Part shown: positions 1 to 64,000 of the stretch, piece by piece
Position numbering within the stretch: the stretch's first letter is position 1
Layout of the letters: the number at the start of each line of letters is the position of its first letter
Assembly: GCA_022828125.1 (NCBI GenBank)
Contig: JAJEJD010000008.1
Coordinates: 186,001-250,000 of the forward strand
Direction: 5' to 3'
From: a bacterium
GTDB taxonomy: Bacteria > UBA8248
Length of the DNA stretch: 64,000 nucleotides
Position numbers and translations under genes: made by a program
Notes under the pieces: generated by a model
The model's database searches: none
What the model saw: only the letters and a program-made list of their open reading frames with translations
Told to the model about the DNA's origin: nothing

Positions 1-676
1 CCGTGCCATCGCGAATCTTGAGCGGCAGCCCCACATACAGAAATTCCTTGCCAGCCACCGCTTCGATATTCGCGAGATTCTCCGTGTTGTGGCGCTGGAG
101 TTCCCTGCAAAGCACATGGCAGGGGAACGTCAGCTCTATGGTGTTCACACCGGCGTCGATGCTCGGCGCATCCTGACCGATGTTCACCACGCCGCATTCG
201 CGATAGAGGAAGTTCGCGGCGTCATAACCCAGACCCGGGTACGTGGTGAGGTAATCGTCCGTCGGATAGGTGCGCTTGAAATGCCCGCCCGTGAAAAGGA
301 GCGTGCCGTCTTTGGGGGGCGTAAGTTCCGTCGCCGAAAGCTCATCCTGCAAGAGCTGTAAGGATATCTCCTCCATCGGCTCCACCTTGCCCGTGAAATC
401 CAGCGCGATCGCCCGGGTGATGAACCATTCGAGCGGCGCCTGATCGATATTGGGCGCCGTATCACGCTCATCGATGTGGCTGACCGAATCGGTGTGCGTT
501 GGCCCGTGATCGCACATATGGAGCATCATGGCCGCGTACGTGATGTCCTTCGGCTTAATCGGCGCATTGGCCGCGTCTTCGTGCCGAGCGACGTATTCGA
601 TTTCGGTGGCCGGGTGCCCGGGAAACCTGGGCGCGCCGGTGTAGATCTCCTGGCTCAGATCGATGATTTCGTACAT
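1..676 (-). CDS. Cyclase / kynurenine formamidase-like metal hydrolase (3' end cut by window edge)
   Basis: My own translation of the minus strand gives 225 open codons from ATG at 676 and runs off the left edge. A strong Shine-Dalgarno (GAGGAG) lies 6 bases upstream. The protein matches the cyclase superfamily (kynurenine formamidase-like, Pfam Cyclase), metal-dependent hydrolases of amide or lactone bonds. The family motif HxGTHxDxPxH appears as HGPTHTDSVSH at about residues 57-67: the metal ligands His57, His61 and Asp63 are kept, while the Gly and Pro positions read Pro and Val. The later His (CHVL) and Glu (NIEAV) ligands are also visible. It follows the MarR regulator and the luciferase-like monooxygenase on the same strand, which suggests catabolism of a shared, unknown substrate. 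The substrate cannot be read from the sequence. Confidence 0.85.
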   Translation of the reverse strand, partial: MYEIIDLSQEIYTGAPRFPGHPATEIEYVARHEDAANAPIKPKDITYAAMMLHMCDHGPTHTDSVSHIDERDTAPNIDQAPLEWFITRAIALDFTGKVEPMEEISLQLLQDELSATELTPPKDGTLLFTGGHFKRTYPTDDYLTTYPGLGYDAANFLYRECGVVNIGQDAPSIDAGVNTIELTFPCHVLCRELQRHNTENLANIEAVAGKEFLYVGLPLKIRDGT

Positions 677-699
677 GCTCGTCTCCTCAACAAACAATC

Positions 700-731
700 C
701 GAAAAGCCCCCGCACGTGAATGCGGGGGCTT
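700..731 (-). terminator. Hairpin between monooxygenase and cyclase genes
   Basis: There is a perfect 11-bp stem (704-714 with 721-731, arms AAGCCCCCGCA and TGCGGGGGCTT) with a 6-base loop, followed on the minus strand by TTTTCGG. It lies between the monooxygenase stop and the cyclase start, so it may end or attenuate transcription inside the cluster. The T-tract is short, so readthrough is likely. Confidence 0.6.
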
Positions 732-746
732 CATCGTCAACAAAAA

Positions 747-1991
747 TCAGGCGACGCCGCCGACCGTTACGCCGTTCGATACCGGACATTCCAGATCGGG
801 CCAGATTTTCGTCATGAACGTCTCAAGCTCGTAAATAACCTCTTCCTTGGGGCACTGCGCGTAGTGCCAGATGAGGGTGATGAACTCAGAAGGAACTTTC
901 TCGTACGTTTCTTCCCATTCGCGCTTGAGCCTGTCCACCGGACCTCCCAGGAAGATGCCGCTTTCCTTGATGTTCTGGATCCAGTCGATGCTCTCCGTGT
1001 CGTCCGGGAACTGCGGGAAGAAGGGCACGTAGAAGTTCTGGTAGATGTCCTGATCGTAGTTCTTGAGCTTCTCGTCGTACTCCTCCTCGGTGTCTGTCAC
1101 ATGGATCCACCGGCAAACGCATTGCCGCTCGCCATGCGCAAAGTTGTGACCCGCCTTGGCGGCTTCTTCCACATAGAGGTGCGAGAATTCTTCCATCTTT
1201 TCCAGTTTTGTGAAATACACGGGCCGGAACCCGTGTCTCGCCGCGAATTTGATGGAATCGGGACTCGCGCTGACCGCCTGGAACACGGGCGGATAAGGCT
1301 CCTGATAGGGCTTGGGAACGACGCTCACCTTCCGCACCCGGTTGTCGTCACCGATTTCGCCGATTGCGCCGGCGTCCCGGGCGCTCTTCCAGGCCGGATA
1401 ATCGATGCCGTCCTCATACGGGTAGGGAATCTCGTAGTAATTTCCCTTCACTTCCACCGAATCTTCCTGCCAGAATTTAAGCAGCATTTCGACGCGTTCT
1501 TCAAAAATGTCGCGGTTCTTCACGTCGTCGGCCCCGCCGAGGGCGTCTGAGACGGTGGCCCGGGTGTCGCTGAACTGCCCCAGGACATTCGACCATCTGG
1601 ACTGATACCCGCGCGCCAAGCCGCAGAAGAACTTCCCCCTGGTGATGTGGTCGAGGATGGCCGTCTCCTCGGCCACGCGAATCGGATCCTGCGTCGCCAT
1701 GACGTAACCCAGCGCACCCACCCGCGCATTCTTGACATGATTCGCCCACCAAGCGTTGAGAACACCCGGGTTGGGGCCTACCTCATAACCCTCCGAATGC
1801 AGATGGTGCTCGATGGTGCTGATGCCCCATACGCCCATTTCATCGGCGGCCTTCACGATGTCGACCCATTCGTGAAGCACGTGATGGTATAGATCCTTGT
1901 CCCTGGCCAGGGGCCTTTTCTGCTCGCGCTCTTCGCGGTTTTCCGTCGGCAGCATGGGGTAGAGCTGGATTATCACCTTGGGTTTCGCCAT
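747..1991 (-). CDS. LLM-class flavin-dependent oxidoreductase (luciferase-like monooxygenase)
   Basis: A 414-residue protein of the bacterial luciferase-like family, TIM-barrel enzymes that use reduced FMN or F420 to oxygenate or oxidise small organic substrates. Family signs are the N-terminal barrel strand with GVWGISTIEHH (about residue 54), the WWANHVKNARVGALGYV block and the conserved region around EEVEMLLKFW. ATG at 1991 follows AAGGAG at good spacing. It lies 33 bases downstream of the marR-type gene and upstream of the cyclase gene on the same strand, so a MarR-controlled catabolic unit is likely. No flavin reductase is adjacent. The cofactor and substrate are not determined by anything I can see. 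Confidence 0.88.
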   Translation of the reverse strand: MAKPKVIIQLYPMLPTENREEREQKRPLARDKDLYHHVLHEWVDIVKAADEMGVWGISTIEHHLHSEGYEVGPNPGVLNAWWANHVKNARVGALGYVMATQDPIRVAEETAILDHITRGKFFCGLARGYQSRWSNVLGQFSDTRATVSDALGGADDVKNRDIFEERVEMLLKFWQEDSVEVKGNYYEIPYPYEDGIDYPAWKSARDAGAIGEIGDDNRVRKVSVVPKPYQEPYPPVFQAVSASPDSIKFAARHGFRPVYFTKLEKMEEFSHLYVEEAAKAGHNFAHGERQCVCRWIHVTDTEEEYDEKLKNYDQDIYQNFYVPFFPQFPDDTESIDWIQNIKESGIFLGGPVDRLKREWEETYEKVPSEFITLIWHYAQCPKEEVIYELETFMTKIWPDLECPVSNGVTVGGVA

Positions 1992-2024
1992 CGCCTTATT
2001 CTCCTTCCTCGACAGAGGTTTGCT

Positions 2025-2567
2025 TCATCCTCGGGCGCCGGCGGCCGGCGCTAGTTTTGATGAGTACATTTTATCCTTCACTTTATGGAGGAGCCTGGAT
2101 AGTCCCTCTCTTTCATCGTCCTCCAGATCATTCATGAGTTCCGCTATGCGCGCGTAATAGTCGGGGAAAATGGCATTCAGGCTCTCTTTCCCCTTGGGCG
2201 TCAGGCGCACGATGACTTTCCTCCTGTCGCCATCGTGGCTGAAACGCTCGATGAGTCCGTCGCGCTGAAGCCCCTTCATCAAGCCGGTCATCGTCGCGCG
2301 CGTCACGCCTGCCTGCCCGGCCAGTTCGGATGGGCTAAGACCCGAACCATTGTTTCTCATTTGCGAACGCAGCAGCAGCAATAAAACGATGAATCTACCC
2401 TGAGATACGCCGTGATTGGCCAGGTACGTTTCAAAGGCGGTAAGCATATCGCTGCCTACCTGCAAGAAAAGATAAAACAACATGACGGAGGATGTATCCA
2501 GAGAGGAATACTCCGGCACCAGGGGCCTGAAATCTTCCTCGTTCGGCAGTTCTTTCATGTAGAACAT
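2025..2567 (-). CDS. MarR family transcriptional regulator
   Basis: A 180-residue winged-helix protein. Residues about 70-130 hold the MarR DNA-binding core: LSPSELAGQAGVTRATMTGLMKGL (two helices) and the wing DRRKVIVRLTPKG. I chose ATG at 2567 (MFYMKELPNE) because a CGGAG ribosome site lies just upstream; the longer open frame to 2681 adds 38 residues unlike any MarR N terminus. MarR proteins are dimeric repressors or activators relieved by aromatic or other small ligands. The gene precedes the monooxygenase and cyclase genes on the same strand and diverges from the Bax-inhibitor gene, so it probably controls its own cluster. A tandem repeat just upstream may be its operator. Confidence 0.9.
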   Translation of the reverse strand: MFYMKELPNEEDFRPLVPEYSSLDTSSVMLFYLFLQVGSDMLTAFETYLANHGVSQGRFIVLLLLLRSQMRNNGSGLSPSELAGQAGVTRATMTGLMKGLQRDGLIERFSHDGDRRKVIVRLTPKGKESLNAIFPDYYARIAELMNDLEDDEREGLSRLLHKVKDKMYSSKLAPAAGARG

Positions 2568-2590
2568 GGGTTTGCTCCGAGAATTAATGC

Positions 2591-2615
2591 TATGGGGCCT
2601 AATTATATGGGGCCT
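2591..2615 (-). promoter_or_regulatory. Tandem 10-bp repeat upstream of the MarR gene (candidate operator)
   Basis: TATGGGGCCT occurs at 2591-2600 and again at 2606-2615, a period of 15 bases, 24 bases upstream of the chosen MarR start. The tandem arrangement in a regulator's own leader suggests a binding site. MarR sites are more often palindromes, so this is tentative. Confidence 0.35.
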
Positions 2616-2843
2616 TACAATCGGAGTCAACCAGCGCTTTCTCACGGATGTTTCTTGAGCACGAACATGGCGCCTCTGCAAGAAACCACAATTTCGGGTC
2701 TTGAAACATTCATCAAATGGGATATATTAGCGGTTGTATGGTGATATCCTTGAGTGTGGAGGATATGAATTCACTGAATCAATAAACTTTGGCCGCTTCA
2801 CCTAAGATACCAAATGATTGGATAATCCAGGAGGAACACTTAA

Positions 2844-3554
2844 ATGCGCTCTCAAGACTTCACTCGCTCGACCGGGCAACGCGTCATCGCACAAGACGCC
2901 GCCGCGTTCATGCAGCGCGTCTACGGTTGGATGACGCTGGGGCTCTTCGTCACGGGCTTCAGCGCGCTCTACGTCGCATCCAGCCCCGCCGCCATCCAGT
3001 TCATCTTTGGAAGCTCCATCTCGGTATTTCTGGTCATCGGTGTTCAGCTCGCGCTGGTTTTCTCCATCAGGCCGGTGATGCGAAGCAAGGGCTGGCAGGC
3101 GGGCGCGATTTTGTTCCTGCTCTACAGCGCGACGCTGGGCGTCACCGTCTCCACCCTGCTCCTGCGCTATACGTTCACCTCCGTGGCCCAGGCGTTTTTC
3201 GTCACCGGCGGCGCGTTCGGCGGATTGACCCTCTTCGCCTTCGTGACGAAAAAAGACCTCTCGGGAGTGGGCAATTTCTGCATGGTGGGGCTCATCGGCA
3301 TCATTCTCGCCAGCGTCGTCAACATCTTCGTGGGCAGTTCCGCCGTTCATTTCGCCATCAGCGTTCTGGGGGTTCTCATCTTTGCGGGTCTGACGGCCTA
3401 TGACACCCAGAAGATGAAGGAATACGCCTACACCCAGGACACGGACAACGAAACGGGCAGGCGCGCCTCCATCATGGCGGCGCTCGAACTCTACCTCGAT
3501 TTCATCATGATGTTCATTTACCTCACGCAGCTTCTGGGCGCTTCGCGCGAATGA
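2844..3554 (+). CDS. Bax inhibitor-1 / YccA family membrane protein
   Basis: A 236-residue inner-membrane protein with about seven hydrophobic helices. It carries the family's C-terminal signature ALELYLDFIMMFIYLTQLLG and a middle GLTAYDTQKMKEYA segment (conserved AYDTQ). BI-1/YccA proteins are putative pH-sensitive ion-leak channels, and in E. coli YccA interacts with the FtsH protease. Length is typical. ATG at 2844 is preceded by AGGAGG, leaving no doubt about the start. The gene stands alone: the upstream gene is divergent and a clear terminator follows. Confidence 0.92.
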   Translation: MRSQDFTRSTGQRVIAQDAAAFMQRVYGWMTLGLFVTGFSALYVASSPAAIQFIFGSSISVFLVIGVQLALVFSIRPVMRSKGWQAGAILFLLYSATLGVTVSTLLLRYTFTSVAQAFFVTGGAFGGLTLFAFVTKKDLSGVGNFCMVGLIGIILASVVNIFVGSSAVHFAISVLGVLIFAGLTAYDTQKMKEYAYTQDTDNETGRRASIMAALELYLDFIMMFIYLTQLLGASRE

Positions 3555-3578
3555 GCAAGGCAACCTTATCCATCCACA

Positions 3579-3609
3579 AAGCCGGGGCTTCGGCCCCGGC
3601 TTCGCTTTA
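3579..3609 (+). terminator. Rho-independent terminator of the Bax-inhibitor gene
   Basis: A perfect GCCGGGGC-TTCG-GCCCCGGC tetraloop hairpin (about 3581-3600, extended by AA/TT pairs) is followed by TTCGCTTTAA, 25 bases after the stop codon. Confidence 0.8.
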
Positions 3610-3635
3610 ATAGCAACGCAACTATGGTTTGTCTC

Positions 3636-3665
3636 TTCCAATTTACCAATAATGAATGATATAAT
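3636..3665 (+). promoter_or_regulatory. Possible promoter of the coiled-coil OmpA gene
   Basis: A perfect -10 hexamer TATAAT at 3660-3665 lies about 50 bases before the start codon. The -35 is weak (TTCCAA at 3636, 18-base spacer). Confidence 0.4.
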
Positions 3666-3716
3666 CCGGAGCGTTGAAGAAGAAACGCCCATTATCGCCC
3701 TGGCAGGAGAATAACC

Positions 3717-5816
3717 TTGGGCCTTCGCATCTCCATAGGGGCGATTATCGCCGTTCTGCTCGGCGGCACAGGATATTTCGCCCAGCAATCCCAAACGACA
3801 AAAGATCTGCTCCAACAGCGTGAGGCTGAACTCAAAACAGAAAAAGAGAGTTCCGCAAAGCTCAAAAGCGAAATTCAGGGCCTCAAAGACATAGACCAGA
3901 AGATGAAGAGTCTGGAGTCCCAGCTTGCAAAAGAGGTTGCTTCCGCCAAGACGCAGATGGAAGAGCTGGACAAGCGCGTCACCGAGAAAAGCGCCGCTAT
4001 CGAGCAGGATCAAGCGAAAATTCAAAGCCTCGGGGCCGCGCTCCAGGAAAACCAAACTGCCCTCGATAACGAGCGTAAGGCGCGCGCCGAAGTTGAAAAA
4101 TCAAACCAGCAAAACGTCGAACTCGCCGCCGGTCGAGCCGAAGAGATAGTACGCCTCGAAGCCGCTCTCAAAGAAAATCAAACGACTCTTGCGAGCGAAC
4201 GCAAAGCAAGATCCGAAGAATTAAAGCGTCTCGAAGCGCAGGCCAAAGAGTCGAGCCGACTCGCTGCGAAGAAAGACGAGGGGATCAAACAGCAAAAAGC
4301 CGAAATCCGAAACCTCAAAGCCGTAGCGGACATCATCGAAGCCTCCCTCAATTACCAGAGCAGATTACGCGCCAAGGCCGAAAAGGCGAACAAAGCCAAC
4401 ATTGAGCTGGCGGCCAACCGGGCCGAAGAGATAAAGAACATCGAGGCCGCTCTCAAAGAAAATCAAACGACTCTTGCGAGCGAACGCAAAGCGAGATCCG
4501 AAGAAATAAAGCGTCTCGAAGCGCAGGCCAAAGTGACGAGCCGACTCATCGCGGAGAAAAACACCGCTATCGAGCAGGAAAAAGAGAAAGCCCGAAAATT
4601 CGAAATCGCCCTCAAACGAATTCAGGCGAACCTCAAGAGCGACCGCAAAACACAGGCGCTCGTCGATAAATTGAGCAAACAAACTCTCGAGTTCGCAGCC
4701 GAGCGGGCCAAAGAGATCAAACGCCTCGAAAGCGTCCGGGGCATTCTCGAAGCCCAGGTTCTGAGAATGGACCGACTCATCGCATCCGAGCAGAAAGAAG
4801 CGAAAAAAAATGACATCACCGCTATACCCAAGACAGCAGCAACAACAGAAAAAGTAAAAGCCTTGAATGGCGAACTTGCCAGGAAGCGAACCGAGGAAAT
4901 CGCCCGTCTCGAAAAAACCAGAGCGCTCCTCAAAACCCAGGTTCAGGAAATGGGACGGCTGATTGCGGAGAAAAACGCCGGAATCGCGCGCGAGAAAACG
5001 AAAGCGCAAAACCTCGAGCTCGCGCTCAACCAAATCCGCACGAGTCTCGACAACGAGCGCCAGACGCGCGCGAAGGCGGAAAAAGCGAATGCACGGAATG
5101 CCGAGCTCGCGAGAATCAGAGCCGAAGAGATAGGGCGTCTCACAAAAGCCAGGGAGCTTCAAAAGGCGCAGATACAGGAGATGAGCCAACTCATCGGCGA
5201 GAAAACCTCCGTGGCCGAACTCATCAAGAACAAGCTGGATCAGACGAACCTGAGTCTGGCGGAAACGATCAAGAAACACACGCTGGCGATCGCGCGCTCG
5301 AAAGTCCTGGAAAAGAGAGCGCTCGAAGAGGCCGAGCGAGCCAAAAGGCTGGAATCGGATCTGAGTGAAATGAGCAGCAAGCTCAAGGAGCAACTCGTCA
5401 GCCTGCAAGAGACCAAAGACTTGCTCCGCGTCACCTTCGTAAACAGTCTTTTGTTTGATTCGGGAAGCGCCACACTCAAGGAACAAGGCAGAGAGGCGCT
5501 CTCAACAGTTGCAGATTTTCTTCAGAAACAAAAAGACAAGATGATCCGGATAGAAGGGCATACGGACAATCGGCCCATCAAGGGCAACCTGCTCGATCGC
5601 TACCCCTCGAACTGGGAACTTTCTTTCGCGCGCTCCATTTCCATCGTGAAGTTTCTGGAATCGAAAAACATATCGCCCGCGCGCATGTCGGCGACCGGGC
5701 ATTCGTTTTACCGTCCCGTGGCGAGCAACGAAACCGACGAGGGCCGCGCCAGGAACAGACGAACCGTCATCCTGCTCAGCAGCCCCCGGCCCAAGGTGGA
5801 AGGGGCGGCTCGCTAG
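3717..5816 (+). CDS. Membrane-anchored coiled-coil protein with C-terminal OmpA domain
   Basis: A 699-residue protein. Residues 1-22 form one hydrophobic helix (ISIGAIIAVLLGGTGYF). Residues about 25-570 are an almost unbroken Glu/Lys/Ala-rich coiled coil. Residues about 575-690 are an OmpA-family peptidoglycan-binding domain with FDSGSATLKEQG, IEGHTDNRP, NWELSFARS and GRARNRRTVI. The plan (short cytoplasmic tip, one membrane helix, long rod, cell-wall domain) suggests a spacer from inner membrane to peptidoglycan, as in MotB or gliding and tethering proteins. The start is TTG at 3717 behind AGGAGA. The rod contains a recent internal duplication (see the repeat entries). The gene stands alone, convergent with the M16 peptidase gene. 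Its exact role is unknown. Confidence 0.85.
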   Translation: MGLRISIGAIIAVLLGGTGYFAQQSQTTKDLLQQREAELKTEKESSAKLKSEIQGLKDIDQKMKSLESQLAKEVASAKTQMEELDKRVTEKSAAIEQDQAKIQSLGAALQENQTALDNERKARAEVEKSNQQNVELAAGRAEEIVRLEAALKENQTTLASERKARSEELKRLEAQAKESSRLAAKKDEGIKQQKAEIRNLKAVADIIEASLNYQSRLRAKAEKANKANIELAANRAEEIKNIEAALKENQTTLASERKARSEEIKRLEAQAKVTSRLIAEKNTAIEQEKEKARKFEIALKRIQANLKSDRKTQALVDKLSKQTLEFAAERAKEIKRLESVRGILEAQVLRMDRLIASEQKEAKKNDITAIPKTAATTEKVKALNGELARKRTEEIARLEKTRALLKTQVQEMGRLIAEKNAGIAREKTKAQNLELALNQIRTSLDNERQTRAKAEKANARNAELARIRAEEIGRLTKARELQKAQIQEMSQLIGEKTSVAELIKNKLDQTNLSLAETIKKHTLAIARSKVLEKRALEEAERAKRLESDLSEMSSKLKEQLVSLQETKDLLRVTFVNSLLFDSGSATLKEQGREALSTVADFLQKQKDKMIRIEGHTDNRPIKGNLLDRYPSNWELSFARSISIVKFLESKNISPARMSATGHSFYRPVASNETDEGRARNRRTVILLSSPRPKVEGAAR
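4161..4262 (+). repeat. Internal direct repeat, copy 1 (in OmpA coiled-coil gene)
   Basis: This 102-base block is repeated at 4446-4547 with about 4 mismatches. The offset of 285 bases keeps the frame and equals 95 codons. It encodes the KENQTTLASERKARSEE rod segment. Confidence 0.9.
4446..4547 (+). repeat. Internal direct repeat, copy 2 (in OmpA coiled-coil gene)
   Basis: Second copy of the 102-base block at 4161-4262. The low divergence indicates a recent in-frame duplication of a 95-residue coiled-coil module. Looser copies of the same module continue downstream (for example ENTAIEQEK- and EMGRLIAEKNAG-type segments). Confidence 0.9.
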
Positions 5817-5836
5817 CTTATCGCAGGTTTACAAGA

Positions 5837-7090
5837 CTAAATTTTGAGGGCCGCTTCGAGTTCGGAGCCGAGTTCTCGCTCCGCGATCACGGCGGCGGTG
5901 AGCCCGTCTTCCTGAAAGACTGCGCCCGCCACCCGCTGGATATCTTCCTCATTCACGGAATCGATATCCGCCAACTCTTCTTCCACGGGATACACCTTGC
6001 CTTTGAGCATGAGGTTCGAGCCGTTTCGGCCCGCATGGTATTGCGAACTTTCGTGTATCTGGAGATTTCCCTTGATGTAGCGCTTCGCTTCCGCCAGTTC
6101 CTCTCTCGTGACGGGTTCGCTCTTGAACCTGCCCGTTTCAGAGAGCATCACCTCGGTCGCCTCCACCGCCTTCTCGAGAGCCACGCCCGCCTTCAGTTCC
6201 ACCATGCCGGTATCGGTATAGCGGTGTGGTGCTGCGCCCACGCTGTAGGCGAGCCCCCGCTTCTCCCGCACTTCGGTGAATAACCGGCTGCTCATCTTAC
6301 CGCCCAGGATGTTGCACATCACCCGGAGGGGGGCGGCGTCTTCGTGATTGAGGCCGAAGGCGCGGAACCCGATCGCGAGGTTCACCTGATCCGTCTGGCG
6401 GGCCTGGTCCACGATTTTGGCCTTGCTCTCCCCGGGCAAGCCGGGGGAGAGAGGCTTCTCATCGCTGCCGGCCCGTTCCCCGAAGTGTTGCTCGGAGAGC
6501 GCCATCACCTCCTCGTGCTTCACGCCGCCCGCCACGGAGATGACCGTATTTCCGGGGGTGTACCATTTCTCTATCAGCTCGCGCATGTGCTCGGGCTCTA
6601 TCGCGTTGATGGTATCGCGGTCCCCGATGACGCCCATCTGCAGGTTGAAGACGGTGGTCTCGAGCATGTCCGACACCCATACCCGGGGCATGTCCTCATA
6701 CATCTTCAACTCTTCCAGGATGACCATCCGCTCCCGGTCCCACTCGTCCTTGTCCAGCAGGCAGTTGTTCACCGCATCCGCATAGACTTCCAGCACGGCG
6801 GCGAACGCATCGGCCGGCGCCGTGAAGTGATAACAGGTGCGCTCGGGCGCCGTATTCGCGTTGATGGACGCGCCGTTTCCTTCCATCTCGCGCGCGATGT
6901 CGAGCGTCGTTCTCGAAGGCGTGCCCTTGAAGACCATGTGTTCCAGCGCATGGGAAACGCCCACCACCTCATCGCGCTCGTGCCTGCCGCCGCAGCCGAA
7001 ATAAATATGAAACGCCACGGCCGCTGATTCCGCGCGTTCCGCCGTCACCACGCGAACCCCGTTGGAAAGTTTACCCTCGACGATCTTCAT
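5837..7090 (-). CDS. M16 family zinc peptidase (insulinase / processing-peptidase type)
   Basis: A 417-residue protein with the inverted zinc motif HxxEH seen as SHALEHMVF (about residues 46-54) and the downstream acidic ligand region (DEWDRERMVILEEL). This is a single-length bacterial M16B peptidase, typical of proteobacterial YmxG/PqqL-like proteins, which degrade or process small peptides. ATG at 7090 (MKIVEGKLSNGVRVV) is preceded by GGGAGG. The open frame continues upstream to 7249, but those 53 extra residues are the translation of the tRNA-Leu gene (the telltale AELVDALDSGSS string) and must not be annotated as protein. It is convergent with the OmpA gene, with a 20-base gap and no terminator hairpin between them. 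Confidence 0.92.
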   Translation of the reverse strand: MKIVEGKLSNGVRVVTAERAESAAVAFHIYFGCGGRHERDEVVGVSHALEHMVFKGTPSRTTLDIAREMEGNGASINANTAPERTCYHFTAPADAFAAVLEVYADAVNNCLLDKDEWDRERMVILEELKMYEDMPRVWVSDMLETTVFNLQMGVIGDRDTINAIEPEHMRELIEKWYTPGNTVISVAGGVKHEEVMALSEQHFGERAGSDEKPLSPGLPGESKAKIVDQARQTDQVNLAIGFRAFGLNHEDAAPLRVMCNILGGKMSSRLFTEVREKRGLAYSVGAAPHRYTDTGMVELKAGVALEKAVEATEVMLSETGRFKSEPVTREELAEAKRYIKGNLQIHESSQYHAGRNGSNLMLKGKVYPVEEELADIDSVNEEDIQRVAGAVFQEDGLTAAVIAERELGSELEAALKI

Positions 7091-7144
7091 GAAGCCTCCC
7101 GGACAGGAAAAGGCGAGCTTTACCCAAGCGATTTCATTTTTTAT

Positions 7145-7231
7145 TGGTGCCGGAGAGAGGACTTGAACCTCCACGGGCCGAAGCCCACTAGAACCTGAAT
7201 CTAGCGCGTCTACCAGTTCCGCCACTCCGGC
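7145..7231 (-). tRNA. tRNA-Leu (anticodon CAG)
   Basis: The reverse complement folds as a class II tRNA. The acceptor stem is GCCGGAG/CTCCGGC, the anticodon stem is CTAGA/TCTAG with loop TTCAGGT (anticodon CAG), the long variable arm contains GGGCTTCGGCCC, and the T-loop is GTTCAAGTC. The discriminator base is A, and an encoded CCA makes up the last three bases (7145-7147). It is 87 nucleotides with CCA. The strong promoter upstream supports expression, and the M16 peptidase gene follows 54 bases downstream on the same strand. Confidence 0.95.
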
Positions 7232-7251
7232 GAGAAGATTGGTAGTCATTC

Positions 7252-7280
7252 CCTATATCGGGGGGCGGATGCGTTGTCAA
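7252..7280 (-). promoter_or_regulatory. Sigma-70-type promoter of tRNA-Leu
   Basis: On the minus strand, a perfect -35 TTGACA (7275-7280) and a TATAGG -10 (7252-7257) are separated by exactly 17 bases. This places the transcript start about 12-15 bases before the mature tRNA. Confidence 0.75.
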
Positions 7281-7371
7281 GGATTCGAGTCGATGAATCA
7301 AACCATCTCGTCATTTGCTATAGTTCGAGAAAGGCAGGACAACTTCGAATCCGGCAAGGGTGTGGGAAGAT

Positions 7372-7617
7372 ATGCGCAAAATTACGCTCTATACCAGACG
7401 TGAGTGTCATCTATGCGACGAGGCGAAAGCGGCGATGATGCGGCACTTCCCGGACCTTGCGATCGAAGAGATCGACGTGGATACCGACCCCGAGCTAACC
7501 CGCCTGTACGGCGAGGAGGTTCCCGTCGGCTACCTGGATGAGACGAAGGTTTTCAAATATCACCTGGACGTCAAGCGATTGCGTCGCCTGCTCGATGAAA
7601 CAGACCCGAAGGCATGA
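7372..7617 (+). CDS. Glutaredoxin-like thioredoxin-fold protein
   Basis: A small (81-residue) thioredoxin-fold protein with an N-terminal CxxC redox motif (YTRRECHLCDEAK, Cys near residues 11 and 14), the EEVPVGYLDE segment containing the cis-Pro (VPV), and a C-terminal helix. It belongs to the glutaredoxin-like DUF836/YruB-type group of thiol-disulfide proteins. A GTG at 7360 would add four residues; ATG at 7372 is better spaced from AAGGGTG. It overlaps the LysE-type exporter gene by ATGA, so the two are translationally coupled. The physiological partner is unknown. Confidence 0.8.
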   Translation: MRKITLYTRRECHLCDEAKAAMMRHFPDLAIEEIDVDTDPELTRLYGEEVPVGYLDETKVFKYHLDVKRLRRLLDETDPKA

Positions 7618-8240
7618 ACCTGCTCGCCTTTTACGGATTCATCACCGTCATCTCCCTGAGCGGCGTCATGTCGCCGGGTCCTCTCACCGCATTCCTTATT
7701 GCGCGCGGCAAGCAAAGCCCGTGGGCCGGAATCCGGGTCACTCTCGGCCACGCTCTGGCCGAAGTCCCGCTCATCATCGCCCTTTACGCCGGGCTTCAGC
7801 CATTCTTTGAAACCCAGGGGATACGCGAAGGTGTTTCCCTGCTGGGCGGCGGCGTCCTCATCTACCTGGGAAGCGGCGTATTCCGGAATTTCCGGGCCGC
7901 TGCGCCTGAGCAAAAAAGCGTTCTCGAATGCGGCTCACTCACCGGCGGCGTCCTGCTCACCCTCTTGAACCCGTACTGGATTTTGTGGTGGCTCACGATC
8001 GGCGCGAGCCTTATCGCCCGGACGAGCGAATTCGGGTGGTTGGCCGGTCTGGCGGGAATGACCGTCGTTCACCTGCTGGCGGATGCGGTATGGGCCGTCT
8101 TCGTCACATGGTCATCGAACCGGGGGAGCCGCATGATCAGCGAAACCGGGTGGGTGAGAATCGAGCAGGGCTGCGCGTGGGTGATGCTCGGCTTCGGGGT
8201 TTTCTTCATCTATGACGGCGTGGCGGCCCTTCTGGCTTAG
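7614..8240 (+). CDS. LysE/RhtB family transporter
   Basis: A 208-residue, six-helix membrane protein of the LysE superfamily, exporters of amino acids and related small molecules. The family's first-helix motif is seen as SLSGVMSPGPLTAFLIARGKQSPWAGIRVTLGHALAE: the conserved PGP near residue 22 and the GHAL region. Another hallmark, NPYWILWW, lies at about residue 119. The start overlaps the glutaredoxin-like stop (ATGA), and its stop overlaps that of ribF tail to tail by three bases. The substrate is not predictable. Confidence 0.88.
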   Translation: MNLLAFYGFITVISLSGVMSPGPLTAFLIARGKQSPWAGIRVTLGHALAEVPLIIALYAGLQPFFETQGIREGVSLLGGGVLIYLGSGVFRNFRAAAPEQKSVLECGSLTGGVLLTLLNPYWILWWLTIGASLIARTSEFGWLAGLAGMTVVHLLADAVWAVFVTWSSNRGSRMISETGWVRIEQGCAWVMLGFGVFFIYDGVAALLA

Positions 8241-9169
8241 GCGCTCAATTTTTTTCGCCCGTTTTCGATATCGACGTGAATTTGCCGGACGAGTTCATCG
8301 GGTCCTGAAAACTTCTTCTCCTCGCGCAGGCGGGAGACGAACTCCACCCGAATGGATTTTTCATACAAATCTCCATCCCAATCCAGCAGGTGGGTTTCGA
8401 GAGTCACTTCCCTTTTATCGAACGTGGGGCGATTGCCGATGTTCGTCACGGCGGGATGCCGCAGACCCTCCCTGCCGTCTATCTGCACCCGGCAGGCATA
8501 CACCCCGTTTTCGGGAATCAGGATGGGCGGATAGTCCACGTTGGCCGTCGGTATGCCGATTTGGCGGCCCCGCCCGTCGCCGCGAACCACTTGCCCCTCT
8601 ATCATATGGTGCTGCCCCAACCGGCGCGCGGCCTCCTCCACCGCTCCGCCCAGCAACAGCTTTCGTATCTCCGTGCTGCTGACCCGCCTCCCCTCGAACA
8701 TATAAGGTTCCAGCACGTGCGTCTCGAACCCGGCGCCGGCCCCCGCTTCCTGCAGCAGTTCGACGTTTCCCGCGCGTCCTTTCCCGAACCGGAAATTGAA
8801 GCCGATCACCACCAACGCGGCTTTGAGGCCCTCGCCGATAATGCGCCGCACGAAATCCCCCGCTTCGGTTTGCGCCAGACGTGGCGTGAATTTCTCGACC
8901 ACCACGGCGTCGATATTCTCTGCTTCCAGGCGGGCCAGCTTCTCCTCGAGGACCGTCATCAGAGGGGGGCGTCTTTCGGGGGCGACGACGGAGAGCGGGT
9001 GCGGCTCGAACGTCAGGATGACGCTCCGGCCGCCGCGCCGGGTCGCCTCCTCTTTGATGAATCTGCAAATCTCTCTATGAGCGAGATGAACGCCGTCAAA
9101 ATTCCCGATGCTCAATACCGAAGGAGAACCCTCAGAATCATAGGCGTCCACTCCCTCAAAAACTTCCAC
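8237..9169 (-). CDS. ribF: Bifunctional riboflavin kinase / FAD synthetase
   Basis: A 310-residue protein of normal RibF length. The N-terminal FAD synthetase (nucleotidyltransferase) domain has GNFDGVHLAH (the second Gly of the usual GxHxGH is Ala here) and SSTEIRKLL. The C-terminal riboflavin kinase domain has GRQIGIPTANV, NIGNRPTF and ETHLLDWDGDLY. The enzyme converts riboflavin to FMN and then FAD in the cytoplasm. The start is GTG at 9169 with GAGG about 10 bases upstream. It is convergent with the exporter gene and divergent from tolC. No FMN riboswitch is apparent in the upstream region. Confidence 0.95.
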   Translation of the reverse strand: MEVFEGVDAYDSEGSPSVLSIGNFDGVHLAHREICRFIKEEATRRGGRSVILTFEPHPLSVVAPERRPPLMTVLEEKLARLEAENIDAVVVEKFTPRLAQTEAGDFVRRIIGEGLKAALVVIGFNFRFGKGRAGNVELLQEAGAGAGFETHVLEPYMFEGRRVSSTEIRKLLLGGAVEEAARRLGQHHMIEGQVVRGDGRGRQIGIPTANVDYPPILIPENGVYACRVQIDGREGLRHPAVTNIGNRPTFDKREVTLETHLLDWDGDLYEKSIRVEFVSRLREEKKFSGPDELVRQIHVDIENGRKKLSA

Positions 9170-9331
9170 CGCTCGCTCACCTCAAAAAAATCGCGCCTTG
9201 CGAAATGCAACTACGAATCATAGGTTTTCCACGAAAATCTTTCTAGCAGAGCGCCGCGCACTTGCGCAAGAAAAGAAGGGGCAACGCTCTATCTCCCGCA
9301 TTTACAAAGAGTAACCGATGGAAAAGCAAAA

Positions 9332-9361
9332 ACTCATTTCCCTTTTCGTCCCGAAATGAGT
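9332..9361. promoter_or_regulatory. 9-bp inverted repeat upstream of the tolC-type gene
   Basis: ACTCATTTC (9332-9340) and GAAATGAGT (9353-9361) form a perfect inverted repeat around a 12-base spacer, in the ribF/tolC divergent gap. It has no T-tract, so an operator or a leader hairpin is likelier than a terminator. Confidence 0.4.
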
Positions 9362-9468
9362 AATATGTCCACCAGAAGCCGGAGAACTTGATCGCGAGAA
9401 TGATGGGTAGATTCACGGCAAAAGCGATTCATGATCTACGCCGCCAGTTACGTGGAGCAAGATTGTTC

Positions 9469-11082
9469 ATGAGACCGCCCAAATCGTTTTCTCTGTGTTG
9501 TGGTGTGCTTTTCGTTTTCCTGTCCTTCCCGTTTTTTACGCACGTCGCCTCGGCCGCGGAATCCGGCATGTCTGCGGAAACTTCTTTCGAACGTCCACGC
9601 AGCAACGTGGCGCCGCCGAGCATAAGAGGCCCTCGCCTCTCGCTGTCCATACGAGAAGCCGTGAGCATCGCCCTCGCGCGCAATTTCGACATCACCATCG
9701 CCGGGTTCGACCCCGACATCGCGGAAAGCAACGTCACCAGAGAACGCTCCGCATTCGACCCCCAGGCCTTTGTGGACACGAGTGCCAGCAAATCCAAGCT
9801 CGATTCCGCGAACACCGCATTCAACGCGACCGGGGGCATACGGGAAACCGACAGCTTGGGTATCGCGGCCGGCATACGTCAAAAGATAATCACGGGAGCC
9901 GAGTATTCGCTCATCCTGCGAAACATCAGGGAATCGACGAACTCTCCACAGAACCGTTTCGACCCGAGTTATCAAACCAGTCTCACTTTCACCATCGAAC
10001 AGCCTTTGCTCAAGAATTTCGGCATCGATATCAACCGGGCCAGGATCAAGGTGGCCATGGCCACGAAAGAGCAAACGCTCCATGCGTATCGAAGCAGGGT
10101 CATCCAGACGGTGGACGCCGTTCAGCAGGCTTACTGGAATCTCGTCTTCTCCATCGAAAATCTCCAGTTCAGGCGACAATCCCTCGACCTCGCGAAGGAC
10201 CTCTTGCGCCGGAACAAGATTCAGGTCGAGGTCGGCACGCTCGCTCCGATAGAGATAACGGAGGCGGAAGCCACCGTCGCCTCCCGGGAAGAAGCCCTTC
10301 TCGTAGCGGAGCGCGAAGTCAAGGACAGGGAAGACACCCTGAAAATGCTGCTGAACGTAGCGGAAGAGCCCTCTTCCTGGAGCATCAGCGTTCTGCCCCG
10401 CGACAAGCCGGAGTTCGAGATGGTTCAGGTAGACGAGATGCAACTCACGCTCGACGCCTTGCGCAAGCACGCGGCGCTGGAAAACGCCCGCATCGAAATC
10501 GACAAAAGAGAAATCGACATGAAAGTAGCGGCGCAAAACCTGCTTCCCGAAGTCAACTTGAACGCATCGGCATCCAACAACGCGCTTGCGGAAACCGAAG
10601 GAAGAGCTTTTGAAGAACAATTCAAGAACGAAAATTACACCTTCTCGGGCGGGATTTCGTTCCGCATCCCCCTCGGAAACAGGGGAGCGAACGCGGACTA
10701 CCGCCAGGCGCAACTCCGGCACGCCAAAACGGTGGCCTCCTACCATCAAACGCAACAGGCCATCATGGAGGAAGTCCGACGCAACGCGCGCCGGGTTCGC
10801 GTAAACGTAAAAAGAATCGAGGCGACGCGCGTCGCCAGAAGGCTGGCGGAAGAACGCCTCGACGCCCAGGAGAAGAAATTCAAGGTCGGCCTCTCGACGA
10901 GCAGAAACATTCTCGAAGACCAGGAAAGGCTGGCCAACGCGCTGACGGAGGAAACCCGGGCGCTCATTGACTACCACAAATCTCTCGCCTCATTGGATAG
11001 GGCGACCCACTCCACGCTCGAACGATTCCAGATCGAAATGTTCTATCCCGGCGAGACGAAGACGAAAACGACAAAAAAATGA
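9469..11082 (+). CDS. TolC family outer-membrane efflux/secretion channel protein
   Basis: A 537-residue outer-membrane protein with two OEP repeats, the trimeric channel used by efflux pumps and type I secretion. From ATG 9469 it begins with a classical signal peptide (MRPPKSFSLCCGVLFVFLSF, cleavage after the Ala-Ser-Ala-Ala near residue 30). The frame is open from a TTG at 9388, but that start would bury the signal. Helical OEP segments include QQAYWNLVFSIENL, VEVGTLAPIEITEAEA and KVGLSTSRNILEDQE. No membrane-fusion or pump gene is adjacent. It overlaps ruvX by ATGA, so it heads an operon with ruvX and mltG. Confidence 0.88.
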   Translation: MRPPKSFSLCCGVLFVFLSFPFFTHVASAAESGMSAETSFERPRSNVAPPSIRGPRLSLSIREAVSIALARNFDITIAGFDPDIAESNVTRERSAFDPQAFVDTSASKSKLDSANTAFNATGGIRETDSLGIAAGIRQKIITGAEYSLILRNIRESTNSPQNRFDPSYQTSLTFTIEQPLLKNFGIDINRARIKVAMATKEQTLHAYRSRVIQTVDAVQQAYWNLVFSIENLQFRRQSLDLAKDLLRRNKIQVEVGTLAPIEITEAEATVASREEALLVAEREVKDREDTLKMLLNVAEEPSSWSISVLPRDKPEFEMVQVDEMQLTLDALRKHAALENARIEIDKREIDMKVAAQNLLPEVNLNASASNNALAETEGRAFEEQFKNENYTFSGGISFRIPLGNRGANADYRQAQLRHAKTVASYHQTQQAIMEEVRRNARRVRVNVKRIEATRVARRLAEERLDAQEKKFKVGLSTSRNILEDQERLANALTEETRALIDYHKSLASLDRATHSTLERFQIEMFYPGETKTKTTKK

Positions 11083-11522
11083 GTCATCCCCGAATTCTGG
11101 GAATGGACTTCGGCGAAAAACGCGTGGGTCTCGCCATCAGCGACTCGCTCGGTCTGACGTCCCAGCCACTCGGCCTCATCGAAAGGCGAAGTGATGCGCA
11201 ACTGCTCGACGAGGTAAGCGGCATCATCCGTGAGCGTGATGTTCACCTGCTGGTCGTGGGACACCCCGTCGGACTATCGAACCGCGATACGTCCAGGGCG
11301 AAGCGCACGAGAAGGCTCGTGAAATTTTTGCGCAACAATTTAGCGATCCCCGTCGAGAAATGGGACGAGCGGCTCAGCACGACGCAGGCGGACCGGGTTT
11401 TGAATGAAACGGAAACCAAGCCGAGCAAAAAGATGAAAAAGCGCGACGTCATCGCGGCGCAACTCATACTACAGGCGTACCTGGATCATCAGAGGATGGA
11501 ACGCGCGATTTCCCATGAGTGA
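11079..11522 (+). CDS. ruvX: RuvX/YqgF family putative Holliday-junction resolvase / pre-16S rRNA nuclease
   Basis: A 147-residue RNase H-fold protein. The catalytic acids sit in the expected places: MDFGEKRVGLAISD (Asp10), KWDERLSTTQA (Glu about 95) and KKRDVIAAQLIL (Asp about 126). YqgF is an essential factor for final 16S rRNA 5' maturation in E. coli and is a proposed resolvase elsewhere. It overlaps the tolC stop by 4 bases and mltG by 8. A yqgF-mltG neighbourhood is common in bacteria. Confidence 0.92.
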   Translation: MSHPRILGMDFGEKRVGLAISDSLGLTSQPLGLIERRSDAQLLDEVSGIIRERDVHLLVVGHPVGLSNRDTSRAKRTRRLVKFLRNNLAIPVEKWDERLSTTQADRVLNETETKPSKKMKKRDVIAAQLILQAYLDHQRMERAISHE

Positions 11523-12582
11523 AAAAGAAAATCCCCCCGAAGAATCCGATGCGCCGGAAACATCGCCTCCCGCCAGAAAGAGGCGGCTCGGTAAAATCCT
11601 CGTCTCCCTTTTCTCCTCCATCATCCTGGCCGCTTTCATCGGCTATCAATATCTTGATGCCGAATTCAATCGGCCCGCGAACCCCCGGGCGGATGAAGCA
11701 AAGGACATTCATGTCCGCCCGGGCATGTCCTTCGCCCGGATTCTGGCGTTGCTGGAGAAAAGCGGCTTGATTCGAAACCCCGGATTGTTTCACTTCCAGG
11801 CCAGACTCAGGGGCGGCGCCAAAAGCATCCAGGCCGGCGTCTATGCGCTCAAAGCATCCATGTCGCCGCGAGAGATATACCGGCATCTATCGGAGGGCAG
11901 AGTCGCCCGGCGCACTTTCACCATTCCCGAGGGCTACAACGTCCGGGAAATCGCTCGAACGATTCGCCGTGCGAAACTCGCAGACGAAGAGAAGATTCTC
12001 AGACTCTCCCGCGATCCTTCTTTCCTTCGAGAACTAAACATTCCCGCAACTTCCATCGAGGGATATCTATTCCCCGACACGTATCATTTCCCGGTGGGCA
12101 CGGAGGCAAGAAAAATCCTGGGATTCATGGTTCGCACGATGCGGAGGAAATTCTCGCCCGCCCTCAGAAAACAGGCGAAAGCGATGGGATTCACCATGCA
12201 CCAGACGCTCACCCTGGCCTCGATAATCGAAAAAGAGACATCTCTCGGCAGCGAACGCCCACTCATCGCCGCCGTGTTCATCAACCGCCTCAAACGAAGA
12301 ATGCGCCTCCAGAGCGACCCCACCGTCATATACGGGCTCCCCCATTTCGATGGAAACATCACCAAAAAAGATTTGCGGTACGACTCACCCTATAACACCT
12401 ACCGCCACCGGGGGCTCCCCCCGGGCCCCATCGCCAGCCCGGGGCTGGAATCCATCAAATCGGCCCTGAATCCCGCCAACGTGAAATACCTGTATTTCGT
12501 GGCCACCAAGGACGGCGGCCATCAATTTTCCCGCACGTACCGCGAACACCGCCGCGCCGTAAACCGGTACCAACGCCGATAG
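11515..12582 (+). CDS. mltG: Endolytic murein transglycosylase MltG
   Basis: A 355-residue protein with a short Pro/Lys/Arg-rich cytoplasmic tail, one membrane helix at about residues 28-48 (KILVSLFSSIILAAFIGY), a LysM-like subdomain (VRPGMSFARILALLEKSG) and the YceG catalytic domain. The catalytic Glu is in LASIIEKETSLGSERP, followed by the family's INRLKRRMRLQSDPTVIYGL. MltG cleaves nascent glycan strands and sets glycan length in the periplasm. The start overlaps ruvX, so the pair is co-translated. Family length and motifs are complete. Confidence 0.95.
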   Translation: MSEKENPPEESDAPETSPPARKRRLGKILVSLFSSIILAAFIGYQYLDAEFNRPANPRADEAKDIHVRPGMSFARILALLEKSGLIRNPGLFHFQARLRGGAKSIQAGVYALKASMSPREIYRHLSEGRVARRTFTIPEGYNVREIARTIRRAKLADEEKILRLSRDPSFLRELNIPATSIEGYLFPDTYHFPVGTEARKILGFMVRTMRRKFSPALRKQAKAMGFTMHQTLTLASIIEKETSLGSERPLIAAVFINRLKRRMRLQSDPTVIYGLPHFDGNITKKDLRYDSPYNTYRHRGLPPGPIASPGLESIKSALNPANVKYLYFVATKDGGHQFSRTYREHRRAVNRYQRR

Positions 12583-12739
12583 GGGCAGGTTGACCCCGGA
12601 ATTGCGCTGGTGGCATGATTGTCAACCAGTTGCCCGGCGCAAGAAGGCTCGAGAGTTCCAAAGATATCTGAGTATAGATTGCTGACTCTTATCCTCCTTT
12701 CGGCTCACCCGGCGAGCGCCCGGACGAGGAACCGAACAC

Positions 12740-13495
12740 ATGGCGACCAGATTACTTCTCCTCGATGAAAGCCTCTTGGTGCAACGCGTCGTTGAATTGG
12801 CCTTCAGGGATAAGGGAGTCGACGTCCGGATAGCGGAGAATGCAGACGAAGCGCTTGAAATCGCGGAGAATGCGGCGCCGGACATCGTCGTCGCCGGCCT
12901 GGACCTGGAGCACTCCGACGGCTTGGGATTTTGCCGTCGCCTGCGCGAAAAACCGGAATTCTCCCAGGTCCCTCTCCTCGTTTTAACGAGTACGCGCAAC
13001 AGCGTCAGCGATGAGGAAATCCAGGAAGTGGGCGCAATGGCGAACATCGAGAAACCGTTCAAACCGGTGGTATTCACGGACGAAGTGGAGCGCATCATCG
13101 GTCCTGGACATATCGCATCGACGCCGGAGCCCGATTCCCCGGAAATCGGGATGGAGGAAGCGCCCCCCGCTCCGGGAGACGCCATAGCGGAACCCGCTGA
13201 AACGCCTTCCGCCGAGGCTGCGGAAGAAACACCCGAAGAAATGGAATCGGCCCCCGCCGAGGCGGAAGGCGCGAAACCTGCAAGCGATGAGGAGCAAGCC
13301 CCCTCTTCCGATGCCCCGCTCGCCCTCGACAGCGAAACACTCGCCCCCATCATCCAGAAACATCTCGAAGAAGCCGCTGAAAGGATCGCCCCCACGTTGC
13401 TCAGCCACATCGAAGACGCCGTGGTAAAACAACTCCCCTATATCGTAGAGAAAATCGTCATTCGAGAAATCGAAAAAATCAAACGCGGAGAATAA
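12740..13495 (+). CDS. Receiver-domain protein lacking the phosphoacceptor Asp (pseudo-receiver)
   Basis: A 251-residue protein. Residues 3-120 are a response-regulator receiver fold: acidic pair Asp9-Glu10 (LLLDESLLVQRVVEL), Thr83 (LLVLTST) and Lys105-Pro106 (IEKPFKP). At the expected phosphorylation site the sequence reads PDIVVAGLDLEHSDG. Counting back from the DG, the acceptor position is Gly53, not Asp. Residues about 125-195 are a Pro/Ala/Glu-rich linker. The last 55 residues form amphipathic helices (HLEEAAERIAPTLL, IVEKIVIREIEKIK) seen in a deltaproteobacterial-type response-regulator family. No kinase is nearby. It sits 3 bases before valS, so the two are likely co-transcribed. It is probably a phosphorylation-independent interaction module. 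Confidence 0.75.
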   Translation: MATRLLLLDESLLVQRVVELAFRDKGVDVRIAENADEALEIAENAAPDIVVAGLDLEHSDGLGFCRRLREKPEFSQVPLLVLTSTRNSVSDEEIQEVGAMANIEKPFKPVVFTDEVERIIGPGHIASTPEPDSPEIGMEEAPPAPGDAIAEPAETPSAEAAEETPEEMESAPAEAEGAKPASDEEQAPSSDAPLALDSETLAPIIQKHLEEAAERIAPTLLSHIEDAVVKQLPYIVEKIVIREIEKIKRGE

Positions 13496-13498
13496 GTT

Positions 13499-16120
13499 TT
13501 GCTGGAACCCCGTTACGACCCGAAAGGGGCCGAAGATCGCTGGTATGCCGAATGGCTGAAGCGCGGATATTTTCACGGTGCGCCCAGCGAGAACCACGAG
13601 CCTTATTCCATCGTCATCCCGCCCCCGAACGTGACGGGCTCGCTCCACATGGGTCATGCCCTGAACAATACCCTGCAGGACATCCTCATCCGCTGGAAAC
13701 GCATGAGCGGCCTGCGCGTCTGCTGGATGCCCGGCACCGACCACGCGGGCATCGCCACCCAGAACGTGGTGGAGCGCCAACTCGCCGAGGAGAATCAATC
13801 GCGCGAATCCCTGGGGCGCGAGAAATTCATCGAGCGCGTCTGGAAGTGGAAAGCCGAGAGCGGCGGAACCATCATTCGCCAGCTTCACCGCCTGGGCGCT
13901 TCGTGCGACTGGGAACGCGAGCGGTTCACGATGGACGAGGGGCTCTCCCGCGCCGTGCGCGAGGCCTTCGTGAGGCTCTACGAAGAGGGGCTGATCTACC
14001 GCGACAATTATCTGGTGAACTGGTGCCCGAGGTGCGAGACGGCCGTTTCCGACCTGGAAGTCGAGCACGAAGAACACGACGGCCACCTGTGGAATTTCCA
14101 CTACCCGCTCTGGAGCGGCGGGGACGGCGTCACCATCGCGACGACGCGCCCCGAGACCATGCTCGGCGATACGGCCGTGGCCGTCCATCCCGACGATGAG
14201 AGATACAAAAGCCTCGTGGGCGAGCATCTGCGCCTGCCGCTTCTGGACAGGAAAATCCCCGTCATCGCGGATTCTTTCGTGGACGCCGAGTTCGGCTCCG
14301 GCGCCGTGAAGGTCACGCCCGCGCACGACCCGAACGATTTCGAGGCGGGCCTCAGAAACGACCTGCCGCAAGTCAACATCCTCACGCCGGATGCCAAGAT
14401 CAACGAAAACGGAGGCCCCTACGAGGGGCTGGACAGGTTCGTGGCGCGCGAACGCATCGTCGCCGATATGGAAGCGCAGGGGTTGATGAGGGGGGTGGAG
14501 GCCCATCGCCACGCCATCGGCGGGTGCTACCGCTGCGGAACAGTGGTGGAGCCTTACCTCTCGAAACAATGGTTCGTGCGCGCGAAGCCGCTGGCGGAGG
14601 AATCGATACGCGCGGTCGAGGACGGGCGGATCAGGATCATCCCCAAGCAGTGGGAGTCCACCTATTTCGAGTGGATGCACAACATCCGGGACTGGTGCAT
14701 CAGCCGCCAGATCTGGTGGGGCCACCAGATACCCGCCTGGTACAACGACGACACCGGAGAGGTGGTCGTGTCGCGCGAAGATCCGGGCGACCCGAACTTA
14801 AGACGCGAAACCGACGTGCTCGACACCTGGTTCAGCTCGGCCCTGTGGCCTTTCTCGACGTTCGGGTGGCCGGATGAGAACGCAGACCTGAAATACTTCT
14901 ACCCCACGTCCGTTCTCGTGACCGGCTTCGACATCATCTTCTTCTGGGTGGCGCGGATGATCATGACGGGGCTCCAGTTCATGGACGACGTCCCCTTCCG
15001 CGACGTCTACATCCACGCGTTGGTGCGGGACGAGCAGGGACACAAGATGAGCAAGACGCGCGGGAACATCATCGACCCGCTGGAGATCATCGAGGAATTC
15101 GGAACGGATTCTCTGCGCTTCACCCTCACCGCGATGGCTGCCCAGGGGCGCGACATACGCCTGTCCACCGAGCGAATCGCCGGATATCGGAATTTCTGCA
15201 ACAAAATCTGGAACGCCGCCCGCTTCACGCTGATGAACCTGGGCGAGAGCGTTCCGCCCATGCCGCCGAGAGAAGAACTCTCACTCGGGGACAGGTGGAT
15301 ACTGAGCCGCCTGAACGGCGTGACGCGCCAGGTGGACGAGGCGCTCGAAGAATACCGCTTCAACGACGCCGCCCTCGCGCTCTACCATTTCACCTGGCAT
15401 GAGCTCTGCGACTGGTATTTGGAGGTCACCAAGCCCGCCCTCACCTCCGGGGAGGGCGGCGACGCCAGCCGCGCCGTGCTCGCCGAGGCGCTCGAGCGCA
15501 CGCTGCGGCTGCTGCACCCAATCATCCCCTTCATCACCGAGGAGATATGGCAAAGGCTCCCGAACCGCACGGGCGAGAGCATCATGGTGGCCGAATGGCC
15601 GAAGCCGCAGGAGGGGTGGGACGACGCGCAAGCGGAAGCGGAGTTCGAGGCCCTGACGGAGATGATCGGTGGCATCAGAAACATACGGGGGGAGCTCAAC
15701 ATTTCCCCCAACAGGGAGATGTCCGCGCACATTCAGGTGCAGGACCCCGGGAAAATCGACGTCATCATGCGCGAATCCGAGTGGATACGGAGACTGGCGA
15801 GAATAGCGCCCGACTGGAAGGTCGGCCCCGACGTGGAGCGTCCCAGGGCGTCGGCCCACACCGTTTTCGGCTACGGGCAGGCGTTCGTGCCCATCGGCGG
15901 ACTCATCGACGTCGAAGAGGAACTGAGACGCCTCCACAAGCAAATCGCCGACAAAGACGATACGATATCGGGCCTCGAGAAGAAGCTCGCCAACCCCGCT
16001 TTCGTCGAACGCGCGCCCGCCGAGATCGTGGAGAAGGACAAAGCCCGCCTGCGCGAGAACCAGGAGGCCAGAGACAAACTACGCGAGAGCGCGGAGCGCA
16101 TCGCAGAGTTCCAGGACTAG
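13499..16120 (+). CDS. valS: Valyl-tRNA synthetase
   Basis: An 873-residue class Ia synthetase. The ATP-binding signatures are HMGH (SLHMGHALNNTLQD, near residue 45) and KMSKT (GHKMSKTRGNIIDP, a variant of KMSKS). It has the CP1 editing domain (TTRPETMLGDTAVAVHP, GSGAVKVTPAHDPNDF) and a C-terminal coiled-coil arm (LRRLHKQIADKDDTISGLEKKL). It charges tRNA-Val and edits mischarged Thr. TTG at 13499 behind CGGAG is the best start, three bases after the pseudo-receiver stop. Length is typical. Confidence 0.97.
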   Translation: MLEPRYDPKGAEDRWYAEWLKRGYFHGAPSENHEPYSIVIPPPNVTGSLHMGHALNNTLQDILIRWKRMSGLRVCWMPGTDHAGIATQNVVERQLAEENQSRESLGREKFIERVWKWKAESGGTIIRQLHRLGASCDWERERFTMDEGLSRAVREAFVRLYEEGLIYRDNYLVNWCPRCETAVSDLEVEHEEHDGHLWNFHYPLWSGGDGVTIATTRPETMLGDTAVAVHPDDERYKSLVGEHLRLPLLDRKIPVIADSFVDAEFGSGAVKVTPAHDPNDFEAGLRNDLPQVNILTPDAKINENGGPYEGLDRFVARERIVADMEAQGLMRGVEAHRHAIGGCYRCGTVVEPYLSKQWFVRAKPLAEESIRAVEDGRIRIIPKQWESTYFEWMHNIRDWCISRQIWWGHQIPAWYNDDTGEVVVSREDPGDPNLRRETDVLDTWFSSALWPFSTFGWPDENADLKYFYPTSVLVTGFDIIFFWVARMIMTGLQFMDDVPFRDVYIHALVRDEQGHKMSKTRGNIIDPLEIIEEFGTDSLRFTLTAMAAQGRDIRLSTERIAGYRNFCNKIWNAARFTLMNLGESVPPMPPREELSLGDRWILSRLNGVTRQVDEALEEYRFNDAALALYHFTWHELCDWYLEVTKPALTSGEGGDASRAVLAEALERTLRLLHPIIPFITEEIWQRLPNRTGESIMVAEWPKPQEGWDDAQAEAEFEALTEMIGGIRNIRGELNISPNREMSAHIQVQDPGKIDVIMRESEWIRRLARIAPDWKVGPDVERPRASAHTVFGYGQAFVPIGGLIDVEEELRRLHKQIADKDDTISGLEKKLANPAFVERAPAEIVEKDKARLRENQEARDKLRESAERIAEFQD

Positions 16121-16888
16121 ATGGACCCCACCGGCGCCGACGTGAAAACGCTCGCCTGGCGGATCGAAACGGTTGACGAAACAGGCTCCACCAACGATCT
16201 GGTCTCCGCCCGCGCGCGAGCGGGCGAAGCGGGCGGCCTCGTCATACGCGCGATCTCCCAAACAACAGGGCGCGGCAGAAGGGGGCGCTCCTGGTTCTCA
16301 CCGCCTGAGAGCGGACTTTATTTCTCCATACTGTTTCGCACAGGTGGCGAAGCTGAAAATTCACCCCTACTGACGCTCCTCCTCGGCGTCGCCGCCGCAG
16401 AGGGACTCGCGGAGGCGACGGGCCTCCGGGTCGGGCTCAAATGGCCGAACGACCTGCGGGTGAACGGCAAAAAAATCGGCGGAATCCTCTGCGAATACTT
16501 CGAACCCCCGAACCAGCCTCCCGCCGTCGTCGCAGGCGTAGGCGTCAACCTCACGACGCGCGAAGCCGACTTCCCCCCCGATCTGCGCGAGTCGGCATCC
16601 TCGGTTCTCCTCTCGGGAGGAGAGGTTCCCGACGCGGAGGGTCTCCTCCATCTCCTTCTGGCGCGGGTCGCTTTCTGGTACAAGGAATATGAATCGAGCG
16701 GTTTCGGCGCCGTCCGCGACCGCTGGCTCAGGCTGTGCGACAGTCTGGGCGAGACGATATCCGTCCGCGCCGCGGATGAGACTTTGGTTGGAAAAAACAA
16801 CGGGATTGACGAGGCGGGCCGCCTGCTGCTCGAAAAACCAGACGGCTCCATCGAGCGGATAACCTCCGGCGAGGTGGAACTCCCATGA
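16121..16888 (+). CDS. birA: Biotin-[acetyl-CoA-carboxylase] ligase
   Basis: A 255-residue biotin protein ligase. The biotinyl-AMP loop GRGRRGRSW is near residue 50, with the core LKWPNDLRVNGKKIGGILCE and a C-terminal SH3-like domain. It activates biotin and transfers it to the biotin carboxyl carrier protein. It lacks the N-terminal helix-turn-helix of the E. coli regulator, so it is a group I, non-regulatory ligase. It begins directly after the valS stop and overlaps coaX by ATGA, an arrangement (birA-coaX) common in bacteria. Confidence 0.94.
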   Translation: MDPTGADVKTLAWRIETVDETGSTNDLVSARARAGEAGGLVIRAISQTTGRGRRGRSWFSPPESGLYFSILFRTGGEAENSPLLTLLLGVAAAEGLAEATGLRVGLKWPNDLRVNGKKIGGILCEYFEPPNQPPAVVAGVGVNLTTREADFPPDLRESASSVLLSGGEVPDAEGLLHLLLARVAFWYKEYESSGFGAVRDRWLRLCDSLGETISVRAADETLVGKNNGIDEAGRLLLEKPDGSIERITSGEVELP

Positions 16889-17664
16889 ACCAGGGCTCCT
16901 ATTTGCTGGCCGTCGACGTGGGCAACACGCAGACCGTCGTGGGGCTTTTCGACGGCGATGAACTCGCTTCGAGCTGGCGGCTCGGCTCCGTGGCCCGCCG
17001 CACGACGGATGAGTTGGCCATTCTCATGGAAGGCTTGTTCCGGCTCGGGCGTCACGAGATGTCGGACGTGGGCCGCGTGGTGATCGCGAGCGTCGTCCCC
17101 CCCCTGGGGCCGAACCTGGAGGAGATGGCGAAGCGCTATTTCGGCGTGAAACCGCTGGTCGTCGGCCCGGGCATACGGACGGGCATCTCCATCAAGTACG
17201 ACAATCCCCGAGAAGTCGGGGCGGACAGGATCGTCAACGCCGTCGCCGGCTATCACCTCTACGGCGGGCCTTTGGTGATCGTCGATTTCGGAACGGCCAT
17301 CACCTTCGACGCGATATCCGCCGCGGGCGAATACCTGGGCGGCGCCATATCGCCCGGCCTGGGAATCGCCCTGGAAGCGCTCATCGACAAAACGGCCCGG
17401 CTCCCCCGGGTCGAAACCGCCGTGCCGCCGTCGGTCATCGGGAAGAACACGGTCCACAGCATCCAGGCGGGCATCGCGTACGGCTACCGAGGCCTGGTGC
17501 GGGAGATCGTGGAGCGCATGAAAGCAGAACTCGGGAGCGGCGCCAAAATCGTCGCAACGGGCGGCCACAGCCTGGCATTGAATGAAGAAGACGGAATTTT
17601 CGACCTGATCAACCCCGATTTGACCCTCCTGGGCCTGCGCCTTATCGCCGAGCGAAACCCCTGA
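16885..17664 (+). CDS. coaX: Type III pantothenate kinase
   Basis: A 259-residue ASKHA-fold kinase that phosphorylates pantothenate, the first step of CoA synthesis. Motifs are LAVDVGNTQTVVGLFDG (phosphate-1 loop), GADRIVNAVAGYHLYGG, VDFGTAITFDAIS and GGAISPGLGIALEAL. CoaX enzymes need a monovalent cation and are not inhibited by CoA. The start overlaps birA by ATGA. The stop is followed by a 47-base gap to the convergent yraN gene, which contains a weak GCGGCC/GGCCGC inverted repeat. Confidence 0.95.
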   Translation: MNQGSYLLAVDVGNTQTVVGLFDGDELASSWRLGSVARRTTDELAILMEGLFRLGRHEMSDVGRVVIASVVPPLGPNLEEMAKRYFGVKPLVVGPGIRTGISIKYDNPREVGADRIVNAVAGYHLYGGPLVIVDFGTAITFDAISAAGEYLGGAISPGLGIALEALIDKTARLPRVETAVPPSVIGKNTVHSIQAGIAYGYRGLVREIVERMKAELGSGAKIVATGGHSLALNEEDGIFDLINPDLTLLGLRLIAERNP

Positions 17665-17711
17665 GGACGATCAGCGGCCGGCTCATCGAAGGAGGAGGCC
17701 GCAAAGAGGTG

Positions 17712-18071
17712 CTACTGAAACGCATTCCGAATCAGTTCCTTCGCCCTGGGTTTTCTCCCCGCCTCCGCTTCGAGCAACACCACGTCGAAGCGGCAGACGG
17801 ATGAGCGCTCCTCGGGGTGCGTCATGAGGTAGTGCTGCGCGGCCTGCGCGATTCTGCGCTGTTTCTCGCGACCCACGGACTCCGCCCCGCTCGATGACCT
17901 GCCCGGCGCGCGGGTCTTCACCTCGATGAACGACAACACCCCGCCTTCGCGCGCGATGATGTCCACCTCGTAGCGCGCGCCCCGGTAGTTTCGCTCGACG
18001 ATCTCGTAGCCGCGTCCGCGCAGGAATCTCACGGCGGCGTCCTCTCCGATTTTCCCGCTCTCGCGGCTCAT
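17712..18071 (-). CDS. YraN / UPF0102 family nuclease-fold protein
   Basis: A 119-residue protein of the UPF0102 family, which has a PD-(D/E)xK nuclease-like fold and unknown function. The motif is visible as YEVDIIAREGGVLSFIEVKTR (Asp, then ExK). I start it at ATG 18071 (MSRESGKIGEDAA), the family's usual beginning; the longer frame reads back into rnhB. It follows rnhB after 7 bases, the usual rplS-rnhB-yraN order of proteobacteria, here separated from rplS by an inserted hydrolase gene. Confidence 0.9.
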   Translation of the reverse strand: MSRESGKIGEDAAVRFLRGRGYEIVERNYRGARYEVDIIAREGGVLSFIEVKTRAPGRSSSGAESVGREKQRRIAQAAQHYLMTHPEERSSVCRFDVVLLEAEAGRKPRAKELIRNAFQ

Positions 18072-18078
18072 GCCGCCC

Positions 18079-18681
18079 TCATGCGCCGGCCGCCGCCGGC
18101 ACGCCACGGAACGTGCGCCGGTGAATCCGGCAGGGGCCATGCCGCGCGAGAGCGGCCAGATGATCCCGCGTGGGGTACCCCTTGTGCCTGCCGAAGCCAT
18201 AGCCCGGAAAGCGCCCGTCCATCCGGGCCATCACCCGGTCCCGATACACCTTGGCGACCACGCTCGCCGCGGCGATGCAGGCGCAGCGCGAATCGCCCTT
18301 CACGAGGGGAGTCTGCGGAAGTGCGGTGGGAATCTTCCTGTTCCCGTCGACGAGAACGTGGGCGGGCGCGTGCCCAAGCCCTTCCGCGGCAGCCGCCATG
18401 GCGCGAAGGGAGGCTTGCAGGACGTTGATTCTCTCGATCTCGCGCGGTCCCGCCGCCGCCAGGGCGACGGCGCGCGCCTTCTCCAGAATCTCGGGCAAGA
18501 GCGCCTCCCTTTGGCGCGGGGAGAGTTTCTTGCTGTCGTCGAGACCGGCGATCGGATTTTCCGGATCAAGCACCACGGCGGCGGCCACCACCGGGCCCGC
18601 CAATGGGCCGCGCCCGGCCTCGTCCACGCCTGCGACGGGCGAGGCGCCCGCGTCCGCGAGTTCGCGTTCGATGGAATACAT
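18079..18681 (-). CDS. rnhB: Ribonuclease HII
   Basis: A 200-residue enzyme that cuts RNA at ribonucleotides in DNA and in RNA-DNA hybrids. The type 2 RNase H signature is GVDEAGRGPLAGPVVAAAVVL (residues 18-38, catalytic Asp-Glu). Further acids lie at AHVLVDGNRKIP and CACIAAASVVAKVYRD. ATG at 18681 follows AGAAGG. yraN follows immediately on the same strand. Confidence 0.94.
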   Translation of the reverse strand: MYSIERELADAGASPVAGVDEAGRGPLAGPVVAAAVVLDPENPIAGLDDSKKLSPRQREALLPEILEKARAVALAAAGPREIERINVLQASLRAMAAAAEGLGHAPAHVLVDGNRKIPTALPQTPLVKGDSRCACIAAASVVAKVYRDRVMARMDGRFPGYGFGRHKGYPTRDHLAALARHGPCRIHRRTFRGVPAAAGA

Positions 18682-18829
18682 GAAAGACCTTCTGGGCGGT
18701 GGATTTCCCCAATATATCCATGATTCGGGGCGTTCTCAAGGCAAACCCGCCGCTCCGCTTGGGGGCGGCCCTGAAATCTGAGAAGATGGGGATATTCTCG
18801 AACCAATAAAACTGACTGGAGAACCTACG

Positions 18830-19819
18830 TTGGCCAAGCCCAAGCTGTTCCGAAAAGACCACCTCATCGACTCGCACGACGAAGGCATCAAGCTGCACTT
18901 AAGGGAGAAAAAACCGCGCGGCATGAAGAAATCCGATGCGGCGGGCACGCTCCTCATGGTGCACGGGCAAAGCACGCCCGCCCCCGTCGCCTTCGACCTG
19001 CCGCTTCCCGGCTACTCGTGGATGGACTTCGCCGCCGCGCGCGGCTTTCACGCCTACGCGCTGTGCATCCGGGGCTACGGCCCCTCCACGCGGCCGCCGG
19101 AGATGCTGAGAAGCCCCAAAGGCCGGCCCCCGGCCGTGCGGGGAATCACCGCCGTGCGCGACATCGACGCCGCCGTGCGCTTCATCTGCGGGCAAAACGG
19201 CATAGGCAAGCTGAACCTCCTCGGCTGGTCCTGGGGCACGACCACCACGGCCGCCTTCACCGCCGGAAAGCAGGCAAGAGTCCGCCGGCTCGCGCTCTAC
19301 GCGCCCTTTTACGCATACGACAACCCCCAGGCGGCGGCGCTCTGGGAAGACCCCGCGCGCCCAGGCCGCTGGGACCCCCGCAAGGGCGCATGGCGCTGGG
19401 TGACCGAAAGCTACCAGCGCGAGCGCTGGGACGGGAGCATCCCAAAAGGGCAACACGCGAAGTGGCGAACGGAGGCGGCGATAAAGCGCTTCTGGAGCGA
19501 ACAACAGAAATTCGACCCCGAGGGCGCCAAGCGAAAAACCCCCGCCGTCCGCGTGCCAAACGGCGCGATGGCGGACAGCTACGATCGCTCTCGAAACAAG
19601 CCGCTTTACGATGCGAGCAGAATTACCTGCCCCGTCCTCACTATCCGGGGAGACCACGACAGAAGCTCGACCGATCCCGTCTTCGCCGCCGTCTACCGCG
19701 CGCTCGTGAACAGCCGGGGGAAGCGCTCCGTCACGCTGGGAGACGCCACGCATTTCGCCCAGTACGAATGGTGCCGCGAGGCGCTGTTCAGCGAGGTGCA
19801 GAATTTCCTGGAGGGTTGA
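18830..19819 (+). CDS. Alpha/beta hydrolase
   Basis: A 329-residue alpha/beta-hydrolase-fold protein with a complete likely triad: nucleophile Ser in GWSWGT (about residue 134), Asp in TIRGDHDRSS (about 275) and His in GDATHFAQYE (about 307). The N-terminal strand LLMVHGQSTPAP supplies the oxyanion region. It has no signal peptide, so it is cytoplasmic. TTG at 18830 follows CTGGAG at good spacing. The gene lies on the plus strand between rplS and rnhB, which are normally neighbours on the minus strand, and a palindromic element follows it. This suggests an insertion in this lineage. The substrate is unknown. Confidence 0.82.
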   Translation: MAKPKLFRKDHLIDSHDEGIKLHLREKKPRGMKKSDAAGTLLMVHGQSTPAPVAFDLPLPGYSWMDFAAARGFHAYALCIRGYGPSTRPPEMLRSPKGRPPAVRGITAVRDIDAAVRFICGQNGIGKLNLLGWSWGTTTTAAFTAGKQARVRRLALYAPFYAYDNPQAAALWEDPARPGRWDPRKGAWRWVTESYQRERWDGSIPKGQHAKWRTEAAIKRFWSEQQKFDPEGAKRKTPAVRVPNGAMADSYDRSRNKPLYDASRITCPVLTIRGDHDRSSTDPVFAAVYRALVNSRGKRSVTLGDATHFAQYEWCREALFSEVQNFLEG

Positions 19820-19862
19820 GGCGAGAGAAACGCCGGCGCCGAAAGGGAAATCCCATAAAGGC

Positions 19863-19973
19863 AACTCCCCTACCCCCCCTTGTCAGGGGGGTATAAAAAG
19901 GCCATCCGCCCCCGCCGGGCTGAGGGGGTTTTGATTTTTCTTACCCCCCTGACAAGGGGGGGTAGGGGGGGTT
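19863..19973 (+). repeat. C/G-run palindromic element, copy A
   Basis: A roughly 111-bp element. The long terminal inverted repeats run AAC(C/T)CCCCTACCCCCCC then TTGTCAGGGGGGTA on the left and the reverse complement on the right. The core begins TATAAAAAGGCC. Each terminal arm is itself palindromic (CCCCCC-TTGTCA-GGGGGG). It lies between the hydrolase gene and the rplS terminator. Copies B (24195) and C (25117) belong to the same family. Confidence 0.9.
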
Positions 19974-20040
19974 GTCTTTCGACGAGGGAGGTCGGCGGTT
20001 CGCGCGAAAACCGGAATCCAATAAGAGACGATATAATTCC

Positions 20041-20073
20041 AAACAAAAAGACCCGGGGTTTCCCCCGGGTCTT
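20041..20073 (-). terminator. Rho-independent terminator after rplS
   Basis: A perfect 11-bp stem (AAGACCCGGGG at 20048-20058 with its complement at 20063-20073) and a 4-base loop are followed on the minus strand by TTTTGTTT. It lies 25 bases past the rplS stop and ends the ffh-rplS operon. Confidence 0.9.
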
Positions 20074-20097
20074 CTCTGCTTTCGAAAACGTCTCGCC

Positions 20098-20445
20098 CTA
20101 CCTCCTGCCGCGCTCCTTCACCTGGGCGGCCTTGCCCTTGCGGTCTCGCAGGTAGTAGAGCTTCGCGCGGCGCACGCGGCCTTTCCGGGTGACTTCTATC
20201 CTGTCGACTCTCGGGGAATGCACCGGGAAGATGCGCTCCACCCCGACGCCGTAGGAGAGCTTTCTGACGCGGAACCGCTCACGAAGTCCGCCGCCCTGCC
20301 TGCCGATGACGGTGCCCTCGAACACCTGGATGCGCTCCTTGTCGCCCTCGACGATTTTCACGTGAACTCGCACCGTATCTCCCGGCTCGAAATCGGGAAC
20401 GTCCTTGCGCATGCCCTCGCGCTCGATTTTATCGATAATGTTCAC
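20098..20445 (-). CDS. rplS: 50S ribosomal protein L19
   Basis: A 115-residue L19 of typical length, with [37 protein letters not shown] and the basic C-terminal [20 protein letters not shown]. It sits at the 30S-50S interface. The start is GTG at 20445 behind AAGGAG. It is the last gene of the ffh-rpsP-rimM-trmD-methyltransferase-rplS operon, closed by a strong terminator. Confidence 0.97.
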
Positions 20446-20475
20446 CTGCCTGCTCCTTGTCCTGAAAAAACGGCA

Positions 20476-21048
20476 CTATACATCTCTTTTGCCGAAAATG
20501 CGATCCATCACTATCGCCGCAGCACCGCGAACCGAGAGATGGTTGAATCCCGTATGGGCTTCCGCCTCCACGGGCAGCAAAACCACGTCGGACATCTCCA
20601 GCACCTCATCCGCGAGACCCCAGCTCGTGCCGAACAGGATGACGTGCGGAGCGTCCGTCTCCCTCACTAGCTCGCGGAACTCTCCATACCCCACGGCGCC
20701 GGGCATCCGCCTGGCCGTCGTGGCTATGAGGCGCGGCCCTTTCGATTCCTTGCGTTCCACATCCTCGATGAGCGCATCCAGGGACGGCAGAACTTCGAGG
20801 AATTCGAGCGTCTCTCCCCTTTGCGGGTGCAGCGCGCGGCCCGGCCCTTGCGTGAAATGCCCGATCACCCGCTCGACGAACGCCCGCTGTGGAGCAGAAG
20901 GATGTACCACAAATACGCCCGAGGCGCCATAGGTGCGGCCCACGCGGGCGAGATCGTGCAAATCGAGGCTCGTGACGGAAGAAGTCACCACGCCGCCCTC
21001 GCGGTTGAGCACCGGATGGTGAATCAGCGCGAGATAGACGTTGCCCAA
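20476..21048 (-). CDS. SPOUT-type RNA methyltransferase (TrmD-neighbour family, PF09936-like)
   Basis: A 190-residue protein between trmD and rplS. It resembles the SAM-dependent RNA methyltransferase family typically found next to trmD in Deltaproteobacteria and Aquificae/Thermotogae (YlNP-type start MGNVYLALIHHPVLNREG, HVILFGTSWGLADEVL, LLPVEAEAHTGFNHLSVRGA). The C-terminal GTSWGLAD and the NHLSVR block are consistent with the knotted SAM site. The RNA target is unknown. It appears to start with TTG at 21048, 15 bases after the trmD stop, so it is coupled to trmD. Confidence 0.82.
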   Translation of the reverse strand: MGNVYLALIHHPVLNREGGVVTSSVTSLDLHDLARVGRTYGASGVFVVHPSAPQRAFVERVIGHFTQGPGRALHPQRGETLEFLEVLPSLDALIEDVERKESKGPRLIATTARRMPGAVGYGEFRELVRETDAPHVILFGTSWGLADEVLEMSDVVLLPVEAEAHTGFNHLSVRGAAAIVMDRIFGKRDV

Positions 21049-21063
21049 TACCCCGCCGTCCTT

Positions 21064-21792
21064 CTAGGTCCGTGAAGATTCCAGCAGGCGCAAATCCTCA
21101 TCGCTCAATTCGGCCCGCTCGAACAGGTCCTTGCGCCTCTCCCGCGTTCTCTCGAGCGCCCGGCGCCTCCTCCAGAGGCGAACCGCCTCGTGGTCGCCGG
21201 ATAGAAGCACGTCCGGCGCGCGGACCCCCTCGAACTCCGCCGGCCGCGTGTAGTGGGGATGATCGAGCAGGCCGCCGGTGAAGCTGTCCTGCCCGGCGGA
21301 AGCATCGTTGCCCAGGACGCCGGGGAGGAGCCTGCCGACCGCGTCGATGACCGCCATGGCCGGAATCTCTCCTCCCGAGAGCACGTAATCGCCGACTGAT
21401 ATCTCCTCGTCCACGCACAACTCGCTCACCCGCTCGTCCACGCCCTCGTATCGCCCGCAGATGAGGAGCAGCCGGGGGGCCTCCGAGAACCTCCGCGCCG
21501 TCGCCTGATCGAACAGCCGCCCCTGCGGCGTGAGCAGCACCTTGAGCGGTTCGGCATCGGCGTCTTCGCGAATCGCCCGGACGCCCTTCACGATGGGTTC
21601 GGGCTTCATCACCATGCCCGCTCCGCCGCCGAAGGGAGCGTCGTCCGTCTGCTGGTATTTCCCCTCGGCGAATTCGCGCAGGTTCCAGACCTTGAGCTCC
21701 AGAAGACCCCCTTCGACCGCGCGCCCCACGACGCCCTCCCGGAACGCCTCTTCCACCATGCGGGGCAGCACGGTAAGAACGTCGATGCGCAT
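21064..21792 (-). CDS. trmD: tRNA (guanine-N1-)-methyltransferase TrmD
   Basis: A 242-residue SPOUT enzyme that makes m1G37 in tRNAs to prevent +1 frameshifting. Motifs are MRIDVLTVLP, FGGGAGMVMKPEP, LLICGRYEGVDERV (SAM knot) and DYVLSGGEIPAMAVIDAVGRLLPGVLG. ATG at 21792 follows GAGGAGG. It is co-operonic with rimM upstream (9-base gap) and the second RNA methyltransferase downstream. Confidence 0.97.
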   Translation of the reverse strand: MRIDVLTVLPRMVEEAFREGVVGRAVEGGLLELKVWNLREFAEGKYQQTDDAPFGGGAGMVMKPEPIVKGVRAIREDADAEPLKVLLTPQGRLFDQATARRFSEAPRLLLICGRYEGVDERVSELCVDEEISVGDYVLSGGEIPAMAVIDAVGRLLPGVLGNDASAGQDSFTGGLLDHPHYTRPAEFEGVRAPDVLLSGDHEAVRLWRRRRALERTRERRKDLFERAELSDEDLRLLESSRT

Positions 21793-21801
21793 GAGACCTC
21801 C

Positions 21802-22308
21802 TCAATCCTCGTGGTCGAATTTCGGGAGTCGGAAAATCCAGCGCTCCCCCTCGCGCCTCAACACGACCTCGCGCGTCGCGGGCGCGAGCAACTCCTCGCC
21901 ACCTGGCGCCCGGATGACGATGACGTCGTTGCCGCCGGCTCCGAACATGTCCACCACGCGCCCGAGGGGGCTTCCCTCCTCGTCGATGACTTCGCAGCCC
22001 TCGAAATCCTCGAAATAGAGAACCCCCTCATCGGGGCCGTCGAGGAATTTCCTGTCCGCCAAAAAAATCGTCCCCCGCAGCGCCTCGGCGCCCTCGGGGG
22101 TGTCGATTCCCGTGAACTTCCAGACGATGGCTCCCTTGCCGCCCTGGTGCCAGGAAGCCACCTCGAACCTCCGCACGGGCTCATCGCGTGAGAACACTTC
22201 TTCGATCCGCCCGTAGACGCCTGCGTCGTCGAGCCAGGGTTCCACCCGAACGGCTCCCTTGATGCCGTGCGGCCTGAGCGCGACGCCCACGGCCACCCTG
22301 CCGCTCAC
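21802..22308 (-). CDS. rimM: Ribosome maturation factor RimM
   Basis: A 168-residue protein with the N-terminal RimM barrel (VAVGVALRPHGIKGAVRVEP) and the C-terminal PRC-barrel (YFEDFEGCEVIDEEGSPLGRV, then PATREVV). It binds S19 and helps 30S head assembly. The start is GTG at 22308, 9 bases after the rpsP stop. The KH-domain gene (khpA/ylqC) that often lies between rpsP and rimM is absent. Confidence 0.95.
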   Translation of the reverse strand: MSGRVAVGVALRPHGIKGAVRVEPWLDDAGVYGRIEEVFSRDEPVRRFEVASWHQGGKGAIVWKFTGIDTPEGAEALRGTIFLADRKFLDGPDEGVLYFEDFEGCEVIDEEGSPLGRVVDMFGAGGNDVIVIRAPGGEELLAPATREVVLRREGERWIFRLPKFDHED

Positions 22309-22317
22309 GGGATTTCC

Positions 22318-22563
22318 CTAATCGTCGATGCCCGCCCTGTCGAGAAGGTTCTTGACCGTCCGGGTCGGGATGGCGCCCTTTTCTATCCAGGCCTTCGCCT
22401 TCTCGAGATCGATATGAACGAATGCGGGGTCTTCCGACGGATCGTAGCGGCCGATGCTTTCGATGAAACGGCCATCGCGCGGCATGCGCTCATCCTGAAT
22501 GACGATGCGGTAGCGCGGCGCTTTTTTCATGCCCCCGCGGGCAAGTCTGATTTTTACGGCCAA
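22318..22563 (-). CDS. rpsP: 30S ribosomal protein S16
   Basis: An 81-residue S16 with VKIRLARGGMKKAPRYRIVI and the IGRYDP block, full length for the family. The start is TTG at 22563 behind GGGAGAG. It lies 11 bases after the ffh stop, in the conserved ffh-rpsP-rimM-trmD-rplS order. Confidence 0.96.
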   Translation of the reverse strand: MAVKIRLARGGMKKAPRYRIVIQDERMPRDGRFIESIGRYDPSEDPAFVHIDLEKAKAWIEKGAIPTRTVKNLLDRAGIDD

Positions 22564-22574
22564 AGTCTCTCTCC

Positions 22575-23909
22575 CTAGAAATTAAGCATTTGACGCATTC
22601 TCTGCATCTGTTTTTTCTTGCCACCCTTTGAAAATTGTTTCATCAGCTTCTGTGTCTGCGCGAATTGCTTGAGCAGCCGGTTCACGTCCTGCACCCGGGT
22701 TCCGCTCCCGGCGGCGATGCGCTTTCTGCGGCTGCCCTTGATGATCTCGGGCTTCACCCGCTCGGCGGGCGTCATCGAATCGATGATGGCCACCGTGCGC
22801 GTGAGTTCTTTCTCGTCGATATCCACGTCGGGCATCCTGTTTCCCAGCCCCGGTATCATGGACAGGACATCGCCCATCGAGCCCATCTTCCGCATCTGGA
22901 GAATCTGCTCTTTCATGCTCACGAGGGTGAAATTCCCCTTGCCGAGGGATTCCACCATGGATTTCGCATCATCGGGGGAGATGGCGGCCTCTGCCTTCTC
23001 GATGAGGGACATGACGTCCCCCATCCCCAGAATGCGCGAGGCCATTCTCTCGGGATGAAAATCCTCGAGCGCGTCGAGTTTCTCGCCCACCCCGGCCATC
23101 TTCACGGGCACACCCGTCACCGAGCGAAGCGAAAGCGCGCCGCCGCCCCTGGCGTCGCCGTCGAGCTTCGTCAGCACGACGCCCGTGATGCCGATGCGCC
23201 CGGAAAAGGCTTCTCCCAGATTCACCGCTTCCTGGCCCGTCATGGCGTCCGCGACCAGGAGCACCTCATCGGGCCGCGCCGCCTCTTTCATCTGCTTCAA
23301 CTCGTCCATCAAGGCGTCATCGACGTGGAGCCGGCCCGCGCTGTCCACGATGCAGTAATCGAAATGCTCCAAACGGGCTCTTTCACCGGCCCGCCGAACG
23401 ATCTCCACGGGGTCCGGCATACCTTCCGAATCGAACGCGTCGGCGCCCGTCTGCTCGGCCAGCCGCTTGAGCTGGGTGATGGCGGCGGGACGTGCTACGT
23501 CCGCGGGCACGAGCAGGACGCGCAATCCCTTACTTTTAAGCCTGAGGGCGATCTTGCCGGCCGTCGTCGTTTTTCCCGATCCCTGGAGACCGACGAGCAT
23601 CACCGTGGTGACGCCGCTCGCGGCGCGCTCGAGCGGCGCGCTCTTCGCCCCCATGAGCTCCGTGAGACGCCCCTGGACCGCCTTGATGACCTGCTGGGAG
23701 GGGTCCAGGTGCGCGACGCGCTCGGCGCCGAGGAGATCCTCGCGGATTTTCGCCACCAGATCCTTCGCGACCCGGAAGTTCACGTCGGCTTCGAGCAGGG
23801 CCAGGCGAATCTCGCGAAGCGCGGAATCGACCTCTTTTTCTCCCAAAACGCCCCGGCTTCTCAGGTCCTTGAAGATCCCGCCCAGACGCTCTTTCAAGCC
23901 GTCAAACAT
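22575..23909 (-). CDS. ffh: Signal recognition particle protein Ffh
   Basis: A 444-residue SRP GTPase with an N domain, a G domain with P-loop GLQGSGKTTTAGKIA, VPADVARPAA, DSAGRLHVDD and TKLDGDARGG, and a Met-rich M domain ending GTRVQDVNRLLKQFAQTQKLMKQF plus a Lys-rich tail. It binds 4.5S RNA and signal peptides and delivers ribosomes to FtsY. I start it at ATG 23909 (MFDGLKERLGG), where the family begins; the upstream 17 residues of the frame look non-coding. It is first in the translation operon. Confidence 0.96.
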   Translation of the reverse strand: MFDGLKERLGGIFKDLRSRGVLGEKEVDSALREIRLALLEADVNFRVAKDLVAKIREDLLGAERVAHLDPSQQVIKAVQGRLTELMGAKSAPLERAASGVTTVMLVGLQGSGKTTTAGKIALRLKSKGLRVLLVPADVARPAAITQLKRLAEQTGADAFDSEGMPDPVEIVRRAGERARLEHFDYCIVDSAGRLHVDDALMDELKQMKEAARPDEVLLVADAMTGQEAVNLGEAFSGRIGITGVVLTKLDGDARGGGALSLRSVTGVPVKMAGVGEKLDALEDFHPERMASRILGMGDVMSLIEKAEAAISPDDAKSMVESLGKGNFTLVSMKEQILQMRKMGSMGDVLSMIPGLGNRMPDVDIDEKELTRTVAIIDSMTPAERVKPEIIKGSRRKRIAAGSGTRVQDVNRLLKQFAQTQKLMKQFSKGGKKKQMQRMRQMLNF

Positions 23910-24194
23910 GAACACCCCAACTGGTTGATATTCAATATGTTTACGATTTTCCACCCGCAACGCCGGGTGCGGAAACCCAACTTATAAGGATTTTATGCGG
24001 CGAGTGTCAACCGCGTGTGGATGGGGGAACCCTCTTGGGGCTGTTGAAAAACCCCTTTTCTCTCGTTATTCACCCCCCACCGGCGAGAACATATTGCCAA
24101 CCGACGAGAGAGAAGATATCAACTCCCCCCTTGAGGGTCGGCAACTACCCTCAAGGGGCCGTTGAAAAAGACCCCCTCCTCAGGGAATAAAACC
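23910..24194. other. Gene-free gap upstream of ffh
   Basis: About 285 bases with no plausible gene. It contains two short copies of a GTTGAAAAA(C/GA)CCCC motif (around 24041 and 24163), pieces of which recur near 29278 and 29390, and runs into palindromic element copy B. I could not identify a convincing ffh promoter. Confidence 0.5.
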
Positions 24195-24333
24195 AACCCC
24201 CCCTACCCCCCCTTGTCAGGGGGGTAAAAAAAGAACGCCCCCCTGATAGGGGGGTATGAAAAGGCGACGCCCGCCGCCGGTAGAGGGGTTTTGTTTTTTC
24301 TTGCCCCCCTGACAAGGGGGGGTAGGGGGGGTT
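24195..24333 (+). repeat. C/G-run palindromic element, copy B (with extra unit)
   Basis: It has the same terminal repeats as copies A and C, and its core is in copy A's orientation (GGTATGAAAAGGCGACGC). It has an additional roughly 30-bp unit after the left arm, containing a second arm-like piece (CCCCCCTGATAGGGGGG). It lies between the rpe end and the ffh start. Confidence 0.88.
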
Positions 24334-24354
24334 GGTCCTTTGACAAAGGCTTTC

Positions 24355-25032
24355 TCACCCGCCACGGATGCCGCGTATGGCCTCGGCGTAGTCTTCCGCC
24401 CCGAATACGGCGGAACCGGCCACCAGCGCCTCCGCGCCCGCCGCGCGTATTTCCGCCGCGTTCTCGGGCGTCACGCCGCCGTCGACCTCTATGAGAACCG
24501 ATAACCCTTGCTCTTCGATCATCCCTCTCAGGCGGCGGATCCGCTCAAGCGAAGCCGGGATGAATTTCTGGCCGCCGAATCCCGGATTGACGCTCATGAC
24601 GAGGACCATATCCACCTCCGGGAGAAGACCCTCCACCGCCGAAAGCGGCGTTCCGGGGTTCAGCGTCAGCCCTACGCCCAGACCGCGCGCGCGTATGCGC
24701 TGCAGGGTGCGGTGGATGTGCCTCGGCGCCTCCACGTGAACCGTCAGGATGTCCGCGCCCGCATCCGCGAAGGCTTCGATGTAGCGATCCGGATCCGCGA
24801 TCATCAGGTGCACGTCGAGCACCATGTCGGGCGCGGCTCTCCTGGCCGCCTCGACGCCCAGTGGCCCCACGGAAATGTTCGGCACGAAACGGCCGTCCAT
24901 CACGTCGAAATGCAGCCAGTCCGCCCCGGCTTCGCGCACCGCCGCTATCTCCTCGCCCATCCTCTCGAAAGCGCACGAGAGCAGAGAGGGCGCGACCCGG
25001 ATTTCGCCGGGCGCCATGTCGGGCTTCGCCAT
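24355..25032 (-). CDS. rpe: Ribulose-phosphate 3-epimerase
   Basis: A 225-residue TIM-barrel enzyme interconverting ribulose-5-P and xylulose-5-P in the pentose phosphate pathway. Motifs are VAPSLLSCAF, LHFDVMDGRFVPNIS (metal-binding His and Asp), DVHLMI, VMSVNPGFGGQKFIP and EVDGGVTPENA. ATG at 25032 follows GGAAGGA. It lies downstream of the PASTA protein gene on the same strand, and palindromic element copy C separates them. Confidence 0.95.
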   Translation of the reverse strand: MAKPDMAPGEIRVAPSLLSCAFERMGEEIAAVREAGADWLHFDVMDGRFVPNISVGPLGVEAARRAAPDMVLDVHLMIADPDRYIEAFADAGADILTVHVEAPRHIHRTLQRIRARGLGVGLTLNPGTPLSAVEGLLPEVDMVLVMSVNPGFGGQKFIPASLERIRRLRGMIEEQGLSVLIEVDGGVTPENAAEIRAAGAEALVAGSAVFGAEDYAEAIRGIRGG

Positions 25033-25116
25033 GTCGATTCCTTCCCTTATGAGACTGCCTAAAAACCCCTTGAGAGGGTAATGTCAACTCCCTTGAAAAC
25101 GAAATCCCATCACGTC

Positions 25117-25228
25117 AACCCCCCCTACCCCCCCTTGTCAGGGGGGTAAGAAAAAGCAAAACCCCCTCAGCCCGGCGGGAGCGCATCGCCTTTTTATACC
25201 CCCCTGACAAGGGGGGGTAGGGGGGGTT
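25117..25228 (-). repeat. C/G-run palindromic element, copy C (core inverted relative to A)
   Basis: A 112-bp element with the same terminal inverted repeats as copy A. Its core is the reverse complement of copy A's core (about 4 mismatches in 72 bases). Both outer flanks (GAAATCCCAT on the left, GAGGGAGGTCGG then TTCGCGCGAAA on the right) are in the same orientation as in copy A. Confidence 0.92.
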
Positions 25229-25315
25229 GCCTTCAAAGAGGGAGGTCGGGGATTCGCGCGAAAGCGGCCTTCCCTCTAAAGGCAATGTCCCCTAACGAGC
25301 CTTTCCAACAACCTC

Positions 25316-26254
25316 CTAATGCGTTTGTTCTTCGACCAGAAGACCATCCAGGAATATACGCGCTCTCGCCGCGCCCTCCACCCGCACCAGCAGGTGAATC
25401 TCCTCGCCCGCGCTCACCTCGCGGGAGAGTTCCTCGCGCGTCTTGCCGTTCGATTCGAGTTCCACGCGAAGCGCGCGCCTGGGCTTCCCGTGCGGCACGC
25501 GGTAGCGCAGGACGATGAAATTTCCCGCCATCTGGTCCGCGCCGCGCGCCACGTCCACGTGCACGCGGTGGCCCGCAAGAACGCGCCGCCCGTGCGGCGG
25601 AATCTGCGAGACGATGGAGCCCCTGAGCGATCCCGGGCGGTCCACGTAGCGCACGCGCCCGACGTTCAGGCCGAGCGCGCGGACCTTGTCGAGGGCGTTG
25701 TTGACGGGCTCCCCGATCAGGGCAGGCATGACGTACGCCCGCTCACGGGGACCCTGGCTGACGACGAGCACCACGCCCTCGCCGCGCCTGATGTTTTCAC
25801 CCTCGTTCGGCCAGACGCCCAGAACCTGATCGATGGGTTTCCCGGGATCGTACAACCGCTCCACCAGCCGGACGCGAAGGCCCTCCAGGCGGATGAGGGT
25901 CTCCGCGCGGATCAGGTTCTCCCCCACCACGGCCGGCACCGCCACGTCCCGCCGGCCCTTGCTGAGAACGAGCGATACGCTTCTTCCCTTGCGGATGCGG
26001 CGTCCGCCGGGCGGATTCTGGCGCACGACGTGGTTCATGGACACCGCATCGCTGAACACGCGCCCGGTAACCTGCATGGGAATCCCCTTCTCGCCCAGCA
26101 GCTCCAGCGCGCGAATCACGTCGAGGCCCGTGACCTGGGGCAGAAAGACGCCCTCTCCTCCCCGGAAGACGTAGAGGCCCGCAGCGCCCCCGGCGCCGCC
26201 CAAGGCGACCAGGAACACGAACCAGAAAATGCCCCGCAGTATCCCTTTCAGCAA
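25316..26254 (-). CDS. PASTA-domain membrane protein
   Basis: About 312 residues: a membrane helix near the N terminus (IFWFVFLVALGGAGGAAGLYVF) and three PASTA repeats of about 65 residues, each with the pattern of VP..VG.. and a central (N/Q)PP or WPNEG turn (VVRQNPPGGRRIRKG, VWPNEGENIRRGE, SQIPPHGRRVLAGH), then a basic C-terminal domain. PASTA domains bind muropeptides or beta-lactams, usually in Ser/Thr kinases or PBPs. This protein has no kinase or transpeptidase domain, a form common in Deltaproteobacteria between rsmB and rpe. I chose TTG at 26254 behind GAGGGCGG; a TTG at 26275 is also possible. It overlaps the rsmB stop. Confidence 0.85.
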   Translation of the reverse strand: MLKGILRGIFWFVFLVALGGAGGAAGLYVFRGGEGVFLPQVTGLDVIRALELLGEKGIPMQVTGRVFSDAVSMNHVVRQNPPGGRRIRKGRSVSLVLSKGRRDVAVPAVVGENLIRAETLIRLEGLRVRLVERLYDPGKPIDQVLGVWPNEGENIRRGEGVVLVVSQGPRERAYVMPALIGEPVNNALDKVRALGLNVGRVRYVDRPGSLRGSIVSQIPPHGRRVLAGHRVHVDVARGADQMAGNFIVLRYRVPHGKPRRALRVELESNGKTREELSREVSAGEEIHLLVRVEGAARARIFLDGLLVEEQTH

Positions 26255-27618
26255 TTTCCGCCCTCTTTGCGCCAACTCACGGCGAAAAAGCCGTCAAGCC
26301 CGTCTCCCGGCGTTATCCCCAAACTCCCGTCCGGCTTCAGATACCGTTTCGCGCCTTCGGGGAGAGCGCCCCCGCCGCGCATGGGGACGAAGCCGGGCTC
26401 TCGAAACGAAGCCGCCACTTCTTCCGTTTCCTCCGGCTCGTTCGTACAAACCGAATACACCAGCCTGCCGCCGGGGCGCACCGCACGAGCAGCACCTTGC
26501 AACAGCTCCTTCTGCCGCTGCGCCTGCGCAACCAGGTCTGCTTCCTCAAGGCGCCACCTCGCATCGGGATGCCGCCTGAAAACCCCCAGTCCACTGCACG
26601 GCGCATCCACGAGAACGAGGTCGAACGCTTCATGAAAAGGCGGCTCCATGGCATCCATCCTCAAGAGCCGCACATCCGCCCGAATCCTAACACAATTGCG
26701 CTCGAGAAGAGCGAGGCGGCGAGACGACCTCTCCCCCGCAACGACGCGCCCGTTCTCTCCCGCCGCCCAGTCGAGGCAAGCCGTTTTTCCGCCGGGGGCC
26801 GCGCAGGCATCGAGAATCCGCTCTCCGGGGGCGGCGCCCGCGAAACGTGACACCAGGCTCGAGCTCTCATCCACCACGATGAATTTGCCCTCCCGCCAGG
26901 CCGCCGTATCGCTGAAGCGCAGCCCGGCCGCGCTCTCATCCGGCAGAAATACCAGACAATCCGGATCTACGCATCCGGGCTGTGTGGCGACGCCCTCGTT
27001 CGCAAGTTCCGCCGCCAGGCTCCGGGCGTTCGAGGCGCGGGTGTTCACGCGAAAGACGACCGGGGCCTCCTCGTTGTTCGCCCGGCACCGTCTTTGGGCC
27101 TCCTCATCGCCGAGCGTGCGCATCCAGCGCCTCACCAGCCAGCGCGGGTGGGATTCCCATATCGTGAGGTAGTCTTCCGGTTTCTCGGGCGGGGATACCT
27201 CATGCTCCGCCACCTTGCGCAACACCGCGTTCACCAGCCCCTTCGCCCAGCCCAGGTTCGGGCGATTCAGCAGGGAAACCGCGCCATCCACCGCGCCGTG
27301 CGCGGGCACGCGGTCCATGAACAAAAGCTGATAGGTCCCCAGCCGCAAGGCTTCGCGGGCGGGAGGGGCAAGTTTCGGTTTTTCCAGAAATTGGCCGAAA
27401 ACGAAATCGAGACGCCCCCGCCACCTCAGGACGCCGTAGATCAACTCGCGCAAAAAAGCGCGGTCGCGCGCGTCGAAATCCGCAGGTGAGAATCGCTCGA
27501 CCAGCAGGTCCGCCGCGAGGGGTGTTTTTTCGAAGGAGAGGAGAGCGGCGTGCGCCGCCCGGCGAACGAGGTCGGCGGAACGCGCGTTTTTCTCGCCGGC
27601 CGCGAGGTTCCGGCTCAC
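26248..27618 (-). CDS. rsmB: 16S rRNA (cytosine(967)-C(5))-methyltransferase RsmB
   Basis: About 456 residues: an N-terminal NusB-like RNA-binding domain (RDRAFLRELIYGVLRWRG) and a C-terminal m5C methyltransferase domain with ACAAPGGKTACLDW (SAM), DAPCSGLGVFRRHPDARW and YSVCTNEPEETEEV (catalytic Cys). I place the start at GTG 27618, because it overlaps the fmt stop as GTGA. An ATG at 27651 would add 11 residues inside fmt. The def-fmt-rsmB order is typical. Confidence 0.94.
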   Translation of the reverse strand: MSRNLAAGEKNARSADLVRRAAHAALLSFEKTPLAADLLVERFSPADFDARDRAFLRELIYGVLRWRGRLDFVFGQFLEKPKLAPPAREALRLGTYQLLFMDRVPAHGAVDGAVSLLNRPNLGWAKGLVNAVLRKVAEHEVSPPEKPEDYLTIWESHPRWLVRRWMRTLGDEEAQRRCRANNEEAPVVFRVNTRASNARSLAAELANEGVATQPGCVDPDCLVFLPDESAAGLRFSDTAAWREGKFIVVDESSSLVSRFAGAAPGERILDACAAPGGKTACLDWAAGENGRVVAGERSSRRLALLERNCVRIRADVRLLRMDAMEPPFHEAFDLVLVDAPCSGLGVFRRHPDARWRLEEADLVAQAQRQKELLQGAARAVRPGGRLVYSVCTNEPEETEEVAASFREPGFVPMRGGGALPEGAKRYLKPDGSLGITPGDGLDGFFAVSWRKEGGNC

Positions 27619-28562
27619 GCGCCCTCTCCGAGAACGAGGCCGGGCCGGCACGGGTATCCCCTCGCGAACGCGCCAGCGTCCATCTTCTTCCTGCCCGGCG
27701 GCTGGATTTCCAGAATCACCAAATCCCCCTCGCCCGTCGCCACGCGGATTCCCTCGCCCTCGGGCGATTCCGCCGGCCCCAGAACCTCACCGGCGGCTCC
27801 GCCGGACCCCTCGGGAACCGGCCAGGCCCGCCATATCCGCACCGGGCCGTTCTCTATCTCCGGCCACGCGGTCTGCGCCACGGGCCAGGGGTTGAGGCCC
27901 CGGACCAGCCTGTCGATGCGGCTCGCCGGGGACCGCCAATCGAGTTTCGCTTCTTCTTTCTGGAGTTTTTCCGCATAGGTGACCAGGGATTCATCCTGCG
28001 GCTCCTCCGTGGCTTCGCCTTTTTCGAGCGCGAGCAGGGTCGCCACCATCTGCTCAGCCCCCATGGCGGCCAGCTTGTCGTGCAGGGAGCCCGAAGTATC
28101 TCTCGCCCCGATGGGCAGCGAGCGGCGCGAGAGCACGTCGCCGGCGTCGAGTTCGGGCGCGACCCGCATCACGCAGACCCCGGTCTCGGAGTCCCCTTCT
28201 AAAAGGGCGCGCTGGATCGGCGCGGCGCCCCGCCAGCGCGGGAGAAGCGAGGGGTGCAGGTTCAACAACCCCAACCTAGGAACGTCCAGCAGTTTCCTGC
28301 TCAGAATCTGCCCGTAGGCCGCCACCACGCCTAAGTCGGGCCGGAATTCCGCGACGTCGGTCGAGCGGATTCGCTCCGGCTGCAGAACGGGCAGTCCCGC
28401 TTCGAGGGCGCAGGCCTTGACGGGCGGCGGCGTGAGCCTGCGGCCCCTGCCCGCGGGCCTGTCCGGCTGCGTGAAGACGGCCCCCACCTCGACGGAAGAG
28501 GCCATCAACGCTTGAAGCGTGGGCACGGCGAACTCGGATGTGCCGAAAAAAACCGCCCGCAT
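27615..28562 (-). CDS. fmt: Methionyl-tRNA formyltransferase
   Basis: A 315-residue enzyme that formylates initiator Met-tRNA. The formyl-transfer core contains VVAAYGQILSRKLL, LNLHPSLLPRWRGAAPIQRALLEGD and the ETGVCVM block, with the C-terminal OB-like tRNA-binding domain after residue about 210. ATG at 28562 follows GGGAGGA. It sits between def and rsmB as expected. Confidence 0.97.
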   Translation of the reverse strand: MRAVFFGTSEFAVPTLQALMASSVEVGAVFTQPDRPAGRGRRLTPPPVKACALEAGLPVLQPERIRSTDVAEFRPDLGVVAAYGQILSRKLLDVPRLGLLNLHPSLLPRWRGAAPIQRALLEGDSETGVCVMRVAPELDAGDVLSRRSLPIGARDTSGSLHDKLAAMGAEQMVATLLALEKGEATEEPQDESLVTYAEKLQKEEAKLDWRSPASRIDRLVRGLNPWPVAQTAWPEIENGPVRIWRAWPVPEGSGGAAGEVLGPAESPEGEGIRVATGEGDLVILEIQPPGRKKMDAGAFARGYPCRPGLVLGEGA

Positions 28563-28646
28563 GGATTCCTCCCGGGAAAAACGCAGCGCCGATGAAGCCG
28601 CGCGCGCATCAACGCAAAAAATATAGCACGAGCGAAACCGGGTTTT

Positions 28647-29156
28647 CTAAGAGGCGGCCCTGGCCTGTTTCTTGAGGCGGCGCTTCACGAGGTCGCGCTT
28701 CGTCTTGTTGAGGTGATCCAGGATGAGTTTGCCGTCGAGATGATCGATCTCGTGCTGGAGAACGAAGGCGAGAACATCGCGCGCGTCGAGAACGACTTCC
28801 TCGCCGCTCAGGTTCAGCGCGCGCACGCGCACCGACTCGCGGCGGCGGATTTTCTCGGTGACGCCCGGGAGCGAGAGGCATGCCTCCTCCACGACCCGCT
28901 CGCCGGAGGCGCTTTCGATCTCGGGGTTGACGAGAAAATGGACCTGTTTGGGGTCTTTCCCGAGCGAGACGTCGACCACGATGAGCCGGATGTTCTCCCC
29001 CACCTGGGGGGCGGCGAGGCCGACGCCGGGCGCGTCGTGCACGGTGGCGAGCATCGCGCGCGCGAGTTCCGCCGTCTGCTCCGTGATGCGTTCGACGGGG
29101 GAGCATTTCCGGCGAAGGGCGGGCGCCGGATACTTGAGGATTTCCAGTACGGCCAT
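28647..29156 (-). CDS. def: Peptide deformylase
   Basis: A 169-residue metalloenzyme that removes the N-formyl group of nascent proteins. All three family motifs are present: GVGLAAPQVG, EACLSLPG (Cys ligand; the usual Gly is Ala) and QHEIDHLDG (HExxH metal site). ATG at 29156 (MAVLEILKYP) follows GGAG; the longer frame adds 23 unsupported residues. It is first in the def-fmt-rsmB-PASTA unit and is preceded by a 1.2-kb repeat-rich gap. Confidence 0.96.
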   Translation of the reverse strand: MAVLEILKYPAPALRRKCSPVERITEQTAELARAMLATVHDAPGVGLAAPQVGENIRLIVVDVSLGKDPKQVHFLVNPEIESASGERVVEEACLSLPGVTEKIRRRESVRVRALNLSGEEVVLDARDVLAFVLQHEIDHLDGKLILDHLNKTKRDLVKRRLKKQARAAS

Positions 29157-29358
29157 CAGGGGTTCTCCGGTAAAATCGACGCGCAGGGGGATTCCTTGCG
29201 GTGCCGACACCATCATGTAACCCATCCGGAGTGCGGAATCAAATTCTTGAGTGCAATCTCGATGAAGGAGGGCTTGTTGAAAAACCCCACGATACCCACC
29301 CTCATCCCGAGCAGGCGCGAAGCGGCCGTATCGAGGGAGAGGATCCGCTCGGGGCAGC

Positions 29359-29383
29359 CCTTCGATACAAATGCTCCTTTCTC
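29359..29383 (+). repeat. 25-bp dispersed repeat fragment
   Basis: CCTTCGATACAAA then TGCTCCTTTCTC. Its reverse complement recurs at 29627-29651 with 2 mismatches in 25 bases, tying this gap to the nested palindrome downstream. Confidence 0.75.
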
Positions 29384-29418
29384 GGGCCTGTTGAAAAAGT
29401 CCTGATTAAGTAGTTCGG

Positions 29419-29511
29419 CGTAGGGGTCAGACATATATGTCTGACTGTGTGTGCTCCCGTTTTCCGTGTTTTTGTCCGAGGATTGGGCGGACACACGGGT
29501 CAGCCCCTACG
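29419..29511. repeat. 93-bp palindromic element with a perfect 20-bp core palindrome
   Basis: The ends CGTAGGGG (29419-29426) and CCCCTACG (29504-29511) are inverted repeats. Inside are a perfect 20-bp palindrome at 29426-29445 (GTCAGACATA-TATGTCTGAC) and a TGTCCG/CGGACA hairpin (29473-29478 with 29488-29493). It looks like a REP- or MITE-type element. No transposase is nearby. Confidence 0.75.
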
Positions 29512-29589
29512 TGTCGAGTTCGATTGATGAGGGTTTTTCAAAAGCCCCGTATGCGTACCCTGGTCCCTAGAAACCGCCGACGCCTCTTT

Positions 29590-29828
29590 CCTCACCCTGA
29601 GTAGCCGCCGAAGGTCAAACGCGATTGAGAAAGGAGTGTTTGTATCGAAGGTTTGACCCGACCGAGAAGGGAGGGTCAAAAGGCGCGGGATTGCAGTTCC
29701 TCCTTTTTCAGTCGGAACTGACCTTCGATACGCGGCTCCGCCGCTACTCAGGATGAGGGAGATGTGAGGACTATTTCAACAAACCCTTCTCAGTCGCGTT
29801 TGACCTGCGGCGGCTACTCAGGGTGAGG
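29590..29828. repeat. Nested palindromic repeat, 45-bp arms
   Basis: The left arm (29590-29634) and right arm (29784-29828) are inverted copies with 3 mismatches in 45 bases. Nested within is a perfect 11-bp pair, GTATCGAAGGT (29642-29652) with ACCTTCGATAC (29721-29731). The arm tip (CCGCTACTCAGG(G/A)TGAGG) occurs four times in this gap: at 29590 (inverted), 29741, about 29810 and about 29873. Confidence 0.85.
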
Positions 29829-29917
29829 GGTGTCGGGCAACGGCGGAGCCTGCCCCGAGCGAAGTCGAGGGGCCGCTACTCAGGGTGAGGGTTCGGGGTG
29901 TCGGCTACTTGACGCGA

Positions 29918-29960
29918 GGGGGGTAGATGCAAAGCCCCCCCGACAAGGGGGGTCGGCGGG
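29918..29960. repeat. Degenerate copy of the C/G-run palindromic element
   Basis: GGGGGGTA is followed by CCCCCCCGACAAGGGGGG and TCGGCGGG, which resembles the terminal arm of copies A-C (CCCCCCTGACAAGGGGGGG) with the core deleted. Confidence 0.55.
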
Positions 29961-30428
29961 TGCGGAGGAATTCATGCTTTACCCGTTCCGCGCGCGGGCT
30001 TTCTTCTTCTGAACGCTCATCCCGTTCCAGTCTGCCGGAGCGATGCGCATATTCGCGCATTTGCCGTCATCGCGTTTCACCCGGAATGCGGCAGAATCCG
30101 CCGCGAGGAGGCGTTCTCATGGACTCAGGAAAAGTACAACGGGGACAAAAGCGTCGAAACGATGAAACATCCCGGATGCGTTCGGACGCGGGGCCATGAG
30201 CATCAAAAATGCGCCGCTCCGACCGAATACGGCGCGCCATGCCGATGACCGTCTCCAGCGCGGTGATCATCGCGCAAACGGGCGGTCACGGACGCTCCCG
30301 CCGACCGAGGAAATCCCCGCCTCGAATTCCCGAAAAATTCGATAAATATCGATAAATTCACGGGGTTTTTCGATAAATTTCCGGCAATTTATCTTTTTGA
30401 TTTTTATATGGTTATACCGTTTCAGGCC
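29961..30428. other. Gene-free gap downstream of recA
   Basis: About 470 bases without a supportable gene; short open frames here have no recognisable product or ribosome site. The last 100 bases are AT-rich and hold three direct copies of CGATAAAT (30340, 30350, 30371). An inverted partner forms an 8-bp stem just past the recA stop (minus-strand GATAAATT / AATTTATC, about 30372-30393). Confidence 0.5.
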
Positions 30429-31529
30429 TTATTTCGGCGCCGCCGCCCGCGGGGCTTCTTTCTCCTCCGCCGCCACATTCGGCCCGCCGGCGCCGATTCC
30501 GACGGCGGCGCGCACCTGGCCATCGATTTCCGAGAAAAGATCCGCGTTCTCGCTCAAGAACCGCTTCACGTTCTCGCGTCCCTGGCCGATGCGCTCCTCG
30601 CCGTAGGAATACCACGCTCCCGTCTTGGCGACGATGCCTTTTTCGACGGCCAGATCGAGCACGTCGCCCTCTCGCGAGACGCCGCGCCCGAACATGATGT
30701 CGAATTCCGCCGTGCGGAACGGGGGAGCGAGCTTGTTCTTCACCACGCGTACCCGCGTCCTGTTGCCCACGTTGTTCTCACCTTCCTTGATCGCGGCGAT
30801 GCGCCGGATGTCCAGGCGTACGGAGGAGTAGAATTTGAGCGCGTTTCCGCCCGAAGTGGTTTCCGGATTCCCGAACATCACGCCGATTTTCATGCGGATC
30901 TGGTTGATGAAGATGAAACACGTGTTGCTGCGGTGCACTACACCAGTAAGCTTGCGGAGCGCCTGGCTCATGAGCCGCGCCTGGAGGCCCACGTGGTGGT
31001 CTCCCATGTCTCCTTCGAGCTCCGCCTTGGGCACCAAAGCGGCCACGGAGTCGATGACGACCACGTCGAGCGAGCCGCTGCTCGTGAGAATCTCGGCGAT
31101 CTCCAGGGCCTGCTCGCCCGTGTCGGGTTGGGAGACGATGAGGTTGTCCGTCTGCACCCCGAGCGCCTTGGCGTAGATCGGGTCCAGCGCGTGCTCCGCA
31201 TCGACGAAGGCGGCCATCCCGCCGCCCCGCTGCACTTGCGCGATGATTTGCAGCGCGATGGTCGTCTTGCCCGAGGACTCGGGGCCGAATATCTCCACGA
31301 TTCGCCCCCGCGGCACGCCTCCGCAGCCCAGGGCGGCGTCGAGCGATACCGAACCCGTGGAAATGGCCGGAATCGCCTCCACCCCCGGCCCTTCGCCCAG
31401 GCGCATGATGGAGCCTTTGCCGAATTGGCGGTTGATCTGGTTGAAAGCCATGTCCAGCGCCTTCTCGCGGCGCTCACGCCCTTGCGGGTTCTCGGATTTC
31501 TCGGAAGGTGACCCGTTTTTGAGGTTCAT
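30429..31529 (-). CDS. recA: Recombinase RecA
   Basis: A 366-residue RecA: Walker [13 protein letters not shown] region (DAEHALDP), Walker [19 protein letters not shown], loop L1/L2 region ([22 protein letters not shown]) and an Ala/Glu-rich acidic C terminus. It catalyses strand exchange and activates LexA self-cleavage. I chose ATG 31529 ([11 protein letters not shown]) behind AAGGGAG; an ATG 18 codons upstream has no ribosome site. It follows thpR on the same strand with a 444-base gap and its own likely promoter. I saw no E. coli-type CTGT-N8-ACAG or Bacillus-type GAAC-N4-GTTC LexA box. Confidence 0.97.
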
Positions 31530-31589
31530 CGGAAAACTCCCTTGGATGGAGGAATGCGCACCGGTTCGGGCGATGGCGGACATAGGTTG

Positions 31590-31618
31590 AATGTAGGGGA
31601 TCGACCCGTTTTCTGCAA
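31590..31618 (-). promoter_or_regulatory. Probable recA promoter
   Basis: On the minus strand, TTGCAG (31613-31618) and TACATT (31590-31595) are separated by 17 bases, about 60 bases before the recA start codon. Confidence 0.55.
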
Positions 31619-31706
31619 TACGGCAAACGCCGCTACTCCCAAAAGGGCTTGCGTGGAGATAACCCCTTCCCCTGTCTATCCATGGTTCCCAACGACGGCG
31701 GTAGTT

Positions 31707-31764
31707 AATTTTCGCTAAATATACGTAAAAACACCCTTCAGATCAAGTATAAAAAGCGAAAATT
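31707..31764. promoter_or_regulatory. 10-bp inverted repeat in the recA upstream gap
   Basis: AATTTTCGCT (31707-31716) and AGCGAAAATT (31755-31764) are perfect inverted repeats 38 bases apart in an AT-rich stretch. They could be a paired regulatory site or the feet of a structured RNA. The rest of the gap (31530-31973) holds no gene I can support. Confidence 0.35.
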
Positions 31765-31973
31765 ATGACGAAAAAAGGATTTTCCCCTTGAGTTGCGGGC
31801 GAGAATGGAGTGTACATGAGCAAAATACCATTTTTTCGTGGGTTCCTCACATCGTTATGGTGAACCCCTGTCCTCATCAATAAGGGGTGTCTCAATACAA
31901 GCCGGCGGATTTTCGGCGCTTGTGATTCAAGGTGGCATCAGACGCCACGAAGCAGGTGAACCGCCGGCCGCGC

Positions 31974-32549
31974 CTAGTGAAAAGTCACTCTTTCCAGCAC
32001 GGTGTGTATGGCCCCCGAGGGATTGAGTTCGCTTCTGAACAAAACCGCCTCGCGCACGCGGCAGACGAGGGGAGGCGTCAGCCATCGCTGTTCGGCGATT
32101 TCAAGCTCTCCCTCGAGCCCTGCGGGCGGGCGATCACGGGACCGGCGTCGTGCGATCGTCAGATGCGGGCGGAAAGGCCCCTCCCTGGAGGGAAACCCCG
32201 TGTCGGCCAGATGACGAGAAAGATTCGCCTCGAGTTCCGCCAGAGGCTCCGGCGTTTCCGAGGGCCCTGTCCAGAGCACGCCCGGGCGCTTGAGATGCGG
32301 AAAGACGCCGAAGCGGTCTATCGAAATATCGAAAGCGGGCGCGCCCTCGCCGGCACGGCGCAACGCCTCTGCGGCGGCCTCGGCCTGCGCACCTTCGATG
32401 TCACCCAAAAATCGAAGGGTGATGTGAATGTTCTCGGGCATCGCCCATCGGAAATCATCAAGAGCCGGCATGGTAGATAGCGATTCCTGAAGCGATTTCA
32501 GCATTCCGTGCTCATCCGCGCTGAACGGAATCGCCAAAAACGCACGCAT
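31974..32549 (-). CDS. thpR: RNA 2',3'-cyclic phosphodiesterase
   Basis: A 191-residue 2H-phosphoesterase with both HxTx motifs, NIHITLRFLG (about residue 40) and RPHLTIAR (about residue 128). It opens 2',3'-cyclic phosphates (formerly called 2'-5' RNA ligase). ATG at 32549 (MRAFLAIPF) has a perfect AAGGAGG. The position between the cinA C-terminal-domain gene and recA is the usual one in Deltaproteobacteria. Confidence 0.93.
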   Translation of the reverse strand: MRAFLAIPFSADEHGMLKSLQESLSTMPALDDFRWAMPENIHITLRFLGDIEGAQAEAAAEALRRAGEGAPAFDISIDRFGVFPHLKRPGVLWTGPSETPEPLAELEANLSRHLADTGFPSREGPFRPHLTIARRRSRDRPPAGLEGELEIAEQRWLTPPLVCRVREAVLFRSELNPSGAIHTVLERVTFH

Positions 32550-32623
32550 GAAGAACCTCCTTCGCAGGGTTAGCCACATCTCCCGGGGCAGAATAACACC
32601 CGCTTATCCAGGTCTAAGCACAT

Positions 32624-33130
32624 TCATGCACCAGTTAGTCGGCCCGGCGCTTCTAGGGCATAGCGCACCATCTCGATCGCCGCTTGCGCCGCTTGCGCTT
32701 TCACCTCCAGGCGGGAGCCTTCGAACAGGTGATACCGACAGACGGCGCCCGAAGGCGTGGTGACGGCCATATACACCGTGCCCACCGGCTTCTCGGCGCT
32801 GCCGCCCGTGGGTCCGGCGATGCCCGTGACGGACAGTCCGACTTCGCTTCCCGTCGCCGCGCGAGCTCCCTCCGCCATGGCGCGCGCGCAGGCTTCGCTC
32901 ACCGCTCCCGGCCCGCCCTCGGTCGCCACGATATCTTTCGATACGCCCAGAAGCGCCATTTTCGCCTCGTTGCTGTAGGTGATGAAACCTTGCTCGAAAT
33001 AAGCGGAACTGCCGGAAACGTCCGTGATGCGGCTGGCAATGAGACCGCCCGTGCAGCTCTCCGCCGTGGCGATGCGCCAGCCTTTATCACTCAGATACGC
33101 CCCGAGCCACTCTTCTACGGACTCCGCCAT
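32624..33130 (-). CDS. CinA C-terminal-domain protein (PncC-type nicotinamide-nucleotide amidase)
   Basis: A 168-residue stand-alone CinA C-terminal domain: ATAESCTGGLIASRIT, FEQGFITYSNEAKMALLGV and LSVTGIAGPTGGSAEKPVGTVY. Such proteins deamidate nicotinamide mononucleotide in the pyridine nucleotide salvage cycle. ATG at 33130 follows GGGGAG; a TTG at 33154 overlapping the pgpA stop as TTGA is the alternative. It is co-transcribed with pgpA upstream and thpR downstream. Confidence 0.9.
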   Translation of the reverse strand: MAESVEEWLGAYLSDKGWRIATAESCTGGLIASRITDVSGSSAYFEQGFITYSNEAKMALLGVSKDIVATEGGPGAVSEACARAMAEGARAATGSEVGLSVTGIAGPTGGSAEKPVGTVYMAVTTPSGAVCRYHLFEGSRLEVKAQAAQAAIEMVRYALEAPGRLTGA

Positions 33131-33150
33131 TTTTCTGTACTCCCCAGAAA

Positions 33151-33621
33151 TCAAACCACTCCCAAGTACGAAAAACCGAACAAGATGGCCCAGCCGATTA
33201 TTCCCGCGGCAACGTCATCCGCCACGACGCCCACACCATTCGGCAACTCTTCGAGGCCTTGAACCGGCGGCAGCTTGATAATGTCAAAAATACGAAAAAG
33301 TACAAAGCCCGCTACCAAAGCGCTCGGGCTCGGTTCGATTCCGATGAAGCAGATGAACTGACCCACCCATTCATCCACGACGATTTCCTGTGGGTCTTGC
33401 CGATTCGTGCTCGCTTCGTATTTACCTGACCCCCATATGGCGATGGGTATCAGGAAAATCAAAAACCAGAGGGGAAGATAAGAGTTGATCTGATAGAGCA
33501 GAAAATACGCCACAACGGCGACGAGAGAAGCGACCGTACCAGGGGCCAGAGGAACCAGCCCTAGGCCGCCCAACGTAGCGACAAGCCGGGGCAAGGCCTC
33601 GTACTCGTCTTGACGGCTCAT
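33151..33621 (-). CDS. pgpA: Phosphatidylglycerophosphatase A
   Basis: A 156-residue inner-membrane lipid phosphatase: GLGLVPLAPGTVASLVAV near the N terminus, DEWVGQFICF (catalytic acidic residues) and LFRIFDIIKLPPVQGLEELPNGVGVVADDVAAGI. It dephosphorylates phosphatidylglycerophosphate to phosphatidylglycerol. I chose ATG 33621, 5 bases after the dxr stop; an upstream ATG would overlap dxr. It belongs to the dxr-pgpA-cinA-thpR run. Confidence 0.92.
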   Translation of the reverse strand: MSRQDEYEALPRLVATLGGLGLVPLAPGTVASLVAVVAYFLLYQINSYLPLWFLIFLIPIAIWGSGKYEASTNRQDPQEIVVDEWVGQFICFIGIEPSPSALVAGFVLFRIFDIIKLPPVQGLEELPNGVGVVADDVAAGIIGWAILFGFSYLGVV

Positions 33622-33626
33622 TGGTT

Positions 33627-34796
33627 TCAGTAGCTTGCGGCGGTTCCGTTCAACCGGGAGGAGGCGTACTCTCTCGCCCACCGATCCGCCTCCAGGATCG
33701 TCCCCAAATCATCCGCCGCCATGTTCTCGTGCGCAGCCAGCGCAGCCCCCACTACATCGGGGATATCCATGAATTGCGACGCGCCCGACAAAAACGAGGC
33801 GACGGCCACCTCGTTCGCCGCATTGAGAACGGCGGGGGCCGTCCCTCCTTCGCGCATCGCGTCTTTCGCATGAGTGAGGCAGGGAAATCGCTCGGGATCC
33901 GGCGCTTCGAACGTTAGGGAACCTATCTGCTCCAAATCAAGCCTCGGCGCCTCGATAGCCAACCTATCCGGAGAGAAAATGGCCTGCGCGATGGGAATCC
34001 GCATGTCGGGCATACTCATTTGCGCCACGAAACTCCCGTCGACGAACTCCACCATGGCGTGCACGATGCTCTGCGGGTGAACCAGCACGTCTACTTGCTC
34101 GGGCCTCAAGCCGAAGAGCCAGCGTGCCTCAATGATCTCAAGACCCTTGTTCATCATGGATGCGGAATCGATTGTAATCTTGGGCCCCATCTTCCAGTTC
34201 GGATGATTCAATGCTTCTTCAAGGCGCACATTCTTCATCGCCTCAATCGAATGGTTCCGAAAAGGGCCGCCCGATGCCGTAAGCACGATCCGCTCCACCT
34301 GGGACTTCGGCCTGTCCGCGAGCGCTTGCGCCACGCCCGCATGCTCGCTGTCTACGGGGAGCAGTTCGACTTCCCGGTCCGAAACACGGGATGTGACCAA
34401 CTCTCCCGCCATGACGAGCACTTCCTTGTTCGCAAGCGCAATCGAGGCACCTACGTCGATGGCGGCCAGCGTCGGCGAGAGTCCCGCTGCGCCCACCAGC
34501 GCGGAGACCACCAGGCTCGCACCCGCGCCCGCTGCTACCTCCCGCAAACCCTCCTCACCCGAAAGCACCCTGGTCTCGGGAGGGAGCGCATCTCGAATAC
34601 GCGCCGCATCCGCATCTTCGGCCACGGATACAACCTCGGGCCGAAACTGCCTCGCCTGCTCCACGAGCCGCTTCCAATTTCTTCCGGCGGCAAGCGCCAC
34701 CACATCGATTCTTTCGGGAAATTGCGCCACGACATCAAGGGCATTTGCTCCGATGCTGCCCGTAGAACCCAAGATGGCAATTTTTCGTGGCTCCAT
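33627..34796 (-). CDS. dxr: 1-deoxy-D-xylulose 5-phosphate reductoisomerase
   Basis: A 389-residue enzyme making MEP from DXP with NADPH, the committed step of the non-mevalonate isoprenoid pathway. Motifs are the NADPH site AILGSTGSIGANALDV, LANKEVLVMAGELV, PVDSEHAGVAQAL, TASGGPFR and KMGPKITIDSASMMNKGLE. Length is typical. It lies downstream of cdsA in the classic frr-uppS-cdsA-dxr order. Confidence 0.97.
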   Translation of the reverse strand: MEPRKIAILGSTGSIGANALDVVAQFPERIDVVALAAGRNWKRLVEQARQFRPEVVSVAEDADAARIRDALPPETRVLSGEEGLREVAAGAGASLVVSALVGAAGLSPTLAAIDVGASIALANKEVLVMAGELVTSRVSDREVELLPVDSEHAGVAQALADRPKSQVERIVLTASGGPFRNHSIEAMKNVRLEEALNHPNWKMGPKITIDSASMMNKGLEIIEARWLFGLRPEQVDVLVHPQSIVHAMVEFVDGSFVAQMSMPDMRIPIAQAIFSPDRLAIEAPRLDLEQIGSLTFEAPDPERFPCLTHAKDAMREGGTAPAVLNAANEVAVASFLSGASQFMDIPDVVGAALAAHENMAADDLGTILEADRWAREYASSRLNGTAASY

Positions 34797-34825
34797 TTTC
34801 CGGCTCGCTCCCGATTCGCGGTGAC

Positions 34826-35617
34826 TTAGAACCGTACCCAGTACAAGTAACAGTAAAACGCAGGACCCGCCATGAGCAAACCATCAATTCTGTCGAGCAG
34901 ACCCCCATGGCCCGGGATGATGTCGGACGCGTCTTTCTCCCCGGCCGCGCGCTTTAAGATCGATTCACCCAAATCCCCTATCAGGGCGAACAGCCCGATA
35001 CCACCAGAAACAGGAATCGCGAGCCACGGGTCAACCCCGGGAACATCCATACAGAATGTCGTGAGGACACCCGCGAGGATACCAGCGATGACTCCTCCAA
35101 TTGCCCCTTCCACCGTCTTTCCTGGGCTGATTTTAGGCGCCAATTTTCGTTTTCCCAACGTCTTGCCGGTGAACATCGCCGCGATATCGTTTGCCCAAAC
35201 GACGATGAATAAAAAGAAAATGGTCTCCACGCCATTCGGAAATCCCCTGAGAATCGCAATTAATCCTCCGGATCCTCCAATCCAAACCACGCCGAGAAGC
35301 GACACACTCGTCATGGAGAGGCTTTCTCTCAGGGTCTCTCTCGAAAATGCTTTGAGGAATATCCGGAGCAGGATTATCCCCAAAACCAATACCGGCAACA
35401 CTCCCCCCACCCACAAAGCGAGCGCAAATGCACAAGCATCGAGAGCCCCTTCCCATGCTCTCACGCGCCATCCGCAGAGGCTGATCAAGGTCTGATATTC
35501 CCAACCCGCTCGAAAAACGAGCAGAAACACCACGAAAAGAAATACGATCGAGGGGGTGGAAAACAAGATAACGAGAATAGGCGCCGCAAGCACCAGGGCG
35601 CTCAGGAGGCGGGTCAA
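34826..35617 (-). CDS. cdsA: Phosphatidate cytidylyltransferase
   Basis: A 263-residue polytopic membrane enzyme forming CDP-diacylglycerol. The C-terminal signature is ESILKRAAGEKDASDIIPGHGGLLDRIDG, intact at about residues 210-240. TTG at 35617 has GGAG inside the end of uppS at good spacing, so it is coupled to uppS. Confidence 0.95.
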   Translation of the reverse strand: MTRLLSALVLAAPILVILFSTPSIVFLFVVFLLVFRAGWEYQTLISLCGWRVRAWEGALDACAFALALWVGGVLPVLVLGIILLRIFLKAFSRETLRESLSMTSVSLLGVVWIGGSGGLIAILRGFPNGVETIFFLFIVVWANDIAAMFTGKTLGKRKLAPKISPGKTVEGAIGGVIAGILAGVLTTFCMDVPGVDPWLAIPVSGGIGLFALIGDLGESILKRAAGEKDASDIIPGHGGLLDRIDGLLMAGPAFYCYLYWVRF

Positions 35618-35620
35618 AGC

Positions 35621-36379
35621 CTAGCTTCTCCGGGTCGTGAACTGCTCCTCGGTGAGACCGAATTTCCGCACCCGGGACTGATATGCGAGAATGGCGTCTT
35701 CGAGTTCGCGTTCTCCGAATTCCGGCCATTTGATATCGGTGAAATAAAGTTCCGCATACGCCGCCTGCCAGAGCAGATAGTTCGAGAGCCTCAGTTCGCC
35801 GCTGGTTCGAATCAAGAGGTCGAGTGTGGGCAAATCCGCCGTATACAAATGGCGCTCGATGTCACTCTCATCTATTTCTTCGGGCTGCAGAATTCCCTTT
35901 TGAACCTCTTGGGATACGGCCCTTGCCGCGTCGGTGATTTCCCGCCTCGCGCCGTAGCTGAGCGCCAGCGTCAGAACCATTCCGTCCTGATCAGCCGTTT
36001 GCTCCCTGACGCGCCGAACAATTTCCTGCGCAAACAAGGGCAAATCCTCTTCGTGCCCGATCGTATTGAAACGGATACCCTCCCTGAGCATCCTTTGAAG
36101 CTCGCGCTCGAGGTAATCCGCCAGAATGTCCATGAGCGCGTCGACTTCGTCTTTGGGTCTGTTCCAGTTTTCCAGAGAGAAGCTGTAGAGAGTAAGGGCC
36201 TTGATGCCGATGCGGCGCGCATGCGCCACCACCTTGTCGACCGACTTCACGCCCTCGCGGTGGCCGGCGACCCGGGGAAGAAACCGTTTCTGGGCCCAAC
36301 GGCCGTTGCCATCCATGATAATGCCGATATGGTGGGGGAGCCGCTCAAGATCGATGCGTGGGTCGATGCGGGGTTCCAT
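35621..36379 (-). CDS. uppS: Isoprenyl transferase (undecaprenyl diphosphate synthase type)
   Basis: A 252-residue cis-prenyltransferase: HIGIIMDGNGRWAQKR (catalytic Asp), GHREGVKSVDKVV, LTLYSFSLENWNRP and a C-terminal SNYLLWQAAYAELYFTDIKWPEF. It makes the lipid carrier for peptidoglycan and other surface glycans. It lies 18 bases after frr and 3 before cdsA. Confidence 0.96.
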   Translation of the reverse strand: MEPRIDPRIDLERLPHHIGIIMDGNGRWAQKRFLPRVAGHREGVKSVDKVVAHARRIGIKALTLYSFSLENWNRPKDEVDALMDILADYLERELQRMLREGIRFNTIGHEEDLPLFAQEIVRRVREQTADQDGMVLTLALSYGARREITDAARAVSQEVQKGILQPEEIDESDIERHLYTADLPTLDLLIRTSGELRLSNYLLWQAAYAELYFTDIKWPEFGERELEDAILAYQSRVRKFGLTEEQFTTRRS

Positions 36380-36397
36380 ACGCGCTCCGTTGAAAAA

Positions 36398-36952
36398 CTA
36401 GACCTCCAGAATCTCTTTCTCTTTGCCTGAAAGCAAATCATCCAAATCCGAGACGAACCGATCCGTCAGCTTCTGGACATCTCCCTGCCCTTTCCTGAGG
36501 TCGTCCTCGGTAATCTCTTTGCTCTTTTCTAGGTTCTTCATGTCGTCGTTGCCATCGCGCCGGATGTTGCGAAGCGCGACCTTGTGCTCTTCGGTCATCT
36601 TCTTGAGCAGTTTCACCATCTCCTTGCGGCGTTCCTCCGTGAGCGCCGGCACCGGCACGCGGATGATCTTGCCGTCGTTCGAAGGGTTCAGGCCCAATTC
36701 CGCCGATTGAATCGCCTTTTCAATGTCACCCAACGAGTTGATGTCGAAAGGCTGAACGATGATGAGTTGGGGCTCGGGAACATTCAGGGTGGCGAGCTGG
36801 TTCAGCGGCGTGGGCGCTCCATAGTAGTCGACCATCACACCACTGATGAGATTCGTGGAAGCGCGGCCGGTCCGCACGCGGGCGATCTCGGACTTGTAGG
36901 ACTCCAACGTGGCCTGCATTCTTTTCCTTAACGCGGCGAGAACCTCATCCAT
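36398..36952 (-). CDS. frr: Ribosome recycling factor
   Basis: A 184-residue RRF with the family pattern RVRTGRASTNLISGVMVDYYGAPTPLNQLA, the IRVPVPALTEERRKEMVKLLKK block and a C-terminal helix (KLTDRFVSDLDDLLSGKEKEIL). It works with EF-G to split post-termination ribosomes. ATG at 36952 follows GGGAGA. It lies between pyrH and uppS. Confidence 0.97.
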   Translation of the reverse strand: MDEVLAALRKRMQATLESYKSEIARVRTGRASTNLISGVMVDYYGAPTPLNQLATLNVPEPQLIIVQPFDINSLGDIEKAIQSAELGLNPSNDGKIIRVPVPALTEERRKEMVKLLKKMTEEHKVALRNIRRDGNDDMKNLEKSKEITEDDLRKGQGDVQKLTDRFVSDLDDLLSGKEKEILEV

Positions 36953-37024
36953 CGACTATCTCTCCCTGCTGGAAGCTCAACATCACCATTATACACCCTT
37001 CGCCGAAGTCTCATTCGCGCCGCA

Positions 37025-37753
37025 TCAACCTTCAGCGGCCCTCACCAAAGTCCCTACCTGCTCTCCTTTCACCACGCGGCGAATGTTGCCGGGCTTGAGC
37101 AGGTTAAAGACAATAATGGGCAAATTGTTATCCATGCACAAGCTCACGGCGGTTGTGTCCATGACTGCGAGTTGGCGATTGAGCACCTCGATATACGTCA
37201 ACTGGTCGATGAACTCGGCTGTATCGTCCTGATGGGGGTCGGCGGAGAAAACACCATCCACGTTCGTGGCTTTGAGAATGCATTCGGCGCCCACCTCGAT
37301 GGCTCTGAGGCTGGCGGTGGTATCCGTCGTGAAGTAGGGATTTCCGGTGCCGCCGGCGAAGATGACGACCCGGCCTTTTTCCATGTGGCGTATCGCGCGC
37401 CTTCTGATGTAGGGCTCGCACAATTCCGCCATGTGAATGGCGCTCTGGACGCGCGTCGCGAGGTCCGCCTTTTCGAGCGCGTGTTGGAGAGCCAGAGCGT
37501 TGATAACCGTGCCGAGCATGCCCATGTAGTCGGCGTTGGTACGCTCCATTCCGGCCTCGGCGGCGGCTGCGCCCCGAAAGATGTTCCCTCCACCCACGAC
37601 GATGGTGACTTCGACTCCCATCTGGTGGATTTCTTTGATTTCCTGCGCTATGTCGTCAACGACGTTGTGGTCGATCCCGTATTTCAGTTCTCCTCCCAGG
37701 GCTTCGCCTGAGAGTTTGAGCAGGATCCTCTTGAATCGCAGGTCGCCGCGCAT
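37025..37753 (-). CDS. pyrH: Uridylate kinase (UMP kinase)
   Basis: A 242-residue hexameric amino-acid-kinase-fold UMP kinase: [54 protein letters not shown] and [14 protein letters not shown] start it at ATG 37753 (MRGDLRFKR), spaced correctly from GGGGA; an in-frame ATG two codons upstream is too close, and the frame further up is non-coding. It fits the rpsB-tsf-pyrH-frr order. Confidence 0.96.
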
Positions 37754-37815
37754 GGACATCCCCAGAAATTTCAAGCCAATGACAACGGGCGGTGCGAATG
37801 ATGCGTCGGTAGGGC

Positions 37816-38685
37816 TTAGCCTCCATCCGACGCGGAAAGCTCGCCGAGCTGGAAGCGAGACCAGGAAGAAACCCGGATTTCCTCGCCCAACTCCGCGCTC
37901 TTGTCTTTGAGATACGCCTGAACCGTCTTGTCGGTGTCCTTTACGAACGGTTGATCGAGCAGGCAAATCTCTTTTTTGTATTTGTTGATGCGTCCTTCGA
38001 CGATTTTCTCCAAAATGTTCTCGGGCTTGCCGGAATCTTTCTGCTGGGCCAGAAGAATCTCACGCTCGCTTTGAAGTACCACCTCTGGTATCCGATCCTC
38101 GGAGAGGAACTGGGGGCTGCTCGCCGCAATGTGCATCGCCAGATCGTGCGCCGTTTCGCCGAATGCGGTATCATCCGCCCTCTCGGAAGTTTCACAGCCC
38201 ACCTCAAGCAAGACGCCGATCCGCCCGCCCGGGTGGATATAGGAAACCACCTTGCCAGAATCGTTATCTCCCAAAGCAATGCGCTCTCCGCGAGCGACGA
38301 CGATGTTCTCGCCCAACTTGGCGATTGCCTCCGTCGTCACCTCTTTGAGCGCTTCGGCGAGATCGTCCCCTCCATTGTCCTTCACGTGGCTCGCGACGGT
38401 GTCGAGAAGCGTCTGAAAATCCTCCGTCCGCGCCACGAAATCAGTCTCGCAATTCACCTCGACGATGACGCCCATACGCCCGTCTTCTCCAAGAGTAGCG
38501 TATACCTGGCCCTCGCTCGCCGCGCGCCCCGCCTTCTTGGCGGCGCTGGAAAGCCCTTTTTCCCGCAAATAGCGGACCGCCTCTTCAAAATCTCCCTCAT
38601 TCTCCTTGAGGGCTTCCTTGCAATCCATGATGCCCGCACCGGTGCGGGTTCTCAGTTCCTTGACCATCTGAGCGGTTACTTCCAT
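37816..38685 (-). CDS. tsf: Translation elongation factor Ts
   Basis: A 289-residue EF-Ts with the N-terminal UBA-like domain ([18 protein letters not shown]), [15 protein letters not shown] and the second core subdomain ([17 protein letters not shown]). It regenerates EF-Tu-GTP. ATG at 38685 follows GAGGAG. It lies 46 bases after rpsB, as in most bacteria. Confidence 0.97.
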
Positions 38686-38731
38686 GCCCTGAACCTCTCC
38701 TCATGAAATCCGGCTGTCGAAAAAGTAATGG

Positions 38732-39526
38732 TTATTCTTTCGCTTTCGTTTCCGCTTCACTTGCAGCCGCCGCCATCATCTCGGCCGCTACCGCGTCGCC
38801 CGAGGCGACGACGGCTTCGACGTCCTCGGCCCCCGTCTCCTTGCGCAAGGTGACTCCTTCGGCGATAGCCTCCGCCACCCGCGACACGAAGAAGCGAATC
38901 GAGCGCAAAGCGTCGTCATTACCCGGCAAGATGTGATCCACCCCATCGGGATCGCAATTCGTGTCCACTACCGCGATAACGGGAATACCCAGTTTCTTGG
39001 CTTCGCGAATGGCGTTGTACTCATGACCCGTATCGATGACGAACATGGCCTGCGGCAGCTTGTCCATATGCTTGATGCCGCCCAGAAACTTCTCGAGCCG
39101 CGCCATGTCCTTCTCGCGCCTGACGGCCTCTTTTTTCGCCAAAAGCTCGAAGGTGCCGTCGTTCTTCATTGATTCCAGATCGAGCAGGCGCGCAATGGAG
39201 TTTTTAATCGTCTGGAAATTCGTGAGCGTCCCACCGAGCCAGCGCTGGGTGACGAAGGGCATCCCCACGTTCCGAGCCTCTTCCATCACGATTTCCTGAG
39301 CCTGTTGTTTCGTTCCTACAAAAAGCACCTTGCCGCCCTTGGCCGCGATGTCGCGAATCACCTCCCGGGCCGCGTTGAACAACTTGAGGGTTTTTTGAAG
39401 ATCGATGATGTAAATCCCGTTTCGCGCGCCGAAAATATAAGGACGCATCTTGGGGTTCCACCGGATGGTCTGATGCCCGAAGTGGGCGCCGGCTTCCAGC
39501 AACTCTCGCAATGTAATTGGGTTCAC
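38732..39526 (-). CDS. rpsB: 30S ribosomal protein S2
   Basis: A 264-residue S2: [68 protein letters not shown] and [26 protein letters not shown]. The Glu/Ala-rich tail is common. The start is GTG at 39526 behind AAGGAG. A 197-base leader separates it from the arginine genes. I saw a weak hairpin there but no clear S2 autoregulatory structure. Confidence 0.97.
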
Positions 39527-39722
39527 GACAAGACTCCTTTTGCCCCGCCTTTCATCGAGGGGGGCCCTGCCAGCCTCCTGGCGGATGAGGCCGAATTTTC
39601 AAGCAATTGATTTTATTCGAGTAATTCGCCGACCAGCTCCGCCGCCACGGCGTCCGCCATCGCTCGGCGGATGGAATGTCTCACAAGAACCCGGACGATT
39701 CAAGTCGCCGAATCAAAAGCGT

Positions 39723-40937
39723 TCACGTCTTGTAGTCCGCGTTGAACCTCACGTATTCCGCACTCAGATCCGTCGTCCAGAAAACGGCCTCCGCATCACC
39801 GACTCCCAGGCCCAGTTCGAGGCCGTATTCGGGCTGTTTGAGCATAGGCGCCAGAGTCTCGGCCCAGTCCGGGACGGGCGCGCCGTCGCGCATTACTTCC
39901 ACCTCCCCGAATTTCAACGACATCTTTTCGGGCGCCACATCGGCGCCGCTATAGCCGGCCGCCGCGAACATCCGGCCCCAGTTGGGCATCTCGCCATGAA
40001 TGGCCGTCTTCACCAACAGGCTCTCCGAGACAGATTTGGCAGCCAGACGCGCCTGCTCCTCGCTGGCAGCGCCCGTGATTTTCACCTCCACAACCTTGTT
40101 CACTCCCTCGCCGTCGCGAACGATGGCCAGGGCCAGTTCCTTGCACACCCGATAAAGCGCTTCCTCAAACCGCGCCAGGGCTTCCGCTGATTCGAGCGCC
40201 ACGCCGGATGCGCCCGTGGCGGCCAGAATCACCGTGTCGTTCGTCGAGGTGTCGCCGTCGATTGTGACGCAGTTGAACGTCTTACGCACGACAGCCTGCA
40301 GGATGGCCTGGAGGTCGCCTTGCGCAACCACGGCGTCAGTGGCGACGTAAGCGAGCATGGTCGCCATGTCGGGGGCGATCATGCCGGCTCCCTTGGTGAT
40401 GCCGCCAATCCGGTAAACATCCTCTGGTTCTTTCACCTGAACGGCGTACTCCTTGGGCCGCGTATCGGTCGTCATGATGCCCACCGCCGCCTCGTGTCCG
40501 TTATCCGCGGAAAGACCGGACACCAGGTTGGCGATTTGGCCCTTCATGAGCTCCAACGGGAGCGGAGCGCCGATGAGTCCCGTCGAGGACATGGCGACCT
40601 GCGCTTCCGGGCAGTCGAGCGCATCCGCCACTTCGCCGCAAAGGCTCACGGCGTCTCGATAGCCCTGCTCGCCTGTACAGGCGTTCGCGTTACCGCTGTT
40701 GACGAGAAACGCCCGCAAAGGTGATTTCCCAACCCGCTCCCTGCACAGGGTGACGGGAGCGGCGCACATCTTGTTCCGTGTGTAGACGCCCGCTGCGACG
40801 GCCGGGGGGTCAAAAGCGAGTAGCACCATATCCGGATTGCCCGAAGTCTTGATGCCCGCCGTCACCGAGGCCGCGCGGACTCCCTCGGCTGCGCAAACGC
40901 CGCCCTCAACCGCCTGAATAAATTCATTTCCACTCAC
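39723..40937 (-). CDS. argJ: Bifunctional glutamate N-acetyltransferase / amino-acid acetyltransferase ArgJ
   Basis: About 404 residues. It transfers acetyl from N-acetylornithine to glutamate (and in bifunctional forms from acetyl-CoA), starting and recycling arginine synthesis. The self-cleavage site and nucleophilic Thr are in MIAPDMATMLAYVATDA. Other blocks are VYTRNKMCAAPV, NSGNANACTGEQG, MSSTGLIGAPLP and DGDTSTNDT. GTG at 40937 behind AAGAAGGGG gives a normal ArgJ N terminus; a TTG at 40970 inside argC is the longer alternative. It is coupled to argC. Confidence 0.94.
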   Translation of the reverse strand: MSGNEFIQAVEGGVCAAEGVRAASVTAGIKTSGNPDMVLLAFDPPAVAAGVYTRNKMCAAPVTLCRERVGKSPLRAFLVNSGNANACTGEQGYRDAVSLCGEVADALDCPEAQVAMSSTGLIGAPLPLELMKGQIANLVSGLSADNGHEAAVGIMTTDTRPKEYAVQVKEPEDVYRIGGITKGAGMIAPDMATMLAYVATDAVVAQGDLQAILQAVVRKTFNCVTIDGDTSTNDTVILAATGASGVALESAEALARFEEALYRVCKELALAIVRDGEGVNKVVEVKITGAASEEQARLAAKSVSESLLVKTAIHGEMPNWGRMFAAAGYSGADVAPEKMSLKFGEVEVMRDGAPVPDWAETLAPMLKQPEYGLELGLGVGDAEAVFWTTDLSAEYVRFNADYKT

Positions 40938-40960
40938 GTCCAAGACCCCTTCTTTTTCGC

Positions 40961-41998
40961 TTACATCCAAAATCCCGGGTGCAGGAGACCTTGCGTTTCG
41001 GGAAGCCCCAGCATCAGGTTCATGTTCTGCACCGCCGCTCCCGATGCGCCTTTCACCAGATTGTCAATCGCCGCGACAATGATGAAGCGCAAGGTGCGCT
41101 CATCGTGCGTCAGGCCGATGTCCACATAGTTCGAGCCGGCCACTTGCGTCACGTTGGGAAACGCGCCCTCGGGCATCAGGCGGATGAACGGCTCATCCGC
41201 ATAGGCGTCGCGCAGCGCCGCCCGAACCGCCGAGGCGTCGGCGCCACCCTCGCCCTCGGCGTAGATGGTCGAGAGAATCCCCCGCGTCATGGGCGCCAGA
41301 TGCGGGGTGAAGGAAACCTGTACGGCTTCGCCTAAGGCGACGGACAACTCCTGCTCGATCTCGGGCGTATGGCGATGGCTCCCCACTCCATAGGCCTTGA
41401 AGCCCTCGTTCACCTCGCCAAACTGAATGCTCAGGTCCGCTTTTCTGCCTGCTCCCGAAACGCCTGATTTCGCATCTACGATGATGGAATCCGGCTTGAT
41501 AAGCCTCGCCCTCAAAAGCGGGGCCAGTGCCAGAATCGCTCCCGTGGGGTAGCAACCCGGGTTCGCGACGAGGCGCGCCTTTTTGATCTCCTCCCGGTAT
41601 AGCTCGGGCACCCCGTATACGGCATCCGCTATCCTTTGCGGCGAAGTGTGCTCCGTCTTGTACCAGGCTTCATAAACGCCGAAATCCCGCAGGCGGTAAT
41701 CGGCGGAAAAATCCACCACCCGATGACCGGCGTCCAGCAGGGAGGGCACGGTGTTCATCGCCACCCGGTGGGGCAGGCAGCAGAATACGACGTCGGCTCC
41801 CTCGCAGACGGCGAGTTCGAACTTCACGAGCGTACCACCATGCACCGTGGCGAGAGCGGGAAACACCTCATCCACCCTCTTGCCGGCATAGGTCTCGGAC
41901 GTGAGGGCCATCACCTCCACACCCCCGTGCGACCCGAGGAGTCTCAACAACTCAAAACCCGTATATCCCGTGGCGCCCACCACGGCGATTTTCGGCAT
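40961..41998 (-). CDS. argC: N-acetyl-gamma-glutamyl-phosphate reductase
   Basis: A 345-residue enzyme of arginine synthesis. The NADP site is VVGATGYTGFELLRLL, the catalytic Cys is in VANPGCYPTGAILAL, and SGVSGAGRKA and GSHRHTPEIEQEL follow. ATG at 41998 is preceded by GGAGG. argC-argJ follow the rplM-rpsI operon, separated by a terminator. Confidence 0.96.
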   Translation of the reverse strand: MPKIAVVGATGYTGFELLRLLGSHGGVEVMALTSETYAGKRVDEVFPALATVHGGTLVKFELAVCEGADVVFCCLPHRVAMNTVPSLLDAGHRVVDFSADYRLRDFGVYEAWYKTEHTSPQRIADAVYGVPELYREEIKKARLVANPGCYPTGAILALAPLLRARLIKPDSIIVDAKSGVSGAGRKADLSIQFGEVNEGFKAYGVGSHRHTPEIEQELSVALGEAVQVSFTPHLAPMTRGILSTIYAEGEGGADASAVRAALRDAYADEPFIRLMPEGAFPNVTQVAGSNYVDIGLTHDERTLRFIIVAAIDNLVKGASGAAVQNMNLMLGLPETQGLLHPGFWM

Positions 41999-42079
41999 CT
42001 CCTTACCCTCCGGAATCTTAGGCGATTCGCATCATATCTTCATCAGGAGAAACATCCATCGCAACCCATTTTTTCGCAC

Positions 42080-42108
42080 AAAAAAAGGGGCCGGCAAAGC
42101 CAGCCCCC
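42080..42108 (-). terminator. Rho-independent terminator after rpsI
   Basis: On the minus strand a 9-bp stem (GGGGCTGGC / GCCGGCCCC, one G-T pair, AAA/TTT loop; 42087-42095 with 42099-42107) is followed by seven T residues. Confidence 0.9.
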
Positions 42109-42127
42109 GAATCGACCACCGCAGTGG

Positions 42128-42523
42128 TTAGCGCTTGGAGAACTGGAAGCTCTTGCGCGCGCCTTTCAAGCCGTATTTTTTACGCTCTTTGACACGGGAA
42201 TCACGCGTGATGAGGCCCGCTTTCTTGAGAATCGTCCGAAATGCGGGGTCCACATCCAGCAGGGCTTTTGAAATCCCGTGACGAACAGCGCCTGCCTGGC
42301 CGGTGAGACCCCCGCCCTTCACGGTCGCCCGCACGTCGTAGCTGCCCCACGTATCGGTCAACTCGAAAGGCTGCTTGATCACCATGAGAGACGTGTCGCG
42401 GAGGAAATACTCGTCCGCCGGCGTGTTGTTGACCAGAATTCTGCCGTCGCCCGGCTCTAACCAGACGCGCGCGACGGCCGTCTTGCGTTTTCCCGTGGCG
42501 TAGTGCTTCGGTATCGTGGCCAT
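42128..42523 (-). CDS. rpsI: 30S ribosomal protein S9
   Basis: A 131-residue S9: [50 protein letters not shown] and the basic end [22 protein letters not shown], whose last Lys-Arg contacts P-site tRNA. ATG at 42523 is the family start; the longer frame adds 21 odd residues. It is in an operon with rplM, 25 bases downstream. Confidence 0.97.
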
Positions 42524-42548
42524 GTCTGCTTCATAAACCTCTTGGAAT

Positions 42549-42998
42549 TCAGTCCAACTGAATCGCTTCAGGCTGCTGCGCCTCATGCGGATGCTTATCG
42601 CCCGCGTACACTTTTAGTTTTTGCAGCAAGGAGCGTCCCAGCTTGTTTTTGGGCAACATGCCCCGCACGGCGTGTTCTATCACGCGCTCGGGATGCGTTT
42701 CCAGCATGCGCCCCGCGCTTATTTCTTTGAGATGCCCCGGGTAGCCGGAGTGGCGGTAATACTTCTTATCCGAAAGTTTGCGGCCCGTGAGCACGATGCG
42801 CTCCGCATTGATGACGACCACATACTCGCCATTGTCGACATGAGGCGTCCAGTCGGGCTTGTGCTTCCCGCGCAGCAGCGTCGCCACGCGCGTGCAAAGA
42901 CGCCCCAGGGTCTGATCCTTCGCATCCACCAGCACCCAGCCGCGCTGGGCATTGGCCTGCTCTTTCGTGAGGCTCGCTGTCTTCTGGTACATTCTCAT
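42549..42998 (-). CDS. rplM: 50S ribosomal protein L13
   Basis: A 149-residue L13: [63 protein letters not shown] and [18 protein letters not shown]. The start is ATG 42998 behind AAGAGAAGAG, though the second Met two codons later is possible. It heads the rplM-rpsI operon, with a consensus-like promoter about 60 bases upstream. Confidence 0.97.
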
Positions 42999-43056
42999 TG
43001 GTTCTCTTCTCTTCTTCGACTCACTAATAATCTTCTCTGGAGAAGACGAAGGTGTA

Positions 43057-43086
43057 TATAAACCCCAGATGGCCGGGCGATGTCAA
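43057..43086 (-). promoter_or_regulatory. Probable rplM-rpsI promoter
   Basis: On the minus strand a perfect -35 TTGACA (43081-43086) and TTTATA (43057-43062) are separated by 18 bases. The run TTTATATAC allows alternative -10 registers. Confidence 0.6.
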
Positions 43087-43199
43087 CTGCCTCGGGCGGA
43101 ATTTTCAAAGCGGATAGAAAACTGCGCATCTAATTGTTTTTGAGGAACTTAAGCCGAAAGGCCCCATCGATGCGAAATCATCGCCGCAAAGAGAGCGCA

Positions 43200-44498
43200 T
43201 CAAAGTTTGAACAAACGGCCGTTTTGCCCCAAGTCCGCAAAGGCGTTGCGCGTATCCACGATGCAGTTTGCATGGGCGTGGATGCACTCTCTATCCAGTG
43301 ATTTGTGGTTCGCGAGCACAACCACGCAATCGTATTCACGCAACGATTCGGCGCTGACGGGCCGCGAATGCGCCTTTATCGGGGGTGCGTCGATTTCCGG
43401 CACATAAGGGTCCGAGTAGGAAACGACCGCTCCGAGGCGCTCCAGACCGACCCAGACGTCGAGGGCGGGACTCTCCCTTATGTCGGACACGTCCGCCTTG
43501 TACGTCACACCCGCGAGCAGGATCCTCGCTCCATCGATCGCCTTACCTGTCTTGTGCAGAGCCTTGGACGTGAGTTCCACGACGAACCGCGGCATCGAGT
43601 TATTCACCTCATCGGCCAGTTCAATGAACCTCGCCTCGAATCCCGCCTGCCGCGCCTTCCAGGACAAGTAAACCGGGTCCACGGGAATGCAGTGCCCGCC
43701 GAGACCCGGCCCGGGGTAAAAGGGCATGAAGCCGAAGGGCTTCGTTTTCGCTGCCTCAATCACCTCCCATACGTCCACTTCGAGGAGGTGGCACATCTTC
43801 GCCACCTCGTTCACCAGGGCGATGTTGACGCTGCGAAACGTATTTTCGAGCAGTTTCACCATCTCCGCGACCCGGGGCGAGGCGACCCGCACGATTTGCG
43901 CGACGGCGCCTTCATACAAGGCGCAGGCGCAATCGGCGCATTTCGGAGTTACGCCGCCCACCACTTTCGGTATGTTTCTCGTGGCATATCGTTCGTTGCC
44001 GGGGTCCACGCGCTCGGGCGAAAAAGCGAGATAGAAATCTTCGCCCACCTTCCAGCCATCTCCTGAGAAAACGGGCAGAACGATCTCCTCGGTCGCTCCC
44101 GGATATGTGGTGCTCTGTAGCACGTAAAGCTGTCCCCTTCGTCGATGTCGCCTGATGCTTTCGAACGCCGATTGCACGAAAGACAAATCCGGGTCTCCCG
44201 TCTTGCCCAACGGCGTGGGAACGCAAATGCTGACGGTATCCACTTCCGCAAGCACTCGCTGATCGCATGTGAACTCCAGTCGACCCGTCTCCAGCCCCTC
44301 TGCCAGGCGTTCAGCAGAAACATCCAGGATGTGGCTCTTCGCCTCTTGCAGGTCATGAATGCGGCGGGGGTCTGAATCCAGCCCAACGACCCGGTAGCCT
44401 GCGCGAACGAACTCCAGCGCGAGCGGGAGTCCGACGTACCCCAAACCCATCACGCACGCGCAAATCCGTTTTTGCCTGATTTTCTCGACGAGTTGCAC
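43200..44498 (-). CDS. Nucleotide-sugar (UDP-sugar) dehydrogenase
   Basis: A 432-residue UDP-glucose/UDP-ManNAc dehydrogenase family enzyme, oxidising the C6 of a UDP-sugar to a uronate with two NAD+. It has an N-terminal NAD site (VMGLGYVGLPLALEFVRAGY), the FSPERVDPGN block, Lys/Asn in VKLLENTFRSVNIALVNE, catalytic Cys in GLGGHCIPVDP and the C-terminal TYKADVSDIRESPALDV. These features fit the UDP-N-acetyl-mannosamine/glucosamine dehydrogenase branch (WecC/WbpA-like) better than UDP-glucose dehydrogenase. GTG at 44498 behind GGAGGG is a better start than a TTG 23 codons upstream. No other surface-polysaccharide gene is in the window. Confidence 0.88.
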   Translation of the reverse strand: MQLVEKIRQKRICACVMGLGYVGLPLALEFVRAGYRVVGLDSDPRRIHDLQEAKSHILDVSAERLAEGLETGRLEFTCDQRVLAEVDTVSICVPTPLGKTGDPDLSFVQSAFESIRRHRRRGQLYVLQSTTYPGATEEIVLPVFSGDGWKVGEDFYLAFSPERVDPGNERYATRNIPKVVGGVTPKCADCACALYEGAVAQIVRVASPRVAEMVKLLENTFRSVNIALVNEVAKMCHLLEVDVWEVIEAAKTKPFGFMPFYPGPGLGGHCIPVDPVYLSWKARQAGFEARFIELADEVNNSMPRFVVELTSKALHKTGKAIDGARILLAGVTYKADVSDIRESPALDVWVGLERLGAVVSYSDPYVPEIDAPPIKAHSRPVSAESLREYDCVVVLANHKSLDRECIHAHANCIVDTRNAFADLGQNGRLFKL

Positions 44499-44693
44499 GG
44501 GACCCTCCGGAAGGAAGATATGAGGGTCCTCTGAAAACACTCTCTCGCGACGACCTCGATGGCACAAACACGGGGAGACGCCGATTGACAGTCCTCGGGT
44601 TGCTCATCAGTATAGAATAACGACATATACTTCTGCACATCGTTTGCTTCAATCAAAGGCCATCACGGCGTTTAGACAACGGGAGAATCGAGT

Positions 44694-45662
44694 ATGAAAT
44701 GGTTGACGGGACTGGCCGCTGGCCTGCTCCTTTGGATGGGCGTGGCCCACGCGGCGGAAAAATGGAACATGCCGACGGCGTACGGGAACGCTAACTACCA
44801 CACGCAAAACGCAAAACTCTTCGCCGAGGCGGTGGGCGTATGCACCGGCGGGAAACTGCAGATCGTGGTGCATGGAGGCGGTTCCCTCATCAAGGGCGGC
44901 GAGATAAAGCGCGCCGTACAAACCGGGGAGGCGCCCATCGGCGAGCGGCTGCTGAGCGCGCACCAGAACGAAAACGCCGTTTTAGGCTTCGACTCCGTGC
45001 CGCTGCTGGCCACGTCCTTCGAGGCGTCCGAGAAGCTCTGGCAAGCGGCAAAGGGCCGGCTGAGAAAGATTCTCGCCGCGCAGAACCTCGTGCTGCTCTA
45101 CTCCGTCCCCTGGCCGCCGCAGGGAATGTATTTCAAGCGCGCGATAGGCGGCGTCGACGACATGCGCGGGATCAAGTTCCGCGCCTACAACGCCGCGACG
45201 GCGCGTTTCGCTGCTCTCGCCGGAATGCCCTCGGTGCACATCGAACTCGTGGAACTCGACCGGGCGCTTGCGAGCGGGAAGGTGGAGGCCTTCATCACCT
45301 CGAGCGCGACCGGCTATTACCACAAACTCTGGAAACAGGTGAGCCATTTTTACGATTTGCGCGCCTGGCTGCCGCGCAACTACGTGTTCGCCAACAAGCG
45401 CGCCTTCGAGGCGCTCGATGCTCATGCCCGGAACTGCCTTCGCTCCTCGGCGCTATTGGCCGAAGCGGCGGGAACGGCGCGGGCGCGCGAGTTGACCGGC
45501 TTTTATCTCGAACAACTCGCTGCAGGCGGCATGAGCGTGCGAAAACCGGGTGAGCGCCTCGCCGCCGACCTCGCCAAAATCGGCGAAATCATGTCCGCCG
45601 AATGGACCAAAGCCGCAGGCGCCGAGGGCGCGGCGATCATCAAGGCCTTCAGGGGAAAGTAA
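44694..45662 (+). CDS. TRAP transporter solute-binding protein (DctP family), orphan
   Basis: A 322-residue periplasmic binding protein with a clear Sec signal peptide (MKWLTGLAAGLLLWMGVAHA, cleavage near AHA-AE). The DctP fold is recognisable from HTQNAKLFAEAV, GEIKRAVQTGEAPIGE, the conserved substrate-carboxylate Arg region GIKFRAYNAATARFA (GxKxR) and GKVEAFITSSATG. TRAP systems import organic acids by sodium or proton symport and need DctQ/DctM membrane subunits, none of which is nearby. ATG at 44694 follows GGGAG. It is divergent from the dehydrogenase gene. The ligand is unknown. Confidence 0.85.
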   Translation: MKWLTGLAAGLLLWMGVAHAAEKWNMPTAYGNANYHTQNAKLFAEAVGVCTGGKLQIVVHGGGSLIKGGEIKRAVQTGEAPIGERLLSAHQNENAVLGFDSVPLLATSFEASEKLWQAAKGRLRKILAAQNLVLLYSVPWPPQGMYFKRAIGGVDDMRGIKFRAYNAATARFAALAGMPSVHIELVELDRALASGKVEAFITSSATGYYHKLWKQVSHFYDLRAWLPRNYVFANKRAFEALDAHARNCLRSSALLAEAAGTARARELTGFYLEQLAAGGMSVRKPGERLAADLAKIGEIMSAEWTKAAGAEGAAIIKAFRGK

Positions 45663-45706
45663 AACTTCAGGATGCGGTCTTTTACAGCTTTATCGAGGAT
45701 GAAGTA

Positions 45707-45961
45707 ATAGAACTTAACATCAAAGATAGCGACACCCACGCGCTGGCGAAAAGGCTCGCGAGCCTCACCGGATAATCCATGGCCAAGGCCGTCAAGCGCG
45801 CCATACAGGAGAAATTGGCGAAGATGGAGAAGATGCAGGGTGGAAACCCGCTTGCCGATGAACTGGACCGCATCGCTCTGTATTTCGCCAGGCTGCCCAG
45901 ACGTGATGGGCGGAGTGCCGATGAGATCATCGGTTATGACGAAAACGGCCTGCCCGCGTGA
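45707..45961 (+). pseudogene. Decayed VapB-type antitoxin gene (in-frame stop), toxin missing
   Basis: Read in one frame, this encodes a VapB antitoxin of the Rv0623-like family: the N-terminal DNA-binding strand ELNIKDSDTHALAKRLASLTG, then AKAVKRAIQEKLAKM, and the family's characteristic end RSADEIIGYDENGLPA. The frame is broken by TAA at 45773-45775, exactly where family members carry Glu (GGA-GAA-TCC would become GGA-TAA-TCC by one substitution). The expected start codon reads ATA (45707) behind GAGG at correct spacing. An internal ATG at 45779 could give only a 60-residue piece without the DNA-binding strand. Directly after the stop, GTGATGGTCATC matches a VapC start (MVI), but no PIN domain follows. 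Confidence 0.8.
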
Positions 45962-46084
45962 TGGTCATCGGCCATGGGCGAGGCGGCGAGAAAAGAAAAA
46001 TCGTGAGCGATTTTCACTCGGGCAGTGTTGTTTGAAGAATCTCTTGTGATGTCCCCGCACCAGAAAGCGTGTGAGTTGTCCCCA

Positions 46085-46747
46085 TCATATGTTCATCGCG
46101 CGGACGAGGGGCGTGCTTTCGTGTAGATCAATCACGTTCAGGGCGGCGAAGTCCTGCTCCAGCCGAAAAAAGCTCTCGAGCGGAGCGCCCAGCGCATCGC
46201 ACAGAATCACCCGGTTCACCGCCGCATGCGCGCAGACGATGACGTTTTTATCCTTCTCCCGGGCGCAGATATCGCGAAACGCGGGCAAGACCCGCGCTGC
46301 AAGATCGGCCACGCACTCTCCGCCACCCGGCGGTTTGGAGTGGACGAAATTCCTGTAATGTTCGTCCAGGCGCTCGGGTTCTTTTTCCGTGAGGCTTGCG
46401 TGCGTCTCCCCCTCCCAATCGCCCAGGTGAAGCTCTGAAATATCGGGAACGATTACGGGCTTGAGGCCCAACCCCATCACATCGGAAAGAATCTCCGCCG
46501 TCCTCACGGAACGGGTGAGCGAACTGGAATAAAGGACCGTCTTACTATCCAACAACCAGCCCCGGACGCGCGCCGCCGCTTCCCGAACCTGCGCCTCGCC
46601 CTCGGCGAGGAGCGGCGCGTCGGTGCTGCCGTAGAAAAACCCCTCTTTCGAGCCTTCCGCTGCGCCGTGCCTGAGCAGGAGAACGCGCGTGGTGGTTTCG
46701 GCCTTGCGCGGCATGGAAACCGTGGAATCGGCTCGCCTTTGGTTCAC
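46085..46747 (-). CDS. Histidine phosphatase family protein (phosphoglycerate mutase-like)
   Basis: A 220-residue branch-1 histidine phosphatase: LLLRHGAAEGSKEG (phospho-His motif RHG), LYSSSLTRSVRTAEIL, ELHLGDWEGETHASL and VIVCAHAAVNRVILCDALG (second catalytic His). It resembles CobC-type alpha-ribazole phosphatases and small-molecule phosphatases, but no cobalamin gene is near, so the substrate is open. The start is GTG at 46747 behind GGAG. It follows exbD on the same strand after 63 bases. Confidence 0.88.
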   Translation of the reverse strand: MNQRRADSTVSMPRKAETTTRVLLLRHGAAEGSKEGFFYGSTDAPLLAEGEAQVREAAARVRGWLLDSKTVLYSSSLTRSVRTAEILSDVMGLGLKPVIVPDISELHLGDWEGETHASLTEKEPERLDEHYRNFVHSKPPGGGECVADLAARVLPAFRDICAREKDKNVIVCAHAAVNRVILCDALGAPLESFFRLEQDFAALNVIDLHESTPLVRAMNI

Positions 46748-46810
46748 GCCTTCTCTCCAACATGAAAAACAGGCCGGATGCTTAACACCCCGCTCAAACC
46801 CGTTTCAACG

Positions 46811-47215
46811 CTATTTCGTGGCCAATGAGATGTCGCGAACGCCCGCCCCGGAGATGAGGCCCATTACCTTGATCACATAGCCGTAATCGAGGCGCTTGTC
46901 CGCCTTGATAGTGAGGGAAGGCTTGAACTTCCCGCTTTCGACGCCCGCTTTCAACCGGCTTTCGAGGTCATCGAGAAGCACCGTTTTTCCGTTCAGAGTG
47001 ATTCGTTTCTCCACGCCGACTTCGATGAGAAACGATTTTTTCTCCACCACCTCGGCGCTCGATTTGGCCTCGGGAAGTTCGATGTCTAGCCTGCGGGTGA
47101 AATCCACGAAAGATGTCGAAACCATGAAAAAGATGAGGAGCAAAAAAACGACGTCTATGAGCGAGGTGAGCTGGAGGCTGTAGTCTTCTTCCGAGTCGCC
47201 CTGAAAGCGCATCAC
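46811..47215 (-). CDS. ExbD/TolR family biopolymer transport protein
   Basis: A 134-residue protein with a short cytoplasmic tail, one membrane helix (LTSLIDVVFLLLIFFMVSTSF, including the proton-path Asp of SLIDVVF) and a periplasmic domain. It pairs with the ExbB/TolQ-type channel encoded upstream, overlapping by ATGA. Such pairs use the proton gradient to power outer-membrane events. No TonB or TolA is nearby, so its client is uncertain. Confidence 0.92.
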   Translation of the reverse strand: MMRFQGDSEEDYSLQLTSLIDVVFLLLIFFMVSTSFVDFTRRLDIELPEAKSSAEVVEKKSFLIEVGVEKRITLNGKTVLLDDLESRLKAGVESGKFKPSLTIKADKRLDYGYVIKVMGLISGAGVRDISLATK

Positions 47216-48000
47216 ATATCCTCGTCCTGGAGCGCATCACCGGCGTTCTCGCCGGGTTCGCCGGATTGCGCCGCCAGGCTCTGCAAGAGCGCCAGGGCGA
47301 CCGATTCCATCTCGAACAGGAGGCGGCCGCTGCGCGAGCGGAAAAAGTGATACGCCGCGAGGGCCGGAATGCCTATCAAAAGGCCCGCAGCCGTCGTCAA
47401 AAGCGCTTCGGATATCCCCTCCGCTACCAGATTCGGGTTCCCCGTCCCGGCGCGGCTGATGACGTCGAAGGCGCGAATCATACCCACGACGGTGCCGAAA
47501 AGGCCCAGCATCGGCGCAAGGTTCGCGATAACGCCCAGACCACGGAGGTTGCGCGACAAGACGGTCGATTCGTGTTGGCCCGCGCCGACCATGGCGCGCT
47601 CCATCTCGCCGATCCCCAGCCTCCGCCTCGCCAGCCCCGCCTTGAGAACACGCGCAAGCGGTGAGTCGAACCGCTCGCAGACGCCGGCGGCCCCCTCGAA
47701 ATCACCACCCCGCCAGTATCTCTCCGAAGCGTTCACCAGGGCATCGGGCAGGACTTTCTTTCGCCTGAGAGAAATGAGCCGCTCGAGCGTCACCATCAGC
47801 GCGACGACCGAGCACAGCCCCAGGGGGATCATCGTATAGCCCCCCTTCTTCAGAAGATCCCAGGCCTTGGTCGTAAAGCCCCATTCGGCGAAGCTCGCGG
47901 CCGCGAACGCCTGCTCAGTGGCAAGCAACAGAAAAACGCCCGTCAGGCTCGCGGCGAAAACCCACTTTCCGCTACTCGAATTTCTGGACTCATGAAACAC
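47212..48000 (-). CDS. MotA/TolQ/ExbB family proton channel protein
   Basis: A 262-residue protein. An N-terminal hydrophobic segment (WVFAASLTGVFLLLATEQAFA) could be a signal or an extra helix. The three-helix TolQ/ExbB core follows, with GGYTMIPLGLCSVVALMVTLERLI, RGLGVIANLAPMLGLFGTVVGMIRAF and AGLLIGIPALAAYHFFRSR. It forms the pentameric channel around the ExbD dimer. The start is GTG at 48000. It overlaps lipB upstream by 11 bases and exbD downstream by 4. Confidence 0.92.
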   Translation of the reverse strand: MFHESRNSSSGKWVFAASLTGVFLLLATEQAFAAASFAEWGFTTKAWDLLKKGGYTMIPLGLCSVVALMVTLERLISLRRKKVLPDALVNASERYWRGGDFEGAAGVCERFDSPLARVLKAGLARRRLGIGEMERAMVGAGQHESTVLSRNLRGLGVIANLAPMLGLFGTVVGMIRAFDVISRAGTGNPNLVAEGISEALLTTAAGLLIGIPALAAYHFFRSRSGRLLFEMESVALALLQSLAAQSGEPGENAGDALQDEDM

Positions 48001-48683
48001 CGGGGAGAACTCCTGTGACCCGCGCCGGATCGGTTTCTATCGTGATGTGCGCATCGAACACGTCCGCGCAAACGGGGATCAAATCCTGCGCGAGTTCGGG
48101 CAGCGGCGGCGAATCTCCCAGGAGTTTTTCAAGGGAAGTCGTGCGTCCGCCCACCTCGCCGCATGGGTGCATCATCTCGAAATATCTGAGATCCGGCGAT
48201 GCGTTGAACGAAACCCCGTGCATCGTCACCCAGCGTCTCGCACCGACACCCAAAGCGAGAATTTTCTCGTCACCCACCCAAAGGCCCGGGTTTCCCGGTC
48301 TTCTCTCGGCATGAAACCCCTTCTTCTCCAGATAGCGCCGGAATACTTCCTCGAGCCTCCTGCAGTGGAGGTGCACGTCGCGCTCCCACTCGCGGAGGTC
48401 GCATATGGCGTAGAGCATCAACTGGCCCGGACCGTGAAAGGTCACCTCGCCGCCCCGGTTGATCCGCACGAGGGGAACCTCCGCGCCGTCGACGGGCGAG
48501 CGCCTGAGAAGCACGTTCGCCTCGCTGCCCCCCTTGCCCAGCGTCATGACCGGGTCGTGCTCCAGAAAGAGAAAAACGTCCTCTCGGAGGCGGCCCTCGG
48601 CGCGCTCGGTCCACAGGCGTTTCTGCAAATCCCAGGCCTCGTGGAACCCGACCCGCCCCAAGAAGGCGGCCCCGATAGACGGT

Positions 48684-48691
<8 letters not shown>
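47990..48691 (-). CDS. lipB: Octanoyltransferase LipB
   Basis: A 233-residue enzyme that moves octanoyl from acyl carrier protein to lipoyl domains. Motifs are RGGEVTFHGPGQLMLYAICDL, GNPGLWVGDEKILALGVGARRW (catalytic Lys in DEKI) and the MHPCG Cys. TTG at 48691 lies 8 bases inside the dnaE stop region. It is coupled between dnaE and the exbB-type gene. lipA is not in the window. Confidence 0.94.
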
Positions 48692-52115
<3,424 letters not shown>

Positions 52116-52289
52116 GTTTATTCCCCGAGGGCGGATTTTAACAGGGGCGCGTTCTGTCAGGTTACTGCTTTTTTTGTAGCCCGTGTAGCCGGTGCGGCCG
52201 TGGAGTCAACTCAGTGCTTTCAGTTTACCTCTTTGGGCCTACCACCGTCATCATTTTATTTCACAGGGCGCAACCGTGCTTGCGGCGAA

Positions 52290-52655
52290 TCACCCGCCGT
52301 ACCCGAACAGGTGGCTGATGAACCGGCCGGGTATCATGGCGAACCCGCCCGCGATGAGGGCGCCTATCATCGTGCCCGTCATGAACGCCGCGTGCGTCCT
52401 CACCCTGCCGCGGCGTATCGCGACGATGGCGGCCACCATGGAAATCATCGTCCAGATCGTGAGCAGGTGTATCCAGCTGAACGCGCCGTCGTTCAGCTCG
52501 CGTATCCAGAACGAGGAGACCGTGACGTAGGTCATCACGACCATCCAGCACCAGCCGACGATGCGGTGCCTGCGCGTTCCCTTCGCGGACGCCAGGTTGA
52601 CGAGGCCGAGCCCAATCGCCGACACGGCCAGAATGAAATGCGTCCAGATGAGCAA
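52290..52655 (-). CDS. DUF2306-like small membrane protein
   Basis: A 121-residue protein with four predicted membrane helices (LIWTHFILAVSAIGLGLVNL, GWCWMVVMTYVTVSSFWI, IHLLTIWTMISMVAAIVAI, AFMTGTMIGALIAGGFAMIPG). Conserved His and Arg residues (HFILA, HRIVGW, RTHAAFM) match DUF2306, a family of four-helix proteins suspected to bind haem. TTG at 52655 follows GGAG. It lies 18 bases after the His-rich secreted protein gene and is probably coupled to it. Function is unknown. Confidence 0.75.
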   Translation of the reverse strand: MLIWTHFILAVSAIGLGLVNLASAKGTRRHRIVGWCWMVVMTYVTVSSFWIRELNDGAFSWIHLLTIWTMISMVAAIVAIRRGRVRTHAAFMTGTMIGALIAGGFAMIPGRFISHLFGYGG

Positions 52656-52673
52656 GGGATCGGCTCCTTGCGC

Positions 52674-53207
52674 CTAGTTGTTCAAATCTTTGAGCACCAC
52701 AACGTCCTGAACGAACTTTCCCTCGTAGCTCAAGTCTTCGTGCATGTTCGTGCTCAGCGTCACCCGGATCTCGAGATTCCCCTTCGGCAGCTTGTCTATG
52801 AAATAGGAAGCCGCATACAGCCTCGTCAGCTTCTTGCCGTTCAGGTACAGGTGCGCATGGCCCTCGTTGATCTTCGAAGTCTTATTGACCTCCTCGGGCG
52901 CGAAGCGGAAGTTCTCGAGGTCCAGGAACAAATTAAGCGCACCCTTCGCGTGGGCGTCTTTTTCCAGGCGTATCTTCACGCCCGGCGGGTTCTTGTAGCC
53001 GGCGGGAATCATTTTGACGGAATGCTTCATCCCGCCCCCGCGGGGTTTTTGCATGTCATGCCCATGCCCCTTCTTTCCGTGATCGCTTTGAGCGATGTGC
53101 AGGTGGGGATAATTCGCCTCATGGGCATGGGCGCCCGCTGCCGGAAGAAGCGAAGCCAGGAAAAACAGCGAAACCATAACGAGCGAGGTCTTCAATGCGG
53201 GATACAT
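52674..53207 (-). CDS. Secreted His-rich protein of unknown function
   Basis: A 177-residue protein with a Sec signal peptide (LVMVSLFFLASLLPAAGAHA, cleavage near residue 28). A His/Gly/Lys-rich stretch with about ten His between residues 27 and 64 (HAHE, HLH, HGKKGHGHDM, MKH) could bind metal. The C-terminal beta-rich domain contains GHAHLYLNGKKLTRLYA (residues 118-134) and a STNMHEDLSYEGK segment. I do not recognise a named family. Exported metal-binding or metal-trafficking is plausible from composition alone. ATG at 53207 follows GGGAG, and the DUF2306-like membrane gene follows, so the two may act together. Confidence 0.7.
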   Translation of the reverse strand: MYPALKTSLVMVSLFFLASLLPAAGAHAHEANYPHLHIAQSDHGKKGHGHDMQKPRGGGMKHSVKMIPAGYKNPPGVKIRLEKDAHAKGALNLFLDLENFRFAPEEVNKTSKINEGHAHLYLNGKKLTRLYAASYFIDKLPKGNLEIRVTLSTNMHEDLSYEGKFVQDVVVLKDLNN

Positions 53208-53406
53208 TTTATTTTGACTCCCAAAGAGGATTTCATAACGGCGACGGACATTAAAAAGGAAAGAACGGGCTGATTTATTGTAACCTGCTGAATCTTAAGA
53301 CATTAAAACTGGCGCTGCCCCATAACTCTTACTTGCTTTTTCAGCTTGGACATCTAAAATTCCGGATAGCGTCCCTATACCAAAAACTCGATGAAAATCG
53401 GATAAA

Positions 53407-54156
53407 ATGCGCAAATTCCTTCTCCTGATTATTATCGTTTTTCTGGCGGGATGTAAAACTACATCCGACGGGCTTTCATCCGCCTGGTATTTCGACACGG
53501 CTGGCAGTACAACCTACCGGGACAAAGACTGGAACGTCGAGTTTTACGACAACTGCGGCCTTCCGGAATCATCTTCGGTACGATGGATAACGGAAGGAAA
53601 AGAGACCTTCCTGCGCTTTACCTTGAAAAACAATCAGGTGGGAGGATGCGGCACCGATGCCGGGGCCAGGCACGGCGCGCCATACTGGGAGCGGGCGGAA
53701 ATAAAACAGACTACCTCTTTGAAAAAAGATACGGACTACACGCTCACCTTCAGGGTCCGGTTCGTGAAGGGATTTACCTACGAAAGAGAAGATTTTTTTC
53801 AGATGCACCAATCTGTTGCAGGCTGCAGAGTCGGCCCTCCGTTGATGTTCAAATTTTCGAACGGCCGCTTGATAAGCAAAATCTGGAACGAGCGTTTTAC
53901 GAGAAAGGTCCACATCGATGAAGTTCTGGGGAAGTGGGTAGACGTAAAGCTGGATATTTATTTAACGGAATCGTATTACAGCCTGTATTTCAATGAGGAA
54001 AAACTCGTAGACGAGGGAGATTTTGGTATTGAGTCATGCGGAGAGCCGCATTTCAAATTCGGCATATACCGGCCCGGCGACGAAGAGGCGACCGGCGAAA
54101 GAATCTCCATAGTGGATATCGACAAAATCCGGTTGGTCGAGAAGAAGAAAAAGTGA
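53407..54156 (+). CDS. Lipoprotein resembling heparin lyase I / polysaccharide lyase
   Basis: A 249-residue protein with a lipoprotein signal (MRKFLLLIIIVFLAGC, lipobox LAGC, lipidated Cys16). The body resembles the Polysacc_lyase (heparin-lyase-I-like, jelly-roll) family: YWERAEIKQ (about 94-101, corresponding to the family's RxE segment), FQMHQ (131-135), PPLMFKFSNGRL and the later GKWVDVKLDIYL and FKFGIYR strands. Such enzymes cleave acidic polysaccharides by beta-elimination. Base composition looks visibly more AT-rich than the neighbours. The gene stands alone between divergent and convergent minus-strand genes, which suggests transfer. The ribosome site is weak. The family call is moderate; catalysis is unproven. 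Confidence 0.65.
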   Translation: MRKFLLLIIIVFLAGCKTTSDGLSSAWYFDTAGSTTYRDKDWNVEFYDNCGLPESSSVRWITEGKETFLRFTLKNNQVGGCGTDAGARHGAPYWERAEIKQTTSLKKDTDYTLTFRVRFVKGFTYEREDFFQMHQSVAGCRVGPPLMFKFSNGRLISKIWNERFTRKVHIDEVLGKWVDVKLDIYLTESYYSLYFNEEKLVDEGDFGIESCGEPHFKFGIYRPGDEEATGERISIVDIDKIRLVEKKKK

Positions 54157-54192
54157 ATCTGGCCGAACTTATTGACTTTATGGCTTTCCCAC

Positions 54193-55722
54193 TTACTCCC
54201 ACTCGATCGTGCCCGGCGGCTTGGAGGAGACGTCGTAGACCACGCGGTTCACGCCGCGCACCTCGTTGATGATGCGTGATGAGGCTTCGGCCAGCAGATC
54301 CGCAGGCAGGCGCGCCCAGTCCGCCGTCATCCCGTCCTGAGAGGTGACGGCGCGGAGCGCGAGAGCGTTCTCATACGTCCTCGCGTCGCCCATCACGCCC
54401 ACGGTGTTGACGGGCAGCAGCACGGCGAACGCCTGCCAGACCTTGTAGTAGTGATCGTGCTTGCGGAGCGTTTCGATGAAGATGGCGTCCGCCTCCTGTA
54501 AGGTCTTCAAGCGCCGCTCCGTCACCTCGCCCAGGACGCGCACGGCCAGCCCCGGCCCCGGAAACGGATGCCGCCAGAGCATCTCGCGGGGCAGCCCCAG
54601 CTCCTCACCCGCCTCGCGCACCTCGTCCTTGAACAACTCACGCAGGGGCTCGATGAGCGCGAGCCGCATCCACTTGGGCAGCCCGCCCACGTTGTGGTGG
54701 CTTTTGATGGTCGCCGAAGGCCCCTTGAAGGAAACGCTCTCGATGACGTCGGGGTAGAGCGTCCCCTGGGCGAGGAACTTCACGTCGCCCAGCCTCCCCG
54801 CCTCGCGCTCGAACACGCGGATGAATATCTCGCCGATTCTCTTTCTCTTGGCTTCGGGGTGCGTGACGCCGCGCAGTGCGCTCAGAAAATCACCGCTCGC
54901 GTCCACGTGCACGAGTTTGAGCCTCTCGCCGAAGGTCGCGACCACTTCCTCGGCCTCGTTCTTTCGGAGCAGGCCGTTGTCTACGAAGATGCAGGTGAGC
55001 CGCTCGCCTATCGCCTCCTTGACGAGCATCGCCGTGACGGAGGAATCCACGCCGCCCGAGAGGCCGCACACCACGCGCCTGTCGCCTACCTGCTCCCTGA
55101 TGCGCTCGACCGCCTCCTCGATGAAGGAGCGCATGGTCCAATCGCCCGCGCATCCGCAAATCCGGTGCACGAAGTTGTGGAGAATCTCCTTGCCGCGCGG
55201 GGTGTGCGCCACTTCGGGGTGAAACTGGATGCCGTAGCGCCGCTCGTCTTCGGACATCATCGCCGCCACGGGGGAGCCCTCCGAGCGCGCGAGCGGCCTG
55301 TAGCCGGGCGGCGGCGCTTCTATCGTATCCCCGTGGCTCATCCAGACGGTCTCGGCGCCTTTTGAGCCGAGAAAGATGCCGACGGGCTCCTCAATCACCA
55401 CCTCGGCGCGTCCGAATTCCCTTTTGGCGTGAGGGCCGACTTTTCCGCCGAGAAGGTGGGTCATGAGCTGCATGCCGTAGCAAATCCCCAGAACGGGGAG
55501 GTCGCTCTCGAACAGCGCGGGGTCGACCGAGGGGGAGCCGTTCTCATACACGCTGCTCGGGCCGCCCGAGAGGATGACGCCCCTGGTGTGCGGGCCCGTA
55601 ATCTCGCGCCAGTCGCGGGTGCACGGGTGAATCTCGCAATACACGTTCAACTCCCGCACGCGGCGGGCGATGAGTTGCGTGTACTGCGATCCGAAATCGA
55701 GGATGAGTATCTGATCGCGCAT
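54193..55722 (-). CDS. guaA: GMP synthase (glutamine-hydrolysing)
   Basis: A 509-residue enzyme that aminates XMP to GMP. The class I glutaminase has Cys in [11 protein letters not shown] and His-Glu in FHPEVAHT. The ATP pyrophosphatase domain has [12 protein letters not shown], and the C-terminal dimer domain ends [18 protein letters not shown]. It lies 237 bases downstream of guaB, transcribed in the same direction, as the last two steps of GMP synthesis usually are. It is convergent with the lipoprotein gene. Confidence 0.97.
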
Positions 55723-55959
55723 CTTCTGTTCAGGTCAAGGCGAAACGAACCGCCTCATCCCCCTCCCCTCTCGGGCCCGCTCCCGGCCGGGCCGTCGGCC
55801 GACATTTCACGCGCCGGATGAATAAACCGGTACCCCGCACCCCTCGAAAACCGGCGCGACCGTCCTTGCGGGCGCCGGACGAAGCGCCCACGCGCAACGG
55901 GCACTTACCCCCACCCGCCGCGACGCCGACGGGGGTTGCACAGGATGACGCTCTATCTA

Positions 55960-57585
<1,626 letters not shown>

Positions 57586-57756
57586 TCAGCCACCGACAAG
57601 CGATGGCTTCTGCAAGAAATCGGGACCGAAAGGCTGCTTCAAAAGGATGCGGCATCAAAGGCCTCCCTCGATGGCCCTCCTTTTTCTTGCCTCGCCATTG
57701 TGTTGCGCGCGGGCGCGGGTGTCAAGAGCGTCACCGGCTTCGCGTGAAAAATCGAC

Positions 57757-59634
57757 TCAACTTCGCAAGAAGCGCCTTCTCACGGGGTCTGCGCCCATCA
57801 CGAGCATGACGGGCCGCCCATGCGGGCAGGTCCATCTGCCCGGCGTTTTCTCGAGTTCCTCGACGAGGGCGGCCACTTGCTCGGGCCGCATGGCTTGCGC
57901 CGCCTTCACCGCGCCCTTGCAACTCATCCTCGCGATGATGCCGTCGATGAGATCCGCGAAGCTCACGGGCTGCTCCAGATCCGCCAGACCCTCCACGATC
58001 TGGCGCACTGCGCCTGCGGGGTCGCGGTCCGCAAGAAGCGCGGGCACGGCCTGAATCCGGTATTCTCCGGGGCCCGCGCATTCGAGTTCGAAGCCCGAGC
58101 GCAGCAGATCGTCCCGATGCGCCTCGATGCTCAGCGCCTCCTCGGGCCGGAGGCGGATCTCCTCGGGCACGAGACACGCCTGGCTGTCCACGCGCCCCTC
58201 CCGGAACTGGTCGCGGAAGCGGTTGTAGAGCACCCGCTCGTGCGCGGCGTGCTGATCGACGAGCACCAAACCCTGCGATGAGGCGAACAGCAAGAAGCAC
58301 TCCTCCCACTGCCCGAGATAGCGGCATTGGGAAAGAACCACCGGGTCCGCCGGGTGGGGCGGCTCGAGCATGCGCTCGATCGGCGAGGGCGCCGTCGATT
58401 CGGGCGGGGTCATGGGCGCAGACGGAGCGGGGTCCATCGCCCCGGGGTCCGATGCGGGGCGTTGCGCGCCGGATGCGGACTCATCCGAGGAGGCGCCGTA
58501 ATCCCCGGCGACGGCGCGATCTCCAAAATATCCCCCGCCGCCCAGCAGGGCCGGCGCAACGCCTTCCTCCGCAGCAACACCCGGAGCCGCGTGTCTCACG
58601 CCCTGATGAGCGAAATCTCGCCGCACGCTTTCGGGCCGCGCGCCCAGCACGGCGGCGACGCTGTCGCGCACGAGATCGTAGACGCTCGACGCGAAGCGGA
58701 AGCGCACTTCCTGCTTGGCGGGGTGGACGTTCACGTCCACGTCCTCGGGCGGCATGTCCAGAAAGAGGATGAATACGGGGTGGCGCTTCACCGGCAGGAA
58801 GCTGCGGTAGGCCGCATACGCCGCATGGACGAAAAGACGGTCCCGGATGGGGCGTCCGTTCACGAACAGATACTGCGCGTCGCGCGTGGAGCGGTTGAGA
58901 CCGGGTGCGCCCGCCCAGCCGCTGAACGTCATGTTCTCAGACGCGGCGCGGGGAATCTTGAGCAGATGGGAGGCCGCCGCCTCGCCCACGAGTTGCGCGG
59001 CGCGCGCCATGAGCCCTCCCGAGGCGTCGAGGTCGAGCAGCGCCCTCTTCCCGTGGCGCAGGACGAACGAGACGTTCGGGTTCGCCATGGCCGCCTGATT
59101 CGCCACTTCCAGGCAGCGGGCGAGTTCGGTCTCTTTACGTTTCAGGAACTTGCGCCTCGCAGGCACGTTGAAAAACAACGAGCGCACCTCGACCCTCGCG
59201 CCGGGCGCGGCGCCCATCTCGGTGACGCGCAGGAGCTTGCCGCCCTCTACCCGCACCTCTGTTCCCAGGTCGTCACCGGGCCGTCTGGTCGTGATGGTCA
59301 TCTTCGAGACCGCGGCGATGCTCGGCAGCGCCTCGCCTCTAAAGCCCAGCGTGGCGATGCGCCCCAGGTCCCAATCCGTGGCTATCTTGCTCGTCGCGTG
59401 GCGCTCGAGGCACAAGAGCGCGTCGTCCTCGCTCATGCCGTGCCCGTCGTCGACCACCTGAACACGCGCCGCGCCGCCCGATTCCAGGTCGATTTCCACC
59501 CGCTCGGCGCCCGCGTCGATGCTGTTCTCCACCAACTCCTTGAGGACGGAGGCGGGGCGCTGCACCACCTCGCCCGCGGCGATCTGGTTCGCGAGCGATT
59601 CGGGGAGTATGCGTATGCGGGATTCTTTTCTCAT
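57757..59634 (-). CDS. mutL: DNA mismatch repair protein MutL
   Basis: A 625-residue protein. The N-terminal GHKL ATPase has ELVENSIDAGA, VDDGHGMSEDD, HATSKI and GFRGEALPSIAAVS. A Pro/Ala-rich linker spans about residues 350-430. The C-terminal dimerisation domain has VLVDQHAAHERVLYNRF, DLIDGIIARMSCKGAVKA and CPHGRP. The endonuclease-type motif DQHA(x2)E(x4)E is present except for the final Glu, which is Asn. ATG at 59634 follows GAGG. mutS is not in the window. Confidence 0.95.
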   Translation of the reverse strand: MRKESRIRILPESLANQIAAGEVVQRPASVLKELVENSIDAGAERVEIDLESGGAARVQVVDDGHGMSEDDALLCLERHATSKIATDWDLGRIATLGFRGEALPSIAAVSKMTITTRRPGDDLGTEVRVEGGKLLRVTEMGAAPGARVEVRSLFFNVPARRKFLKRKETELARCLEVANQAAMANPNVSFVLRHGKRALLDLDASGGLMARAAQLVGEAAASHLLKIPRAASENMTFSGWAGAPGLNRSTRDAQYLFVNGRPIRDRLFVHAAYAAYRSFLPVKRHPVFILFLDMPPEDVDVNVHPAKQEVRFRFASSVYDLVRDSVAAVLGARPESVRRDFAHQGVRHAAPGVAAEEGVAPALLGGGGYFGDRAVAGDYGASSDESASGAQRPASDPGAMDPAPSAPMTPPESTAPSPIERMLEPPHPADPVVLSQCRYLGQWEECFLLFASSQGLVLVDQHAAHERVLYNRFRDQFREGRVDSQACLVPEEIRLRPEEALSIEAHRDDLLRSGFELECAGPGEYRIQAVPALLADRDPAGAVRQIVEGLADLEQPVSFADLIDGIIARMSCKGAVKAAQAMRPEQVAALVEELEKTPGRWTCPHGRPVMLVMGADPVRRRFLRS

Positions 59635-59950
59635 GGGGGTCCTCGTGTTGTTGCCCGTCGCCGTCCAATGTCCCGCATTCAGGGAGAGTTGTCAAGCGAT
59701 AACCACAACATTTTGTGCCTATAATCGCATAATTACGCCATATCATGGGATATTCACGACATCCAGGAAACATTCAGGAAACAAATCAGAAACCCGCAAT
59801 TAACCATCACGAAACCTGCAAGACACGTCTTGCCCGTAGCCTGATGAATGCAGCAATGGGGCGGCAGCGTTCATTCGGCTCGAATCTTCATCCGTATGGG
59901 TCACTATTTTCCCAGAGCCCGCAGCGCCGGGCACAACGAAGGAGATGAGC
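59635..59950. other. Divergent gap between mutL and the ABC transporter operon
   Basis: About 315 bases without a gene. A perfect -10 TATAAT lies at 59720-59725 on the plus strand, with no good -35 at standard spacing. I see no riboswitch or clear operator. Confidence 0.45.
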
Positions 59951-61612
59951 ATGAACAAGGACATACCGGATAACATGCAGTTCAAACGTCGTGATTTTCT
60001 GAAAATCGGAGCAGGCGCCGCCGCCGGGGCGGGGCTGTTGCCGCTCCTGAAATACCTGCCCGCCGAGGCCGCCGCCGGCCGCGACACCCTCGTGGTCGTA
60101 ATCGGAAACGGCCCCAACAGCATGGACATCCACAGGAAGGGAACCAACCGTCCGAGCTATCAGGTCGCCGTGAACATCTATGACCGCCTCGTCACCTATG
60201 GGCGCAAGAAGCTGCCCGACGGCAACGTCATGTACGACTATCAGAAGATCGAACCGGAACTGGCCGAGTCCTGGAGCTTTGCGCCGGACGGCATGTCCAT
60301 CACCTTCAAGATTCGCAAAGACGCCAGGTTCCACGACGGAAAACCCGTCACCGCCCATGACGTAAAATGGTCTTTCGACCGCGCGGTTTCGCTCGGCGGT
60401 TTTCCGGCCGTGCAGATGAAGGCGGGTTCGCTCATCAAGCCCGAGCAGTTCGTCGCCGTGGATAAGCACACCTTCAAGATCAATTTCATCCGCAAGAGCA
60501 AGCTCACGCTGCCCGACCTGGGCGTTCCCGTGCCCCTCATCATCAATTCGGTAGCCGCCAAGGCCAAAGCCACGAAGAGCGACCCTTGGGCGACCGGGTA
60601 TCTGCACAAGAACCCGCAAGGGGGCGGGGCCTTCAAACTGGGGCGTTGGAAGCCCGGCCAGCAGACGGTCTACATTCGCAACGATGAGTGGAAGTCGGGT
60701 CCCCTGCCCGGCGTGAAGCGGGTGATCGTCCGCGAGGTGGCGTCCGCCTCCACGCGCCGCGCCCTCCTCCTTCGGGGAGACGCCGACGTGTCTCTCGATC
60801 TCCCGCCGAAAGACACCAAGGAACTCACGAGCAACAAGAAGCTCAAGATCGCAGGAGTCCCCATCGAGAACTGCATCCACGCCGTAGGTCTCAACCTGAA
60901 CTTCAAGCCCTTCGCCGACGTGCGGGTCCGCCAGGCGATGGCCTACGCCATGCCCTATGAGAAGATATTCAAGGCGGCGGCCTATGAGCGTGGCCTGCCG
61001 CTTTGGGGAGCGAAATCCGCCGATCCCGCAGGCACGCTTTGGCCCCAGCCCTTCCCCTACGACACCGACCCGGACAAGGCGAAGGCGTTGCTCAAGGAGG
61101 CCGGCTACGCGGAGGGCTTCAAGGTCACGCTGTCGTTCAACCTGGGTCTCGCCTACTGGACGGAGCCGACGGCGCTCCTCATCCAGGAGGGGCTCGGAAA
61201 GGTGGGGATTGAAGCGAAACTCGACAAGATCCCCGGCTCGGGCTGGAGGACGAAGGCGCTCGTGGAGAAGAAGCTCCCGATGCACCTCAAGAACTTCGGG
61301 GGCTGGCTGAATTACCCTGAGTATTATTTCTTCTGGGCCTATCAGCCCAAGCGCCTGTTCAACTCGATGAACTACGACAACCCAAAGCTGAACAAGCTGG
61401 TCGACGAGACCCTGCACATGCCGGTGGGCAGCCCCGGCTACGCAGAGCGCGTCAAGGCGTTCATCAAAATCGCATTTGAGGACGTGCCCCTCATCCCGCT
61501 CTGGCAGCCCTATCTCGATGTCGCCATGCAAAAGCACATCGAAGGTTACGAATACTGGTTCCACCGTCAACTCGACGTGAGGCCGTTCAAGAAACTGCCG
61601 AAACAGGCCTGA
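59951..61612 (+). CDS. ABC transporter substrate-binding protein (family 5, dipeptide/nickel/oligopeptide type)
   Basis: A 553-residue periplasmic SBP_bac_5 protein with a Tat signal (KRRDFLKIGAGAAAGAGLL). The fold shows LAESWSFAPDGMSITFKIRKDARFHDGKPVTAHDVKWSFDRA (the family signature region), RRALLLRGDADVSLDLP and FADVRVRQAMAYAMPYEKI. ATG at 59951 is 6 bases from AAGGAG; an ATG two codons earlier abuts it. It heads an operon with two permeases and at least one ATPase. The Tat route suggests a folded or cofactor-containing precursor. The substrate is not predictable. Confidence 0.9.
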   Translation: MNKDIPDNMQFKRRDFLKIGAGAAAGAGLLPLLKYLPAEAAAGRDTLVVVIGNGPNSMDIHRKGTNRPSYQVAVNIYDRLVTYGRKKLPDGNVMYDYQKIEPELAESWSFAPDGMSITFKIRKDARFHDGKPVTAHDVKWSFDRAVSLGGFPAVQMKAGSLIKPEQFVAVDKHTFKINFIRKSKLTLPDLGVPVPLIINSVAAKAKATKSDPWATGYLHKNPQGGGAFKLGRWKPGQQTVYIRNDEWKSGPLPGVKRVIVREVASASTRRALLLRGDADVSLDLPPKDTKELTSNKKLKIAGVPIENCIHAVGLNLNFKPFADVRVRQAMAYAMPYEKIFKAAAYERGLPLWGAKSADPAGTLWPQPFPYDTDPDKAKALLKEAGYAEGFKVTLSFNLGLAYWTEPTALLIQEGLGKVGIEAKLDKIPGSGWRTKALVEKKLPMHLKNFGGWLNYPEYYFFWAYQPKRLFNSMNYDNPKLNKLVDETLHMPVGSPGYAERVKAFIKIAFEDVPLIPLWQPYLDVAMQKHIEGYEYWFHRQLDVRPFKKLPKQA

Positions 61613-61661
61613 AGCCGGTTCGCAACAAAGCAGCGCGTCCTTTGAAGGGGGGGACGATGTG

Positions 61662-62687
61662 ATGAAAGGCGATTCCCTGCTCCTGATCGGCCGGCGTCTC
61701 CTGCAGGCGGCGCCGGTCGTGATGGGCATCATCGTGGTGACGTTCATTCTGACGCGGGCCTTGCCGGGCGACCCGGCGGTGTTCTTCGCCGGGCCTGCGG
61801 CGGATGAGAAATCCATCGCCGAGATACGCGCTTCGCTGGGACTCGACAAAAGCTGGCCCGAACAATTCTGGGTCTACCTCCAGAATCTCTCGCGCGGAGA
61901 CTTGGGCAAATCCATCAGCACGGGCCAGCCCGTCATGGAAGAAATCGCCACGCGGCTTCCGGCTTCGCTCGAGCTCACGCTCATGGGCCTGCTTCTCGCC
62001 GTCGCCATCGCCATCCCTCTGGGAATACTGGCGGCCACGCGGCCCAACTCGTTCGTCGATCACCTCTGCCGGATCGTTGTGACTATCGGGGTCTCGCTGC
62101 CTACCTTCTTCACCGGGTTGTTCCTCGTCTATATTTTCTATTTTCTGCTGGGACTCTCGCCCGCTCCCCTCGGACGCCTGAGCATCATCCACATCTCTCC
62201 CGACCACGTAACGGGTTTCTACCTGATCGACAGCCTCATCGCGGGTGATTTGGAGGTCTTTCGCGCAGCCCTCTCCCAGATGATTCTCCCCGCCTCGACA
62301 CTGGCGATTTTTGCCCTGGCCCCGCTCGCGCGGATGACGAGAGCCGCGATGCTGGGGGTGCTGTCGAGCGACTACGTGCGCACGGCGCGGGCGAGCGGCT
62401 TATCAAGCCGGACGGTGCTCTGGGTCTATGCCTTTCAAAACGCCATGCTTCCCGTTCTCACCACGCTCGGGATGGTGTTCTCATTCCTGCTGGGGGCAAA
62501 CGTTCTGGTCGAGAAAGTCTTCGCCTGGCCGGGCATCGGCTCGTTCGCCATCGAGGCCCTCATCGCCTCGGACTACGCCGCCGTGCAGGGGTTCGTTCTG
62601 GCCATGGCGTTGATGTACGTGCTCCTGAACCTGGCGATCGACATCCTCTATACGGTGGTCGATCCGCGTATCGGGCTGGAAGGCTGA
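61662..62687 (+). CDS. ABC transporter permease (DppB-type)
   Basis: A 341-residue inner-membrane permease with the usual N-terminal pattern LGRRLLQAAPVVMGIIVVTFILTRALPGDPA, about six helices, and the EAA-type loop ARMTRAAMLGVLSSDYVRTARASGLSSRTVLWVYAFQNA that contacts the ATPase. Start ATG 61662 follows a G-rich ribosome site; a GTG one codon earlier is possible. It pairs with the next permease, 3 bases downstream. Confidence 0.93.
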   Translation: MKGDSLLLIGRRLLQAAPVVMGIIVVTFILTRALPGDPAVFFAGPAADEKSIAEIRASLGLDKSWPEQFWVYLQNLSRGDLGKSISTGQPVMEEIATRLPASLELTLMGLLLAVAIAIPLGILAATRPNSFVDHLCRIVVTIGVSLPTFFTGLFLVYIFYFLLGLSPAPLGRLSIIHISPDHVTGFYLIDSLIAGDLEVFRAALSQMILPASTLAIFALAPLARMTRAAMLGVLSSDYVRTARASGLSSRTVLWVYAFQNAMLPVLTTLGMVFSFLLGANVLVEKVFAWPGIGSFAIEALIASDYAAVQGFVLAMALMYVLLNLAIDILYTVVDPRIGLEG

Positions 62688-62689
62688 AC

Positions 62690-63535
62690 GTGAGCGCCCA
62701 TCTCCGGCACCTGCGCTACGTGATGGGGGAGAATCCCGTCACGCTTTTCTCGTTCGTCCTTTTCTTTTTGCTGTTGGTTCTCGGTTTGTTCGGCCCCTGG
62801 CTTGCGCCCTATGATCCCCTCGCCAGCGACACGGCCAACGCTCTCAAGCCGCCTTCTTGGGCGCACCCGTTCGGCACCGACAATCTGGGGCGAGACGTTT
62901 TCAGCCGCGTGATCACGGCCACGCGGCTCGACCTCGCGATATCCGTGGCGGCCGTTTCGCTCTCCTTCGTCGCGGGGAGCGTCGCCGGCGTTTGCGCAGG
63001 CTATTTTGGAGGGGTGACGGACAAGCTCATCAGTCGTCTCACCGACACCATCATGGCGTTTCCCCTTTTCGTGCTGGCCATGGGTATCGTATCGGCTCTG
63101 GGAAACACGATTGAGAACATCGTCTACACGACGGCGGTCATCAACTTCCCCTTCTATGCGCGCGTGGCGCGGGCCGAGGCGAATTCGCGCCGTGAAGCGG
63201 GGTTCGTGGAAGCGGCGCGCCTCTCGGGGAATGGACACGGCCGGATCCTGCTCTTTCACATGGGACCCAACATCATGCCGCCGATGATGGTCCAGATATC
63301 GCTGAACATGGGTTACGCCATACTGAACGCGGCGGGACTCTCCTTCATCGGCCTCGGCGTCCGGCCCCCGACTCCCGAGTGGGGCATCATGGTGGCCGAG
63401 GGAGCCAAGTTCATCGTCTCGGGCGAGTGGTGGCTGGCCATTTTCCCGGGAGCTGCCCTGATGCTCGCCGTGCTGTGCTTCAACCTCCTGGGCGACGGCC
63501 TCCGCGATCTGATCGACCCGAGAATGAGGACGTGA
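62690..63535 (+). CDS. ABC transporter permease (DppC-type)
   Basis: A 281-residue permease: an N-terminal OppC_N-like helix (VTLFSFVLFFLLLVLGLFGPWLAPYDP), HPFGTDNLGRDVFSRVITATRLDL and the EAA loop ARAEANSRREAGFVEAARLSGNGHGRILLFHMGPNIMPPMM. The start is GTG at 62690, right after the DppB-type stop. Its TGA overlaps the next gene's ATG (TGATG), so the ATPase is coupled. Confidence 0.93.
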   Translation: MSAHLRHLRYVMGENPVTLFSFVLFFLLLVLGLFGPWLAPYDPLASDTANALKPPSWAHPFGTDNLGRDVFSRVITATRLDLAISVAAVSLSFVAGSVAGVCAGYFGGVTDKLISRLTDTIMAFPLFVLAMGIVSALGNTIENIVYTTAVINFPFYARVARAEANSRREAGFVEAARLSGNGHGRILLFHMGPNIMPPMMVQISLNMGYAILNAAGLSFIGLGVRPPTPEWGIMVAEGAKFIVSGEWWLAIFPGAALMLAVLCFNLLGDGLRDLIDPRMRT

Positions 63536-64000
63536 TGGAATCCCGGAACCCTCTTCTCGCCGTCGATAATCTCTCGCTCGAATTCCGCACGCGCACAGGC
63601 GTCGTCAAGGCGCTCGAGAACGTCAGCTTCGAGATCAAAAAGGGGGAGACGGTCGGCGTCGTCGGCGAGAGCGGCTCGGGCAAGTCCGTGATGTCTTACG
63701 CCATCATGGGCATTTCCGATCCGGCGGCGAGAATCACCTCGGGCCGGATTGTCTTTGGGGGTATTTCTCTGTTCGAAAAATCCGGGCAAGAACTGCAGGA
63801 GATGCGCGGGCGCGAGATATCCATGATCTTCCAAAGCCCGAGAACTGCGCTGAACCCCATCCGGACCATCGGCAGTCAACTGGAGGACGTCATCTATCGC
63901 CACAGCAGCTTCCGCGGCCGGCAGATTCGCGGGCGAGCGCTCGATCTGCTCAACCAGGTCCACATCCCCGACCCGGAAAAGCGCTACCGCGCCTATCCGT
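63535..64000 (+). CDS. ABC transporter ATP-binding protein (DppD/OppD-type), cut by window edge
   Basis: My own translation from ATG 63535 gives 155 open codons to the right edge. It has a Walker A GESGSGKSV, the family's ALENVSFEIKKGETVGVVGESG opening, and a Q-loop in ISMIFQSPRTALNPI. The DppD/OppD subunits usually end with an oligopeptide/dipeptide C-terminal cysteine-rich region, which would lie beyond the window. It energises the two adjacent permeases. Confidence 0.93.
   Translation, partial: MESRNPLLAVDNLSLEFRTRTGVVKALENVSFEIKKGETVGVVGESGSGKSVMSYAIMGISDPAARITSGRIVFGGISLFEKSGQELQEMRGREISMIFQSPRTALNPIRTIGSQLEDVIYRHSSFRGRQIRGRALDLLNQVHIPDPEKRYRAYP

Follow-up and report, generated by a model that had tools for sequence, protein, structure and literature searches.

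A receiver-like protein without its phosphoacceptor, encoded ahead of valS, has a C-terminal helix related to those of RomR and PopZ

The window analyzed here is a 64,000-nucleotide stretch of bacterial DNA in which a gene directly ahead of valS encodes a receiver domain with glycine at the position of the phosphoacceptor. What would such a receiver do, and why does its gene stand next to that of a tRNA synthetase? The first-pass annotation had called the protein a pseudo-receiver and had considered a phosphorylation-independent regulator or scaffold linked to the valS-birA-coaX operon. We found that the protein has a three-part architecture (receiver, linker, and helical tail), that the acceptor has been lost throughout its phylum, that the tail is related to those of RomR and PopZ, and that the position before valS is shared with them. 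From these observations we propose, with a probability of roughly 0.66, that the gene product is a RomR/PopZ-type scaffold that assembles itself, offers its receiver as a fixed docking surface, and is located most likely at a cell pole.

Architecture and acceptor position

The features of the locus are listed in Table 1. The TAA of the pseudo-receiver gene ends at position 13495 and the TTG of valS begins at 13499, which agrees with the 3-base spacing first reported, and Pfam likewise places birA and coaX downstream. With Pfam at an E value of ≤1e-5, no histidine kinase was found in 20 selected long neighboring ORFs lying between 0.7 and 31.6 kb or in the seven-gene stretch that runs from the efflux gene through coaX, in line with the earlier statement that no kinase lies nearby. 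The window's genome has 11 receiver matches altogether and a single copy of the tail, as found with the A4 profile described below.

Table 1. Coordinates of the pseudo-receiver gene, its parts, and its neighbors within the window
Feature	Positions	Strand	Basis
Pseudo-receiver/disordered linker/helical-tail protein	12740..13495	+	ORF, 251 aa; orthologues in 17/18 genomes of the phylum
Receiver domain, residues 1-120	12740..13099	+	Response_reg E 3.2e-16; PDB receivers E 1.7e-15
Codon 53, GGC (Gly) at phosphoacceptor position	12896..12898	+	Ser in 16/17 of the phylum
Acidic/proline linker, residues 123-193	13106..13318	+	28% D+E, 18% P, 1% K+R; pLDDT under 50
Helical tail, residues 198-251, predicted PopZ/RomR-type oligomerization end	13331..13492	+	Helix model, phylum conservation, profile matches
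157-nt gap 5' of pseudo-receiver gene, candidate promoter region	12583..12739	.	ORF coordinates
valS, TTG start 3 nt past stop of pseudo-receiver gene	13499..16120	+	tRNA-synt_1 E 1.1e-148 (Pfam)
birA-type biotin ligase	16121..16888	+	Pfam
coaX (type III pantothenate kinase)	16885..17664	+	Pfam
mltG/YceG, upstream	11515..12582	+	Pfam; order kept in phylum
ruvX, upstream	11079..11522	+	Pfam; order kept in phylum
Outer-membrane efflux (TolC-type) gene, upstream	9388..11082	+	Pfam; in 14/16 other phylum loci with the family gene, missing where contig short

Pfam Response_reg matches residues 6 to 114 of the protein (E value, 3.2e-16), and the domain keeps the acidic pair D9/E10, T83, and K105, as annotated. 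Gly53 aligns without gaps to the acceptor column of receivers in the PDB (best E value, 1.7e-15), a column that holds Asp in the T. maritima receiver u95790 and Ala in the best PDB match, u110068. The acidic pair and the lysine of a canonical response regulator receiver are present and the acceptor Asp is missing, and the pseudo-receiver reading was right. Because the fold, the acidic pair, and the lysine are kept but the acceptor is not, the receiver probably serves as a docking site with an unchanging surface. An AlphaFold2 model made from five sequences is weak for the whole protein (mean pLDDT of 54 and pTM of 0.27), and the receiver fold thus rests on sequence. In this model, the tail forms one helix at residues 198 to 248, with a pLDDT of about 79 to 90 there, which answers the earlier call for structure prediction of the C-terminal helices. 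The linker is about 71 residues long. A PDB search with the tail gave a best match of only E 0.21, so this search offered no solved relative of the tail.

We compared the gene across a sample of 18 genomes of the phylum. It is present in 17 of them (all except G012), and valS is the next gene in each of the 17. At position 53, 16 of these receivers have Ser, the window alone has Gly, and none has Asp; D9 and K105 are invariant, and T83 varies. Gly53 is thus a private change of the window's genome, the state of the lineage being Ser. Glycine is therefore not conserved at this site, a matter that the first-pass annotation had left to be checked, and neither do its homologues all carry Asp, the pattern it had named as fatal to its own reading. 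The tail is the best-conserved part of the protein within the phylum, with 19 of its last 42 positions invariant in all 17 sequences. The linker has 60 to 78 residues in the window genus versus 313 to 486 in the other genera of the phylum. The order efflux gene-ruvX-mltG-pseudo-receiver gene-valS-birA is retained on every contig that is long enough to show it.

Relatives outside the phylum and their linkage to valS

To find relatives, a profile of 13 tails (A4) was searched against 290 genomes at an E value of ≤0.01, a threshold at which about three chance matches are expected. There were matches in 52 genomes: 17 belong to the phylum, and 35 are among the 272 outside it; 7 of these 35 (G049, G090, G097, G176, G231, G238, and G265) had themselves supplied rows to the profile. 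Among the 35 outside ORFs, the N terminus is a complete receiver in 31, a partial one in 1, and cut by the contig start in 3; L141, L168, L174, L175, and L177 are truncated ORFs without a complete receiver. Every outside ORF with a visible N terminus has a receiver, barring two second matches without one that were left out of the counts: L159 in G231 and L164 in G141, the latter RNase G-like by eye. The match L074 (G066), which from its look we presumed to be a DUF445-like protein, was dropped. The family is found in all three genomes of the phylum of G231, and 17 of the 52 in the phylum of G097 match, with the N terminus visible in few.

Of the 31 outside genomes whose receiver is complete, 26 have Asp as the acceptor. 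The statement that related regulators with this kind of helical tail usually retain it thus holds outside the phylum; within the phylum the count is 0/17. The exceptions carry Asn (G028), Ala (G170), or Ser (G236, G094, and G176). In a tree of 51 receivers, in which the acceptor column was kept, as few as two changes could explain the acceptor states. Since the deep forks of this tree are weak (67/80), we claim no number of independent losses above two.

The linkage to valS, whose conservation had also been put forward for checking, extends beyond the phylum. valS lies directly downstream in 23 of the 35 outside genomes, and in 20 of the 28 whose tails were not used to build the profile. In the remaining 12 of the 35, no valS was found within the examined flanking stretch. 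Members with flanks but no valS nearby are L138, L139, L142, L144, L148, L156, L163, L167, L169, and L170; by eye, the gene after L169 is nadC-like and the one after L170 purM-like.

Likeness to RomR and PopZ

One outside member, L162 (G045, 9.0 Mb), we take to be RomR. It is named so because it shows the sequence landmarks published for Myxococcus xanthus RomR: Asp53, a C-terminal His with a Trp 26 residues ahead of it, and the order receiver-linker-helix. Its gene is 23 nt ahead of valS. The tail occurs in 135 of the 146 sampled genomes of the phylum of L162, and among the best 30 of these loci, valS is next in 27, a receiver motif is seen in 27, and Asp is found by pattern in 25. The window protein and RomR thus have in common a receiver, a disordered linker, a C-terminal helix that is conserved and contains an invariant Pro, and a gene directly before valS. 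They differ at the acceptor, with RomR keeping Asp53 where the window protein has Gly and 16 of the 17 in the phylum have Ser, and in the invariant tail Trp of RomR (W394), which in the window protein is Val, four residues before the conserved Pro. The linker of L162 is 33% Pro but just 3% acidic.

RomR is reported to work with MglA, MglB, and MglC. A search for Robl_LC7, which covers proteins of the MglB/MglC type, detected none in the 18 genomes of the phylum; the control rings gave 3/14. A whole RomR polarity module is therefore unlikely in this phylum, and a PopZ-like role appears more probable there, to judge from this comparison. The C-terminal part of RomR is reported to be needed for oligomerization, MglC binding, and polar localization (PMC10329633), its helix is reported to form trimers (PMC12719032), and in 31 genomes this part has been described as not homologous to characterized domains (PMC3441718). 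For a receiver that has given up phosphorylation, a precedent is reported in Bdellovibrio RomR, which is likewise RomR-type without use of receiver phosphorylation (PMC6428892); the Bdellovibrio protein has lost the beginning of its receiver, whereas in the window protein the acceptor residue is substituted.

The tail also resembles that of PopZ, the pole organizer of the alphaproteobacteria. The Pfam family PF10691 (DUF2497) matches the same tails with E values of 3e-5 to 9e-3 in 14 of the 290 genomes, 9 in the phylum and 5 outside, and in L050, L046, and L075 it ranks second among Pfam families (about 3e-4). Its curated cut-off was reached in none of the 290 genomes; the window protein scores 14.1 bits against a cut-off of 27 (E value, 0.067). 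When the genomes were searched with GcrA for an alphaproteobacterium, only G074 passed the cut-off; it is the sole genome of its class and had no PF10691 match. For comparison with true PopZ sequences, we used 4 tails of 3 genera, from four alphaproteobacterial replicons in large plasmid-collection records. With hhalign, 40 nonalphaproteobacterial tails aligned to these 4 with a probability of 96.1% and a score of 45.1 over a matched stretch of 45 to 53 columns. The phylum tails alone gave 95.7% and 44.0, and the score without the window's phylum was 42.1. Among 160 controls, the 100 column shuffles scored at most 15.0, the reversed profile scored 13.0, and 59 windows of five other proteins scored at most 15.2. 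In a search of three of the four replicons, all complete (0.85, 3.7, and 4.6 Mb), the nonalphaproteobacterial profile had one match in each at an E value of ≤1, and this match was PopZ (7e-8, 4.7e-7, and 8.5e-6).

Further likenesses to PopZ lie in the linker and in the genomic position. PopZ has an acidic, proline-containing disordered linker, reported as 0.29 acidic and 0.23 Pro (PMC9512792), and the values for the window linker are near these. The same source portrays PopZ as modular, with a client-binding end, a disordered spacer, and an oligomerization domain, and has its C terminus driving condensates. By profile, this oligomerization domain is related to the tail; it has also been used as a tool on RomR (PMC11025332). 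In the alphaproteobacterial loci that we examined, popZ is near valS, with a kinase gene between them in the Sphingomonas record, and published work places it near valS in Caulobacter and Agrobacterium (PMC5686542) and, with an efflux gene alongside, in Magnetospirillum (PMC6414705). A tblastn search of the alphaproteobacterial loci at 1e-5 gave no match to the efflux gene of the window, and the adjacency of an efflux gene in both settings may be coincidence. At the N terminus the proteins differ, PopZ having a short helical client-binding region where the window protein has the receiver, and the window protein does not reach Pfam's PopZ cut-off.

A proposed polar scaffold and its alternatives

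In the reading that we favor, the C-terminal helix would oligomerize and drive assembly, the acidic and proline-rich disordered linker would space and tune the assembly, and the N-terminal receiver, without a phosphate on the usual Asp, would present a fixed docking surface to clients. The scaffold would assemble most likely at a cell pole. FrzS-type pseudo-receivers are likewise polar proteins with an unphosphorylated receiver fold, but their C-terminal part differs, being a long coiled coil. Because the genes of RomR and PopZ also adjoin valS, the linkage looks like an inherited gene order of polar scaffolds, and valS is probably an old neighbor, a matter of gene order rather than of control over tRNA charging. 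The scaffold half of the original suggestion thus stands as the likely role, while a working tie to the valS-birA-coaX operon is not supported, the tail being related to the oligomerizing and pole-targeting ends of RomR and PopZ. On balance, the evidence tips slightly toward a wider reading, in which RomR and PopZ descend from one ancient valS-linked scaffold made of a receiver, a disordered linker, and an oligomerizing helix and occurring in many bacterial lineages; PopZ would have lost or replaced the receiver, RomR would have kept it live, and the window's phylum would keep it dead. In the portions of the literature searched (subscription journals and preprints were outside its scope), we found no statement of kinship between RomR and PopZ. 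We regard the dead-receiver form as a new variant of RomR/PopZ-type scaffolds and the shared family origin as the part worth following.

Several points were counted against the scaffold reading: the unmet PF10691 cut-off, the missing RomR Trp, the lack of detected MglB/MglC-type proteins, the fact that PopZ has no receiver and has an N-terminal helix of its own, the 12 of 35 outside genomes without valS downstream, the kinase gene between popZ and valS in the Sphingomonas record, the 3% acidic linker of L162, and the weak model. Some of these bear on whether the protein could be an ordinary scaffold unrelated to PopZ, with tails alike merely as short amphipathic helices. The shortness of the matched stretch, the subthreshold PF10691 matches, and the small number of alphaproteobacterial tails would fit that case. 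We nevertheless consider it unlikely, as each of three replicons gave only one match, none of the 160 controls came above 15.2 against 45.1, and the position near valS is shared, including in Caulobacter, Agrobacterium, and Magnetospirillum according to the papers cited. That the protein is instead a true RomR orthologue in a GTPase polarity module, its receiver merely dead, fits the domain order and the place before valS; with Robl_LC7 (MglB/MglC) not detected in the 18 genomes, and with the acceptor Asp and the tail Trp both missing, we find this distinctly unlikely.

The linkage itself, in 17 of 17 genomes of the phylum and 23 of 35 outside, and the 3-nt spacing would suit a protein that works without phosphorylation as a regulator or chaperone, either of ValS itself or of the valS-birA-coaX operon. 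Such a role is very doubtful, however: Pfam finds no DNA- or RNA-binding domain in the window protein, the tail groups with those of RomR and PopZ, whose studied roles are at the cell poles, and the gene is away from valS in 12 of the 35 outside genomes. Hardly credible is the view that the protein is an ordinary response regulator taking its phosphate on Asp55, two residues along, or on some other residue, even though D9/E10 and K105 are kept and Asp55 is present in the window genus. We rejected Asp55 as the acceptor because the alignment is gap-free and Asp at +2 is confined to the window genus (7 of 17), with none of the remaining five gene-bearing genera of the phylum having it; the alternative alignment that the first-pass annotation had allowed for was not found.

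If the scaffold reading with its common origin is true, PopZ of Caulobacter and RomR of Myxococcus, which have been studied separately, have a scaffold core and a place in the genome in common, and the tail profile together with valS becomes a simple way to find pole organizers in lineages lacking known ones. RomR would then be a PopZ relative in bacteria described as lacking PopZ. Bdellovibrio is reported to have no PopZ homologue and an unknown polar oriC anchor (PMC6606864 and PMC10294633); since it has RomR, the question of its anchor would become testable. The pseudo-receiver lineage, for its part, shows which part of the scaffold survives once phosphorylation is given up.

Some individual members are of interest in their own right. 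The congeners L140 (G022) and L150 (G170) differ at the acceptor, one having Asp and the other Ala, which is a recent loss and a natural experiment. In L176 (G340:C14), a form of 1,286 residues, the acidic linker is very long and Ser takes the place of the acceptor. At about positions 3072 to 5604 of G090:C5, L171 is a tandem pair of receiver-linker-tail genes before valS, both with the acceptor Asp, and in L141 (G048:C23) the tail is apparently repeated in tandem inside one ORF before valS. The set-aside match L159 (G231:C97, minus strand, around 1546 to 1755) is a 178-residue protein in which a RomR-like tail follows a start that is antitoxin-like by eye.
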